From the NCBI GenBank assembly GCA_003864495.1, contig ML133389.1, positions 2,341,560 to 2,405,559 of the forward strand: a stretch of 64,000 bases of DNA, given 5' to 3'. A model generated the notes under the pieces. It saw only the letters and a program-made list of their open reading frames with translations. It was not told where the DNA came from and searched no databases. Source of the stretch: Nemopilema nomurai (Eukaryota; Cnidaria; Scyphozoa; Rhizostomeae; Rhizostomatidae). The position numbers and the translations under genes are program-made. Below, piece by piece: positions 1-64,000 of this stretch (its first letter is position 1; every line of letters starts with the position of its first letter).

Positions 1-3000
1 ATTAGCCTACTCCAACTAGTAAAAAGTTGTTCGTCAGACACTTCAGAGCATTTAACGTCAGAATATGTATCGAGAAAGACTAATGACATAATGTGTTGGT
101 AACAGTGGATCGAAACAAAAAATCGAGAAATGAGATCCTTCATACTACAAGAATACAATCTGGCTAAAATGTCTGCTTTTCTCACAAAAGATTTTTCTCA
201 CAAAACTTCACTCGATATTTACCGGGCTACATTTCGGCGCTCTGAGAAACCCACGTAGCTTCTTCATCTTAAAATAGATTTCCAAGAAATGCAAACAGTG
301 AAACCATTACACAGTCACTCTGATACAACTTCCTCTTGTGATACGATGTTTCGAATACAACTAGGCACGTGCGCAAATATAGTATGTGTGTTGTGTGTGT
401 TCTTTGACTCAACCGGTCGAACAAAGCATGTAAGGGGGGACACCTGTTATTAAAAACAAGAGCGGCCTCTTTGACCTGGTTTAAAATCGCAACATTTCTA
501 AGATAATAAATAAAAATAACTGGTATACAAGTGAGGATCAAGGGGGTTTCAGATCAGCTGATTTTCCTTTTGTTTTTTCTGAAAATTTCTTTGTTAATTA
601 AACACCATTGGCATGACTTTGATGGCCTTCAAAAACTTTGAATATTTTTTAATATAAAGGTGAGTTCATGAACATTAATTTCATTTGATAAAAGCAATCA
701 TGGGGTGATCATTTTGCAGAAACGATTGCATTGGGGATATGCATATGATAACTAAATTGATAATAATTAGCGAATTTAGAGATAATAATCGCTAATGATT
801 AGTTGTGATTGCCTAGCGATTACTTAAAACAATAACAATAATTATGGCAGATTCACTATCATGTTGGTGGATTAACTATGATTATGATGGACTGATTAAT
901 CAACTGTCATCGCAGCGATTATGATGATACCAATCAAATACCAATCATGAACTGCTGTTTGCGCTGATGATTATTAGTGATATTCTTAAAAAGCAAAACG
1001 TTATATGTGAATGGCACAGTGTGATCGGGCAGATTGCAATCAAAGTGATTATGATCATCTAACCACAAAGATAATCATTTACATAAATTGTCTTGCGCAG
1101 CAGTACTCTTCGACAACCATTTTTCAAAATGACGTGAAAACCGCCAATTCCCCCCTGCCGTTCGCGTCACAAGAAAAGATGAAAGAAGCCGATCAGGATC
1201 ACGTGATATGAACGATTGTCGTCACCAGTTGCGGCTTTTTTAGATTTCCAAAGTACATGAATGGCCTGTTGGGTTGGTGAATGAATGTTTAAGGACCATG
1301 AAGTTTGTTTGTTTGTTGCAAATGACAACTCAATTATCACATGGAAAAACATTGGTGACCACCATGTAGGTTCCTGAGCAAAGAACAACTACCCAGAATG
1401 CGTTTCTTTGATTAAAACATACAAAGCAAAAGTTGTCAAAGCACGTGCGAATTCGAATGGTGAATGGGAAACCCTTGTAGAGTCCTTGTAGTACAACCAT
1501 TGTTTATTTGTATCCGGACAAGTCCCGACTCCCAGGGGCTTCCTTGGATACTACTTTCCCGAAGTCGGCAAGATTGAAGTTCTCTCTAAACTGACGTGAA
1601 ATGACGGGGGTTTACTAGTTAAAACTAAGAACGAATCAGTGCCATATTTCGTACACTTGTGTGACTTGCGTTCTACGCTTGGAATCCCCCTAAATTTTTG
1701 CCCATTACTATACGCTTTTTTTCTCTTATGTCTCAGACCAAAAGTCCGCAGACTCTTATTCCCAGACTTACCTAATTCTCAGAAATGCCCACCTCTTCGT
1801 GCTATTCTTTAATGCAATGCTTATGTCACGTGTTATATACGCTCGATAGCTTATTCGATCAACCTACTAGAAAACATCGACTGTTGTGGAGCTGAGAGAT
1901 ATTGCTTCCTTTAAAACATGAAATTAACATAATATAAACTACAATCAACCTTAAATTTCAACATTAGAAGAAACTTCAGTAACATCAACTTGGAGAGATT
2001 TCCAGCCGGTTTCCTGTGAGTCCATAATTCTAGATACACACTAGTTTCTAAAAGGCGGTAACAACAGTGTTACTGGAAAACAACCTCACGCAGCACAACT
2101 AAGCCGCACGCAGGCGCAAAATGAAAACAAAATGATGCAACCAGGTGTAAAGACACGTGATAGGCTAGGAAATGCTCCTCCGCAAGGTCCACTGAGGACA
2201 TCAACTGACCCGGTTTTGTTTTGCCTTTTACCAGGTCACCGGTCGTTTATTATGGCAACCGGTTCTCCCTTTGTTAAATAAACAACCCGCAAATTGGCTG
2301 ATACCATGTGCGTTCTTCAAGGTCAAACAGCTCATTCACCGGGGACGAGAAATTCACGTACAACTTATCCAAATGCGAAGTTTTCAAATTAGGAAACATC
2401 CAATACCAAATATCCTTTTGTAGTAAAAACATACAAAGAAACCTGCTAGCATGGAAACTTTCTTAAAACAATGCTGATACCCAGGTTTGCGTTGTAATAT
2501 ACAGTAAAATTTCCAAAGTATCATATGCATTTTGGCTGAATATAGCATCAAATCTGTTTAAGCTATTAAAGACAGGCAATTGCAGATTCTAAAAAGAATT
2601 ATGAACTTCCTCCGGCTGCAATATTTTTCTAATTAAAGCCTTCCTTATTACTGACTCATAAAATCTTTTCACAATCATTTTCAATGTTTAGAACTCCTGA
2701 AATATGACATTAGCAGGCAAAGCCTTCCTCCGACTCCCAGCCGTCAATCTTTCTGGACACTGGGCAATTGACCAATCAACATGCTCTATTCTATGCCATG
2801 TGACATGTAACAAAGGCATACACCCATGATAAGCGCTTAGGAATCGTTTACACAAAACCCAAGACGTTCCAAACGTTCCATTTGAAACAGCTAGTCGTGA
2901 TCGTTCAGCTCCGCTAAAGAAGATTTCGTTTTAGTTTTGCCTCAATTTTCGCACGTGTAGACACGATCAACAAAATTCTACTCAACTAAACTGTTAAATA

Positions 3001-3186
3001 AAGTGAATAAATAGAATTGCCTATTGCTAAAGGTTTTCATTTGGCTTCCTAGAGAAATGTGAGTTCTTGTAAGATCGGAAAATCAGTTTTCTTTAATAAT
3101 CCACAAACTGTTAAGAAACCTTTCGTGAAGAACTTCAATGCGATTCGTGTGGCTTGTTTAAAAAAGGATTGTCAATAACGTCACAA

Positions 3187-3236
3187 AATAAATAAACAAA
3201 TAAATAAATTAATCAATAAATTAATAAATAAACAAA
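3187..3236. repeat. (AAAT)n simple repeat
   Basis: The sequence is a run of imperfect AAAT/AAAC/TAAT units, a simple microsatellite in non-coding DNA. Confidence 0.8.
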
Positions 3237-3272
3237 AGTGTGAGACGTGATTCGGATTAAAATAGCACTCAC

Positions 3273-3470
3273 CATACGTAGCTTTTTAACATAGGGCCGA
3301 ATAATGTCTACTCCATCCTCTGCAAACATCTTTTCCGAAGATCGACCAAAAGTCTGATCAAAAAAGCCAACACATATAATCCGCAGCGGAATGAAAATCT
3401 CTATTAACTCCGTCCTGACTTTTGGACAATTTATGCCCTGTAGCTCAGCTGCAACACCGATAGAATGACG
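3273..3470 (-). other. Unassigned open frame with splice-like ends
   Basis: On the minus strand a frame without stops runs from a stop at 3471-3473 to a perfect-looking donor (ATG then GTGAGT) at 3272. An acceptor-like CTACAG ends at 3438, which would make a 165 nt exon (3273-3437) that is phase 0 at both ends. That is the same phase as the end of MCC-like exon 3. The translation, about 55 residues, contains pieces such as FIPLRIICVGFFDQTFG and FAEDGVDIIRPYVKKLR. I do not recognise it, and it does not look like the coiled coil expected of MCC. A 60-residue plus-strand frame begins at 3465 and overlaps its edge. It may be a real exon, an element remnant, or chance. Confidence 0.25.
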
Positions 3471-4039
3471 TCAATCGAACGTGATGACGTCATATGCATC
3501 AAAATCTTTGAAAAGAGTGACATTGTTCGTGTAAAAGTCAATCTATTGGAAATGCTCAAATATGCACTGAATGCAGCTGATTCCAATGTCCAACTGCTGG
3601 GTGTCTCAAAAGAAATTTCAAAGATTTTACGAGAATTGTTGGCTTAGAAGCACATTTGCAAGTTTCCAACTGGAAAAGTTAAGATTTTGAAATTAGATTC
3701 CTTTTGAATGTTTGTTTGACAAGGTGGGTGGTGAACGCTAGAAAAAAATTAATTGAAGTTCTTTAACAAGGATATGTGATGATGATGCAGTAATTACGAA
3801 GCAGAACTGACAATTACTGAAATAGAAAGATGGATCAAGAGGGGAATACAAGATGGCTTCTTATTGAAAAGAAACCTGCACAGTTTGGTGGCAATTTACA
3901 ACGAAAGAAGTGTAATTGAATTGGAAATAAAGTCAGAAGGAAAACTCTAGGAATGAATTAAAAAATACAGTGGGGCTATAATGAGGTGGTAGACATGGAA
4001 GGTGGTCGAGGAAGATATCTGTCCAGGCAGTAGCTGGTA

Positions 4040-4115
4040 AGGAAAATGAAGAAGATGAAGTTGAATGAAGAAGATGAAGATTAATGAAGAAGATGAAGAT
4101 TAATGAAGAAGATGA
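4040..4115. repeat. GAAGAAGATGAAGATTAAT microsatellite
   Basis: Three to four copies of a unit of about 19 bp built from GAAGAAGATGAAG are arranged head to tail. Nothing coding is associated with it. Confidence 0.75.
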
Positions 4116-7024
4116 AGTTAAATACACATGAAATTATATACCTAGGCGAGGTCAGGAGAACCAAAAATTAAGATTCTTCAGTTGGAATCAAAAGAAGATA
4201 TGTCTGCAAAGCTGCTGCGAAGGTCCGCCGAAAACGATCCCCAGGTGCAAACAAAAGAAATGTGCAGATGTAATGATTTGATTGTTGTCCTAGATCAGCT
4301 GTGCCAACTCGTGTTGATTTCCAAAACTCTCGAGGTCTTTTTTCGGAAATATGATCCTTTTGTCGGAAATATCCAAACAGTTACAACTCTAGATTCTTCT
4401 TCAAGGACTTTTCAAAAGCGGAAAACAAATCTTGATTCCGTCCCGTCTTATCTTATCGAGAAATCTCGACTCCAGGGTCTCAGCTTATCTTCAATATATC
4501 GGATAATCTTCGTCTCTTTCTAATAGAATTCTTCCAATATTCACCGAAAACAGTCGGCAAAATGTCCAAAGAGTAACCAGCCTGCTCGACACATCTACAC
4601 TCCAAAACAATCCTTGAAATCTGCTTTGTGTTCAGTGCACCCGTGGTTTGAGCGACACGAAACCTGTTAAAATCATGCCTTTATCTGTAAATCTTGCACC
4701 TAGCATGTCATTTTACAACAATTTCCTTTATCACAATACGATTCAGGTACCAAAGTTCGGTTTATTTGCACTCGAGCTAACACCAGTCAAACCTATTTCC
4801 TCTGTATTGTTTTATGTAAACATTCGGTAGACACTGCCACGTGAAAACAAACAAGCATGTGCGATCGAACGACAAAGTACCTCTTATTAAATTGAAGACA
4901 AGGCTGTCGGCTGGTTAATGTCGCGCATTCAAATACAGTCTTGCTCTGTTAGACGGTCGGGTTTCGCGAGGTATGGTTTCCCAGGTGCTTGTACGTTGAA
5001 AACAAACAATTCAAGAACAAGTCTTTGGAGCTTGTTGTACGCACCGATCAGTGGTCGAGGTGTTTGGGTTTCAGCACACCTTCAAGTGGGTCTTGCGATT
5101 ATGAAACTGCGCAGTACAAATTTCCTCAACACGGCTTCTTGTGGTATCTTGCTTCGCGTAGAGTCTGGCTTCTAGCATAGATGTTTTGTTAACTGGCTTC
5201 AATTATTATCGAGAAAGAGGTGTGTTAAAAGGGTGTGACATAGGTGTTTCGAACGATTCACGTGTCTTGATCACGTGGTCAGAGGGGTCTTCTAAGTCAC
5301 CTTTTCCCTCAAACTCCCTTTTCTCCACACGAAACCCTTCTTCGATTTCAGCAATTCGTCTACTGAGCAAGTGAAACCTTATCGCTGTCAATAGAAACCA
5401 TTCCAATGTTGAAGCCAATACACTGTCACTCTTCCGCAACCAGCGAATAAATGATCATACTTACGATGCAAATTTCCAACTTTGCATTGGCTTCTTACTG
5501 AAAACGCCGAATCCTCAGGAGGACAAGATAACACCTGCTTTGGGCAATAAATTAGAAGTTCTAAGCCCTGGCCTATTAAGTACTTGGGTTGAATTGATCA
5601 CTCTAGTAATTGATTACAAAAACTGAATTATGGACTTTGAAATTCAGCGCAGATTGTGGGCAGCGTTTGTGCGTTTTGACAGACTTCTCTTTGACCACGT
5701 GTTTCGAATTACACGTTATCAGTGAGCTAATTAAGGAGTTCATCAATTAAATAGCGTAAGTCAATAAATTCCTCCGCTGAAATGGAATTGAGTTGCAGCG
5801 ATGCCTTAAACTCTGAGATCTTCTTCAAAAATATTTCATGTTGTGGCTACATCCGAAAAATAACAAAGAGTTGTCTGAACAACTTTCTTCAAATGCAACA
5901 GATATTTCTTGCATCGAGGATTTGCCAATAAATTCACAAAACGCCTAGCTAATCTCCAACCGTCTTTCTTTGATCACTGGGAAATCCGACGCCAAAATAA
6001 AATCTTCTCCCCAATGCTCATAAGGTGTGCAATTCTTCCTCGCACAAATCTTCAAATTCACAGTATGTCTCAAAACATCACGAGCGTCTTCTTTGCCGGG
6101 GAGATTTTGAAAAGCTGAACATCGAGCGACTGTGACATAATGAATTCGTTTCCTTTTCTTGAGCTATCCCTCTTCTTGTTCTTCCTCTGTTTCGTCTCTC
6201 CGTGCAAAAATCCAATACTAGATTCGCTCTTCAATACACAAATTTTCAATCTTTAGGCTAGATGTCTGATGGACGTCTTCTCTTGACTGGACTGGAAGAA
6301 ACTTTAGAACATCACATTGCGAACATTTTCTTCACAACAATTCCACAGTTGTAGGACTCGCTTTTGAAGAATTGAAGAAGAGGAGACGTCTCCTTTAAAC
6401 AAACAGTATCTCCTTGTTCAAGCATGCACAAAGACAGCCTTCTCTGGCGAGAGTTCTTCACCAACGCTCGCCTATTCACCTCCTAATAACGCACACACCT
6501 GTCAAACAACGACCCGAATGTTTACAGCAAACTCAGTCCGACACAAGAGTGGGTCATTCAGCACTTTATCGTGACAGAATATCAGAAGCAACATACAGGT
6601 ACCGCGTCACAGAATACAAGCGTCTTTACCGATTGTCAGCCAAAGGCAATCCACGGACTGCATCATAATAAAACATTTAGGAATTATCATAAACCACAAA
6701 CACTTCTACTAACTTTATCCCAATTGGCAATTTGACAGTCGCTTGCAAACCGAATACCAAAAATAATAAAGGAAGATATCATTGACGTGTTTTCGCTATA
6801 ATTTTGTTAAGATTAATCAAAGATATTGTGACATTTGCGCGTGTTGTGCTGGTGGGGTGATTGTCGATAGATATTGTTATTAAATATCGTAACATTTTGA
6901 TTCATATCAAGTTTGAATTGGAAACCAATCAAATAGGCCCGAGGACTCAGAGACCGGAAAACTGACAGCTCCTCGGGTGAGAGCCAGAGAACGGCCTTGC
7001 CTGTTAATGCCATATTCGAGGAAG

Positions 7025-7513
7025 GTTTATTAGTAATTTTTATCATAATCAATCTGGATTCTCTAACATACAGTGACGTACATACATAACATACATACTT
7101 GCGCCAAAACATACAGTGACGACAATTTTCGTATAATTGGGCAAGCTAGGTCGTCCTTTCACCTAGGTGTTTTGGAGTCTGTCTATATTTCAATGGAAAA
7201 TCCCATTCTTTGTAGACAGAAAGAGTTCGTCTTTTCCCTTGGGCTCTTCTAAAGTGAGGTGTTAAGTAACGCTGATTGGTCAATTATAACCAATCACGCG
7301 CTCTACTTATCACCCTCTAGTGTTTTCGATCCGCATCTGGCTATTTATTCGGTCAGTTTTTGGTTATCTTCCGACGTTTGCATACTCTGAGGAGTGTCGG
7401 ACGAAAAAAGTACTTTTAAGTATGCGAAAAATAGTTCCGCTTTTTCTAGCAATTGTGTAGTTTTGTACCACAAAGCACTTGTTCGTTTATTAGTAATTTT
7501 TATCATAATCAAT
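7025..7513. repeat. 29 bp direct repeat bracketing a MITE-derived segment
   Basis: The same 29 bp, starting GTTTATTAGTAATTTTTATC, occurs at 7025-7053 and 7485-7513, 460 bp apart. The DNA between contains the family-B element. It could be a long duplication made when the segment arrived or a product of unequal exchange. Confidence 0.7.
7099..7484. mobile_element. Family-B MITE copy, one end truncated
   Basis: The interior (7099-7345) is nearly identical to 43520-43770, including a palindromic stretch around TTGGTCAATTATAACCAATC and the phrase ATCCGCATCTGGCTATTTATT. The right end carries the family's long terminal repeat: GCATACTCTGAGGAGTGTCG, then GTACTTTT, then GTTTTGTACCACAAAGCACTT. The matching left terminal repeat, present in the 43 kb copy, is missing here. 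There is no coding capacity, so it is a non-autonomous DNA element. Confidence 0.7.
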
Positions 7514-8007
7514 AGAAGCGATTGCAAATAATGCTATTTTGTGTGGGTAATAAGGAAGATTAGAATGATAAAATTGCAGCCGTACAAAGGTCCTGACTTT
7601 TCTGGACTCTGCGAGGCTTTCTCAAATTTTAGTAAGTTAGGTACATACTTCTCTCAATAACATTTCGATCAAATTACAATCCAGTTCTCTATATGCTCAT
7701 AAATATGATTCCAGCTAAAATTTCTCTTGTTTTCATCGGATTGAAATCTTATGGCAGATTCAAAGCTCGAGTTGAAGACTAATTTTAGCTATTTCTCCGA
7801 TTGAATCCTGTGCTGCTTCTAGGGAACAGTGTTTTTATTGACAAGAGGACAATGAGCTCTTTCGCAATACTTTTGAATGACCGATCAGCAATTATTCTTA
7901 TCCAATAAAGCCACCTTCCAAAAACTTACTAAAATTACTTACTTACTAAGCATCCCTAAAAACGCACAAACATTACTTTAATTACTTAAAACATAAAAAC
8001 TTAAGAA

Positions 8008-8052
8008 TCATAGAGAGTGCGGAAAAATAACCGACCCGAGCGAGACTCGAAC
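8008..8052 (-). mobile_element. Fragment of tRNA-derived SINE
   Basis: This stretch matches the tail plus the B-box half of the SINE at 32725-32818: on the plus strand, AGAGAGTGCGG, then ACCGACCCGAGCGAGACTCG. The rest of the tRNA-like head is absent, so it is a truncated copy. Confidence 0.6.
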
Positions 8053-10304
8053 TTAAAAGACTTAAGACTTAAAAGACCTAAATACTTTTCACTATTGCAT
8101 ACAATTCGTTCCTCTAACGCTGTCTTCGAGAGACGTCACTTCAAGTCAAAAGTTAATGTCGGAGGACAAAGTTCATGGATGGCTTAAGAATGATTAGCAA
8201 CAAAATACAAGTCGAAGGCAACGGAAGATTAATAAGTTCGCCCCGCCCTACGTGCTATACCAGAAGTCTGCAGTGCCTGAAATACCCCCCTCTATCAAGC
8301 CAATAAGGAGCGTTCCCCCCTAAACACCAAACCTCCGGTTGATCTGATCAGTTGAAAGTTTTCCGTCTGGGTCAATCATCTTATGGAAATTAAATTGGCG
8401 TCGATAATGTTATTCGCACTTTGGCGAAACAAAACAACACATCTGTTTGCGAAATAACGGCTTAGTTCGATTAAACCAACCTCAATCAAGATCGCCTAAA
8501 TCAAACAGATGCTGCCAGTAGTTTACGCGAAGTTCGACGCTATTAAGGCTGTCGTAAAAAATGCGCCAATGCGGCAAAGTGGAGCAACAGAACAAATAAA
8601 GAATTACAAATAAAAACAAAAAAATAAACGGTTGAAAAAGAAGGCTGTGAAGATAAATGCTTGAGATATAACCATGAGCTTTGAAAATATATCCTACACA
8701 TTTGGGAAATAGAATATGTATTTCTGAGGCTTGATATTTCCTCGTTTAATAGTCTTCACTACGCAAAACATGTATGCCGAAAAGGAACATCAGATAAACA
8801 AAATCTCTTATCATGGTCGATGATTTGCTGATAATGATTAAAAGTCAGCTTTGTTAAAAAAATCCAAGTTAATCAAACATACTAAATTTTCTGAAAGCTC
8901 GCATATTGCTGGATTGACAACTTTTAGGAGAAAGCATCGCTTTTATTTCTCATAAAAATGAATTTCGATATAGTACGACCTTTCAGATGTTAAATCTAGC
9001 TTCTTTAACTTTTACAAAACTGCTGAAAGCTCGAAAGATTTTAAACATTTCTGAACCATGCAGCCTTTCAACTGAGCTTTTCGCTTTTATTTAACGAATG
9101 GTTAGGAGATCCAAACCGTACCTTGAAAATTTCATTGAAGCTTGTAGCAACGCTAATGCTGAACTTAAATGTAATCGTCAAACACGTAATCTTAAACCAT
9201 ATAGATAATAAGAACTTCAGCCCACCAGATGAAATGAGTTAAAAGGTGCTAAACATATTGAAAATAAAAAGGAAGAGAGAGATACAACAATGCTTTCCAT
9301 GAGCTACTTGATATTTCGATTTAAAATGGAAGAAAATGAAACATCAAAATTAAGGGGTTTTGTTATGAGGCAAAAAAGTTAGGGAGTAGCTAAAGAAAAT
9401 TACCACCTTGAAACAAATAAACGAAGCAGTTTTATAACCTCAATAAAATAAGACTTATATATATATTTAATATAAAAAGATGTAAAAAATAAAGCGGGAA
9501 AAAGTTGTTCGCGATTTTTGCATTTAGTTTTCAATTTCTGATATTCTTATTAAAATGTTATAGTATAAACATAAAAACAGAAATAAGAAGGGTCAAGGGG
9601 CTATAAAGAAATATAATTGTGGGGCAGGGAATTGGTATAAATTTAGAAACTTGAGTAACAAAACTATACCTTTATTGAAAAAATAGACAATGTAGGAAAA
9701 TGGATTTTAATCAATGGAAGAAAGGCAAGTTTAAAAAAAATGCCTGTCTGTGAAGTCTTCTCTATAAAACTGAAATCTATAAAAACTGAAAATCTGAGAA
9801 ATTCAAAAAGAACAAGGAATAATGTCAACAACAGAGGTTTTAACATTTTGATTCAAAATATCCCCTTGCGTTCCTTGCATTGAAAACGAACCAACAATTT
9901 GCCCATTTTGAAAACTATAATTGCCGAAATCCGCTATATGTGAGAGATTTAATTGAGAAATAAAAAAATTCTACAAAAGGACGACATAAATTGAAGAAAA
10001 AAGGAACGGCCCGAGTGGTTGTGAAGAAACTGAAGATAATTGGATGACATTTACCAACCAATTCGTATAAAAAACTATGGGTTTAAGAACTCTCCTCATA
10101 TTATGCTACCAATCTCAACATTATCCAAAATCTATACGCATTTTTTGCGTACATTTTCCGACCCCCTCCCATCCCATTGTCTTGCCACCCCTTCTTTGCT
10201 CCCCATTACCCTATAAGCAGAGAAAAACCTGGATAAAATGATGTAACAAGTTTGCTTGGTAAGAGATCGGCAACAAATCACTTTTGGCAGAACATTCGAC
10301 TTAC

Positions 10305-10459
10305 CCTGTTGGCAATGTCCAAGAAGTCAGTTCCCTTCGGCTGTTCTCGCGACGCTGACTGACCAGGGGAAATGACTTGCAAATTTTGCAGTTGCAGAAG
10401 TGTTGATGGATCAAAACTGTCCGTTAGATCGATATTGCCGGACAGGTGCTGTCCGGAGC
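10305..10459 (-). CDS. MCC: MCC-like coding exon 3
   Basis: The acceptor is CAACAG at 10460-10465 and the donor is GTAAGT at 10299-10304. It encodes about 52 residues, including LTDSFDPSTLLQLQNLQ and ending TDFLDIANR, in frame with exon 2. Just upstream, in the same frame, is an ATG (10469) that would give MATGSGQHLSG, so an alternative first exon beginning here cannot be excluded. Vertebrate MCC also has a shorter isoform with a different first exon. Confidence 0.65.
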
Positions 10460-13400
10460 CTGTTGCCATCCTTTTGCTGTGTGAAGAGGCGGATTTTCGT
10501 GCTGAAATAACGAAGAAGCGCGGATTAGGGAAGATGAGAACAGATATTTTTGAAATCCTGTACAGTACGTTTGCAGATAAGATGAGTTTTGGAGAACACC
10601 CGTTGAAAGAAAACGCAAGAATGGCGATGGATTAGGGATTGAGGCGCTGCACGGGGGTACAGTCAACAGAAAGAGGGACTGTTAAAGCAAGGCGAATTGA
10701 GCCAAACGAATGGGGAGAACATTGGTTAACCTGTTCATATCGAGACTAGACTTCGAACGAGGCTGCTTGGAAGTCAACATTCTCCTGTGTCCATATGATG
10801 GAGATATCTTTGAATGAACTGCTGGATGAAAATGTCCTGAAAATGATTTGGGGCGGTTGTGAAGAGGGGAGATTGGCCTTTGGCTCCCAGAGGCTTACGG
10901 TGGTCCCTTAAATTCCAACGACCAGTGCTCTGAAGCACGTGTGAAAGCAATCAATGCAATATTAGGGGGGGCTAAAAGAAGGAGGGGGAAGCAGATGGCA
11001 TGCTCTAGTGAAGTGGATGGGAGATGAGGGGAAATTCGGGGGCTACATGGGCAGAGAAAACCCAAATGAGCGTAAGACTGTCTATCATACAATGACCTCT
11101 AGAGGCTTTTTAGAGAAGAGCAGGGGTGAGAAGAAGAGAGAAAAGGGGGTGTTGGGCATGACTATGAATGTGCTCCCATAACAGCGGGTAAAGTGGGCGT
11201 AGGTTGAAAAATTTGGTGAGTTAGTGTGTTAGTGAGTGAGTCAGCGAGGGGAGTGAGTTAACAGAAAAGACGTTTTGCGTTAGAAATGTGGGTGCAAATA
11301 TGGGAACAACTAGGTAAAGTGTTTGCAATTGATAGTTTGCTAGCACGGGGAAGACAAGAAAAAACTTAGAAACAAATGAATGCTTGTAATTAGCATTAAA
11401 TAATTTTGTTTCGGTTACAAACTCGATCTTGAATAACATATTTTCGGGATTAGACAAAAATGAATTAAAAGCAAATAGACCAAGGCAGAAATTTTTTGCT
11501 GAAAGGAAAGAAGTTTAGGATTACGACGCAAAAATTTTGATGTGCAGATTAACATTTCCCATGGGCCAGTCACCAAATCAGCATGTCCCAAGGGCCTGCA
11601 ACCCACTTTGACAACTAAAGCTTGACAACTTGATATTTACATTATTTTGGTTAATATGCAAAAAGGAAGATGCTGGTGAAACTAGAAAGACGATTGCGAT
11701 AATATCCGAGGTCCCTGTGGATACAACTTGACATTTTAAGAATCACCGCTGCCTCCCCCGGGAAAGGACTTAAGAAAGAAACAAAAGGGTTTATCCTTCT
11801 GCGCACGCTTTCAATCCTCACTGATAATAACTTTTGATAATTACAAATCTGTTCACTGTTGAAATTTTCATATTTTAAAAGCGACGCTCTTTAAACCCAG
11901 ACAAACGAAATGAGTTAAGACTTTAGACTTGATTCCATTTAATTCCTATTCAAACCTTTTCGGTTAAGAAAATTCGCATCAAGAATACAAATCTATGAAA
12001 ATTTTAAGGGCAAGGGTATGTTTGTAGTGACTAAATAATTTGCTTAATCAACTAACGGTTATCATTTTCACAATTCTCTCATCGTTGCATCATCACACCA
12101 AGTCAAGCTGACTCACCTTCGCTCTTTTCTAGCTCTAGATTTTTCCATCCAATTACATCATCATTACATCATACTAACACACGCTTCGTCAGCAAGTTGT
12201 ATTTTTAGCTTAGGGATATAAATTTGCGCTGGTATAGTAGAGAAATGAGTAATTCACAAGAAGTCAAGAACTGAAGTCAAGACTCTTCTCTTGGTGATAT
12301 CCTCCAAAGATCAACGATTCGGTAAGGTAATCCTTATTTGTCTTCTTGATAATAGTTCCCAAAGAACAGCAATAAGAATCATTAAATGTTTACCAAGTTT
12401 GACATATAAGCTTTTTTAAGAATTTAGTCATTAGGATGCAATGGTTTTTTCCGCTCCTGACCCGAGAAAATAAACCTGCATTTGGGGTTGAAAAAATATT
12501 AGGACTAAAGGAAGCAATCTACAAAGTATTTTCACGTTTTACGGGATAAAAAAGTTGTTAGAGGCGTGCAAGTTAAAACGTCATAGTCGACTTGGTGAAA
12601 AATTAACCAAACCAGACAAAACCAGGAAATAAATTATTATATAAAAATATCAATACATTATTACATCAAAATATTATATATCATCATGTAACAATACATT
12701 ACTATATTATATTTTATGCTGGATAGTGTAGTGGTGTTTATGTATGATAGTGTAATACTGTAATATACTATTACTTATTATATATAATATATCATATTAT
12801 ACTATATCAGTATACTTAAATGAACTCCTTATTATGGTTTTCTGTGTTATGGTTTTTCTGTTTTGGTCATGCTGTGCTTCTTACGCTTGCACCTAGAGCG
12901 ATATGTCTCTTTTTCTTCTGTAATCGACATCTTAAAATATTATCAAATAATATTAAATATTATGTAGTGAATATAAATACGAAAAAAGTATCACGAAATT
13001 TTGAGAGGAAAACAAACAGAGTAAAAGTATTCGGAGGATGAATGAAAAATCATGTGCAGTGGATTGATTTTCTTGGTATTGACAACACTACAAAAAGCAA
13101 TCAAGTCTGTTGGCGACAATTGAGATAAGAATAATCCTGGACATTGAGATCGGATGAACTAAAGAAGAAATCGGATGAAAGAAAGAAGAGTTATTGGGAA
13201 TTTTCACTGGGCCAGGATCATCTGAAGAAAGAGGATTAGGCCGGAGAAAGCGTATCGCTAGAGAAGCTTAGAAAACATCGGCAGATGGTGTGTTGGATTC
13301 CGACATCGTGATATTGATACATCACATCTCCGACTAGCTAAAATCAACATCTCTGAAGGCGATTAAGATTTGAAGTTTGAGATGATGGGTTTCAACAAAG

Positions 13401-16400
13401 CAAAGGTGAAGATCGCAATACAATTCAAGAGATTCCTTTAAAAAATTTTCTTATGTGATCGTTTTTCTGACATTAAATGCTATGAAAGGTGTCACACGAA
13501 AAGATTTAGGGAAGTTAAACCTATGGCAATCAATCACAACAGTATATACCCATTGCAGCCGATAACCTACTTAAGTATACAAAAGCTAAGTGTATTAAAC
13601 ATTGACACTGTCGACTCAAAAAGGAGATAAATTAATTGAAAATATTTTTGGTGTTTGATAAAAAAGAAGATTAATTTTGCACCGTCAATTCAGAGAGCAG
13701 AAGAAAGTATAGAGCGTTGGTCAATTGCTTGGGAAAGATAGGATATGTTCAGATGACGTCAGTGGACAAGGCTGGTTGCAATCAAAATTTCCATTTCAAA
13801 GTTCTCGCAGTCCAAGCGAAAGTATCTATAAAAGTTCCTCTGGTTAATCGTGCAGAAATATACTTTAGCTGAACTGCATTTTTATTAGAATACCTCATTT
13901 TTGTCGAGCCTCAATATTCTTAAATATCTTCGATTTTTAGCCTTTGATTTTCAGAGATTTTGATATAATTCTTGAATTATTCTTATCCAACATAAATTCT
14001 CCTAAAGATCATTTTATACTTTTTCTGATGATCATAAAGAACATCTTCATCATAAATTTAAACAAGAACATCTACATTCATAATGTACAAGGTGACCGTT
14101 TTGCTTTGGGAGACAACTCAGATTAAGGAGAAATTTTAATATTGATAAAGGTTGAGCCTGGCATTATTCGGAAATTATTCTGACATTTTAGCAACTTTAA
14201 GCCTCAGTATTCTTGTAGACTTTATTCTTATAAAAAGACAGCGTGTGTTCATACCAGCTGATTGAAGTTATACAAAGTTCAAAGGTTGAAGAGATAAGAA
14301 AGGCAGATTAACCGGGATCGCCACAGGAAAAAAAAGAGATATGGATGTTTATTGCCTTCCCGTTCTCTTCAAAAAGAAGAAAAATAGACACGACATGATC
14401 TTTGAAGATAACAGAAAAACAATCAATATGTCTGGTGTAGGATTGGTTTCTGAGATCTCTCGTCTAACTGACATTGTACTTATCAATCATTCCTATCTCT
14501 GCACGGATTTATCAACACCCAAATTCAGCTGAAATCCCTGGAATCCTCGAAGCTTAGAAGAATTTAAACAAGAACCGCAAATGGATTGAAAAGTGGCGAC
14601 TCGGAGACGACGAAATAGCCAGCAACCTACCTAACTTTTCGGCCTTTGATTCCTTCCGCGGCTTGCCTCCTCCAATCCGGTTCAAATTACTCTCGGTATC
14701 AGTGGAAAATTCCGGAGCAGAATTGGAGTCCGAACTAGAAGTTTGTCCGGTGTTCATCTCGTGGACCAGAAGTGACTTGTTTTGGCAAAAGGCCTCGTAG
14801 CTAATTTTTCCAGTCTCTCCGTCTCCCAGTTGCTCAATAACCTCCGAAATATTTTCTTCGATTCCCAGCTGTTTGCAAACTTCTTCTAAATCACCTCTAC
14901 GAAAAAAGAAGAAGAAAATCATTGGATTTTTCAATTTTCTCTCGAAATAAATATTAATCAAAAACAGCCAAGGAAGACTAACTCGAATCGGAGTTTATGA
15001 CTGGAATTGATTGTTAATCTTTAAACAATGATTTTTAATTAAATATTTCTGATACTTCGCTTCCTCTGAGTTTCCTAAAAACGTCATTCGACTGTACAAT
15101 GGTCGAATGTGCAATTTAAAATTTAAAACCAAATCAAAACTCAATTATGGTTTTGAAAATAAGTTCGATTTTAAAAAGCCAGAGTAATCCAGAGTTTACG
15201 CTTGTCGTTTAGTAGATTAATTATACAATCAATCAGATATTAGCTGATTTATCATAGAATTAATAATACATAATAACTTATCAATAACATATTAACAAAA
15301 GAAAATGTTAACGGTTCAAAGACGAACATGCGTACGAAAAACTTTGACCGCAAGCGATATAATAGCCGTAGCGATGCGAAGAAAATGATAACTTGTTGTC
15401 GCATAGCATACACAAATAAAAACAGCATGAAAGACGTAAGGATCTCGTAAAATTTAAGCAGAGCTGTACAAAAATTCAACGAAAGCATAAAGATGTTGCG
15501 GTCAAAACAAGATCTTGGGTCAGCATTGTGAAAACTTTGATAGAAGTTCTAAAATGGTTAAACAAAACTGTCGATAAAGTAGCCGAAGGTATGGATGTGG
15601 TATATTGATTAAAAAAGGTAATTGCGCGGGGCCAATCACTCCAAGAAAATCTCGTATAACTCATGTGAAAATCCTACTGCTTTATCATCAAAAATTCCCT
15701 GGAAATCCAACTGTTTTCGTGGAAATCTCGTACGCCATTTGCAAGAGTGAATTGCTCCTCTGTTAACTGCACTTAACAATATTTACAAACAGGCAAATAT
15801 TAGTAAGTAAATAGAATGATTTACATACGGCAATTGGCAACGAAACGATCCCGGTAACTTCCACCGATCGCCCAATGATAGTAATATCAACTGGAGGAAC
15901 TCGATACAGAGGAACTCATAACCGTCGCAAGAATTAAAAGATTATATTTGTTCGCCCACGTGTTCCAGAAGGTTGTAACAAAACTTTTTGTTTATCAGCT
16001 GACAGCGAGGGACGTTTCGGTTGTGAAAACAATCGAGGCTCTCTATTTCTCCAGCAAAGGAAAACAGCTGACAAGATGGTAGGTGGTTTGTCAACAGTGA
16101 AGGAAACTGGGTCAAAGGCATACAAACATGACGTCATTATTTGTGATTTCGTTTGATTTATTCTTCATGATTACTTGATTCTTTAAGGAAAACAAAAAAA
16201 CTCACCCAGAAATCTTTTAGACTCGTGTGAAAACTTCAGAGATTGAATAGACAAATAGTCTTTAGCAAATATTTACTATGTTTGAAAAAAACCTCTCTTG
16301 AGTTCACAAAAACATGAAGCTGAAATCTAAAGATCCTCAGAGTCGAATACTTGTTTTTGAAGATACATGCTTACATCGGCTGATTCAATCAGGCCATCAT

Positions 16401-19400
16401 AATTATATCATCATCGTGGTTATGGTTGTTACTGTAACTAAAAGTCTGCTTTATGAAATGCTAATTTTCTTTTTCAAAATGATGATCTAACAGGCAAACA
16501 GGAAATGATTCAGGTTTGATAGTTTTCCTCGAACACAAACGACAAATCTTTTGCCCACATTCATACAACCACACCCCCGCCCTCAACAAATAATGTTGTC
16601 CTGCTGCAAATGAATCGACATTTTTTGTGCCAAACCTTCTTCCCCAGAATGACAGGGCGCTACACTTTAATCTAATATTGATTTGCAGAGGGTGTGGGGG
16701 CTTTCCCCGTTGGCATGCCAAAAGAGCGAGAAACGCAAAAACAGGAGAAAATACTTCAGTGTTCCAAGCAATGGCAGGCATGTAGAGGCTTGCTGGGTAA
16801 GTCGAGGAAACACACAATCATTTAAAAGTCATTTTCAATCGAAATCAAATTAGTCTAAACGATATATTTCTGTGTGGAAAATTAATTTGATCGGAATGTC
16901 GGTCACGTGGAATCAATATTCCGTCAAAAATCCTAGGTATTCGGAACTGCCAAACATCCATATGCCACGCCCATTAGCTGGCCATTAATGAAATTCTTTC
17001 GCCTTGAGGATCAAAAGAGCTGCTAGATTTACGCGCTGAGGGGATAATGGAACGAATTCCAATCACAGACACATACGCCGTATTATTGCAGCGACAGAAG
17101 AGCAAACAGAATTAAAAGAGGCTTTAGTACGTAATAAATTCAAATTAAACTAATTTAAACTAATACAAACTTGAATAATTAAACCAATATGACCTAAACT
17201 AATATAGTATAAATTTACTTCCAAACAATTTAAGTTAGCCAGATCGTCTAACCAATTACATATTACGTTTAAAATCCACTGACTTACTTCCAAGGATCCT
17301 ATGACCCTATGAAACCTACCTACCAATAAAAGAGCTTTGCCTGTGATCCAGAGGCTACGGAGATCAACCAACCCCCACGCTCTGTAGTAGGATTATTACT
17401 TTGTTTATCACTCTATTGTTGTGATTGCACATGCGCACTGTAATTAGTATAAAGCCTTGTGATTGTAATTAAAGAGGAGTTGTGGAGGGGTTGATGAATG
17501 ATGTTGATATTTGTGTTTTAATAATATGGTGAAAATTACAAAGTTGAATTTCCCTTAGTGTGAAACTGTCTCATAACTTGAAGCTCTACCACAGTTTGGT
17601 GTCGGACTCGGTTTGTGCTCATAAATAGCCCATTGCCCCCCCCCCCTCGAAAAAGCCCCTCCTCCTGGAATAAGCCCCCAACCTAGAACTAAAAATTTTC
17701 AATAAGTCCACCCCTCGAATAAGCCCCCCCCCTCGGTTTGATGATTTTTGACTCCTGAGGTTGCCTTTGGCATTTTAGTGAATTAAGACGAAAATTTACA
17801 TTTTTGTTAATAATTTTATCAAATGTTACTTTATACTTAGGTTATTTTTTATATTATGAAAAGAAAGAAATTTCAAAAATTATCTTTTTTATGTGGCATG
17901 TTTCAAGAAATTTTATAAGCCCCCCCCCCCCCTCTCGAATAAGCCCCCATCCAAAAATGTCAAAAATAAATAAGCCCCCAGGGGGCTAATTCGAGGATTT
18001 ACGGTATATAGCCGACCGTTGATCTCGTTTTTAATGTCCACCCTCTACATGGTAAAATGTCACGTTCTCCTTTCTGCAGAGTATTTGGTTCAGCTAAAGA
18101 AGGATGGGTTCCTTCTGACGTCACACCTGGCGTCAAGCCCAATTTCAGAAATGAATATCCCCATAATAAGCATATGCAAGCCAGAATAGCAGTGAGAATA
18201 GAAGGGTCTTTCGAACGAGAGGTGCTTTTTGTAAGAGGGGAACGGCCTATCAATCTTAAGGAACGACAAGGGAACGGAAAAGGGTAGGGGATCCTTTTTA
18301 AAGGGTGCAAATAGATAGGTGACTGCTACCCCCTTTTTAGTCTTTAAGCGAAATCGGGTGTAAAATAGATCAGTGTATCTAAGCCCTTACTGGTAAGATT
18401 CGTGAGAGGTTTTCCTTGTTAGGTAGAACCTGCCAATGATGAAAGGAAATAAAATGATGGGGGATCATTATAAAGGGTATATGAAGATAGGTGACCCCCG
18501 CCCCTATTTTCATCCTTAAGGTGAAAACAGGCGTGTATTTAAGCGTCTAGAGATAGGATTCACGAGAGAAGCGTTGAAACGACAGGGTTGCGTTGAGATA
18601 TCACAAAATATCCGGGGGATTTAAACAGAATAAGGCCACCATTCATCGATAAAAGAGGGCGATTAAAATGCGATGGAAAGTGTTTGTAGAGATCAAAGGC
18701 AAATTGTAACAGATACTGAAACACTTAGAAATAATACTCGTCTTTTAACGATCAATCCGGGGATTGGAGTCGTGTTTGACGAAAGAAAATTCATTCAAAG
18801 TGGTGACAGAGAAGGGAATTTGTGTTGATGTAAAGATTGATGAGGAAGGGCTTTCTCCAAGGCGCGGATAAAAAGATAAATTCTTAGTTTTCGTAACTCC
18901 ATGCACGGCACTGTTTGTCTTCGACCTCTACCCCTCCTAAAATCAATTATTAAGGGTCAGCTGTTCCCTAGTACATTATGTCATATCATTTGATATGAAA
19001 TGCCCAGGTGGGGGAGCTGTCGCCTTCACCCCAACCCTGCCTTTTCTTTCTCACCTTTATAGGTTATCAGAGAACTCGACACTTTGCTACAGAGAGACTC
19101 CATGGCCTGACTTTGCAGAACAGAGAGCATTCTGGGTCAGGAAATGCCTAGCAAATCTTTGCTAAGGAAATAGGCAGCCATGTTGATATTCTTTTGTGAC
19201 GTCATTATCCTTGAAGCCACAGGTAAGTAAAGGGCTGTATGGCGCTGGATAACCTTTTGAAAGGTCATTACCAACCGCAAATCCCTAGTCAAGGGCCTAT
19301 CGACAAATCGCTCTGCGTTTAGCCTTCGTTGATGTGTCTTGAGTGCCGCCGAAGGGCCTTGTTGCCCAGACGACCTTGTTGCCCAGACGACCTTGTTGCC

Positions 19401-22400
19401 CAGACGACCTTGTTGCCCAGACGAGCCTAAGGCCCTAACAGCCTTAAGGCCCTGGTGGCCTGAAAGCAATTGAGCCTGGTGATTGTAGGGCCCATACGAC
19501 TTTATAACCAAGACAGCCTTAAAGTTCAAAGGACCTTTTGGCTTAAACAACCTTATGGCCCACACAACTTTATGGTCCATACGACTTTATGGCCCATACA
19601 AACTTTTGGCCCACACGACTAAATGGGCCACACGACTTTATGGCCCACATAACTTTATAACCCACACAACTTTATGGGCCACACAACTTTATGGACCACA
19701 CGACTTTATGGCCCATACGACTTTATGACTTACAAAACTTAATGGGCCACACGACTTTATGGACCACACGACTTTATGGCCCATACGCCTTTATGACTCG
19801 CACAACTTAATGGGCCACATGACTTTTTGGCCCAGATACCTGATTGGCCGAGGTTTCAGTATTTGTAAAAACATTTTAGCAAAAATATCGGTAAAATATC
19901 TCAGAAACTCATGCATTGACAAGATTTCTGACGCATGACCACATGAAATTCGAGCTAATGTGAGTAATCATTTTAATCTCGTTCTGACGAAGACAGACAA
20001 AGTGAAAATCCTCAAAATATGCAAAGAGAGGGCTTAACGAGGGCTTTTTAAATTCGTTACATTCCTGAACTGTTATTCTAATAGGCTTTAATACAAACAT
20101 ATTTTAGTGAATAAATGAATAACAAAAGTTGGGCCGATAATATCGATTTGGATGATATCAAGTAAAAATTGGCAAAAAGCTATCTAGAAAAAATAGCTAA
20201 AAGTTATTATCTTAAATTGTTTTCGCTTCCTTGTCCAGTCAATGAAGCTTCTTGTGGAAGGTAGTCATTCGATTTTGGAAGCTCAAAAGCAGACAAAAAA
20301 CAAAGTGGGATGTTTACGAAACAAAACGGGGAAAACTAAACTCCAATGTATATCTAACTTTGCCTACAGAAAAATCTAGTTCGTTCACAAATGTTTTTCT
20401 CAACGAAGAAAAAAATCACACATGACACATTTTATGCTTAGTTTGTGAACTAGAACAAAGATCAAAAAGCTTCTTTCAAAGTTTAAACCAGGTACAATGA
20501 ACAAACAGAGAGGTCGCTTTGTCGCTTGTATGGACGAAATACCAAGACACGAAGCAAGATAATGGGATGACAATTCACATCGGTTTGTCCATGACAGATT
20601 CTTAACGGTTTTCTAATTAAGAAAGAGGAAATTAGTTTAAAGGGTGGGTACGCCTTCCACAAAGAGAGTCTAGCTTAGTAGCTCTGATTCACGAATAATG
20701 TAAGGAAGTTACTCAAATTCAAAAATCCATCGCTGGAAACCAATTTTGGATGTTGGTTAGTTTTTGATTTATAAAAATATTTAATAAAAAGGAACAAATA
20801 AAAAAGGTTGCCAAATTACGAAATAAAGATTGAAAAAGGACTCGATCAGTCAGCTAATAACAATTAATTATTAATTAATATAAGCAAATGTGCATATGAA
20901 AGTATGGGATTAAAAAGGAAATCAACAAACGAAACCCTTTACAGTCGAAATGACGTCAGCCCCCTCGAGTTCCTCAAAGCAGAAATACAACTCCCATATA
21001 TTTTATAGCTAGCAACACCCCGCTTTCGAACCAAATACGTTGATTCTCAAACAGAGAACAAGATAACGACGGGTGTCAACATCAGAATACTGATGCTTGT
21101 GGCCTACTCAGAGACATTCACGTAGAATAAAAACGAAGAGAAATTTAGGCTGAAAAACCAACGAAAGAAGTGTAGACTGATTAAAAGCTTACCAGCTCTT
21201 GACCATAACTTAAAGGAAGAGATTTCTTCGGTGCATTGCTCTTGGTAAAACCTGACTCGATCATGAAGGCGGTATTCCTACTTGAACTCACGAAATTGTG
21301 GGCTCTTCAATACACAAACAGCTCTGATAAAATTTAAACTAGGATCAGCGAAAACATTGTAATGTCGCACGTAGAAATTGGCACGCTCTCCGTTTCAATT
21401 CCTCGTTTGCACTGCCATAGAATTCAATGAAATTTTTTCCAAACGATTAATAAAAAGGTTGGTAATTCGAACAAAGGAGGCAAGAGATTAGAAGACAAAG
21501 ATCAGGAAGCCACATATCTCTAACATACTTCTGAATGTTCGAGGGTCGATTCACAAGAGCAGAAAGTTTGCGCAAGGGTTATCAGACATTAAATACACAA
21601 GCAGAATAAAGAACGCCCGCAATAAAGCAATATTGGTCAATCGCAAGAAAAAACGCGAAGGAATGATAAAGCGAGGCAAATAAAGGGAACGATCAAGGTG
21701 GGGGAGGGGTTAAGGGGATGGAAAGATTAGTATGGGGGCGAAGGGGAGGGCAGATTAGGAGAATGAATGATCAGATTGAGGGGCAAAGGAGGGGGAACGA
21801 TCAGGTTGAGGGGGTAAAGGGGGGCGATGAAAGGGAAGATTAGGATGGGGGCAAAAGAGAGGGAACGATCAGGTCGGGGGGAGGCTCCAGAACGAAATGA
21901 GATGTGGCTGTGAGAGGTGTGTATGAAAAGTATAAAGATAACTCGTGAAAAGTCATGTTTTTCAGAACAAAAGAAGGGCGATAGGAGGTACGGGGAGTTG
22001 GGGCATTTATCGCAGCTCTGAGGACAACCTCGTATTCATATTGACCGTATCTATATCGAGGTTGATGCTTCTCAAAGAACAATGCTGGCCACTCAGGACT
22101 ATTTTTATTGAAAAAGCTTTTGACATTGATCAATGCAAATTGTCTGGATAAAAGGAACCAGAAAATTATAGTTGAACGGACCCTTCATGAAAAGCGGATT
22201 TTTTATAAGAAGATTTGCCATTGATAAACATTGAGTGAGTGATGAGGAATCCTAAATCAAAACAGAGAAATCCAATTGTTAATCGTTACAGTTAACAGGA
22301 TTATGCATGGCCAGAAGCGATTTGGTTGGTAACAAATCGAAGTGATAGACACGTGGTTAGCCAGGGAAGGACCATTCGATGCCATTTGATAATCGACATT

Positions 22401-25400
22401 TATCTGCTACATTCAAAACGTACGCGATACAGAAAGTGTGATTGCCTATCGCAACAATGTAATGCCAATGGTGTTAAATATCGAAACATTAGCTTAGAAA
22501 TCAAAGCATTTGGTCGGAACTTAGACAATCTTTTCCTACTAAATTACAAATGAGACTGCCGGTGAAACGGATTATAAAGGAAAGAGAAACATTCCTTCCA
22601 ATCACGAAGAAGCCATTTATTATCTGAAACCTAACGGGATAACGTTGAAGCGCATGACATAATTTCCTTTTCCTGGGCGAAATTCACAAGGAAATGAGAC
22701 CAGGATTTTACATATTGTTCCACGCATAGGATTTTATGATGACACAACCTGGGTAATAAAGACTCATGGGTAATAAAGACTCATGGGTAATAAAGGATCA
22801 TGGGTAACTAAGGATCATGGGTAATAAAGTTAAACTGCAGCGAAAAGAATCATGGGAAATAACCCCAAAACAGCTTGTGTCGATATGCCTATCTGAGTTG
22901 CTGTTCAGGAAACACAAGCTCTTCAAAAACAACATGGTTTCCAAAGAGGAAGAACAAAAACTGCTCGTTCTTTGATTTACCAAACAGCCCCGCATCCGTC
23001 GACACTCTCATGTTTATGGAAAACGCATTACGAATCACAGCAACAGCTATTCATTCATTCATTCTGTTCCTACTTGCCTTTGAAATATTCATGAAAAAAG
23101 TGTAGAATCATTGCAAGATCGATGACATGTTGATTTTAAAACATCCTATTCTTTGACTCGCAGTTTCCTTTGAATAAAGAAAATCAAAACCACTGTGCAA
23201 AATGGAGTTTGTCGGCATTTTTAAGGTGAGAGGGTCTTAAAGAAATCGTGAAAGGGCGACTGGGTGTTTTGCAAAGCAGCAAAAAAGAGGTTTCTTCGCA
23301 TGCATACGAATGCATGGAAGTCTGTCGCTGCGTTTGTAGTGGGTGTTAAGGTAATGTTTTGAAAGAAACGTATTGTTTTCGTTCGCATTCTTTTAGAAAA
23401 ACCAGGGCGCCTAGAACAAAGAAAGTTATGGAAAGTAAGGAAGAAGGATTGAGGAAGAGACGAGTGTTGATTTTCGGACTGTGAAAGTCGCAGAAATCTT
23501 GGAATAAAAAGGGTTTTAACAAGGTTAGTTGAAGCAAGCTTTGTCGGAGAAATGCCGGAAAATGAGGGCGCTGGGAGATGAAATTAAATTCATTGAAAAT
23601 AAGCATGCAGTAATAGCTATAAGAAATACATCATATACAAACATATAGTTGAAATACATAGATCATTTAGGAATCAACCAGATGCCATGAAAATATACGT
23701 CATTACCATTTGTGGTTTGTAATTAGATTAGCATAGACTTGTCTCAAATAAACCCGGATTTTTCTAGTTGAAATCAGATTAACATGGATTTGTCTTACAT
23801 TAACATGGATTTTTCCAATTACAACTTGGATTGTCACAAAGATACGGAATAAAATAATAACGAACATGATTATAGCCGCAATTTTTGCTCTTCGTTTCGT
23901 GATCGGATTTAATTACAGAAAATGGGTGGATCTTGGCATCCTACTTATCTTCTGGCCTAAGCAGAATTCTTTTATGAGATCCAGTGGTAACCAACTCATT
24001 TTAGCGATATGGCTGATAGCACATGATCGGGCATGGCTCGTGAATAGAGATAAGAAATCGGACTGTGGACATTTTCGTGTAAATACAGCTATTGCTAACA
24101 AAGTTGCGTTCTATAAATCAAATCCTCGCGTCGCTGTGCTCTGTACTACTACGAAGGAGCGGCCGCCGTGTGTGTAGGGTAAATAACTTCCGTCCTTCGA
24201 ACGAATTTCTGAAAGAACGAATGCCCTCCTTTGAACGAATTTCTCCTCAAATGGCGGTAGCAACTGTTCTATAACTTGTCTTTTGACAATTTTTCTTAAT
24301 TTTCAGCTCTGAACCTCGCTATTTCGCATTCTTCCGTTCACATATAGAAAAGATGCACTTCCACGGAGCCCAAAAGCAATGTTTTTGCATTTCCTACAAA
24401 GGCTGCTTCCCTCAAAAGCGGTTTCTTACGAGCTATTTTGCAGGTGTCCTAGCTTGACCTTGAGCTAGACGGAAGACAAATCAAAAGTCTTGGGAATATT
24501 CAAAAAGCCTGATGGCAAACCGAAGCTTGCGAGGTCAAGTGAAAAATTTAAACTACCACCTGATCATAGACAAACCAAAATTTTAATTACTGATTCAGAG
24601 GCCTACAGGCGTCTTACAATTTGAGAAAAAGCAGACGGCATATTCTAAAAATCACTTGGGTTTTTGCTCGTCGTTAATTGATAAAAAGTGCCGAGCATAA
24701 ATCAAGGTCACTTTAAAACCAATTTATACGGCGAAGCTCTATCTTAATCGAATAAGACTTTATCTAATGCATAAACAATCAAATTATACAGACGTCGGAA
24801 AACCATTTCGCGAAAAAAACAATTGATGCACTACCGACGAAATAGTCTTGAATTTCACAGGAAACATTCGCATTAAAATGTCTTCAGCACATTGAGATTC
24901 AACCGGCAAACGAACGACGAAATTGGCATGAAGAAAATGATGGCGGCGGTGAATTAGGCCTAGTTTAAAATTAGATGTTACATGTGCTTCGAGGTAGAGT
25001 AACATCAAAGGAAACAGGCCTAACTAAACAAATACAGAAATGAAATTATGTTTGATAAAATTATCGAAACAGAAGGGTGAAAAGAATAACGGAGTAAGCA
25101 GTGGGGGGAGCTTTCGAAGATTGAAGGGTTGAAAACGATTCCTGTCTCCATGGCAATAGAACGGAAACGAGGATACACAAAAACGAGATTATTTTTCATG
25201 GTACACAGAACTACCAATGTAACAATCTTAGAACACAGCCTAGAAGTTGTCATTAAATACTTTGAGTTTGCTTATGCCCTAAAATTGGTGTTGCCTAAGG
25301 TGAAATACGAATTATCTAGGATGAAAGATTCTCGCTAATTTGATTAAAAGAAAACGCCAAATAAAGAACTTCATCGAGTAAGCCGACAAAAAACAGGGGA

Positions 25401-28400
25401 AAGTCACCATGACAACATGAAACCTCCTTTGCGACAACTTAAGTATATAAGCAACTAGGGAAAATGGATTAGGGCCTAAATCTGAAAGTTTGGTGTTGCA
25501 TATGGTGATAAAAGGGGAAACTCTTCGTAAGCATGGGATTGTCATTAGACAAATTGGATGAATTACATCTGGGGTTGAAATTCATAGAACATGCCAACAG
25601 ATTTAAATAATCCATAACCAAAAACTGGTACTTTGTGGTCAGGGTACGAGGAGAGATTATATTTTCAGGCTATGAAGAATCTGAGGGATGCAGTGGAATT
25701 TTTAAGGAAACAATCAATAACAGATGCCTTTCAAACATTAGGTTTCGATAGGTACTTTTGTGAACAAGTGCTTTGTGTTACAAAACTTCACAATTACTAG
25801 AAAAAGAGGAACTAGTTTTCGCATACTTAAAAGTACTTTTTTCGTCCGAGGTACTTTTCGGTCTCTGAATAAGGAGAAGGGCTCTCGCGTTGGCACCCTT
25901 TTTAAACTGAGTTTGGTCAGAATACTAAATCTGGCATGTTAACTTCGTATTTGCGCTGAGATTAGAGTAGAATTTACTCTTTCTGGCACGGTTAATGAAA
26001 TTGGCTAACCTCGCTTTCGAGTTCTGTAAACCGCGCATGCGTGTGAAACTTTCCTTCAAAGGCATTGAGTCATGGTAACTAGCGATTTTCCTCGGGCTGT
26101 TGTCTGTTTTCATGTGATAAATCGGCTTTCATGTGATCAGACATCAACTGCGTACAGTTTATTTGACAGCCAATCAGATTAACGGAGCTATCATAATGAC
26201 TCAGCAATTTTTGCAATTTAGGTATACGCTTTCCATATATCATGATTCAATGCCTTTAATAACAAGACATCCCAGCAAGTGCATTATGAGATGTGAGCAC
26301 CCGCAAAGGTGCTTGGGTAGCACGTGATCAGTCAGGGTCAAACAGGATGATAATAATCTGGCATGACAGCTCCAGCAAGCTCCCGAGGATCGCAGCAGAA
26401 AACTGTGAAGGAGGAAGGGCAACTGTTAGGACGACAATCTTTCGCTGCGTTTTCACACCAGAATGTGAGAAAATGGCCACACTTGTGAAGCTAGTAATCC
26501 ACTAGTGGTTGTAAAAACCTCAACCACAGGTTTTGGCCTAAATGAGCCTTTGATTTTGCTAAAATTTGCGGCGACTTCCCGTGCGGTGAGACTTTGAGGA
26601 ATCAGAGCAGCATGAAGCGGATTTGCGAGCCTTTGGTCGGGGAAGAAAAAGGACACGGGAGCGAGATCTTAGTTAACCGAGGTTGATCTAAAATTGGGGC
26701 AATTGTCTGTTACGAAGTGCCTGTCATTCTTTCACCAAACTTGCAAAGATCGTGCCTTAGAGTGCGGAATCCTTTTGACTCAGGAATGCTTTTTCGGCCA
26801 CTTTTCTGAGACAAGATTAAATCATTTTGTTGCTAACTGCAAAGAAGGGATGGCTAGCATATTTCTTAACCAGCACAACCCCCGCCGCAGAAATTTTTCC
26901 TTCTACAAATACAAGTCCTTAATGATAAAATCACAGGGGGGTTGTGTATCATTTGGCTTTCACCCCTTCTTCCTCTTTTAGATACCATCAGACAAGTAGA
27001 TACCAGAGGCTGGAAAGTAAACATCAGGTTGAGACAAAACATAATAAGATTATCAATGTCAAATATGTCGCATCTGGTGAGATTCCACGAAGGACCATTG
27101 CTGGAGCAAACAAAAACCCTTAAAAACGCTGATTTCAGTTAGGCCATCGTAGTTTAGAATATGGTTTCCCCATAAGGCATTTGGCAACAGCGAGCTTGTT
27201 TGGAGGCTAAAAATGGTAAAGGGGGCAATGTGTATTACGTAATAAGCCGGTCACTTGACTAGGCAACTACACTACAGTTTGGATAACAATTATTCATTCA
27301 GAAAACGATATTTGAATCACCCAGGATGGTGTACACGCTTTTTTATAAGGAACCACTTAATAAGGAACCTACACGTAGAAGGCCAAAATATTTAAAGAAC
27401 TTATACTACTAAAAACGAAATCTCTAAGGAACTTTTCGATTTGAAAATTTTTATAACTGCAAGCATCAAAAATTAAAAAGCCCGTTCCATTCATTTGCAG
27501 CCAATATTCGCATATGGCAATTGATGCGTAGTGAAAATTAAGGAACTATTAAGGAACTTTTGGTACTAAAGTCTGATGATGTGAGGTCTACGAATAAGGA
27601 ACTTTTGAAACCAGGCCTTAAGGTAGGTTCCTTATAAAAAAGGCGTATGCTCCTCAGAAGGTAGAGAGCTGACGACACAGGAATTGCGTTTGAACCATAT
27701 TGAGGGCGTGCTTCTTAATTAAGAATTGATGTTGATTAGTGGACATCATGTGGATGAATCCACCCTTCTTTGCCAAAACCAGAAAATTTAGAAGAACAAT
27801 GCTCGTGAAATCCCACATCTTTAGACTGTCCCACCGTGGAAATCTTTTTCCTCCGGCTATTAGATTCCATTACAGAAAATCAAAACACTGCATGGTAATA
27901 GTAACTAAGCTAAAAAATCCTTGAAATACTAATTATATTTATTTTCAAGAAACCAAGGCTTTGAAATAATTGTCGACCGTATAAGATAAACTTTTGTTAA
28001 GCTGATTTGTGGTAATATCTTGAGAAGTGTCTCTTTGGTGTTTAATAAAGAAGAGAATGAAGGATGAATGGAGAAGTAAGAATTGAGCAGAGAAACTAAA
28101 CTTCAATGAGAAGTAATCCTTTTTGCATCTCAGGCGTGTTATGAAAAATTCCAAAGCCATTTCAGAGTAAGAGGATCTTCTCAAGTGATGAACGTACAAC
28201 AATCAAGGGCCACTATTGAATAAAACAGAACAACTGAGAAAGAGGCTGCATCAACCTAAAACGAGATTTGGTTGAAAATTGCCTCGCACCTAGGATTGAA
28301 ATTCTTTAAATGGAATCCAAGAAGAGACCAAATATCTAATCCATTTTGTCCACTTTTTGCAGCAAATTATAAACTTAATAATTCATAAAACTTTAGAAAT

Positions 28401-31400
28401 CTTGACACTTCAATTGTTTTCAATCTTTTGGAATGGAGCTTTTAAAAAACAATGAAACCTTTTATTTGTAATTCCTGGCAATCCTAGATTGTTCTTTTTA
28501 AATTACTTAATATTTTCCTAAATTCAAAGGTTTAGGCCCAAACTTTTCAAGCTGAATGATTTCTAGGGAAATGATTTGATATTGTAAATAAGAATCTACC
28601 AATACCACTGAAACCATTTCAAGATTCATAACAAAAGATTGAAGCCTTAATAATATTGAATGGAATATTTAATTAGCAATAAATCTCCACAAATAATCAC
28701 TACAACAAAGCCTTTTACAGTTAATGGAAAACCTTTTGTTTTAGATTTTGTTATTTGAGAAGCAACTAGTTTATTAGCTTTTCTTTCCCACAGTCAGATA
28801 TTGACAATTACATGCAAATAAGTGTAGTTTTGTTTTCACAATTTAGGGAGACAACAATTCAGACTCCACAGAGAGAAAATATTTTTGACACTAACAGGCA
28901 ATTGTTATGAAATTGATAATCAAACCTAAGGTCAATTTCATGTTAGTTTCAAACAAAATAGTTTCCAAAAATTACAATATGATTGCATTTGGGAAGCATA
29001 AATAAAAATTTAGAGAGAGGGGCCAATTCAACAACAGCTGAGGGGTAACACATGCCACAAATAATTTTCTGCCCGACAGAAAAAGGTGGGTATAAGAAAG
29101 GTCACTCTAAAGTGCTAGATGTTTCAGAAGATGTATTTCTCAACTGAATTGACAAAATTATAAATATCTAAACTTCTCTAGAAACACATTGTGAGAAGTC
29201 AAACGTCAGAGGGGGCAAAGGGGTGTTTACCCTCAAAGATGAAGTGCAGAAAGTGAATTTAAAAAACAGCAAAGAAGAAAGAAATAACTTAGCCCTCCCT
29301 TGAGTGTGCTCATGCAATAAACTATCCTAAACCTCAGAGAAATGGGTCATTTGCTATTCAAATACGATGATATTCATTCATTTTCTATAATGAAGACACT
29401 TTTCTATTTAATGAAAGCATAGCTAAAGTTTTAAAATTTTGTAGCTCAGATAAAGCAACTAGTCTTTTGACATTGTCTTCTTCTAAAAAGATGTTTATGA
29501 CAGGGTGACATTTCAACTAAGACTAGCTTATACATTACAACTTAGGTAGGGTAACAAAAACTTGAATCTGTGATTTCATTCTTCAAAAGGCACCTAATAT
29601 CCTTGAAAACTTGAGTATCAAAGCTAAAACCAAACTCAATGATAAGGAATAGATGAAATACATAAGATTACCACATACATGCCAACATCTGGGCTACTCC
29701 TCTCCCTAAATTAGTTTATCAACTGAGAGACCCATTCATTTTGAGCATGATTTCTCAGTATAAAACCCAATTGTTTCTCTTATCAGATTGTTTTCATCCT
29801 CCTTTGTTATATTTAATTTGTTGTTATAAATTGTTATCTGTTAAATTCTTTAATCTTAATCGACAATTGTCTACATTAACTGAAAAAGGAGTTAATTATT
29901 CATATTAAGAAGAGATCTACTGGATCTTTCAGAATGGACCTTACAGTGCAAAAGAAATGGTTCTTTTGTAAATCTCAGAATCTCCCAGTGTTTTGATAAG
30001 GAAATATGGTTAGGTTTGCAAATAACAGCATCTGTCAAAGGCTAGAGGGTTCCCCAAAGTTGGGGAGAGATCAAAGGCAAATATTTTTACTTCAAATTGG
30101 GGTGTTTGTTAGAACATTTGATAGACAGGTATTGAATCTAGATTAAACTGAAGTTTAAAAGGAAATAATCAAGTTTATTATAAGTATTACAGTCTTAAAA
30201 ACATTGAATTTTAGTAAAACTTGTATAAGTGAGGGCTTTAGACAATGAAGTTAAAAAGCCCCTTCATTGAAGAGGGATGTCATCAAAGTTAACAGCCAGA
30301 CAGCCAGAGAAGAAAATGGGGCAGCTGCTCCCACAGCAACCTCCCCCTCCCCCCGAAAAAAACAAATCTCAGTTATTATAAGCCAAACACTTGTAATGTT
30401 TTTATTTGCAATTAATCAACATTTAAATAAATAAGTGATATGACGAGAGGTTGAAGAGGAATTCAAAGATCAAACAGAAATTGCTTGAGTTTCTGATTGC
30501 GTGGCGAGCAGTCTACCACAACAAAGTCTAGAGGTCAAGCAAACACTTGATAAAACTGCATGATTATCAATAATTTCTACACAAATAAAGCTTTATCTTA
30601 TCGCCAACTGCTCGAGGAGATAAAACATCAACTCTTGCTGCTAATCGGGACAACATAATATAATATCGCAGTCTGCCAGGCTCCTAAACAATGTTGCTTG
30701 AGCGAAAGTTTTTGATGCCACTCAAGTCTGACCTTGTCTCGCGTGCAAGAAAAACGGTGGACGGTTTTTGTTTATCAAACGCATTCACGATTTATCAACT
30801 GGAAAATGTCTTCATTACGCATTCCCTCTGACGAGTTGATTAATAAACATAAGTGATGAAAAGGGAAGCGGGCAAGAATTTCAATTTCGACGTGCGAGTT
30901 TGTCACCTCCACGAGGTCGTTAAAAAGCCGTGAAAAATTCACAACAATTTGTGGCAAATGCCTCAGACCAACACCAGAATTCCGACGACTCAGCCCAAAA
31001 AAATCAGTGAATATATCACTTATGAAATATTGCGAATATATAATCGCTGTAATAAATATTTGAACTCGGCATTGATTATAATAATAATTATGAAACACGA
31101 AGCTAATATATTTGTAGGCACGCCATTTTCGTGAAACAATTAATTAGAAACTTTGAATGAAACAAATAAAATAGATTTAACGAGAACCAAACGGAGGATT
31201 GGTGAAAAATAAACAAAAAGCTTTGAATTTCAAATGTAACGTATTTAAATTGTGGCACAAGGGGAATTTTCGTGGAGAAAAATTCGGCAAAGTGAAGTCA
31301 GGGTTTGGAGGTACTGCTTCTTATAAGCCACGCAGAAAGTTATTTGCCTGAAGAATTAAACTTCAGTTTGCGGATGCAACAGTTTCAATTAGAGCTTGTT

Positions 31401-31687
31401 TCGGTTATAATGCATTCATTGGTGCGCCCCATGAAACTTTTGATGGATTTACAAGGGTAACCATTCATTTCAAAACGCCGTTTATTGTGAAAAACGGCGC
31501 TACAAGATTGTGTGAAATGAAAATAAAATCATATATACCTGTCCAGGTATCCGTCGTTATCTGTGTCACAAGCTGCAAAAAGCCTCCTCAAGAAATCGTC
31601 CATTGACAGCTCGCTTGTGGAGGAGTCACTTGGTGAATTTTGATATTCAAAAATTGAATTGTCGCCATCATCAGAGCTTCTCAACAT
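10305..31687 (-). CDS. MCC: MCC-like EF-hand protein, first three coding exons (gene continues past left edge)
   Basis: This gene encodes the N-terminal 190 residues of a homolog of MCC (mutated in colorectal cancers, long EF-hand isoform), a cytoplasmic scaffold linked in vertebrates to Wnt signalling and cell migration. Coding exons, in transcript order, are 31539-31687, 14631-14896 and 10305-10459; the codon phases join exactly (2, 1, 0). An EF-hand loop, DTDNDGYLDRGD, spans the first junction at residues 41-52. Next comes a second, degenerate EF-like loop (QLGDGETGKISYEAF, residues 72-86), which aligns with the equally degenerate vertebrate QLGADENGKISFQDF. Exon 3 ends FLDIANR, matching vertebrate YLELANT just before the coiled coil. 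An in-frame stop nine bases before the ATG supports the start. The coiled-coil body is not in the window. Ninein or Rab11-FIP3 are alternatives, but they fit the EF-hand region less well. Confidence 0.75.
10460..14630. other. MCC-like intron 2
   Basis: About 4.2 kb without a supported gene. It contains an extremely AT-rich patch near 12630-12815 made of TATTA/ATATT motifs and a short GTGAGTTAGT run near 11217-11260. Its short open frames on both strands lack recognisable domains. Confidence 0.6.
12630..12815. repeat. AT-rich low-complexity patch
   Basis: The sequence is almost wholly A and T, with repeated ATACATTA, TATATAAT and CATTACTATATTAT motifs. It is simple AT-rich DNA that could form cruciform-like structures. 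Confidence 0.7.
14631..14896 (-). CDS. MCC: MCC-like coding exon 2
   Basis: A polypyrimidine tract and CGTAG acceptor precede it, and it ends at the donor GTAGGT. It encodes residues 50-138: the second half of the first EF-hand (RGDLEEVCKQLG), the second EF-like unit, and a Ser-, Asn- and Lys-rich linker ending KESKAEKL. The linker is low in complexity and probably unstructured. Confidence 0.8.
17625..18001. repeat. C-run dispersed repeat (AATAAGCCCCC family)
   Basis: Both ends consist of repeated units like CTCGAATAAGCCCCC, and the right end closes with GGGGGCTAATTCGAGGATTT, an inverted version of the left-end motif. The middle is AT-rich. Related pieces occur at 34867-34935 and 42888-42975. 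It looks like a small non-autonomous element with C-rich, partly inverted ends. Confidence 0.6.
18287..18575. repeat. Diverged tandem duplication of about 170 bp
   Basis: Two consecutive units share the phrases GGGATC, TTATAAAGGGT or TTTAAAGGGT, AGATAGGTGAC, a C-run, TTAAG(C/G)(G/T)GAAA, and (A/T)AGGATTC(G/A)(T/C)GAGAG. The spacing is about 170 bp. No coding function is evident. Confidence 0.55.
19350..19850. repeat. Minisatellite of CACACGACTTTATGGCC units
   Basis: The array has two parts. From 19360 to 19425 a 19 bp unit (CGACCTTGTTGCCCAGA plus two bases) repeats perfectly. From about 19490 to 19830 a variable unit of roughly 17-24 bp, CACACGACTTTATGGCC with many variants, repeats imperfectly. 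A 147-codon minus-strand frame crosses it but only encodes the repeat. Confidence 0.85.
21690..21880. repeat. G-rich minisatellite with GGAACGATCAGG units
   Basis: Head-to-tail units contain GGGAACGATCA(A/G)G followed by runs of G and AAAGGGGG or AAGATTAGGATGGGGGC. G runs of four to six bases occur throughout the plus strand. Confidence 0.7.
22742..22835. repeat. Short tandem array of ATGGGTAATAAAGACTC
   Basis: About five copies of an 18-19 bp unit, CATGGGTAATAAAG(A/G)(C/A)T, lie head to tail and are closely similar. Confidence 0.8.
23715..23835. repeat. Tandem AT-rich repeat of about 35-55 bp
   Basis: Three related segments carry GATTA(G/A)CATGGATTTGTCT or ACATGGATTTTTC followed by AATT or TAGTTGAAAT. 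They look like a small local duplication. Confidence 0.55.
25758..25875. mobile_element. Family-B MITE fragment (one terminal repeat)
   Basis: The block GAACAAGTGCTTTGTGTTAC, then AACTAGTTTTCGCATACTTA, then GTACTTTTTTCGTCCGA matches the terminal repeat of the 43 kb and 54 kb copies, then diverges. It is a single terminal arm without an interior. Confidence 0.65.
27334..27645. mobile_element. Family-A MITE, copy 1 (about 312 bp, TA flanks)
   Basis: The element begins CACGCTTTTTTATAAGGAAC and ends GGTTCCTTATAAAAAAGGCG, which are inverted repeats of each other. TA dinucleotides stand on both sides. The interior holds ATTTAAAGAACTTATACTAC and several internal AAGGAAC motifs, with no coding capacity. 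It matches the copy at 59015-59411. TA flanks suggest mobilisation by a Tc1/mariner-type transposase. Confidence 0.8.
31539..31687 (-). CDS. MCC: MCC-like coding exon 1
   Basis: The exon encodes residues 1-49 plus two bases, from ATG (31687) to the donor GTATAT. It starts MLRSSDDGDN, has an acidic and Ser-rich leader, then MDDFLRRLFAACDTDNDGYL, the entering helix and first half of the EF-hand loop. It has no valid ORF long enough to be noticed alone; it was found by asking what should precede the EF-hand half in exon 2. Confidence 0.75.
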
Positions 31688-32724
31688 TAGGCCAACCTAT
31701 GAAGCATCGGGAAACATTTACCGCAAAAGCTAAGCACAGTCCGTGGTTGTAATGCATCAAGGAAGCTGGTACCCTTTCCAAAAACACGTTTGTACTTAAT
31801 TATTAAGAAATTTTTGAATAAAACAAGCAATTCTCTTCAAAACCTGCCTCTAGGACCCGACCTTACTCAATTGTCCATCACAGCTTGCCTGTATGAGTTG
31901 ATCACATGGCACCTGAACAATCGAAATTAACAATCGATTCGAAAATCAATCGGCTAGACAATGCAAAAACAATGCCATTGTTTCTGATTAGCCAATAGAA
32001 CTTGAGCATTTCTGCAGATTCAGACAGGCCTTGCTCCAGCGCAGCAACAACTTCCCAGGAAATGAGTTGTAAAAGAATTTTTGCCACACGCTTCAATGTC
32101 AACACGACTCACTTTGGGAATGGATTAGAAATTACCTTTATCTCAGAAGATTCCACCAACGTGTGTCCTTAAAGTTGTTGTACCGAGACAATTGTGTAGC
32201 CAGCAAGTGCAAAAAAGTTACACTTATTTCTTTTTTTCAGAATTCTTCAAACGAACTATAGTATCAAAAAGCATCCCCCAAGAAGCAATTGGAAGGGGCA
32301 CTTCGCAAAATCCCACACTTTATATTCCTTTAAACCTTTCTTGATAAAGTCACTTTTCAATACATAAATTTCGACGCTGCTTCTTATAAGTAAAACAGAG
32401 TTTAAAAAATCCCATTCCAATGAAATTTCTGTTTTTACCCGTTCATTGTCAAAACAGTACAAAACTCAGACTTTGGTGAAACAATTTCAGGTATTCAAGA
32501 ACAAGATCCCATCATGATGAAAGACTTCTTTCAACAGTTAATGCAAATTTCCCTGAGGACGTGATAATGAAGCTTGCGTCGTGTATTAGACCTTTCAATG
32601 CCTGTCAAAAGTACTTGAAGAGGCTCAACAGAGTTGGATCGCTGCTTGTGTTTTTGCGATGCATACCCACAGGCGTGGCAAACCCAGCCCCCACACCGCC
32701 CCCAAATGAATCTCTAGAAAAAGC

Positions 32725-32818
32725 ATAGAGAGTGCGGGAAAGTAACCGACCCGAGCGAGACTCGAACTCACGACTCTGACTTTGTACGTCAAGTGCTCTA
32801 CCACTTAGCTATCGGGTC
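32725..32818 (-). mobile_element. tRNA-derived SINE head and tail
   Basis: On the minus strand 32748-32818 folds like a tRNA. The ends GACCCGA and TCGGGTC pair, there is an A-box-like GCTAAGTGGTAGAGC, an anticodon stem TTGAC/GTCAG, and a B-box GAGTTCGAGTCTC. The loop would read ACA, and no CCA follows. The same 3' tail (GGTTA, then CCCGCACTCTCTATG) follows related heads at 8 kb and 55.7 kb. Shared tails after tRNA-like heads mark a SINE family rather than a working tRNA gene. Confidence 0.75.
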
Positions 32819-33048
32819 ATGCTTTCAAGCCAGCACTCGAGGCCAAGCTATTTTTCTGCACTGCCCCCTCTTTTACCGATTGCAGAGGGGAGCCATCACA
32901 GCTCCATCGCAAAGTGCAAGGGACCTGTTGATGAGAGAGGACTGCCCACACCAGGAGGGCCATCGCAGCCCAACCACTGTAAAGTATTGAGGAAGAGAAA
33001 AGGTTGAGGCAACAGGATTTCTTACCTTTTCTCTAGAAAAATCTTAGT

Positions 33049-33367
33049 ACAGGCACCGCGGAGCGTTGAGAAAAGTGGGGGGTCTAAAAAAGTGGGGGGG
33101 CTAAAACCATTGAAAATGAGGCTTTATTGGTAGTTTATTACTAAGTATTTGACATTTTTTGCTGGACCCAAGTTTGATTGGTGACGAATGTCATAATTTT
33201 ACAGGCACCGCGGAGCAAGGGGGGGCTGAGGGGCCTTTAGCCCCCCACCTTTTGCAAGAAATGTCAAATATTAAGTAATAAACTACCATAAAGCCTTTTT
33301 TCAATGGTTTTAGCCCCCCCCCCACTTTTTAGACCCACTACTTTTCTCGACGCTCCGCGGTGCCTGT
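33049..33367. mobile_element. Fold-back element with 109 bp arms
   Basis: Arms at 33049-33157 and 33259-33367 are inverted copies of each other. Both ends read ACAGGCACCGCGGAGCG outwards, and both arms include GTAGTTTATTAC and GGTTTTAGCCCC. The 100 bp spacer contains a third copy of the end motif (ACAGGCACCGCGGAGC at 33201-33216), as if one element had inserted into another. There is no coding capacity. Confidence 0.85.
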
Positions 33368-34866
33368 TTTACCAACAATTTAGCAAAACCTGTCCCCACC
33401 CCCACAACACCACAATTTCCATTACTCAAAGCATGATATGAAATCACACAGCAACCAACCATCTGTGGGAAGGGGGAATAATCAAATACATTTGGCGAGT
33501 TTTGGTTCCTTTCTCAAAGGCTTGCCCCCTCGCCCCTTTCCTTGCACGCGCCCCTGGTCACACCTTGGCCACATCCTCTGAATACGTTCGCCTATGAGAC
33601 CAATACTATAAAAACTCGACTTGGTAGTGAAACAAGAGTACAAATATTTTTACGAGCAATGAAGCGCCTTCGGGCATCTGTAAACACGCCTATTTGTAAT
33701 GACAGCGTCGTTGGCATATTCAGTCAAATCAAACTGCATTGATAACAGCCGGATTCATTCGAACAGGCCCAATTCAAATAGAATCCCTCAGGCAAATATC
33801 CAACATACTGTCTAACTTGTTGCCTTCAATCTCTGCCAAATCCCCTCGCCCCGCAAACAACGTAACGCAAAAGTGAATAATCCTAAAAACAAAAGTGAAG
33901 TATTCTCATGTACATAAGGCCTTCCCTTAAAGATGCAACATTGTATAAGGAGGCAAAGGGGTTGCAGCTACCAAGGAGAGACGGAAATAGAACGGGGGTC
34001 GCAAAGTCTCAGAGTGTTCCAACTACTTTTGGCAGAGATTGCTGCTTTGACTCAAAATTTTCTTCATAAGGGACCAATCAACAGAAAACTAGGGGCGAAG
34101 TGACTTTGAGTCTAGAGTGACTTGGGCAAAGACTAGGGGAATGTTATCCTTGGTACCAGATTCACTATATGTAAAATTATAATAAGATAAATTATTAATA
34201 AAATAATGATTTTACTTTCCCTATTTTGTGACATAGCTAAAAAACCAGGAGTCATCAATCAAGCCATCATGAGTTAGCCAATATCTAAGATGAAATCTGT
34301 TTTCTTTTTTGATGTATTAGGCTGATTTTGTACCGCTTTGACCGGAGAGATCCCAAAGATTCAAATGGACCAAAGAGGCCAAAATGTACCTAAAAAGAAG
34401 TATCAATGCATTTTACTTCAAACGGGGTTTAGTGGTTTGTCACACGTGGTGGGTGAAGGATCAAACATTCACCCCTTTAAAAAGGGCCGCCGAGAGGGTT
34501 TGAGGGCCCTGGGACATAACTCAAATCTGTGGCCCTACACTTTGACATAAACAGTTTGGTGTTGCTTTATGAGGCCCCATACACTTAGAGTTCCCGGAGC
34601 AAATGCCCCCTCCCTTTCCCCCTTCTCAGCAGCTCTGCCTTTAATTTTAAGCACCCATTGGAAATAAGAGCAGGAAATCTCGATAAAGCGTGAAAACTAG
34701 ATATTGCATCGACTTTCTCGTACAAGGGAGCATATACCCCAATCCCCACTGTTTATACACTAACAAGGGGCTTAGCGTATCAGCTGAGTTTTTCAAAGAA
34801 ATTTACTGCCAATCGAGGGTACGGAGCTGAAATTGGGCTAGCAAGTGTCTGAGAGGTACGTGGCAT

Positions 34867-34935
34867 TACCGTAAATCCTTGAATTTGCCCCCTTCGAAAA
34901 AGCCCCCCCCCCTCGAATAAGCCCCCACCCTAGAA
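34867..34935. repeat. C-run dispersed repeat fragment
   Basis: The sequence GTAAATCCTTGAATTTGCCC, then TCGAAAAAGCCCC and CTCGAATAAGCCCCC matches the end of the repeat at 17625-18001. Confidence 0.65.
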
Positions 34936-36655
34936 ATTCAAATTGTAATTTTAGTGAAATTGGCGAGCGGCCCCTAGCGAGAAATATTACGATCTAAATA
35001 TCAAATTATTATTCTGAGACATCAAAGTCACTAGTTTTACTGAAGGGCCAAAACCAGCAGGGTACTTAGTAATCCCCATCAGGGGTACCCGAGCTTGCGT
35101 GGTGGGTGATTGGGGTACAGGCCCCTCTGTTTATGCCAGGTGTTAAAAGCTCACTTTTCTTTCACTTTGATCTAAATCTAATGCTGCAAGAAACGGATGT
35201 TTATGTCTATTAGTTACTGTCATTGCAAAAGGTGAAAGTGGGAGGTTCCACGAAAGGGGAAGAACCCCATACTTCAGGCACTCCGAAAATGGGTGGCGCC
35301 AAGAGGAGGGTGGGCTAGTTTACCCTCTGGGAAAAGGATACACGTGTTTTTCTTATTCTCTTAGCCCTCTCTCTTGATTTCGTGGTGACGCCGCGGCTGT
35401 CAAAAAACATTTCCAAACGGAGTTCATTTTAAAAGTGACAAAACTTGCTTTGTTGCATTCAGACACCGAGATGCTTCGCTAAACGCGCCCTTCTTTTAAA
35501 CGCCCCCTTTTTCAATCTTTTCCCAATAAACACCTTCCACTTCTGGAACCAAACTTATTTAGTTGTTAATCAGAGTTTTCTCAAGTCCGATCATCATTAG
35601 ATGTTTTCTTGAACAAATTGCCTTGGAAGAGTGAACAACTTTGATAAACCCTCTCTTTTGAAAGCCCCCTGAGATACCAAAAACTTTAATAAACATTTAA
35701 TTGAAGCATCACGGTACAAAGTTCTTTTTGGGGGTTTATTGTCCTGTAGAAAAAATCACTCCTTCTGCCGTTACTTTATCAGTTAATTAGGAAGATTTTT
35801 GCTTTGAAGAATGTAACAAGAAAAATACAAACATGGAATTATTCTAAGCAAATATCATATCACACATATACACAATCAATAACAGTACGCTCTCTGTACG
35901 AATAGCATCAACGTAACGACCGTGTAAACGAGGTTGCCCTTAGGCATTCCTCGCCTTTCATTAAAGCGTAAGTAGCGAGGCTGTAAAAGGTGATAACGAG
36001 GCTATAGAACAAAGAGGCCAGTATCGCGTCGTCGTTATTAACTACAAATGTGGCTGGTGAGCTCTGGAAAGACACATCTCCGGGGCTAACTAATAAATGT
36101 CTTGTTGCTACTTTGAATCGAATAACAACCATTGACTGGCCTAAAAGGGCTCGACTTTCGATCGTGATGACGTCATTACAACAAGGGCCGCTGTGATGAA
36201 CTCGGAAAAATAAAAGGTTTTGGTTTTGCACATAAAACATCCAGATCTCAAATCAAGGAAACACTCTAACAACTTCAAAGACGATAAACAAAGGAAGGAA
36301 AACTCTTCTTGTTTAAAGACAATAAATTCGAGATCCAATGGATCCTCGTAGAGGTACAATTATTAACACCCTTTAAATCATAAATAGAATCGAAAATAAT
36401 TAAAATAGATGCTTAGCTTCGACGGGGATGAAATTTACAACATTTTTATAAACGACTTACTAACGAAATCAGGAAATAAAGTATCGTTGGAAATTTGAAA
36501 GGTTAGTAGGTGAAACCAATGAGTAAAGCGAGGGGAGGAGATAATAAGTAAAAAGATGCTTTTTAAAATAAACAGAATATCATGAGAATATATTAAAAAA
36601 GAAATGTATAAACCATTAAAGGCATTAGAGCGGTTCTATGCCAGGTACGGTCTTG

Positions 36656-37085
36656 CCGGACACTGCCATCGGACATTTAAATGTCGGACACTTTGATGAC
36701 GTACTTCTTTTTAAGTAGATTCGCAGTCTCATTCGATAGACCCGGACAATAGAAAGCAATAGTGCAACTATTTACCGAGACGACTGTGCTGGAAAATGCT
36801 TACGCAGGACATTTAAATGTCGGACACATTTAAGAGACCGTAATGACTGAAGCTTGGAAAAATAGTTCAAATCATGTCGCAACTCAAGGTGGAAGCAAAT
36901 AAGAGAGAATCATAGGCACTATCTAAACTCTGAACATCAAAATGCAGTAACTTCAAAGGTTTGAACGCAAAGTTTTTGATAAATTGCAGAACTCGATAAG
37001 ATTTAAGTGTCCGACGGCAGTGTGCAAAGTCTGAATAACCATCAGAACCATTACTTATCAAGCGATACATTATAGTGTCCGACCT
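36656..37085. repeat. Inverted-repeat region with GGACATTTAAATGTCC palindromes
   Basis: CGGACACTGCCATCGGACAT at 36657 is answered by an inverted partner near 37004-37025 (TTTAAGTGTCCGACGGCAGT). Two near-perfect palindromes with core GGACATTTAAATGTC lie at about 36673 and 36806, and another GTGTCCGACC lies near 37076. It looks like a decayed inverted-repeat element. Confidence 0.55.
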
Positions 37086-37570
37086 TCAGAGAACACAATT
37101 TCAAATGGATGATGCTGTGTCTTTGGACTCACCGTAAGCGTGAAAGCAGAAAAAAGCATCATATTGGCGTGGCCTTGAAAGGTCGCACCTAAGCTTTAAT
37201 AATTTAACGAACATCATAAATGCTGTGTTAGATATACCCTAGGTACCAGACTCATTATTTTTATACATAGTGGGTCAGGTATCCAGGGTATGTTAGATAA
37301 GACATGTGTACGAAAACGGCAAGGCAAAACTTTTACTAAAAATGCTTCTAAAAAAACAATACATTATGTGCAAAAAAAAATTTCCAGTTATAAATGACTG
37401 ATTAATCTAGAGAATAAAACTACAAAAATCTACATTTCAAGATCAAGATCAGATCTAGAACGACTGGAAAACTTGTCCCGTGGAAATTAAATATTTTGGG
37501 GCCTGTCAGACACGTACTACTGCTCACAGGCTTCAACCTTTAACCTTTGACTTTTCACCTTTGACCTTTC

Positions 37571-37794
37571 TCAGTGTCTGTCATACATGGGATGGTTCTG
37601 CTGTCCACCTCTGTGTCGCCCTTGTCTGACTGCAGTGTCGTAACTTGGCAATGGCTCCTCTTGGGGTGCAATAGTAGGGGCAGTGGGGTTCCTTCGACCC
37701 CTTCGTGAAAGCGACCTAGGCAGGGTCAACTGCCGCGCAGGGGTACGAGACGGATTGCTACTTGGGGTGTGCACACTGCAAACCTTGATGAAAC
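37571..37794 (-). CDS. ADAM10: ADAM10 exon 14 (cytoplasmic tail, stop)
   Basis: It encodes residues 694-767 and the TGA at 37571-37573. [20 protein letters not shown] matches vertebrate [15 protein letters not shown]. The rest is basic and diverged, with RRGRR and LPSY motifs in place of the vertebrate proline-rich SH3 sites. Confidence 0.93.
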
Positions 37795-40700
37795 CTAAGT
37801 GAGAGAAAAAGTTGGTCTTTTGAACGACACTCTGCGGAGGAGATGATATCAACAAAAGGTCAAAGGCCGAAAGAATGCTCTAGATAGCAGGAAACAACGG
37901 ATAGCAGACATAAGACTGAGAAATTAGTAATGCAAATGCAAACTTTATCTACTAATAATTAAAGTCGTGAACAAAGGAGAACCACATATTTTGAATAAGC
38001 TGCAAGTACTTCTCAGAAGAAAAGAGGTGCTGCTTCGAAATCTTCCTTTCGGTACAATATAGTCGGTGCATTTTGAAGGAGCATCGCTGAAAAGGTGCAC
38101 TTCAACCTTTAACCTTTGGCCTCTAATCAGAGGTACTTCCGAGTACTTGAGTGTGTTTCACAAGGTAGAAAATTGGTTATAATCAAAGCAAAACTTAAGC
38201 ATTCTCTCGGAGGAGCTCAGATGAAATGTATTTCAAAGTTACACGGAAGTATATAATTTTCACATATTAAATATTTTTCTGGTCCGACACTCCTTGAAGG
38301 ATGCAAACATAGGGAAACGGCTAAAAGATGACAAAATGAGTAGCCAACGGCACGAGGGATTTGATAAGGGCGTATGATCTAATGACCAATCAGTTCCTAC
38401 TTCCTTTCTTGCCTTCGAAAAGTTTCAGTGAAAAGACGAACCCCTTCTGTCTACAAAGAATAGGATTGTGCATAGAAAAGTGGACAGACTCAAAAACTCT
38501 TAGATAAAAGAAAATTCTCAGCCTATGGTCATGCCTTGACGCTTGCATACTCTAATGAGTGTTGGACGAAAAATACGTGCAATTTTGAATTTCTCTAGCA
38601 CGATATATTTGTTCACCTTTTCCGAGCATTAAAAGTTAATATTCCCCACCCCACCCACTGTAATTGTAATATTATCATATGCCATTAATTAACATACGTA
38701 ATTATGCTAACCTCGCTTTCGTTTGTATATAACACTTAGCCTATTCTATTGTAATTCAGTCAGTGATTAACCTCAACACGAGTCGCTCGCTTTTTGTCTT
38801 CACTCTCAATTCGTTGACTACTCGAAGTGACAAGGGTTTTAGAGGAAGTCAAAAATTTTGTGGTAAAAACTTCACAATTGCCTGAAATATCAGAGAGGTA
38901 ATTTTTGCAATATTTTTGAAAAATTATGTTTCCGCACAATTTTTGAAAAATTATGTTTTCACAGTTTGTGAAGAAACATCAATGATATAATTTGCTCAAC
39001 AGGTACCCTTCTTCAATCTTTGTTGTAGAGCAATTTAACCACATCGGTTACTCACCGGCCATGAAGAGAACCAGAGCCAAGCCAATAAGAACACACGCCC
39101 ACCATCGCTCTTTCATCCAAGTGAAAATAGAATCAAAGGTCTTCTTGTTGAATATGAAGTTCTTTAAACGTGAAAGCGGTCCCTCCGCATCGACCTTTCG
39201 GCATTTATCGAAGATGTCGCAGTAGCCAAGGTAATTGTCACATGGAGAGCCTACAATGTACGAGGGACAGTCTCAGTAAAGATGAGTGACAAGATAAAGG
39301 CGCGTTTCTTGTTACAGAAGCTCCAGAAGTTGAACATGAGGAAATACATAACTGTTTGCCTTCATCACTGTTTATCAATAGGATTCTGAATTGATGACGT
39401 CAAAAAAATGTATTTTAGAAATTTTTGAGTTTGGATCCAATAACTTAAAATAGCATCATCAAATACCTCTAAACAGGTAAAATTAAATTATTGTGTAACA
39501 AATTGGCAGAGATATGGCCAGATGTGTATGGGCTCTTTCTCCGTTGAAACTCTTTATTTTGGTCTCTGTTCATAACTTCAGGAAGAGAGCAAAAATAACA
39601 AAGATCCGTTAGGAAACCTAAAATCTTTCATTGGCTATATCTCAACCAATTCTTTACATACTTGGCCAATTTTTGTACACATGGGGCTATTTCATGGTGA
39701 TCTTTAATGCTATGTGGTTAATAAAATTCAAAAATTGTAAAAATAGGTTTTTGGTGTCCTCACACTTTAGGACTCTGTTCACGATAATTGATTACGACAT
39801 GATGACGTACCTGGCGCCAGTTTGAGGCTGACTGTCTTCCCGCTTTTGACGGCTGTTTTGCTCTTACAAGTCGCTTTGTCGCTTCCATCCATGCAGCAAA
39901 TATCACAATAGGCCTCCTTCGCAGTGCACATACACTCTGTTTGGTTTGTCTTCAAGCAGATCGACCCACTGCAGGTCTGTAAAAGAAAACAAGAAATTCA
40001 AAGCAATGACCTAAACCTTTACAGTCCCCCCCCTGTGACTTTTCCTTCCTCCCCAAATGCTGCTCTTTGCTTCTAGTACGTTCCAATAACGTCCAACCCT
40101 GACACAGCCCCACTTAAACCCCATTCTCTCTGATTCCTCCTGATTCTCTGATTTAAATAATATTTCCCTTATTTTCTATCACGAACCCCATTCTATCTCC
40201 TTATTATCCTTCTACATCCCCAACATCCCAGCCAATTTCTCTATGTTCTCTGTGCAACTTTTTCTTCCACTCTAACCAACTTCCGCCCCTCTTCTTTCAA
40301 CCATCTCCCTACCCTCTGAACCCAACCTGCCTACCCTTTCTACCCTTCCCTGGTAGCCCCTCCAACGCATACCCACTTCAAACAATACCTACCCCATTCT
40401 ATCTCCTTATTATCCTTCTACATCCCCAGCCAATTCTCAATGTTCTCTTACACCTTTTTCTTCCACTCTAACCAACTTCCGTCCCATTTCTTTCAACCAT
40501 CTCCTTACCCCTGAACCCAACCTGCTTCCCCTTTCTACCCTTCACTGGTAGCCCCTCCAACGCATACCCACTTCAAACAATACCTACCCCATTCAAGCAC
40601 ACTTTCGCACCACCTTGACATGTAGTGTTGACATCCGGCTTCGGAGGGGGCGATGGACACTTTGCTGACGAGCCACTTTGGATAGTTAAGGAGTTTAACA

Positions 40701-43700
40701 GAAAGCGTCTAATTGATAAAACTAAAACACAGCTCTGCAAAGCACAGGTTTTAAAATTGCCTTTTTATTTGACAGTAAATGAAGATTGGAACGGCTGTAA
40801 TCCAGAACTAAAGGCAGGAAAAACTTCGAAATCAAAAGTCAGTTTGAAGGTCATGTCGCAAAGGGCAAAGGGCAAAGGTGGACATAGAATTGATAACTTG
40901 GCAATAGGAAAGAAAGGACAACCTTTACTGGACGTTTGACTAAACACTTCGCCTACTCGAATCTCTGTGGGTGCCTGCAATTAGTCATTTTAAAACGTGA
41001 CTCAACAAGACCTTCGCCTGACCAAACATGACCTACAACAGTGGACAAACATCGAAGAAAGTCAAGGGCGGATTCAGGGAGAAATCTGACTACAGCAAAG
41101 GAAGGGAAAATTTTAGAGCCACGCCCTTCAGGCTGTCAAAAATGAAGGCCACACCCATTTTATGTGAATACTATTGTTCTGTTGTTGGTCATATGATCAA
41201 AATGTTTGTTAGTGGTCAGCGCTAAAATCATATAATAAAATTTAACAAAGGCTTTGACCCCTGTTTTCTGTTAGGAATGGGTCACATTCACAGAACGGAA
41301 ATCGCAAGGGCTATTGTTGACATTTTCGTTAGCATAATAATTGCATAATAAACCAGATGCAAATGCACGTAAAGGTAGGTCGTAAAAGTTAAGGTGGTAC
41401 AGATAGTTTCGTTTAGAAGGATACTCGCAAGCGGCTTTTCCTGCACACTCAGTCTCCGAGCTGCAATTCTTTCCGATAGCTCCACCGTAGCTACACGTTT
41501 TCCCATCACAGCACGGTCCCTCCGAAGGACTGAAAGCAAAATATCAACAAATTACCAACACATAGGTGGCATAGAATGACTAGCCTAGCAGTGTTCTAGC
41601 GAATAGGAAATGGGGCCTAATTCGAAAATGTAATCACAGCTTCCAAGTCGCACCTGTATTCTTCTGACTGGTGATTGGCTAGAAGATATTTTTGAAGCAA
41701 TCCTAATCAAACTCACCGATTATCCCCTTCCCCAACTAACCATGTTACAGGACCAATCAAATAATTATCTGAAATCACGTTACTTGTTATTTAGGTATAT
41801 AAATCAAGAGATTGGAATTGAGGCTGGGGTTTTGATGATTTGAATGGGGTCTTTTCTGGCTATTCTTTACCGTTATGATCTATCAAACCATTCCACCACA
41901 GCTACATTCCTCTTTTACTACTCCCTTTTCAACACCCCATTTCGCCACCCCTTTTCACCTACCCCCTTTCCACAATTCCCCTTTTTACCACCCCATTTCC
42001 CCATCCACCTTTTACCTACCCACTTTTCACCACCCCTTTTACCTACCCCCTTCCACCACCCCTTTTACCTACCCCCTTTCCACAACCCCCTTTTCACCAC
42101 TCCATTTCCCCATCCACTTTTCACCTACCCACTTTTCACCACCCCTTTTACCTATCCCCTTCCACCACCCCCTTTCAACAACCCCCCTTTTCACCACCCC
42201 TTTTAGCCCCCCCTTCCACCACCCCTTTCCACAACCCCCCTTTCCACAACCCCCTTATCACCACCCCTTTCCCCATCCACTTTTCACCACCCTCTTTCAC
42301 AACCCCCCCTTTTCACCACCCCTTATCCATTAATATGCAGCTCGGTTTCTTACCTGCACTTTGTCGGCGACTTGGCATTCGTCGTGTTGTATTTGCAATT
42401 ATTGTTGGACTTCGGCACGTACTTGTTGCAGCATCGTTCGCTTTTACAGTCATCTTCGTATCCGCAATCGCAGTCCTCATCCTTTTCTACAATCTTGTTG
42501 CCGCAAATGGGGCCGTCCGATTCTAGAAAGCGAAACAAAACAATTTTCTCTCGTTGGATGATCACAGAAGAATTCTTGGGAACTCCTACATTTTGATTCT
42601 AGGTCCTAAAAAGCCCTCTAGTTTTTTAGAAAAGTTTGATAACATTTGGGCAATAATAACAACTGATGCAGTATGGCTGAAAAAAGTACCAATGTCAACC
42701 GAGAAGTTAGAAAGTTAGATCGGGGCAAATACAAAGGGTTAGTGATAACTTATAATGTTTTAACTTTTAATACTTCAAATTTCAAATGAGTAACCGTCAA
42801 TGCTTTCTTCCTCAAATGTGCTTCTAATGTCTCTAACAGCTTTGAACACAAGGCACTGTATTTTTACTTTGAGCTTTTAATAAGCCACCTATCAGACTGA
42901 AAAATAAATAAGCCCCCCTTGAGGCTTAATAAATAAGCTCCCCCCCTTGAGGCTTAATATAGCTTTAACGGTAAATCAGCATAAAAATCAGTAGACTGAA
43001 AAGTCAGAACAATATAATCACTTTCTTTAAGAGGGTGCTAGATATCTGCCTTTCCCTCTCTAGGCAAGCTTTCAAAACAATATTGATTTTTGGTTCCTAC
43101 CTTTGAAACATATATCTGCCTTTGCGTTAAGTACAGGTCCGATGTAATCTCTACTGCACTTAGAAAACTTGTAGTTGTTGCTGTCACTTCCGGACGTTGC
43201 CCTTGGATACATGATGAAGTTGCCACCGCCCGCGGAGCCTGGAGAGCACTCTGGCGAATTCGAGACTGGGTCGTGCTGTAAACGAGGATAGGAAATAACG
43301 AGAACAAAGATTGGACAATGCAATGAAGTGTTCTACTCCTGTATAGACAAGTAAATGAAACAGAATATTAGAAGGAAATCAGATCTGAATAAGTGCTTTG
43401 CGGTACAAAAACTTCACAATATCTAGGAATAGTGGAACCAGTTTTTGAAAACTCAAAATAAATTTTCGTCCGACACATCTCAAGAGTATGTAAACGTGGA
43501 AAATGAAGAATCCAGATTGCGCCAAAACATGCAGTGACGACAATTTTCGTGTAATTGGGCAAGCTAGGTCGTCTTTTCACCTAGGTGTTTTGGAGTCTGT
43601 CTATATTTCAATGGAAAATCCCATTCTTTGTAGACAGAAAGAGTTTGTCTTTTCCCTTGGGCTCTTCTAAAGTGAGGTGTTAAGTAACGCAGATTGGTCA

Positions 43701-46700
43701 ATTATAACCAATCACGCGCTCTACTTATCACCCTCTAGTGTTTTCGATCCGCATCTGGCTATTTATTCTGTCAGCTTTTGGTTATCTTACATCGTTTGCA
43801 TACTCTGAGGAGTGTCAGACTAAAAGACACTCTAATCATGTAAGAACTGTTTCCGCTATTTCTAGCTATTGTGGAACCAGACCTCCAGAACACTGTTTGA
43901 AATGATTCATTAGATGGAGAGTGGGTTGAGTGGCCAGGGGCGAATAAAAATCAACAGTAAAGTTGAAGGAAGAAGAAGAGATGGGAAGAAGAACTGACGA
44001 TCACTTACAAGGATAAACAGGACGTAGTGGGAAAAGACTAGATGAAACATAAAAGGGTAAAAAGGGCGGACGTGCAGTGAAATTCTTTGTACACTTAAAA
44101 GAGCTTGCAAGGCTAAGTACTTGAAAATAATGGCAAAAAACATGGAAAGAAGCATGCAAAAAGTAAAATAATATAACATTATAAAAACTGTCAAACGCAA
44201 AACATCGCTGTAGCCCCTGAGAGGTTGACCTAATTTGAACCACTCAGAGACTGACCTAATTTATGACCTTTGATCTCAAGTATCTAATTGTTTGAATATA
44301 GGTGTAACAAGAAGTGATGCATTGAACAAACATTGGTGTCAAGACAAATAAAGTCCTGTTACCTGAGATCCAAAGTTATGTCCAATTTCATGAGCCAATG
44401 TAATTTCTGTCACTTTTGTTGGCACATCTTGCTGGTAGTTTAATGTTGTGACAACACCAGTGTTCAAGCTTTTGTATTTACCCCCTGCATACGGCTTCCA
44501 TCTCTCACAGACACCACCAGATGCGCCAGCTAAGGACGGAGGGCAACAGTAATCAAAAAATGTTTACGAAAGCACAGATGCCAGAGATGTCACTGATTTG
44601 GAGCAGGGGGGAGGGTTTAGCTTGAATTTCACGGCGGCTGCAAAAAGGGGATTGCCCAGCACTACCCCATCTGTCGATTTAATATTGGTGAAGGATTTAC
44701 TAAGTGCCCTCAAAATCCATCATGAAGGGATATCACGACAAAAGGAGATCAATAAGAAAGGACATCACCACGAAAGGAGATCGGTAAGAAAGGACATCAC
44801 CACGAAAGGACATCACGACGAAAGGAGATCGGTAAGAAAGGACATCACCACGAAAGGAGATCGGTAAAAAGGACATCACCACGAAAGGACATCACCACGA
44901 AAGGAGATCGGTAAGAAAGGACATCACCACGAAAGGACATCACCACGGGAGGACATCACCACGAAAGGACATCACTACGAAAGGACATCACCACGAAAGG
45001 ACATCACGACGGGATGACGTCACCAAGGGAGGATATCTCAACAAAGCAACACCTCATATAGGACTCCTTATGCATATTAAGGAACCGATGAAACGTATCA
45101 CGTGTAAAGGATATCAAGATGCGTTGGTTGGTCAAGATCTGTTAAAGCAGCCAGTCTCACTTACAAGCTTCTCCGATCCAAGCGAGGCCAAGCACACCAT
45201 CGTCAAAATCGCGGTATGTGAAAACATACGCTAGACAGTGTTGGTCATGGTCTGTTTCTGAGTTTAGTTCCAAGAATTTGGCAACCCCGATATTCTCATC
45301 CTTGAATTTGCAGCCTGCATCCGCGTTGCACTCTGCTTGCGTCTGGGCCTTCATTCTTGAGATTTTTAATGTCACGTCTAAACGAGAGCGATCAAATAAA
45401 CAATATTAAAGAGACAAGATTGAAGTATTGCAGAGGTACTATAGAACATCCGGTACAAGAATAATCTATGAATAGGAGATACGATTGAATAGGATTTTTG
45501 TGGAGACAAATAAAGGTTCGGTAGAAACATGGGAAAGGTCCAATATAATCATGATAAAGGTCCGGTATGATTATGGAAAATGTCCGGTATAGTCAAGCTG
45601 AATGTCCGGTATAGTCATTTTAAAGACCTAGTAGGGATGGCAAAGGGTCAGTATAGTCACAGTAAATGTCCGGTATAGTCATGTTAAAGACCAGGTAGGG
45701 ACATGGCAAAAGTCCGGTATAATCAAAGCAAATGTCCGGTATAGTCACGCTAAAGGTCAGTTAGAGTAGTGATAAATATCCCGTCGATCTAGTAGGGGCA
45801 CGATTAAGGCTCGGTAATATAACATAAACATAGTTAGTTAGGGTCAAATGGAGACACAATTAGGGCATATAAATGTAACATAATTGAACAAGAGAATACA
45901 CTCACTATGTTGGAAACCAGTAAAAGAAGTCGCTTTGTAGATTGAGTTGACACTCTGGACATACTGCGTCATCAAATACAAGGCCCGCACACGTGACTTT
46001 GCAAACTTATCTGTAAACAGCCAGTCAGCCTAAAGAAAAGGACAAAAGTTAATCAACAAATGCTCTCACAATTTGTTCCACTAAATCAGCCACAGAATCA
46101 TGATTAATGATTCTCTCTCTTATGATTAAACTGCTTCAAAACTTGCCACAAAGAAATATCAATTGCAAACGGGGAACTATTATAGTCGGATCAGACGGAA
46201 AAGAATTGCTTAAATGCCAGAAATGTTTTCGAAATTTCTTGCAATGTACTTAAATATTCAACAAAAAATAGCTTAGAAGGGGGCGGGGAGAATAGCAGAA
46301 CCCACTACTGACAAAGTAAAATTATGTTACCCCTGTCTTTAAACAACACATGCACTTCGCAAGATCACATGCCAAGGGTAACCCATTTTCACTGGCAGAA
46401 TTAATAGTAGAGGAATGAAAGTTTGAGAGGAAGATCAAGCTCCTTGCTTGTCGCTTTGAAGGTAAACGAATCAGGAAACATTAGCGTAGGTTAGGAAAAT
46501 AACTCATCATAAAAAAGAAGGTAGAAGTTGAAAATTATTTGCCTTGAGAAGGACTAAAAAGATGGACTGCAAAAGAGAGATGCAAATACAAAGGAAAGGC
46601 AACTAAAATTTTCTACTTACTTGCACAAATAAATAGCAGCTTGTCTTCGGAGTTGTTGCTCTTCTATACCTATGCCCAGCAGTCTTTTGTGACCCCTTGA

Positions 46701-49700
46701 CCCCAACTTGTGCATCCTCTGTCTCCTTGTAGTCAACAGCTGACCTTTGAACTCCTTTCATCCAGTCCTTCAGCCCCTTTTTCAGTCCACAACCACCCCC
46801 ATGTGGGTATGGGTAATGAACATTGTTCACACTATAGATAACAGAATGTGCTTTTGTCTCATTCCGGTACTTCCAGGCTGGTTCTATGTGAAATTCCTCG
46901 CCCGTGCCTGTGTAGACTTTTCCCTCAAAAATGTCATCATGAATAAAACCATGAACTCTTGATCCAAATTCGCCTGCAAATGCAAATTTCGCAAGCTAGC
47001 CTATGCTAACAGACTATAAATCTACAAGAGCAAACATTTTAGATGAAAAACAGTTTTTATGCTATGCAGACTTGCACTGAGATATATTTAAGAAATTGAC
47101 TGGCTCTCCATACTAAAGCCCTGTTCACACTACCCAACTAGCCCAGGCCAGGCCTACAATCTCTCCACACTGTATCCACACTGTGGGCCCTCTTCACGCA
47201 GTGTGAACGCTAAAGTGGGCCGAGCCTCGGCTGAGCCTCGACTTGCTTTGCCAGCGCATGCGCAGTGGCCCGAATCAATCAATCATTCAAACGTTTTTCT
47301 GCTGCGTCCCGACAAGTTGTTGTGGTCTTTTACCTTTTTGTATTGGTATTTTAATTTCTTAATTTTTTCTTGAATTTGGGCACAGGAGCGGCTGTACCCT
47401 TCCTCTTCCATTTTTTTGGCAATAGCGTCAAATATTGGGATTTTACTTGTGCAATTGTCCAACTGATGTTGTATTTTTTCATCAGCCCAAAGACCAATCA
47501 ATGTTTTTGTCTCCTCTGCACTCCACGTTGATCCTCGCTCAGTAGCAGCGCTCATTTTTAGGATCCAACTTTTATCGAAATGAACTCATAAGCATTTAGG
47601 CCCAGGTTATCAACAAAGAAAATTCGCTTGTTGGCGCCAACTTTTGTAGCTGCACGCATGCGCGATATCCAAATAAACGAGGTTCGGCCCGAGTTTCCGT
47701 TCACACTGGTCCACGCTGCACTTGGCCTGGGCTCGGCCTGGCCCTTGCCCGGGCTAGTTTGGCCCAGGCTAGTTTGGCCCAGGCTAGTTTGGCCCAGGCT
47801 AGTTTGGCCCAGGCTAGTTTGCGTAGTGTGAACAAGGCTTTAAACAGTGCTACTCAACAAATGGCAGCGAAAAACAACAATCCACGTAGTCAAAGCTCTT
47901 CACAATGCATAGAGCCCAACATTCATCATAGAGCAAGTTTTTACCATCTTGTGCAAAATACAAAAAGTCTCCATTTCTAAGTATATATAATTCATAAGCT
48001 TAACTAGAAAAAGATGTTCAAAAAACTATAAGAATAAAAAATGTTTACAAAACAGGTTTTCAAATTGAAACTCTCAGTGATGCAATTTATGTCCTTTCCC
48101 TGATGTGAGAGATTAGAAATAGCTACAAAAAGCATACCTTCTAGCCATCCTTCAAAAACATTGGACGGATAAAACCTATGACTTCCATCAGGAACAGAGA
48201 AATCAGTACTAAATATAGAGACATCCCTCTTCAAGCGAATGGGGAAATATCTAGAAATGAAGGGAACAAAAAAATTAACCAAAAATGATTATAGCTTGTG
48301 ACATAAACCATTTCAAAATGCCTACTGGCTATAGACTCTCACACATGCATTGGCTAACCTTGCTTTATTGCAATGTGGCAATCAATTTAGTTCTGCTTAC
48401 TCCATATGAACGAGTGAGTTCTGTGCTCCTTCAATATATCATCAACATCTATCTACAGCACTGCTATATCTATTTAGTATCTGTATTTATCAACCTATCT
48501 ATTAATACTTTTGTGAAGCACTGACAAAAGAGATAGCAGCAACAAAATAATAATAGTCTATTTTCTAAAACAATAATAATATTCTAAGAACAAAGGAGAT
48601 ATAAAGAAGGCTCTGACAAAGAAACAATGATAACACTGTGAAAGCAGGAGTTAATCTCAAAAAGCCTTTTTCCAGCTCTAGCATTGAGAACATGAGTTAG
48701 TGAAAAGGTTTTTGAACCACTGACCTTCCATGAGAATTGAAATTTAGATGTAATAATTGGTCTGATGTGACTGATCGCTTCGCCCGCAAATGTCTTGTGA
48801 TTAGGTCATTTCTATCATAGTTTAGCTCTTCAAAATGTTTTATGAATTGGTTGAGTTGGTTTCCTGTCAAAAAGAACATAGCATTGCATCACTTTTACAA
48901 AGAATTGAAAACTTGTTATTACATAGGGAATACAACTAAGAACCAAATGTTTTGTTCTCACAGAGGTTTGATTCTTTAAAAGATTAATGATGTGTGATTT
49001 CTTTGAAATAAAACAATTAAGTGTTAGGATGAGGTTGTAGCTTGCCCTTTCTATTACATCTTGAAGAATTCTTTGTGGAATTCTCTATACACAGTTACCT
49101 ATGATTTTTACTTTGTCTACAAATGTATATAGCATAACCCTATAATACATGAAGGCACATTTGCAGCAATTTTCTATGGTTGGAGGCATTTGAAGATTGT
49201 CTCCTACCCCACCACAATGAATGGCGAACTATAGTGTGCCAGTTTCCATTGAGCCCTGTCAACAGTAATGTAATCAGTTATCAATGTGGTTGCCAGATTG
49301 TCTCACTATTAAAAGCTCTGGAAGAGACAGCCAGTTTAAAAGCCCACAAAATACAATCTATAAGTTGTTTGTCAAGTGCAAGATAATTGGCTTATTTTTT
49401 ATATGGCTAAGATCAATCAAACTTTCATGAGGGCAAAATCTATCAGTAAAACACAATTCACATCAAACCCCAATAAACTCTGATTCTTTTCAACACAATC
49501 TAAACTGGTTAAAAGGTTCAAATTGACTGGTTGTCTAAAAGAACTTCTCAGCACTTCAAACAGGGCCATTGTTATATATTATATAATGAAGTTTAATACA
49601 GAATTAGCATCAAACAGTTTAATACAGCAACAGGGACAAAGCCATTGAATTGGTTCTTGGGTTTTCAAGCCTTGAAATTATCAATTATTAATCTATTTAT

Positions 49701-51562
49701 ATATAGCCATTGAAACTTTAGCAAATGGAGTTTTGTTGACAGAACGAAGTCACTATTCATTTGCCTTGCCGTTTTCCTGAAATTATATGTCAGGATCTGG
49801 CCAGTTTTAATGGTCAACACCCAAAGTCCAGCACCCAAAAAATGGGGAAAGACGCCACTGGATCCCTTTGACAACGAGGTTCCCTGAATGTTAATGGTCT
49901 TGGGAACAAACCGAACAAAATTAGCTGATTTGCATGCCTCCACACACTCGCAAATTGTCCAAGGAGTGCTAATCATCGCACTCGCAAAACAAAGAATTTG
50001 CCACAAAATTTGTTTCGAAGATTTAAAGTTTCTGTTCAATTTATAACACAAAAGGTCTCCTTAAAAGCAGCACCCAGTTCTTGACAACAAGTATGAGGAA
50101 CAACTGATAAAAAGCAAGGTAATCAAGGCGTATGAAATGCCGCAAGCAGCCTATTTTCATATTACAAAGACTGGATTTGTTGTCAATTTGAGCACAACTC
50201 AACTTGTGATCTTACGTTCTATGCAAGCACACCTCTGTGGGGGATCAAAATAGAAGGGGAAAACCAGTAGACCAAAACAAATATTACATTTCTACAACTG
50301 CAGTTGAAATATCTTAAGTAGCTAAGAAAAGTGGAAACAGTTTTTGCATTATCAAAATACTTTTTTATCTTAGGCTCCTGCAAACCTTGGAAAGTAATCA
50401 AAAGTTGACGCAATAAAAAATAGCTAACCAATTATAACCAATTAACTGCCTATCTTATAATGAAAACCAGTAGACCAAAACAAAAGTTACATTTCTACAA
50501 ATGCAGTTGAAATACTTTAAATCCCGGGATTTAGATTATGTTTCCACTTACAGTATGTTTCAAAAATTCTTAGGATGGTAATATTATGATGTAGGTTGAT
50601 ATCATCAAACAAATACCATTTCCAATTTTAATTTCAATGGAAAAAATGATATGAAAAGCTGATATGAAAAGATCTACAATAACTCTGGCGTGGAAAATTC
50701 TTGAAGCTGAAGACAACAGGCATGAAAATCAACAAATAATTATTATTTGCGGTAAAGTTTATAAAAATACAGCCCTAAAAATAAACCTTAGGTAAGAAAG
50801 ATTATCAAAAGGCATAGCGTCATCTTTGCATAAACTTTGAACGGCAACACGGGGCGTTGCGGTTTAAATGAGAAAAGATGACGAATTGGGAATTTTTTGT
50901 GCGAATACTTTGATGGAGTAGCTGCAATGTTTTCTAGAGACATTTTTAAAGTTGAAGCAAGCTTGCAATCAAGAAAAGTTCATGCATTTTCAGCGACCTT
51001 TGACACCCGAAAGCAATCGCTCCGAAAGTTGCTTTCAAAATACATTTTCTATGTCAATCTGTTTATACAGGAGGCGATTTTCGGCTGGCAACCCGTCAAA
51101 GGCCAAAATATCGCTATTATGGTTTGAATCTATCTCGTGACATCTCTAACCAATTTGAAATCTAAGCGGAACTCTTGGTATTCATCAAGGTGAAATCATT
51201 GCATGGAAGATTGCCAGGTTTGTAGAGACTCACAATAACAAACCGCTTAGCACATTAGTAAAAAAGGGCTCGTTTCTCACAAAAACACGACAGTCTAAAA
51301 TCTGAAATAAACATTTCTCATAACAAGCAAGCTTCAAAGAAACTGAATAAGATGAACAACAGAACGGTCGCATTGCACATTTCATTTCCGCATGCTTTCA
51401 GACCAAAGTTGGTAAAAATTAGGCCAGTGGGAAACAAACTTTGAACTACAAAGGCTGCGCGAAGCGGCTGGAAGTGAGAAAATACTCACGCTGTCCACTT
51501 GCTAAGGAGTTTATATAGTCAACAGCAATGAATAACAGCAGCAAAAGGAGTTTAAAGTCCAT
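37571..51562 (-). CDS. ADAM10: ADAM10 (Kuzbanian) membrane metalloprotease, complete 14-exon gene
   Basis: The protein is a type I membrane zinc protease. In animals ADAM10 sheds ectodomains, including the S2 cleavage of Notch. The spliced CDS is 2304 nt, giving 767 residues (human 748), with every exon phase joining. Seen in order: signal peptide ([16 protein letters not shown]), prodomain with RAKR at 51-54, cysteine-switch Cys170 in HGGGCG, furin site RYRR at 210-213, zinc motif [11 protein letters not shown] at 385-395 with Met-turn Met416, disintegrin-like domain from about 455, Cys-rich stalk, transmembrane helix at about 678-696, and a basic tail ending at 767. [14 protein letters not shown] after the membrane is near-identical to vertebrate ADAM10, which separates it from ADAM17. 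All catalytic residues are present, so it should be active. Confidence 0.95.
38281..38620. mobile_element. Family-B MITE copy in ADAM10 intron 13
   Basis: GGTCCGACACTCC, then GATGCAAACAT at the left is answered by CGCTTGCATACTCTAATGAG, then TGTTGGACGAAAAA at the right, in inverted orientation. The interior AAAAGACGAACCCCTTCTGT and GGACAGACTC match the 7 kb and 43 kb copies in reverse. Confidence 0.65.
39056..39250 (-). CDS. ADAM10: ADAM10 exon 13 (membrane-proximal and transmembrane)
   Basis: It encodes residues 629-693. [20 protein letters not shown] is nearly the vertebrate ADAM10 sequence. [18 protein letters not shown] is the start of the transmembrane helix. The frame has no upstream Met and was found from the missing segment between exons 12 and 14. 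Confidence 0.94.
39811..39976 (-). CDS. ADAM10: ADAM10 exon 12 (Cys-rich stalk)
   Basis: It encodes residues 574-628: [18 protein letters not shown], then [15 protein letters not shown], ending SLKLAP. It aligns with vertebrate CAGSICEKYGLEECTC and HVCCMKKMDPSTC. Confidence 0.92.
40186..40590. repeat. Tandem duplication of about 200 bp reaching the exon 11 donor
   Basis: Copies start at 40186 and 40392 with CCCCATTCTATCTCCTTATT and share CTTCCACTCTAACCAACTTC, CCCTCCAACGCATACCCACT and AACAATACCTACCCCATTC. A third start of the same unit at 40587 is the true exon 11 boundary. The duplicated end therefore contains a copy of the last exon bases and the splice donor. Confidence 0.9.
40588..40675 (-). 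CDS. ADAM10: ADAM10 exon 11 (Cys-rich)
   Basis: It encodes residues 544-573: [20 protein letters not shown], then GGAKVCLNG. It aligns with vertebrate TALCPASDPKPNFTDC and QVCINGQC. At 88 nt it is too short to stand out by itself. Its donor GTAGGT is copied in the adjoining intron. Confidence 0.88.
41425..41529 (-). CDS. ADAM10: ADAM10 exon 10 (disintegrin/Cys-rich)
   Basis: It encodes residues 509-543: [20 protein letters not shown], then [14 protein letters not shown]. It aligns with vertebrate SPSQGPCCTAQC. The donor is a weak GTATCC, chosen because it is the only one that keeps the frame and the cysteine order into exon 11. Confidence 0.85.
41885..42335. repeat. Pyrimidine-rich minisatellite in ADAM10 intron 9
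   Basis: The stretch is almost purely C and T on the plus strand, apart from A in CCAC and TTAC steps. It is built from units such as CACCCCTTTTACCTACCCC and CACAACCCCCTTTTCAC, with a higher-order period of roughly 20-70 bp. Both long plus-strand frames across it encode only the repeat. Confidence 0.85.
42354..42522 (-). CDS. ADAM10: ADAM10 exon 9 (disintegrin-like domain)
   Basis: It encodes residues 453-508: [20 protein letters not shown], then [10 protein letters not shown] and SPTKC. The cysteine spacing follows vertebrate [20 protein letters not shown]. Confidence 0.94.
42888..42975. repeat. C-run dispersed repeat fragment (intron 8)
   Basis: AATAAGCCCCCCTTGAGGCT occurs twice in tandem, the second copy with AAGCTCCCCC. 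It is related to the repeats at 17.6 and 34.9 kb. Confidence 0.55.
43101..43275 (-). CDS. ADAM10: ADAM10 exon 8 (Met-turn)
   Basis: It encodes residues 395-452, beginning with the last zinc ligand His395. [20 protein letters not shown] holds the Met-turn methionine (416) and aligns with vertebrate NGNYIMYARATSGDKLNNN. Confidence 0.94.
43378..43880. mobile_element. Family-B MITE, full-length copy with long inverted ends (ADAM10 intron 7)
   Basis: The left arm (AGTGCTTTGCGGTACAAAAA, then GGAACCAGTTTTTGAAAACT, then TTTTCGTCCGACAC, then GAGTATG) is answered by an inverted right arm (GCATACTCTGAGGAGTGTCA, then GAACTGTTTCCGCTATTTCT). The arms are about 100 bp each. The interior matches 7099-7345. 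It is roughly 0.5 kb with no ORF. It is the reference copy for the family. Confidence 0.8.
44363..44529 (-). CDS. ADAM10: ADAM10 exon 7 (zinc-binding motif)
   Basis: It encodes residues 339-394, from [11 protein letters not shown] to [12 protein letters not shown]. The zinc motif's three histidines and catalytic glutamate (Glu386) are intact; the third histidine is the first codon of exon 8, so the intron cuts the motif, and the phase is 0. Confidence 0.95.
44734..45035. repeat. ADAM10 intron 6 minisatellite (GGACATCACCACGAAA units)
   Basis: About seventeen units of roughly 15-17 bp alternate between GGACATCACCACGAAA and GGAGATCGGTAAGAAA. This gives a higher-order pattern of about 33 bp in the left half and simple 15-16 bp spacing in the right half. 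Confidence 0.9.
45165..45377 (-). CDS. ADAM10: ADAM10 exon 6 (catalytic domain)
   Basis: It encodes residues 268-338. [20 protein letters not shown] and [14 protein letters not shown] are almost the same as vertebrate ADAM10 ([34 protein letters not shown]). This is the strongest single diagnostic segment of the gene. Confidence 0.95.
45540..45800. repeat. ADAM10 intron 5 minisatellite (GGTCCGGTATAGTCA units)
   Basis: Units of about 22-25 bp, (A/T)GTCCGGTATAGTCA followed by a variable GT(T/A)AA(A/G) segment, repeat roughly ten times with drift. Confidence 0.85.
45906..46029 (-). CDS. ADAM10: ADAM10 exon 5 (catalytic domain)
   Basis: It encodes residues 227-267: ADWLFTDKF, then [19 protein letters not shown] and FTGFQH. 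It aligns with vertebrate TDHLFFKYYG through AIDTIYQTTDFSGIRN. The acceptor is TTTAG and the donor GTGAGT. Confidence 0.92.
46621..46973 (-). CDS. ADAM10: ADAM10 exon 4 (prodomain end, cysteine switch, furin site)
   Basis: The largest exon encodes residues 109-226. It holds [19 protein letters not shown], the Cys170 switch in PYPHGGGCG, and the maturation site RYRR at 210-213. It then opens the catalytic domain with TSCYLFVQ, matching vertebrate NTCQLYIQ. The distance to the furin site equals the human one. Confidence 0.93.
47283..47555 (-). CDS. Myb/SANT-like DNA-binding ORF of the intron 3 transposon
   Basis: This 90-residue frame starts at a true ATG (47555) and ends at TGA (47283-47285). 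The segment [19 protein letters not shown], then [20 protein letters not shown], then [19 protein letters not shown] is a trihelix or Myb/SANT-like (MSANTD) domain: an initial Trp, acidic Glu-Glu, a Leu-rich helix, and a final Lys-rich recognition helix. It is probably a transposon accessory DNA-binding protein. The domain looks intact, although the protein may be truncated after RSRKTFE. It lies in sense orientation within the ADAM10 intron. Confidence 0.6.
   Translation of the reverse strand: MSAATERGSTWSAEETKTLIGLWADEKIQHQLDNCTSKIPIFDAIAKKMEEEGYSRSCAQIQEKIKKLKYQYKKVKDHNNLSGRSRKTFE
47746..47820. repeat. Five 15 bp units at the transposon's right end
   Basis: GGCCCAGGCTAGTTT repeats head to tail four times perfectly after one variant copy. 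It abuts the terminal GCGTAGTGTGAAC. The unit is the inner part of the terminal inverted repeat, which occurs only once at the left end. Confidence 0.9.
48138..48250 (-). CDS. ADAM10: ADAM10 exon 3 (prodomain)
   Basis: It encodes residues 71-108, including [19 protein letters not shown], aligned with vertebrate HFNLRMKRDTSLFSDEFKV. The ends are TTTCTAG and GTATGC. Confidence 0.92.
48725..48863 (-). CDS. ADAM10: ADAM10 exon 2 (prodomain start)
   Basis: It encodes residues 25-70, [15 protein letters not shown] through the RAKR site to LNFNSHGR. This matches vertebrate NPLNKYIRHYEGLSY and DFHAHGR. A TTGACAG acceptor and a GTCAGT donor flank it. Confidence 0.92.
48864..51489. other. ADAM10 intron 1
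   Basis: This 2.6 kb intron contains a direct duplication of about 55 bp (50259 and 50464, both starting with ACCAGTAGACCAAAACAAA) and a degenerate family-B MITE between them. No other gene is evident. Confidence 0.7.
50219..50520. repeat. Direct duplication around a decayed family-B MITE
   Basis: The phrases AACCAGTAGACCAAAACAAA and TTACATTTCTACAA(C/A)TGCAG occur twice about 205 bp apart. Between them lie GTGGAAACAGTTTTTGCATT and a degraded CTCCTGCAAACC, recalling the family-B terminal arm. Confidence 0.55.
51490..51562 (-). CDS. ADAM10: ADAM10 exon 1 (signal peptide)
   Basis: The exon encodes residues 1-24 plus one base. After Met-Asp-Phe-Lys comes a run of six Leu and a hydrophobic core, a standard secretory signal. 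It ends at GTGAGT. The frame joins exon 2 at an Arg codon. Confidence 0.9.
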
Positions 51563-54371
51563 TTTTGATAGGGAAATACAGCAATTTAGTCAAAACGATG
51601 TCGCAAGTTGTTCAAAAATAAAGGCCATGACATGAAACTTGAGTATAATTCTTGTTTCTCGACCCAGGTCCCCCTCCTACGCACCCTGAATCATCTTCGG
51701 AACTTGCTGTTGCCATGGTGATTTAAATTACGTCATTGAAATGGGATTAAAAACAAAGTTGGCTTTGATTTCATTGTTAGAAAATCAATGGTGTCTTTAT
51801 TGGACCTTATAATACAAGCTTTAACAAGCAAGACATATTCAATTTAGACTGTTCCTGGCATTCCAAGAATCGAGGCCAAACGCATTTTATATTGATAGTT
51901 TGCATATGACTATTTTGAAATCCATATTTCTTAAAAATATTCCAATCCAGTTACTAATAATTTGTATCACTTAGTTTTATGTAACTGCTCTCACAAAGAG
52001 TGCGATTGCACAATGTGCCTACATTCACTGCTTTTAAATGAAACATTTTCAATTGAAATTTTTTTTAATGGCATTGCAAATGACAAAATTATATAGTTAT
52101 CTCGAGAATTCTAATAGCAATAGCCTTTGTAAAAAACATGTTATTAAAGAAAAGAAACCAATAATTGCGAACCTTGCGTCTATTCTCGCCTTTCCATTAA
52201 TTTTTTGACAAAGTTTGTTTACTATTCTTATAAATTGGCTATGATCTTACCAAGAAGCTTGAAACTAAAAGAATTCAAGTGTATTTTTATATCATGATCG
52301 TTATAAAGATTTTGCTGTGTTTTCCTTGTATATTTTTATCGCAGATAACACTTAAAACGTTGTTGTATCATGGAATTTGAAATAGCTTTGTAAACGGCGT
52401 GAGTTTTTGAAAAATTAATCAAGCTTTATTGGCTCAGTACTTCCTGAGTCACCTGACTTTGACAATATTCTTTGGATTTACCTCCGTTGATTTGCGATAA
52501 GGTCACAGCGCAGAGGTTTCTAATACCAATAATTAATTATGATGAAAATAAAGTGCTGAGATTTTGCAACTTTTTGATGCATTCGTTGTGTGAATTAGAG
52601 CATTTTAAAGGACAATAAGAGTGTTTCAGAAGATATATTTTTGATCGCCCAAACTTGTTTTGATTCGCCAGAAGATTCGAGTCTCGAAGTGTCCCAATAA
52701 TTTTTGAACGGTAGTGTGCATAGCTCGGAATATTGGAACAGCTTTCGCGAGCTTAGAACACTTTTTTGGATTTCCAAGCAAAGAACCATTAAATAAGTTG
52801 CACATCAAGAAAGTCGGATTTTATCAGAAAGAGTGACACAAGAAAAATTTGGAAGAATTTAAAATGTCATTAGACTAAACTGATACATTTATTTGTTTAC
52901 GAAATTCTACAGAAATGCGATATTCTTTCGCGGGTCATTACAAGATGATTCTACAAGAACGGTAAGGTATAATTTCTGAGCTTTGCAAAAAAATAAATGA
53001 AACAACTTTCTTTGATATACAGGAAAATAAAAGTAATTAATAAATAACCGAGAATGAACAAGAGCATAGCAATTAGAGCCAGTAAAAGAGCATACAAACT
53101 ATTCTATTGATTTTGTGATAGATAAGGCCTAAGCAGTTGGTTGACCAGAGATCTTGAGTACGAATTTAAAATATGGGATAAATTGAAGTGAACACATATG
53201 ATTGCTTACCAAATGAAGTGATAAAGTAGGAATAGTATTCATCACAATTTTGGGCTTCAACCGGCTAAGTAATATTAAATTTTAGGAAAAGAACTTTTAC
53301 ATGCAAAATTTCTTAGCATGAGATCACTGATTTTTCAAAAAAAAATTAATGCATTAAAATAAATCTTGGGAGTTTTATTTTGAAGTTTTATATGTATTCT
53401 GCAAATGACGTTATACATAACATAAAATCAAATTTATATTTCTTCATAAATCAGTTAGGAGATAAGCTGCATCAATTAAAATTTTACCGCCATCAATATA
53501 TTTTACTACCCACATAAGAGCCCTGATCATACCGGAATAGCATGGCTTCTAACAATTCCCTCACAATATATAAAACATTTTTAACAATGTCAAGAAATTT
53601 AAAAACAAATTATACTGAAAATAAATAAACACATTAATAAGCTCCAATTAGGCTCAGGTTAAAATAGGAGGCAACAACAAAATGGCTGAAATTTCATGAG
53701 CACTCACAACTTATGACTTTCATGATAAGAGGTTTCATCCCAACAGACCATAAGCTACCAAACAAGGAGAACTTCTGATTGAAAAGGTAAATATATATTT
53801 ATATGTAGCATTTAGATTTTTCTGTCATTTAATATGGCCATTGTTTAAGGAAGTCTAACATAGACAGCAAGTCAATGGAGGTGAAAGTTTGGCGCAAAAT
53901 TTTTAAGCAAATTTCATGACAGTACACCACAAAAGATTCCTTCTCTTACAGGATATGTTAGGGAGGTCATTTTGTCAGTATTCAAATCAAGTTTTTTCAT
54001 TAATGTTTTAACATTTCATGACCTGGATTGAAGCTGTAAGCTTTATCGGTATATAATCACATACCAATCAAAATATTTCTAAAAAGTGCAATCTACAGTT
54101 ATTCTTTTAGTTGAAATAATCACACGCTTTTACAAATAGTAAAGTAAACTCAAATATTTATATGAAATACTTAAGTTGGACAGCAAAAATGAAAGCAACA
54201 GGGTTGCATAATTGCCCCAAGATAGACAGCCACCAACTTTTGTACTTTCAATACCTAAAATTACTTTACACATTTTATCAAAATCAGAAAATATTTACTT
54301 TGAAAGCCCTTTGGTTGATTTTTACATGAATTGTTAAATAATTCATGAATTACGAGACTGATTAGGCATCA
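51563..54371. other. Intergenic region between ADAM10 and the LysM gene
   Basis: AT-rich DNA with no supported gene. The right part should include the LysM gene's 3' UTR and the left edge the ADAM10 promoter. No TATA box or recognisable regulatory motif stands out. Confidence 0.5.
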
Positions 54372-54477
54372 TCATATTTGTTCAGTGAGTTCTTGGTAGC
54401 CATGTGTTGGAGATAATTTATTTGCATTGTTGCTATCATAGCTAACAAATGGTACTGGACTGTTTTCTGAATGACTT
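54372..54477 (-). CDS. LysM protein exon 3
   Basis: It encodes the last 35 residues: SHSENSPVPFVSYDSNNANK, then THGYQELTEQI and TGA. The acceptor is TTTCAG. The joining codon is Arg in correct phase. The sequence itself is not strongly conserved, so the call rests on phase and position. Confidence 0.75.
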
Positions 54478-57400
54478 CTGAAAAGAAAAAGGAAGAAATC
54501 GGATTTAAGAGAGTAAAAACTCATAATAAAACATGATCTACCATATTACTTATATTAATAATATAATTATTAATAATATATAATATAATACCGTACTACC
54601 ATAATTTGATATTACAGACTATCAGGAACAAGTGCTTTGTGGTACAAAACTTAACAATGGCAAAAAAAGTGGAACTAGTTTTTGCATAATGAAAGTACTT
54701 TTTTGTCTGACACTCCTCAGAGTATGCAAACATCGAAAAATAACCAAAAGCTGACAGAATAAATAGCCCAATGCGGATTGAAAACAATAGAGGGTGATAA
54801 GCAGAGCATATTCTTCTAAAGTTGGGTGTTAAGTAAGGCTGATTGGTAAATATAACCAATCACATGCTCTGCTTATCACCCTCTAGTGTTTTTAATCTGA
54901 GCCTATCGATCAATGAATAAATTTTGGGTGAAAAAAACTAGAAGAGGTGAAAAAAAGTGAACAGAAGGCTAGCAGGTTAACTCTAATGAGACTCGAATCA
55001 TTGTATAAGAGCACCTCAAGCCAGCGTTTTCAAATTTAACATTGCTAAACAGAGAAAGTTTGAAACATAGTTACCAAGTACTGTGTTGAACTTTACCTTA
55101 TCTTTGTCCATTCCTTCTTACATTTGTCTATTCTGCTATCAATCATAGTCAAAAAATCATGACAACTGTTATATTTTTTATCTTCTCCATTATCAGAATC
55201 CTTTATCCTTGTTGCCTTCATATCTGTCTGTTCTGATTCTTTTATGCCATTTTTATTCATTTCCAATCTCTTTTCATCTCCACATTTTTCAGTTTCTGGC
55301 TCTTCCCCATCACTTTCACTATCATCCCAATGTGATTGCTTGGCAGCTAATGGGATTTTTATCTTTTCCAATAAAAACAAACTTTCATTTGACCATATTT
55401 TATTCACCCTTTTTAAATTCTCTACCTGTGGATAGAGGTATAGTTTTGTTAAAAATTTTAAATAACTAATAGTGTTCAGATGATAGAGAAAATGAAAAAT
55501 CTACCTTGAAGAAAAATCATTGCCCACAAAATGATCAAAGTTCCAGGCGGAAGGAAACATCTTCCTTGCATTTAGCATAAGTGAAACTTCAGAAAACTTA
55601 AAGCCTTGCATGAAGGTGGCATTAGTTTTCTCTTCTAGGACATATTAAAATAAAGCTGTGTACCTTTTTACCCTTTCGAGTATACATTAATTTGACTCTG
55701 GTGTTTTGAATTGCTAAATAGCTTATTGGACCCAAAAGCTCAGTTGAGCACTTGACGTAAAAAGTCAAGGGTTGTGAGTTTGAGTCCCACTCGAGTCAGT
55801 TATTTTTCTGCACTCTCTATGATCCTAAATAGCTTATGTGCCCTATGGCTTTACAATGCAAAATGATTGTATAATCATCCTCATAGTTATTATTATTTCA
55901 GCACAATTATCATCACTAAAAAGTGGATAAAGACGACCTGGGTACATGAAAAAATAATTTGAACTAGGGAGCAAGATATCAGGACCAATAAAGGCAGGCC
56001 ATCTTTATCATAAGGCAGAAAAGAAAGTAACTGAAAGTGGCCACAGGGGATTTGAATAGATGAGAAGCAGTGACCAACTGGCCCTTCCCTCCCCAAATCA
56101 TGCAAAAATGGCCCCCTTTTTTGCTGAAAATCAACCCATTTTGCAAAACTTTAGGCTTTTCCTTTCATGTTCTATTTAAGTATAATACTTTTTTTCCAAA
56201 AACAAGTAACTCAGTGGTTACTAGTGTTAGGAACTCATTATTATCTATTGTGATCACCGCTATATACTTATCGCTAATCACGCTGTTTAGTATTGTTCTT
56301 TACACTGTTATCTTAATAACTAGTAGGTGTAAGGATGGCACAGTGGTTGGAGGCACTGACTACAGACCCAAGGGTCCGTGGCTCGAGTCCCTGGCATGAC
56401 CAAACTTGCACACAGAGTGAGGAGAGCCGCAAGCTCTCTGTAATTCTAGGCATAAGGAATCAGGAGGTGTGGCCACATCAAGAGGAAGGACCAGGACACT
56501 GCTCGATAAGCTTAAAGCATCTCAGTGTCCTAAAAACTACCTTCGGATGCAAGGTAGAAACAAATCAGTAACTTGTGTCGTTGATGAAAATTTTATAAAT
56601 GACAACAAAATTTTCACTTGACTACACCCTTATTTCCACGGCCATGCCTACCTAGGTACCCTTAAGTAGAAAATGGTTTGTTGAAAATTCTGTCTGCCAT
56701 TGAGGTCTTATTTAGATATTTATAAATAGATAAATCCTATGATTGTTGTAACTTCATTACTTAAAAGCCTCACTCTTTGAAAAATGTCTCCTTTTTAATG
56801 CAGCACTATACTGTTTATTAAAACAGTATTTGTTAATGTGATCTCAAAAAGATAATCTGAAGAATGATTTTCAATCCTTGAATGAACTTCAAAGGGCATC
56901 TGAACATCACATGATAAATGAATGACTCTGTCAAACCAAAATTAGTCTACAAAATCAGATTGGATTAAATATAAAAATATTCTGAGCAAAATCACTATTC
57001 AAACATATTCTTACAGAATTACTCTCGAAGCAACCTTTAATTATACCATTTCTTTTTGTGTTTTGCATAACAAAACTAATGTGCAAGAAAACCGTGCAAG
57101 TAGAAACTCCCTAACAAATAAATTTGCATGTGACAAAGAAACTTTTGACACGTAATAATCCGTTGAGGGAAATTATCTGATAAATATACCAATTCATGTT
57201 TAAAAGTTAACTGAATTGTTAAAATTCTACTTGTATTCGTATTGGCGAATGAAAAAAATTACTGTTTGTCTGAATTAGCCTTTCTTTCCAGGGAATATTT
57301 AGTCAAACAAGGGGTTACTAAGTACTTAAAAGTCAGTATCGATTATGCAAAGTAAATCAAAGTTTCGGTTTTGCACTTGTTAATAAATGGGACTTAAATA

Positions 57401-57672
57401 GGACGTAAACAATAGCTATTCGCGAAGATTAATCTGCGAGAAATAAAAACAGTTCTCACCGACACGCCATATTTTATTGCAACCCTCTGCAAAGTATCCG
57501 TTGCATCTACGAAATGAACGACAAACTTTGTCTCTGTATTATCAAGGCCTGCTCTGGTCGCTCCATAACTTCTTTGAGAGGAAATCGAGCCGGAGATGGA
57601 AGACGGCACACTCAGACTAGCGAAGTCGTTCATTTGGAACAATTCATTGATGGGCCTACTACGCAGGACCAT
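54372..57672 (-). CDS. LysM-domain protein, LYSMD1/LYSMD2 type, complete 3-exon gene
   Basis: The spliced CDS (213 + 329 + 106 nt) gives 215 residues, the same size as vertebrate LYSMD2. The exons are 57460-57672, 55097-55425 and 54372-54477; the phases join exactly. The Ser-rich start leads to QRSYGATRAG (vertebrate RSYGSTA), then one LysM domain at about 52-97: DTLQRVAIKYGVSVENLKRV, then NKIWSNESLFLLEKIKIPL. An acidic, low-complexity middle follows, then HDFLTMIDSRIDKCKKEW, matching the vertebrate DFL-x-x-(L/I)D-x-x-I segment. There is no signal peptide, so it is intracellular. LysM domains bind chitin-like glycans in other proteins, but the role of this animal family is not established. 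I cannot choose between LYSMD1 and LYSMD2. Confidence 0.9.
54626..54900. mobile_element. Family-B MITE copy in the LysM gene intron 2
   Basis: GAACAAGTGCTTTGTGGTAC, GTGGAACTAGTTTTTGCATA, CTGACACTCCTCAGAGTATG and the inverted-repeat pair around AGAGGGTGATAAGCAGAGCA all match the family. The right arm is missing. Confidence 0.75.
55097..55425 (-). CDS. LysM protein exon 2
   Basis: It encodes residues 72-180. It completes the LysM domain (VENLKRVNKIW to IKIPL), then an acidic linker (DDSESDGEEPETEK) and the conserved DFLTMIDSRIDKCKK segment. CCACAG and GTAAAG flank it. Confidence 0.9.
55727..55825 (+). mobile_element. tRNA-derived SINE copy (LysM gene intron 1)
   Basis: GGACCCAAAAGCTCAGTTGA, then GCACTTGACG, B-box GAGTTTGAGTCCC, and the tail TTTTTCTGCACTCTCTATGA match the SINE at 32.7 kb in the opposite orientation. 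Confidence 0.65.
56325..56580 (+). mobile_element. Second tRNA-derived SINE family (LysM gene intron 1)
   Basis: The head GGATGGCACAGTGGTTGGAG, then GGCACTGACTAC and B-box GGCTCGAGTCCC, resembles a tRNA with A and B boxes about 50 bp apart. The body includes CACAGAGTGAGGAGAGCCGC, CTCGATAAGC and TACCTTCGGATGCAAGGTAG. The tail differs from the other SINE family. Confidence 0.55.
57460..57672 (-). CDS. LysM protein exon 1
   Basis: It encodes residues 1-71, from the first ATG (57672) through the first half of the LysM domain to KYGVS, with donor GTGAGA in phase 0. A second Met at residue 14 is an alternative start. Confidence 0.88.
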
Positions 57673-59014
57673 TAGATGACCCAAAACTGGCCAAAGAGAG
57701 AGGAAATCTCACAACGACAGCGGCTAACAGCGAAACCGAAACCAATTTTCTTTGACAGCTGGACGTGGAGGTTTCTCGGAAGTAGAGTTGATGTAAGGCA
57801 CAGGATATCAACAAGGAATTCTTGACAGCAGCCAACTTTTTGAGCATTTATAGCGCAGGTCAACAAGAGAGCAATATAAAAGGTGTCATCACTCTCAAGC
57901 ATTTACGTAGACATGCACCAAAAATAATTTAAATTAAATAATTTTCTGTTTCTTTCTTTTCCGCCCTGATTAATCAATAAACTTATACTGGGTCTAGAAA
58001 GCTACTGAGCTCCTTTGGAAACCTAAAATATATTCTCTCTCGCTCTCATCACAAGACCAAACTGTGGATAAAGTCGATAAAGTACTTTTATTAAATAAAT
58101 TTTGAATTACAATGCAATTCAAAGTTGCTGAAAGCCTTTAAGATGATAATGGAAATTCATTTCTAAAATGCCACCTTTCAACATAAGTTCTGAGAATAGC
58201 CCTGTTTTAAATCCCCCTTTGGTCCCACAAGAACTGGGGTTTCAAAGGAAATTCAAACACCTTCAGTGAAATGACTCCTATAATTGTCCACTACACAATA
58301 CACTCCTTATAAATTATGTAGAGATGGTGTCAAACATTTCAAGTTTTGAAAAGGCTTGGATATTTGTGGACGAATAGCTGTTGCTATAAAAGACCAGAAG
58401 TATTTCTGGCCAAATTGAATTATTTTGAGTGTGCAATATAGGAGCGGAGATTTATTTTTCATCATCTCCTAACAATTCACTCTTGCAAATAGCCTATGAG
58501 ATTTCCACGAAAACATTAGGATTTCCAGGGATTTTTTGGGATAAATCAACAGCATTTTCACAAAAGGTGTACTGGACTTTTTTGGTTTGCCCCACGGCTT
58601 TTATTAGCTTCCTTGCCTTCCAAGAATCTCTGTGTGGATTCAAATCTAAATGATTGTACATTTACGTCTAATTGACAAGAGAAACCACTGCAGCAGGGTA
58701 AAACTCCCCTTTCTACCCCTAGTAAAAGAGCTTAATTTGCATTTATTTTTATTTTTGCCACTATCTTTCTGATGTTGGCTCCCACTTTCCCAGATATTAT
58801 GCAAGCTTGGCGATAAGGCATTGCATTTAGGCCGAGTGAAAATAACATTAAATTCATCGAAAGAGAATATTCCGAACTGCAAAAACATTTACGTCATGCT
58901 GCAAAACGAACTGTTTTTAACCAATTTTGCTAGTATAAGAGACTAGATTTTTAGCATATGTTTTGAGTGCCCTGAAAAAGACAGCTTTTTAGTAGAGAAA
59001 CTAGTTTCATAATA

Positions 59015-59411
59015 CACGCTTTTTTTAAGGAACCACTTTATAAGGAACCTACATGTAGAAGGCCGAAATATTTAAAGAACTTTTACTACTAAAAACGAAA
59101 TCCCTAAGGAACTTTTCCATTTGAAATATTTTTATAACTGCAATCACCAAGAACTAAAAACCCGGTTCCATTCATTTGCAGCCAATACTCGCATAGATTG
59201 TTTGCTATTCGTGTGTCAAGTGCTTTATTGAGTAGTTTCCGCATATTCTATCTGGCACCTCTCTCTATTAAGTGTTTAGGCTTATTGATGTGCAATGAAA
59301 ATTTAGGAACTATTAAGAAACTTTTGGTACTAAAATCTGATGACTTGAGGTCTACGAATGAGGAACTTTTGGAACTAGGCCTTGAGGTAGGTTCCTTATA
59401 AAAAAAGCGTG
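59015..59411. mobile_element. Family-A MITE, copy 2 (about 397 bp, TA flanks)
   Basis: It begins CACGCTTTTTTTAAGGAACC and ends GGTTCCTTATAAAAAAAGCGTG with TA on both sides. It is longer than the copy at 27334-27645 because of about 85 extra bases in the middle (around TTGTTTGCTATTCGTGTGTC). The ends and most of the body match. Confidence 0.85.
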
Positions 59412-59589
59412 TAAATGAATCAGTTAGAGATTCAAAGAGGGAATGGATGGGCAAAAAAGCTTAATAATTTGCGTAAAGAACGTTAAACTTGATAAAAGAG
59501 AAATGATTACTTGACCTTTCACTCGTCCCTATCAATCGTCCCTATCAATCGTTTCAATCAAATCCATAGGATGTGGCTGCAAAAAAGGT

Positions 59590-59770
59590 TCTTGATACAA
59601 CACTTAAGTTTTGTGGTACAGACATTCACATAGCGGAACCAGTTTTTCCACACTTAAGAGCATTTTTGTGTCCGACACACTACACAAAAGGCAAACTTCG
59701 GACAATGAACAAAGCTGAAAAAATTATAACTAGTTGCGTATCAAAAACCAAGGGAAAGCTGTGAGAAAAG
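59590..59770. mobile_element. Family-B MITE arm
   Basis: GTTCTTGATACAACACTTAA, TTTTGTGGTACAGACATTCA, GCGGAACCAGTTTTTCCACA and TGTGTCCGACAC follow the terminal-arm order of the family with many changes. The interior is not recognisable. Confidence 0.5.
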
Positions 59771-60319
59771 CATATGATTGGTCGCTAATGTTGTCATGGA
59801 AACGCTTCCTATGCCCCAAACGAGTCTCTAGTTTTCGCCGGGCCACAATATATTTTTAGATTTCCAGCCACTTCAAAATACAAGTAGGTTTGGGGGCTCT
59901 TTCCTGTTCAAAAGCACAACGGTGACATATCCTGAAAACTGAACCTAGGCATAAAAAAATGACTCCATGGCATTGAAGATGTTAGCAAAGTTCTTAAGCA
60001 GTTCAAATTATCATCTCAGTTCCATTTAATCAAACTTCGGAAAGTCTAAACGCAGTGTCTAGGTAGTATATCTGCGAGATTTGCGATACTAACGATGCGA
60101 ATAAGGCGCTCGATGCTAACTTTGATGTATCTCTAGAATCATGGATGCAGAATTTCATCTCAAGGTAAGTAGGCCCATTCAAAAGAGAGAAGAGATTTTG
60201 CAAAAATCAGATTCATTAAATTTCAAATTAAACACTAGGTTTTTACAACGTTAGTCAAGAGCATGCCTGCATGCAATATATTAATGTCCAAATGAATTTA
60301 CGTCAATTTTCCAGTGGCT

Positions 60320-60587
60320 TCAGCCCTTCTTTGGGTAGTATGGACCAGGGAGATTTTGGACACGACAACACACCGCTCCAGTAGGTCCAGCATGGCCGTA
60401 AACCTTGACGTGTTTGCAATTGCATACGCACTTCCTTCCACCAAGGACTTAAATCCATGACATCCATAGCCGCAGCTGCAACTAGTAGCCTGGGTACTAG
60501 CAGGGCAGATTGCAAAGGTTCCAGGAGATGTGATAAACCTGCATTGAAGGATCGAGTTGCTCGGTGGGCCGGCGGGTCCGGTAAATC
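60320..60587 (-). CDS. Collagen-resistin gene: resistin-like terminal exon with frame slip
   Basis: It starts with the last three triplets (GFTGPAGPP), then [20 protein letters not shown] and CSCGYGC in the frame set by the collagen exons. The rest of the cysteine pattern, [16 protein letters not shown] then [19 protein letters not shown] and TGA (60320-60322), is in the frame shifted by one base; 29 nt instead of 30 separate the two halves, at about 60432-60460. If the frame is not corrected the protein reads on to a TAA at 60298-60300 with a non-cysteine tail. The vertebrate hormones end CCRVQP or CCHLT, close to CCRVQN here. Confidence 0.75.
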
Positions 60588-63500
60588 CTGTAAGTAGATG
60601 ACATGTAAGTTAGAGCACTGAAGAAAAGAAAGCATATGTTCCTAGCCAGTGAAAGGATAATTGAGCCTAGAGGAAAGGACAAAGGCAGCATTTTGATATT
60701 TTATATATATACAGACAGCATCCAGGAAGGCAATGAAGGGACCTACCACGTGGTCCACGCAATCCCCTTGGTCCGCGTAATCCCCTTGGTCCGCGTGGTC
60801 CTGTAAGACCCCTTGGTCCTCTGAATCCACGTGGCCCTCTAAGGCCCCTTGGTCCTCTGAATCCACGTGGCCCTCTAAGGCCCCTTGGCCCTTGTGGCCC
60901 ACGGAGTCCCCTTGGCCCACGGAGTCCCCTAGGTCCACGGAAGCCTCGTGGTCCTCTTGGTCCGGGTGCTCCTTTCTGTCCTTTCATTCCCTTTGGTCCA
61001 CGGAAACCCCTTGGTCCTCTAAATCCTCGTGGTCCCCTTGGTCCTTGTGGCCCGCGGAGTCCCCTTGGTCCTCTAAGTCCCCTTGGTCCTCGGAATCCTC
61101 TTGGTCCTCGGGGGCCAGGTGCACCTTTCATCCCCTTCTGTCCCTTCTGTCCCCTAGGTCCTCTTGGTCCGGCTGGGCCTCTCATTCCCTGAAAAAAGAG
61201 TACTTTTAACTAAATGTTGAAGACCTCTCGCAGGAAAAATACGGTGAATGCCAGGCTGTAATGATGCAATACAATCTGCGAAATATTTAAACCTAAGGAA
61301 TGCTTCGAGCAAAACATGTTGAAGCAAGTAGTTTTCAGTTTGTCCAAAACATTTGGCACACAGACAAGGACCAGAGACAAGCAGAATATTCAGTTACTCA
61401 CTTTTGGTCCTCTGGGGCCAGGGGGTCCTCTAAATCCACGTGGTCCTCTTAAACCTCTTGGGCCTCTAAACCCACGTGGTCCTCTGAGTCCTCTTGGACC
61501 TCTGAAGCCTCTTGGTCCTCTTGGTCCTGCTGGTCCCCTTGCTCCTCTTGGTCCTGCTGGTCCCCTTAGACCTCTGGGGCCGGTTGGTCCCCTTGGACCT
61601 CTGGGGCCGGTTGGTCCCCTTGGGCCTCGTGGGCCGCGTGGTCCTCTTGGGCCAGTGGCACCCTAAAAGGTAGAAGGAGTGATGTGAAGGTTAAACTGTC
61701 AAAGTTCACTGGAGAGACAAAAAGGGGCCTAATTTAATGGGAACACAGAAGGCACAAATTAGGCAGATACCGAGTTACTTTGATCAATTATAAAATTATG
61801 ATGCAGGATAGAAAAAGAAGTAAAGTACCCTTTGTCCTTTCTGTCCCTTTTGTCCTTTTGGTCCTTGTGGTCCTCTTGGTCCTCTAAGTCCGCGAGGTCC
61901 TCTAAATCCACGTGGTCCTCTTGGCCCCCTAAATCCTCTTGGTCCTCTTGCTCCCTTTTGTCCTAAAACGGCAACAATTGACTTAAGCAGACAGTCATAA
62001 TAAACTGCAATTTTAACGGACCTTCATTGTTTTAAACGACCGTTCGGCGACCTTTTACCTTAGGGCGGCATTCCAGTGCTTAAATGAAATTACCAAATAG
62101 AAGAAGAAGTCGTTTACCATTGACTTGGATTTAAGTTATGTTTAGTAAAAAGCTTTTTAAGTAATATATACATGTAGATATTTCATTAAAGTAATAGAAA
62201 TTAGAAGCCTAAGGTGCCAACCTTTTTGTCCCTTAGGTCCTGGCGGTCCACGGAATCCCCTTGGTCCCCTTGGTCCCCTTGGTCCTGCTGGCCCTCGTGG
62301 TCCACGGAATCCTCGTGGTCCCCTGAAGCCTCTGGGTCCTCTGTTTCCCTTCATTCCTTTTTGTCCCATCTGCCCCTTTGACCCGGGTGTTCCAGGGTAT
62401 CCTCTTGGACCTCTAAGCCCTCGTGGACCACGCTGGCCCTTTTGTCCCTTCATTCCTTTTGGTCCGGCTGGTCCTCGGTATCCTCTTGGACCTCTTGGTC
62501 CACGTTGTCCTCTAAAAGACAAGTGAGGATTTGGCATGAAGGAAATAGTTGCTTTATGAATTGCTATAACGGTGTTTTGACATTCGACACAATTAAAAAC
62601 ACCTTTGAACTTGAAACCTAGATAAAAATCACTTTTTACAACTTTTACACAAGTAAAAGTAGATTCTTACTTTTGTCCCTTGGGACCTCTTGGTCCTATT
62701 GGTCCTCTAAATCCTCTTGGACCACGTGCTCCTTTCTGTCCCTTTCTACCGGGGAATCCTCTTGGTCCACGGGGACCTGGAGGTCCGGGTCGTCCTACGA
62801 AGTGGATAAAAACTGCTTAGAAACAGTTGTATGGCTACCGAATGTTGAGAAAAATGAATGTATTTCTGTCGAGGCACGAGGATGGACAGCCTAAATGAAA
62901 AGTGATTGGCCAGGAACAACAAGCTTTAGGCCAGAAGCTTTCTGCGCAAGTACTGCACTGCACAAGGTTCACTGTACGACACCAAATAAGAACACATGAA
63001 TATGCAACGGATAGAGAGATTAAACTTACCAGCGTGGCAGTGGCTACAGAGATATCCCCACGGGTATCCGCCAATGCAGTACTTGCAACCCTTATGGGTA
63101 AGTCCGTATCGGTAGTACTTCAAGTAATAGCCAGCAGCCGAGCTAACGCAAAGGTGAGAGTGGCCCCAGATTTTGGTGCACCGGTAGCCGGATAAGTAGC
63201 CTGAATGCGAAAGAGGAGAATTTATAATTTGATCAGAAAAACTTGGCAACGGATGCTTTTATATAACATTTTTTGTTAGCAAGCTTTAACCAGAACTCCA
63301 AGATAAAATCTACACAAGTCTTGACTTTTGACATTGCTTTTGACATGGGTCTTGTACAAGCGTAGAATAGACTGTGGAAGACGATCGGCTCTGCCACTGC
63401 GGAGGCATAGCCAGGTTGATCGTCGTTTTGAGAAGCAATGACGTAATGAACATACCATGCTTGGAGATTTTCCAGTATGGGTTTCTGTATCCGTGTCTCC

Positions 63501-63656
63501 AGCACAGATGAGGGGTGTACTTTTGGTATGGTGTCTTGACAATATGTGGCAATCCTACGCAGTGGTAACCGGAGTAGTGCGCACTGCCAATGATCTTTAT
63601 AGTAGAAAACGGGGGGTATACAAGTCCTTTATCCTCGCTTGGTTGTTCATCAGAAA
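60320..63656 (-). CDS. Collagen-like secreted protein with Cys-rich N-terminal modules and a C-terminal resistin-like domain (partial, frameshifted)
   Basis: Eight exons were rebuilt (63456-63656, 63030-63200, 62671-62794, 62222-62511, 61829-61962, 61402-61662, 60747-61188, 60320-60587); all phases join, and the 5' end lies beyond the window. Order: an acidic leader (SDEQPSEDK), two Cys/aromatic modules (SGYHCVG and SGYRCTK), then 142 perfect Gly-X-Y triplets rich in Gly-Pro-Arg, Gly-Phe-Arg and Gly-Gln-Lys, with no Asp or Glu. Last comes a domain with the resistin/RELM cysteine pattern: C-X11-C-X8-C-X-C-X3-C, then C-X-C-X-C and CC. The second half is one base out of frame. It is probably an extracellular matrix or mucus-type protein. 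Family and role are unknown to me; mini-collagens and skeletal-matrix collagens do not share this layout as far as I know. Confidence 0.8.
60747..61188 (-). CDS. Collagen-resistin gene: collagen exon 5
   Basis: Forty-nine triplets, [19 protein letters not shown] to GLRGPRG. It contains an internal duplication: [19 protein letters not shown] appears twice, 17 triplets apart. The donor is GTAGGT. Confidence 0.88.
61402..61662 (-). CDS. Collagen-resistin gene: collagen exon 4
   Basis: Twenty-nine whole triplets (261 nt), [19 protein letters not shown] to GPPGPRGPK, phase 0 at both ends. Antisense frames of this repeat look like Gly-Pro-Leu collagens and are not real. Confidence 0.88.
61829..61962 (-). 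CDS. Collagen-resistin gene: collagen exon 3
   Basis: Fifteen triplets, [19 protein letters not shown] to [12 protein letters not shown]. The donor GTACTT is non-consensus after the first four bases, but the next exon continues the triplets without a gap. Confidence 0.8.
62222..62511 (-). CDS. Collagen-resistin gene: collagen exon 2
   Basis: Thirty-two triplets, including [19 protein letters not shown] and [19 protein letters not shown]. Met and Gln-Lys triplets are commoner here than in later exons. The donor GTTGGC is weak but keeps the repeat in register. Confidence 0.85.
62671..62794 (-). CDS. Collagen-resistin gene: collagen exon 1
   Basis: It encodes the first 14 Gly-X-Y triplets, [20 protein letters not shown] onwards, ending GPKGQK across the junction. 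The donor GTAAGA splits the last Lys codon. Confidence 0.85.
63030..63200 (-). CDS. Collagen-resistin gene: Cys/aromatic module B exon
   Basis: It encodes about 57 residues: [18 protein letters not shown], then [34 protein letters not shown]. Six cysteines and nine tyrosines. The start (SGYRC) repeats the SGYHC of module A. CATTCAG and GTAAGT flank it; phase 1 at both ends. Confidence 0.8.
63456..63656 (-). CDS. Collagen-resistin gene: Cys/aromatic module A exon
   Basis: It encodes about 67 residues: [20 protein letters not shown], then [30 protein letters not shown] and PYWKISKHG. Tyr, His, Trp and Lys are abundant. Acceptor TTTCAG; the exon starts with two bases of a split codon, so at least one more exon lies to the right. 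Confidence 0.75.
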
Positions 63657-64000
63657 CTGAAAAAGAGAATGAAAAAATGTCACATCTTAATAGTCACTGC
63701 CATTTGGTTAAAGTACAAAATACCCCGGGAAACTAGCTTGGCAGTGATGCATTGAAGATTTCGTTGTTGAACTCTCTTCGCGAGTGGGTTATGATACGGA
63801 CGTCTCTTACATAAAGACGGGGGAACAATCTAGGAATGCTCGGGAGAGTCTTAAAATCCATAATATGCCGAATGTTGTTGCTGCTGTGGCTGCATAAGGT
63901 TGGCGAATCCAAAACGCTCTCTGTTAATGTTACGTTTTTTGGTATCAACTGTTATTAAGAAATTTTGGGATTGCAACGATTGGGTTTAGTCAATTTTGTG
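63657..64000. other. Intron or upstream DNA of the collagen-resistin gene
   Basis: No exon with a signal peptide is convincing here. A minus-strand frame at 63733-63948 has no recognisable content. The missing first exon(s) should lie further right. Confidence 0.45.

Follow-up and report, generated by a model that had tools for sequence, protein, structure and literature searches.

Resistin-Type Hormones and Collagens with Trimeric Heads

C1q, adiponectin, and collagens VIII and X are built from a signal peptide, an N-terminal cysteine, a collagen stalk, and a C-terminal trimeric head, and the heads of C1q, NC1, and adiponectin set the register and nucleate the triple helix of their own collagens. 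In scavenger-receptor collagens such as SR-A, a basic collagenous stretch is thought to bind polyanions. The resistin/RELM (FIZZ) hormones of vertebrates (Pfam PF06954) are described as small secreted chains of 105–114 residues with a signal, a variable middle part, and the C-terminal signature C-X11-C-X8-C-X-C-X3-C-X10-C-X-C-X-C-X9-CC-X3-6-END, and trimers of this family are linked via N-terminal disulfides (PMC9869618), giving hexamers. Resistin is reported to be a natural trimer, and residues 23–108 of the human protein have been used as a C-terminal trimerization tag (PMC8576046). In one survey, mammals, non-avian reptiles, an amphibian, and the coelacanth were found to possess the family, but the 17 ray-finned, one cartilaginous, and one jawless fish examined were not, an absence that search sensitivity may explain (PMC4467842).

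The gene described here, from the scyphozoan Nemopilema nomurai, has the layout of C1q, adiponectin, and collagens VIII and X, but its head belongs to the resistin family; Pfam reports no C1q domain, and at E ≤ 1 the collagen-plus-tail protein matches Collagen and Resistin only. With the vertebrate hormones it shares a C-terminal domain with ten cysteines in the same order and, after one base is bridged, at the same spacings with a single exception; it also shares conserved Gly/Pro/Ala positions and the arrangement of a trimeric stalk followed by a head, the trimer being predicted here. Unlike them, it has a collagen chain of 654 residues, in which collagen replaces the coiled coil, an X15 loop in place of X9, a longer tail, and an N-terminal region with eight cysteines. 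The spongin-like short-chain collagens and minicollagens of Nematostella are likewise non-fibrillar cnidarian collagens, but they carry derived NC1 or minicollagen cysteine-rich domains, and "resistin" occurs 0 times in the main text of the paper describing them (PMC12549020).

Gene Structure and the Polycationic Rod

The gene lies on the minus strand of a 3.1 Mb contig and comprises nine exons, the first of which falls just beyond the edge of the window (the whole stretch of DNA analyzed, 64,000 nucleotides). The encoded chain runs from a signal-like peptide through a Cys-rich N-terminal region and 142 Gly-X-Y triplets to the ten-cysteine domain. Exon 1 (window-equivalent 64675–64747) encodes the signal-like peptide, which was read by eye. 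Exon 2 (63456..63656) supplies the start of the mature chain and the first two cysteines of an N-terminal region rich in Cys, Tyr, and His, whose second part, with six cysteines, comes from exon 3 (63030..63200); both exons have AG/GT borders and are in phase 1 at either end. The collagen triple-helix repeat begins in exon 4 (62671..62794) and continues through exons 5 (62222..62511), 6 (61829..61962), 7 (61402..61662), and 8 (60747..61188), the open frame around the last of these scoring 101.4 bits against Pfam Collagen. Exon 9 (60320..60587) carries the final Gly-X-Y triplets, the six-residue linker SNSILQ, the resistin-family domain, and the stop. All eight introns are GT-AG with matching phases, and a single open frame of 565 codons extends up to exon 9; the chain has 654 residues, or about 633 after removal of the signal peptide.

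Searches with the N-terminal region gave no match in Pfam or NCBIfam and none of significance in the PDB, and exons 2 and 3 searched against their own genome returned only themselves at E ≤ 0.1. An internal duplication between these two exons, suspected by eye, was rejected as 655 of 1000 shuffles scored equally high. Three further own-genome matches (E 0.5–2.3), met in a search for other copies of the gene, were taken as chance, and an ADAM-like neighboring gene, also suspected by eye, proved unsupported. COX1 was sought in the genome and not found; the assembly probably has no mitochondrial contig. GFP gave no match in this genome or in the control genomes, and the top PDB matches of two other genes of the assembly point to a probably cnidarian source.

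The Gly triplets are perfect in 142 of 142 cases, giving an uninterrupted rod of 426 residues that scores 257.6 bits against Pfam Collagen when the whole repeat plus tail is scanned. With this long unbroken repeat and the signal-like peptide read by eye, the product is classed as a secreted collagen-domain protein. The rod contains 95 Arg and 23 Lys and not one Asp or Glu, for a net charge of about +118 per chain; Gly-Pro-Arg accounts for 56 of the 142 triplets, and Arg or Lys occupies the Y position in 116. As a control, 18 loci were compared, two of which were the gene itself. In each of the other 16 (13 distinct by their first 60 residues), the longest Gly-X-X run holds 2–76 acidic residues. 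A cationic collagen free of acidic residues is unusual in its own right, and might prove useful as a self-assembling polycation. Unlike SR-A, this one has no acidic residue anywhere along its 426-residue rod, and its chain is apparently secreted, whereas SR-A is membrane-bound.

Fusion to the Ten-Cysteine Domain and the Frame Break

The junction between exons 8 and 9 (60747/60587) is GT-AG, in phase 1, and divides a Gly codon. Within exon 9, frame A also reads two complete triplets, GPA GPP, and a GFT short of one base directly 5′ of the domain, so the fusion is independent of the splice guess. The collagen–resistin fusion proposed in the first-pass annotation thus holds both inside this exon and across consistent splice sites.

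The ten-cysteine pattern pointed out in the same annotation is present on the minus strand, split over two frames. Frame A (ORF 60609–60298, minus strand) reads C-X11-C-X8-C-X-C-X3-C, and frame B (ORF 60448–60320, minus strand) reads C-X-C-X-C-X15-CC-RVQ. The two do not form one open frame: the shift falls in the stretch from about 60448 to 60431 (60431..60448), between the fifth and sixth cysteines, and a stop codon in frame B immediately precedes 60448. X11, X8, X, X3, X, X, and CC agree with the published signature, and the break fits one missing base, with which cysteines five and six come to be separated by X10, as in resistin. The spacing differences that remain after this bridging are the X15 loop, already noted in the first-pass annotation against the X9 of resistin, and a tail of 14 residues where resistin has 3–6. 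An HMM made from 119 vertebrate resistins gives the joined domain 40.1, whereas the two parts taken singly reach 32.5 (frame A) and 6.8 (frame B); the X10 join lies slightly above joins with X11 (38.5) and X9 (36.3). The top domain scores depend on bridging the break, and the loop before CC is longer by six residues; both count against the explanation favored below.

Since a single lost base restores C-X10-C, the break is likely an assembly error or a recent mutation. As assembled, the frameshift would cost the protein head cysteines 6–10. A recent pseudogene or null allele, in which the frameshift is real and a complete head possessed by the ancestor has been lost, would account for the break, and a genome-wide protein search of the same assembly yielded no second intact copy of the gene. 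We consider this unlikely, given that the other eight exons are open, every splice site is intact, and all 142 triplets are perfect. Each frame, moreover, retains the resistin pattern on its own side and the loss of one base suffices to restore X10, so any break must be young. Genome assemblies contain single-base errors of this kind, and the present assembly may be imperfectly resolved, given its paired STING matches of nearly equal strength.

Membership in the Resistin Family

Judged by profile, the tail is a distant member of the resistin family. Pfam Resistin, with a curated cut-off of 25 bits, is exceeded in the whole-genome profile scan, by the frame A ORF as assembled (30.1 bits), by the unbridged tail scanned together with the collagen (27.9 bits), and by the bridged domain (40.4 bits, model positions 29–88 of 88). 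A failure of the family profile, which the first-pass annotation had named as grounds for abandoning its assignment, did not occur. Five vertebrate members scanned alongside reached 94.5–126.5 bits, far above the 40 of the joined domain, a further point against the explanation favored below. At 654 residues and with 142 collagen triplets, the protein exceeds the hormone size range; it bears a resistin domain and is not itself a resistin/RELM hormone.

Small cysteine-rich domains recur, and an unrelated disulfide-rich domain might have converged on this spacing; identity to the vertebrate proteins that make up the best 120 of 233 hits is 29–47% over the aligned parts, cysteines counted, with no invertebrate intermediate among those 120. 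Cysteine spacing alone indeed yields up to 27.9 bits against the vertebrate HMM. However, with the cysteines fixed, none of 10,000 shuffles reached the real score (mean 2.9, maximum 27.9), and of ten such shuffles run against Pfam, three touched Resistin at 11.1–15.4 bits and none attained the cut-off. Significant scores among 177,635 distinct PDB sequences were confined to resistins, which made up all three matches of a first joined form at E ≤ 1 and three of four of a second at E ≤ 10, the fourth being an antibody chain (0.39). Ser12, Gly14, Ala17, Pro20, and Gly31 (domain numbering, three-row alignment) are non-cysteine identities shared with two mouse members. Convergence is accordingly very improbable.

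The protein relatives of the domain are all vertebrate by name among the best 120 of 233, and no relative was found in viral contigs. Recent acquisition from a vertebrate, by horizontal transfer or contamination, would suit these names and the vertebrate-only survey (PMC4467842), but is scarcely credible, since the domain scores 40 bits against 94.5–126.5 for five vertebrate members, is fused to collagen within an exon, and sits on a 3.1 Mb contig, and since sea anemones are already listed with a Pfam Resistin domain (PMC6214176, Table 2). A recent transfer should resemble one particular vertebrate sequence more closely.

Protein databases including nr, UniRef, and EukProt were searched for orthologs. 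The 90-residue joined form gave one candidate and no match. A query with the whole chain, its words and score both drawn from residues 574–653, returned 12 candidates, not one of them at E ≤ 10, the reach being proteins of about 360–1144 residues that share exact five-residue words; it did not bring up the resistin proteins of sea anemones whose existence PMC6214176 implies. The collagen-plus-resistin orthologs that the first-pass annotation had proposed looking for in other cnidarians were not found, and the lack of an ortholog of the architecture among the 12 candidates also speaks against the favored explanation. In titles and abstract beginnings, no description of a collagen–resistin fusion was found; PMC12345144, retrieved as a "resistin" paper, was rejected as the word there is "resisting". 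The earlier statement that no description was known stands for the collagen fusion in the literature searched, but not for the Resistin domain itself, given the sea anemone table (PMC6214176).

A Probable Capped Polycationic Collagen

The explanation that we favor, and consider probable, is a secreted polycationic collagen that is trimerized and capped by a resistin head, with the layout of C1q and adiponectin. At the level of sequence, the signal-like peptide, the triplets, and the profile point to a secreted, probably homotrimeric collagen with a C-terminal resistin-family domain. By homology, the ten cysteines would form the internal disulfides of resistin and the domain would adopt its fold. 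Three such heads may then associate at the C-terminus, fix the register, and start the folding of the triple helix at that end. The human resistin fragment used as a tag presumably spans the coiled coil as well. The N-terminal eight-cysteine region may crosslink trimers into larger assemblies, as the N-terminal disulfides do in RELMβ.

The rod being a polycation, its job is likely to be the binding of polyanions. Acidic glycans of mucus or matrix, the surfaces of bacteria, and the polyanion of the stinging capsule are proposed as partners. Such a polyanion-binding rod would suggest that the protein likely acts as a "defense collagen" or as a mucus, capsule, or matrix collagen rather than as a hormone.

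Evolutionary Implications

RELMs have antimicrobial and immune roles. A tentative and rather doubtful extension is that the resistin family arose in early animals as the C-terminal head that trimerized a secreted collagen, that in the vertebrate hormones this head has been released and sits on a coiled coil in place of the collagen stalk, whereas adiponectin kept its collagen, and that the cnidarian form is a polycationic defense or capsule collagen. If this were true, the antimicrobial and immune roles of RELMs would be tied to an ancestral polyanion-binding matrix protein. A genuine collagen-stalk member in a cnidarian would place the origin of the domain near the base of animals and make the capping and trimerizing of a collagen a plausible ancestral role of the hormone family, and the origin of a medically studied adipokine would become testable in laboratory cnidarians.

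Gene model and protein layout

Eight exons (exons 2-9) of one gene, here called collagen-resistin, were located on the minus strand at 60320-63656; the same contig carries one more 5' exon, about 1 kb upstream of these (window-equivalent 64747-64675). Each of the eight introns has GT-AG borders and the phases agree throughout; 565 codons run without a stop up to the last exon. The encoded chain opens with a signal-like peptide, MARPILIFALVFAVVAPFISA (assigned by eye), followed by a Tyr/His-rich region of 127 residues that contains eight cysteines. Then come 142 Gly-X-Y triplets in a row (residues 149-574), the linker SNSILQ, and a C-terminal tail of 74 residues with ten cysteines. The collagen-tail fusion proposed in the first-pass annotation was borne out: exon 9 itself carries GPA, GPP and a GFT lacking one base immediately 5' of the linker, in the frame of cysteines 1-5, so the fusion is independent of splice choice. 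The junction named there (60747/60587) is likewise GT-AG, in phase 1, and splits a glycine codon.

The N-terminal eight-cysteine region (63030-63656, minus strand) matched nothing in Pfam or NCBIfam and nothing significantly in the PDB; a search of the genome (213 Mb, 226 contigs) returned only the region itself; by sequence, it is an orphan region. Elsewhere in the window, a Pro/Phe/His/Thr-rich low-complexity stretch (41839-42526, plus strand) has long overlapping open frames in all three forward frames, and the one frame scanned gave no Pfam match.

Resistin-family identity of the tail

The open frame encoding cysteines 1-5 (frame A) matched Pfam Resistin at 30.1 bits (E 7.5e-7; cut-off 25), with no second family at E <= 1. 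Cut at a frame break and scanned with the collagen, the tail scored 27.9 bits, barely above the cut-off of 25; bridging the break with one unknown residue gave 40.4 bits (E 4.5e-10) and a match covering positions 29-88 of the 88 in the model, up to its end. Among 177,635 distinct PDB sequences, the tail matched RELMbeta (E 4.9e-7) and resistin (5.4e-5 and 8.8e-5), the next match being an antibody chain (E 0.39). We take these resistin-family entries to be mouse proteins, in agreement with P0001 and P0003 of the vertebrate set. In a three-row alignment of the tail with two mouse members, eight cysteines, Ser12, Gly14, Ala17, Pro20 and Gly31 are identical throughout; the last two cysteines are found in resistin too and lie beyond the end of the RELMbeta fragment.

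Three of ten cysteine-fixed shuffles of the tail matched Pfam Resistin, all below the cut-off (11.1-15.4 bits). An HMM derived from 119 vertebrate proteins (the best 120 of 233 matches minus one human protein) scored the tail at 40.1 bits, a value reached by none of 10,000 such shuffles (mean 2.9, maximum 27.9). The similarity therefore exceeds cysteine spacing alone, though spacing adds to the score. Under the Pfam Resistin model, five vertebrate members reached 94.5-126.5 bits, which makes the tail a distant relative. The earlier resistin-family reading is thus supported by the Pfam score, the PDB matches and the shuffle controls: judged by sequence, the gene encodes a collagen chain carrying a genuine, distant resistin-family domain, and the chain is not a resistin/RELM hormone.

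The first five cysteines are read in frame A, the last five (6-10) in frame B. With the vertebrate HMM, frame A scored 32.5 bits, frame B alone 6.8 and their join 40.1, against -0.8 bits for the out-of-frame tail of frame A; alternative joins with eleven- and nine-residue loops scored 38.5 and 36.3 bits, a modest gap. The break is most simply explained by a single lost base, which restores the X10 loop of the resistin cysteine signature described in the available text of PMC9869618. The loss may have arisen in assembly, or it may be a real mutation, either fixed or carried by a rare allele; a genome-wide protein search found no second copy of the gene.

A cationic collagen

The collagen exons (60747-62794, minus strand) are acid-free, with 118 basic residues in 426 (Arg 95, Lys 23; Asp/Glu 0) and a net charge of about +118 per chain; Gly-Pro-Arg makes up 56 of the 142 triplets. 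The genome gave 69 collagen-like matches; of 20 loci fetched from among them, 18 (L020-L037) were examined, two being collagen-resistin itself. All 16 others hold 2-76 acidic residues in their longest Gly-X-X run; 13 of these are distinct, the first 60 residues being the same in L022 and L025 and in L035-L037. The collagen is unusual in composition.

Five collagen matches (L035-L037 and two more), each of 45.0 bits, span about 114 kb (G000:C81:10855-124428), perhaps a young gene array. Paired STING-domain matches of near-equal score and spacing (L012, G000:C78:320347-322718; L013, G000:C144:100283-102648) look as if a second haplotype had been kept in the assembly or a segment had recently been duplicated. 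The best PDB match of a STING gene was 5cfp (141.7 bits; first outside the 5cf series, 6nt6, 138.9) and that of a TRPM exon 6co7 (115.7 bits, versus 110.4 for 7aov); 5cfp and 6co7 are presumably Nematostella proteins. Although both leads are narrow, they make a cnidarian host likely, perhaps an anthozoan.

Distribution and prior descriptions

In the available text of a 2015 vertebrate survey, resistin genes were found in mammals, non-avian reptiles, coelacanth and an amphibian but not in 17 ray-finned, one cartilaginous and one jawless fish, absences for which its authors caution that limited search sensitivity may account (PMC4467842). Among the best 120 of 233 protein matches, two bichir-group fish proteins are resistin-like by name (P0097, reedfish, Erpetoichthys; P0115, bichir, Polypterus). 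In a comparative coral paper, Pfam Resistin is listed in Table 2 under 'Present in ANEMONE not in coral', its single place in the main text (PMC6214176), and the main text of a Nematostella matrisome paper does not contain the word (PMC12549020). In a search reaching proteins of about 360-1144 residues that share exact five-residue words with the chain, none of 12 candidate orthologs of the architecture matched at E <= 10. The first-pass annotation knew of no description of this layout, and none was found in the literature searched, which left most subscription papers out of reach. With this partial coverage, and eukaryote domain databases outside the search, the fusion may be present but undescribed in existing proteomes.

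Proposed mode of action

The chain combines a secretory-type start, perfect collagen and a resistin-family tail. We infer that the tail would adopt the resistin fold and that three tails would associate, nucleating and capping the triple helix. Residues 23-108 of human resistin presumably include its coiled coil, so a fusion of this stretch is no proof that the head alone trimerises. Such a fusion, at the C-terminus of another protein, did yield a trimer, and the hormone resistin itself is described as a natural trimer (available text of PMC8576046); the trimerising or capping role suggested for the tail is drawn by analogy. The eight-cysteine N-terminal region may crosslink trimers; N-terminal disulfides join RELMbeta trimers into hexamers (available text of PMC9869618). 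From its composition, the cationic rod should bind polyanions.
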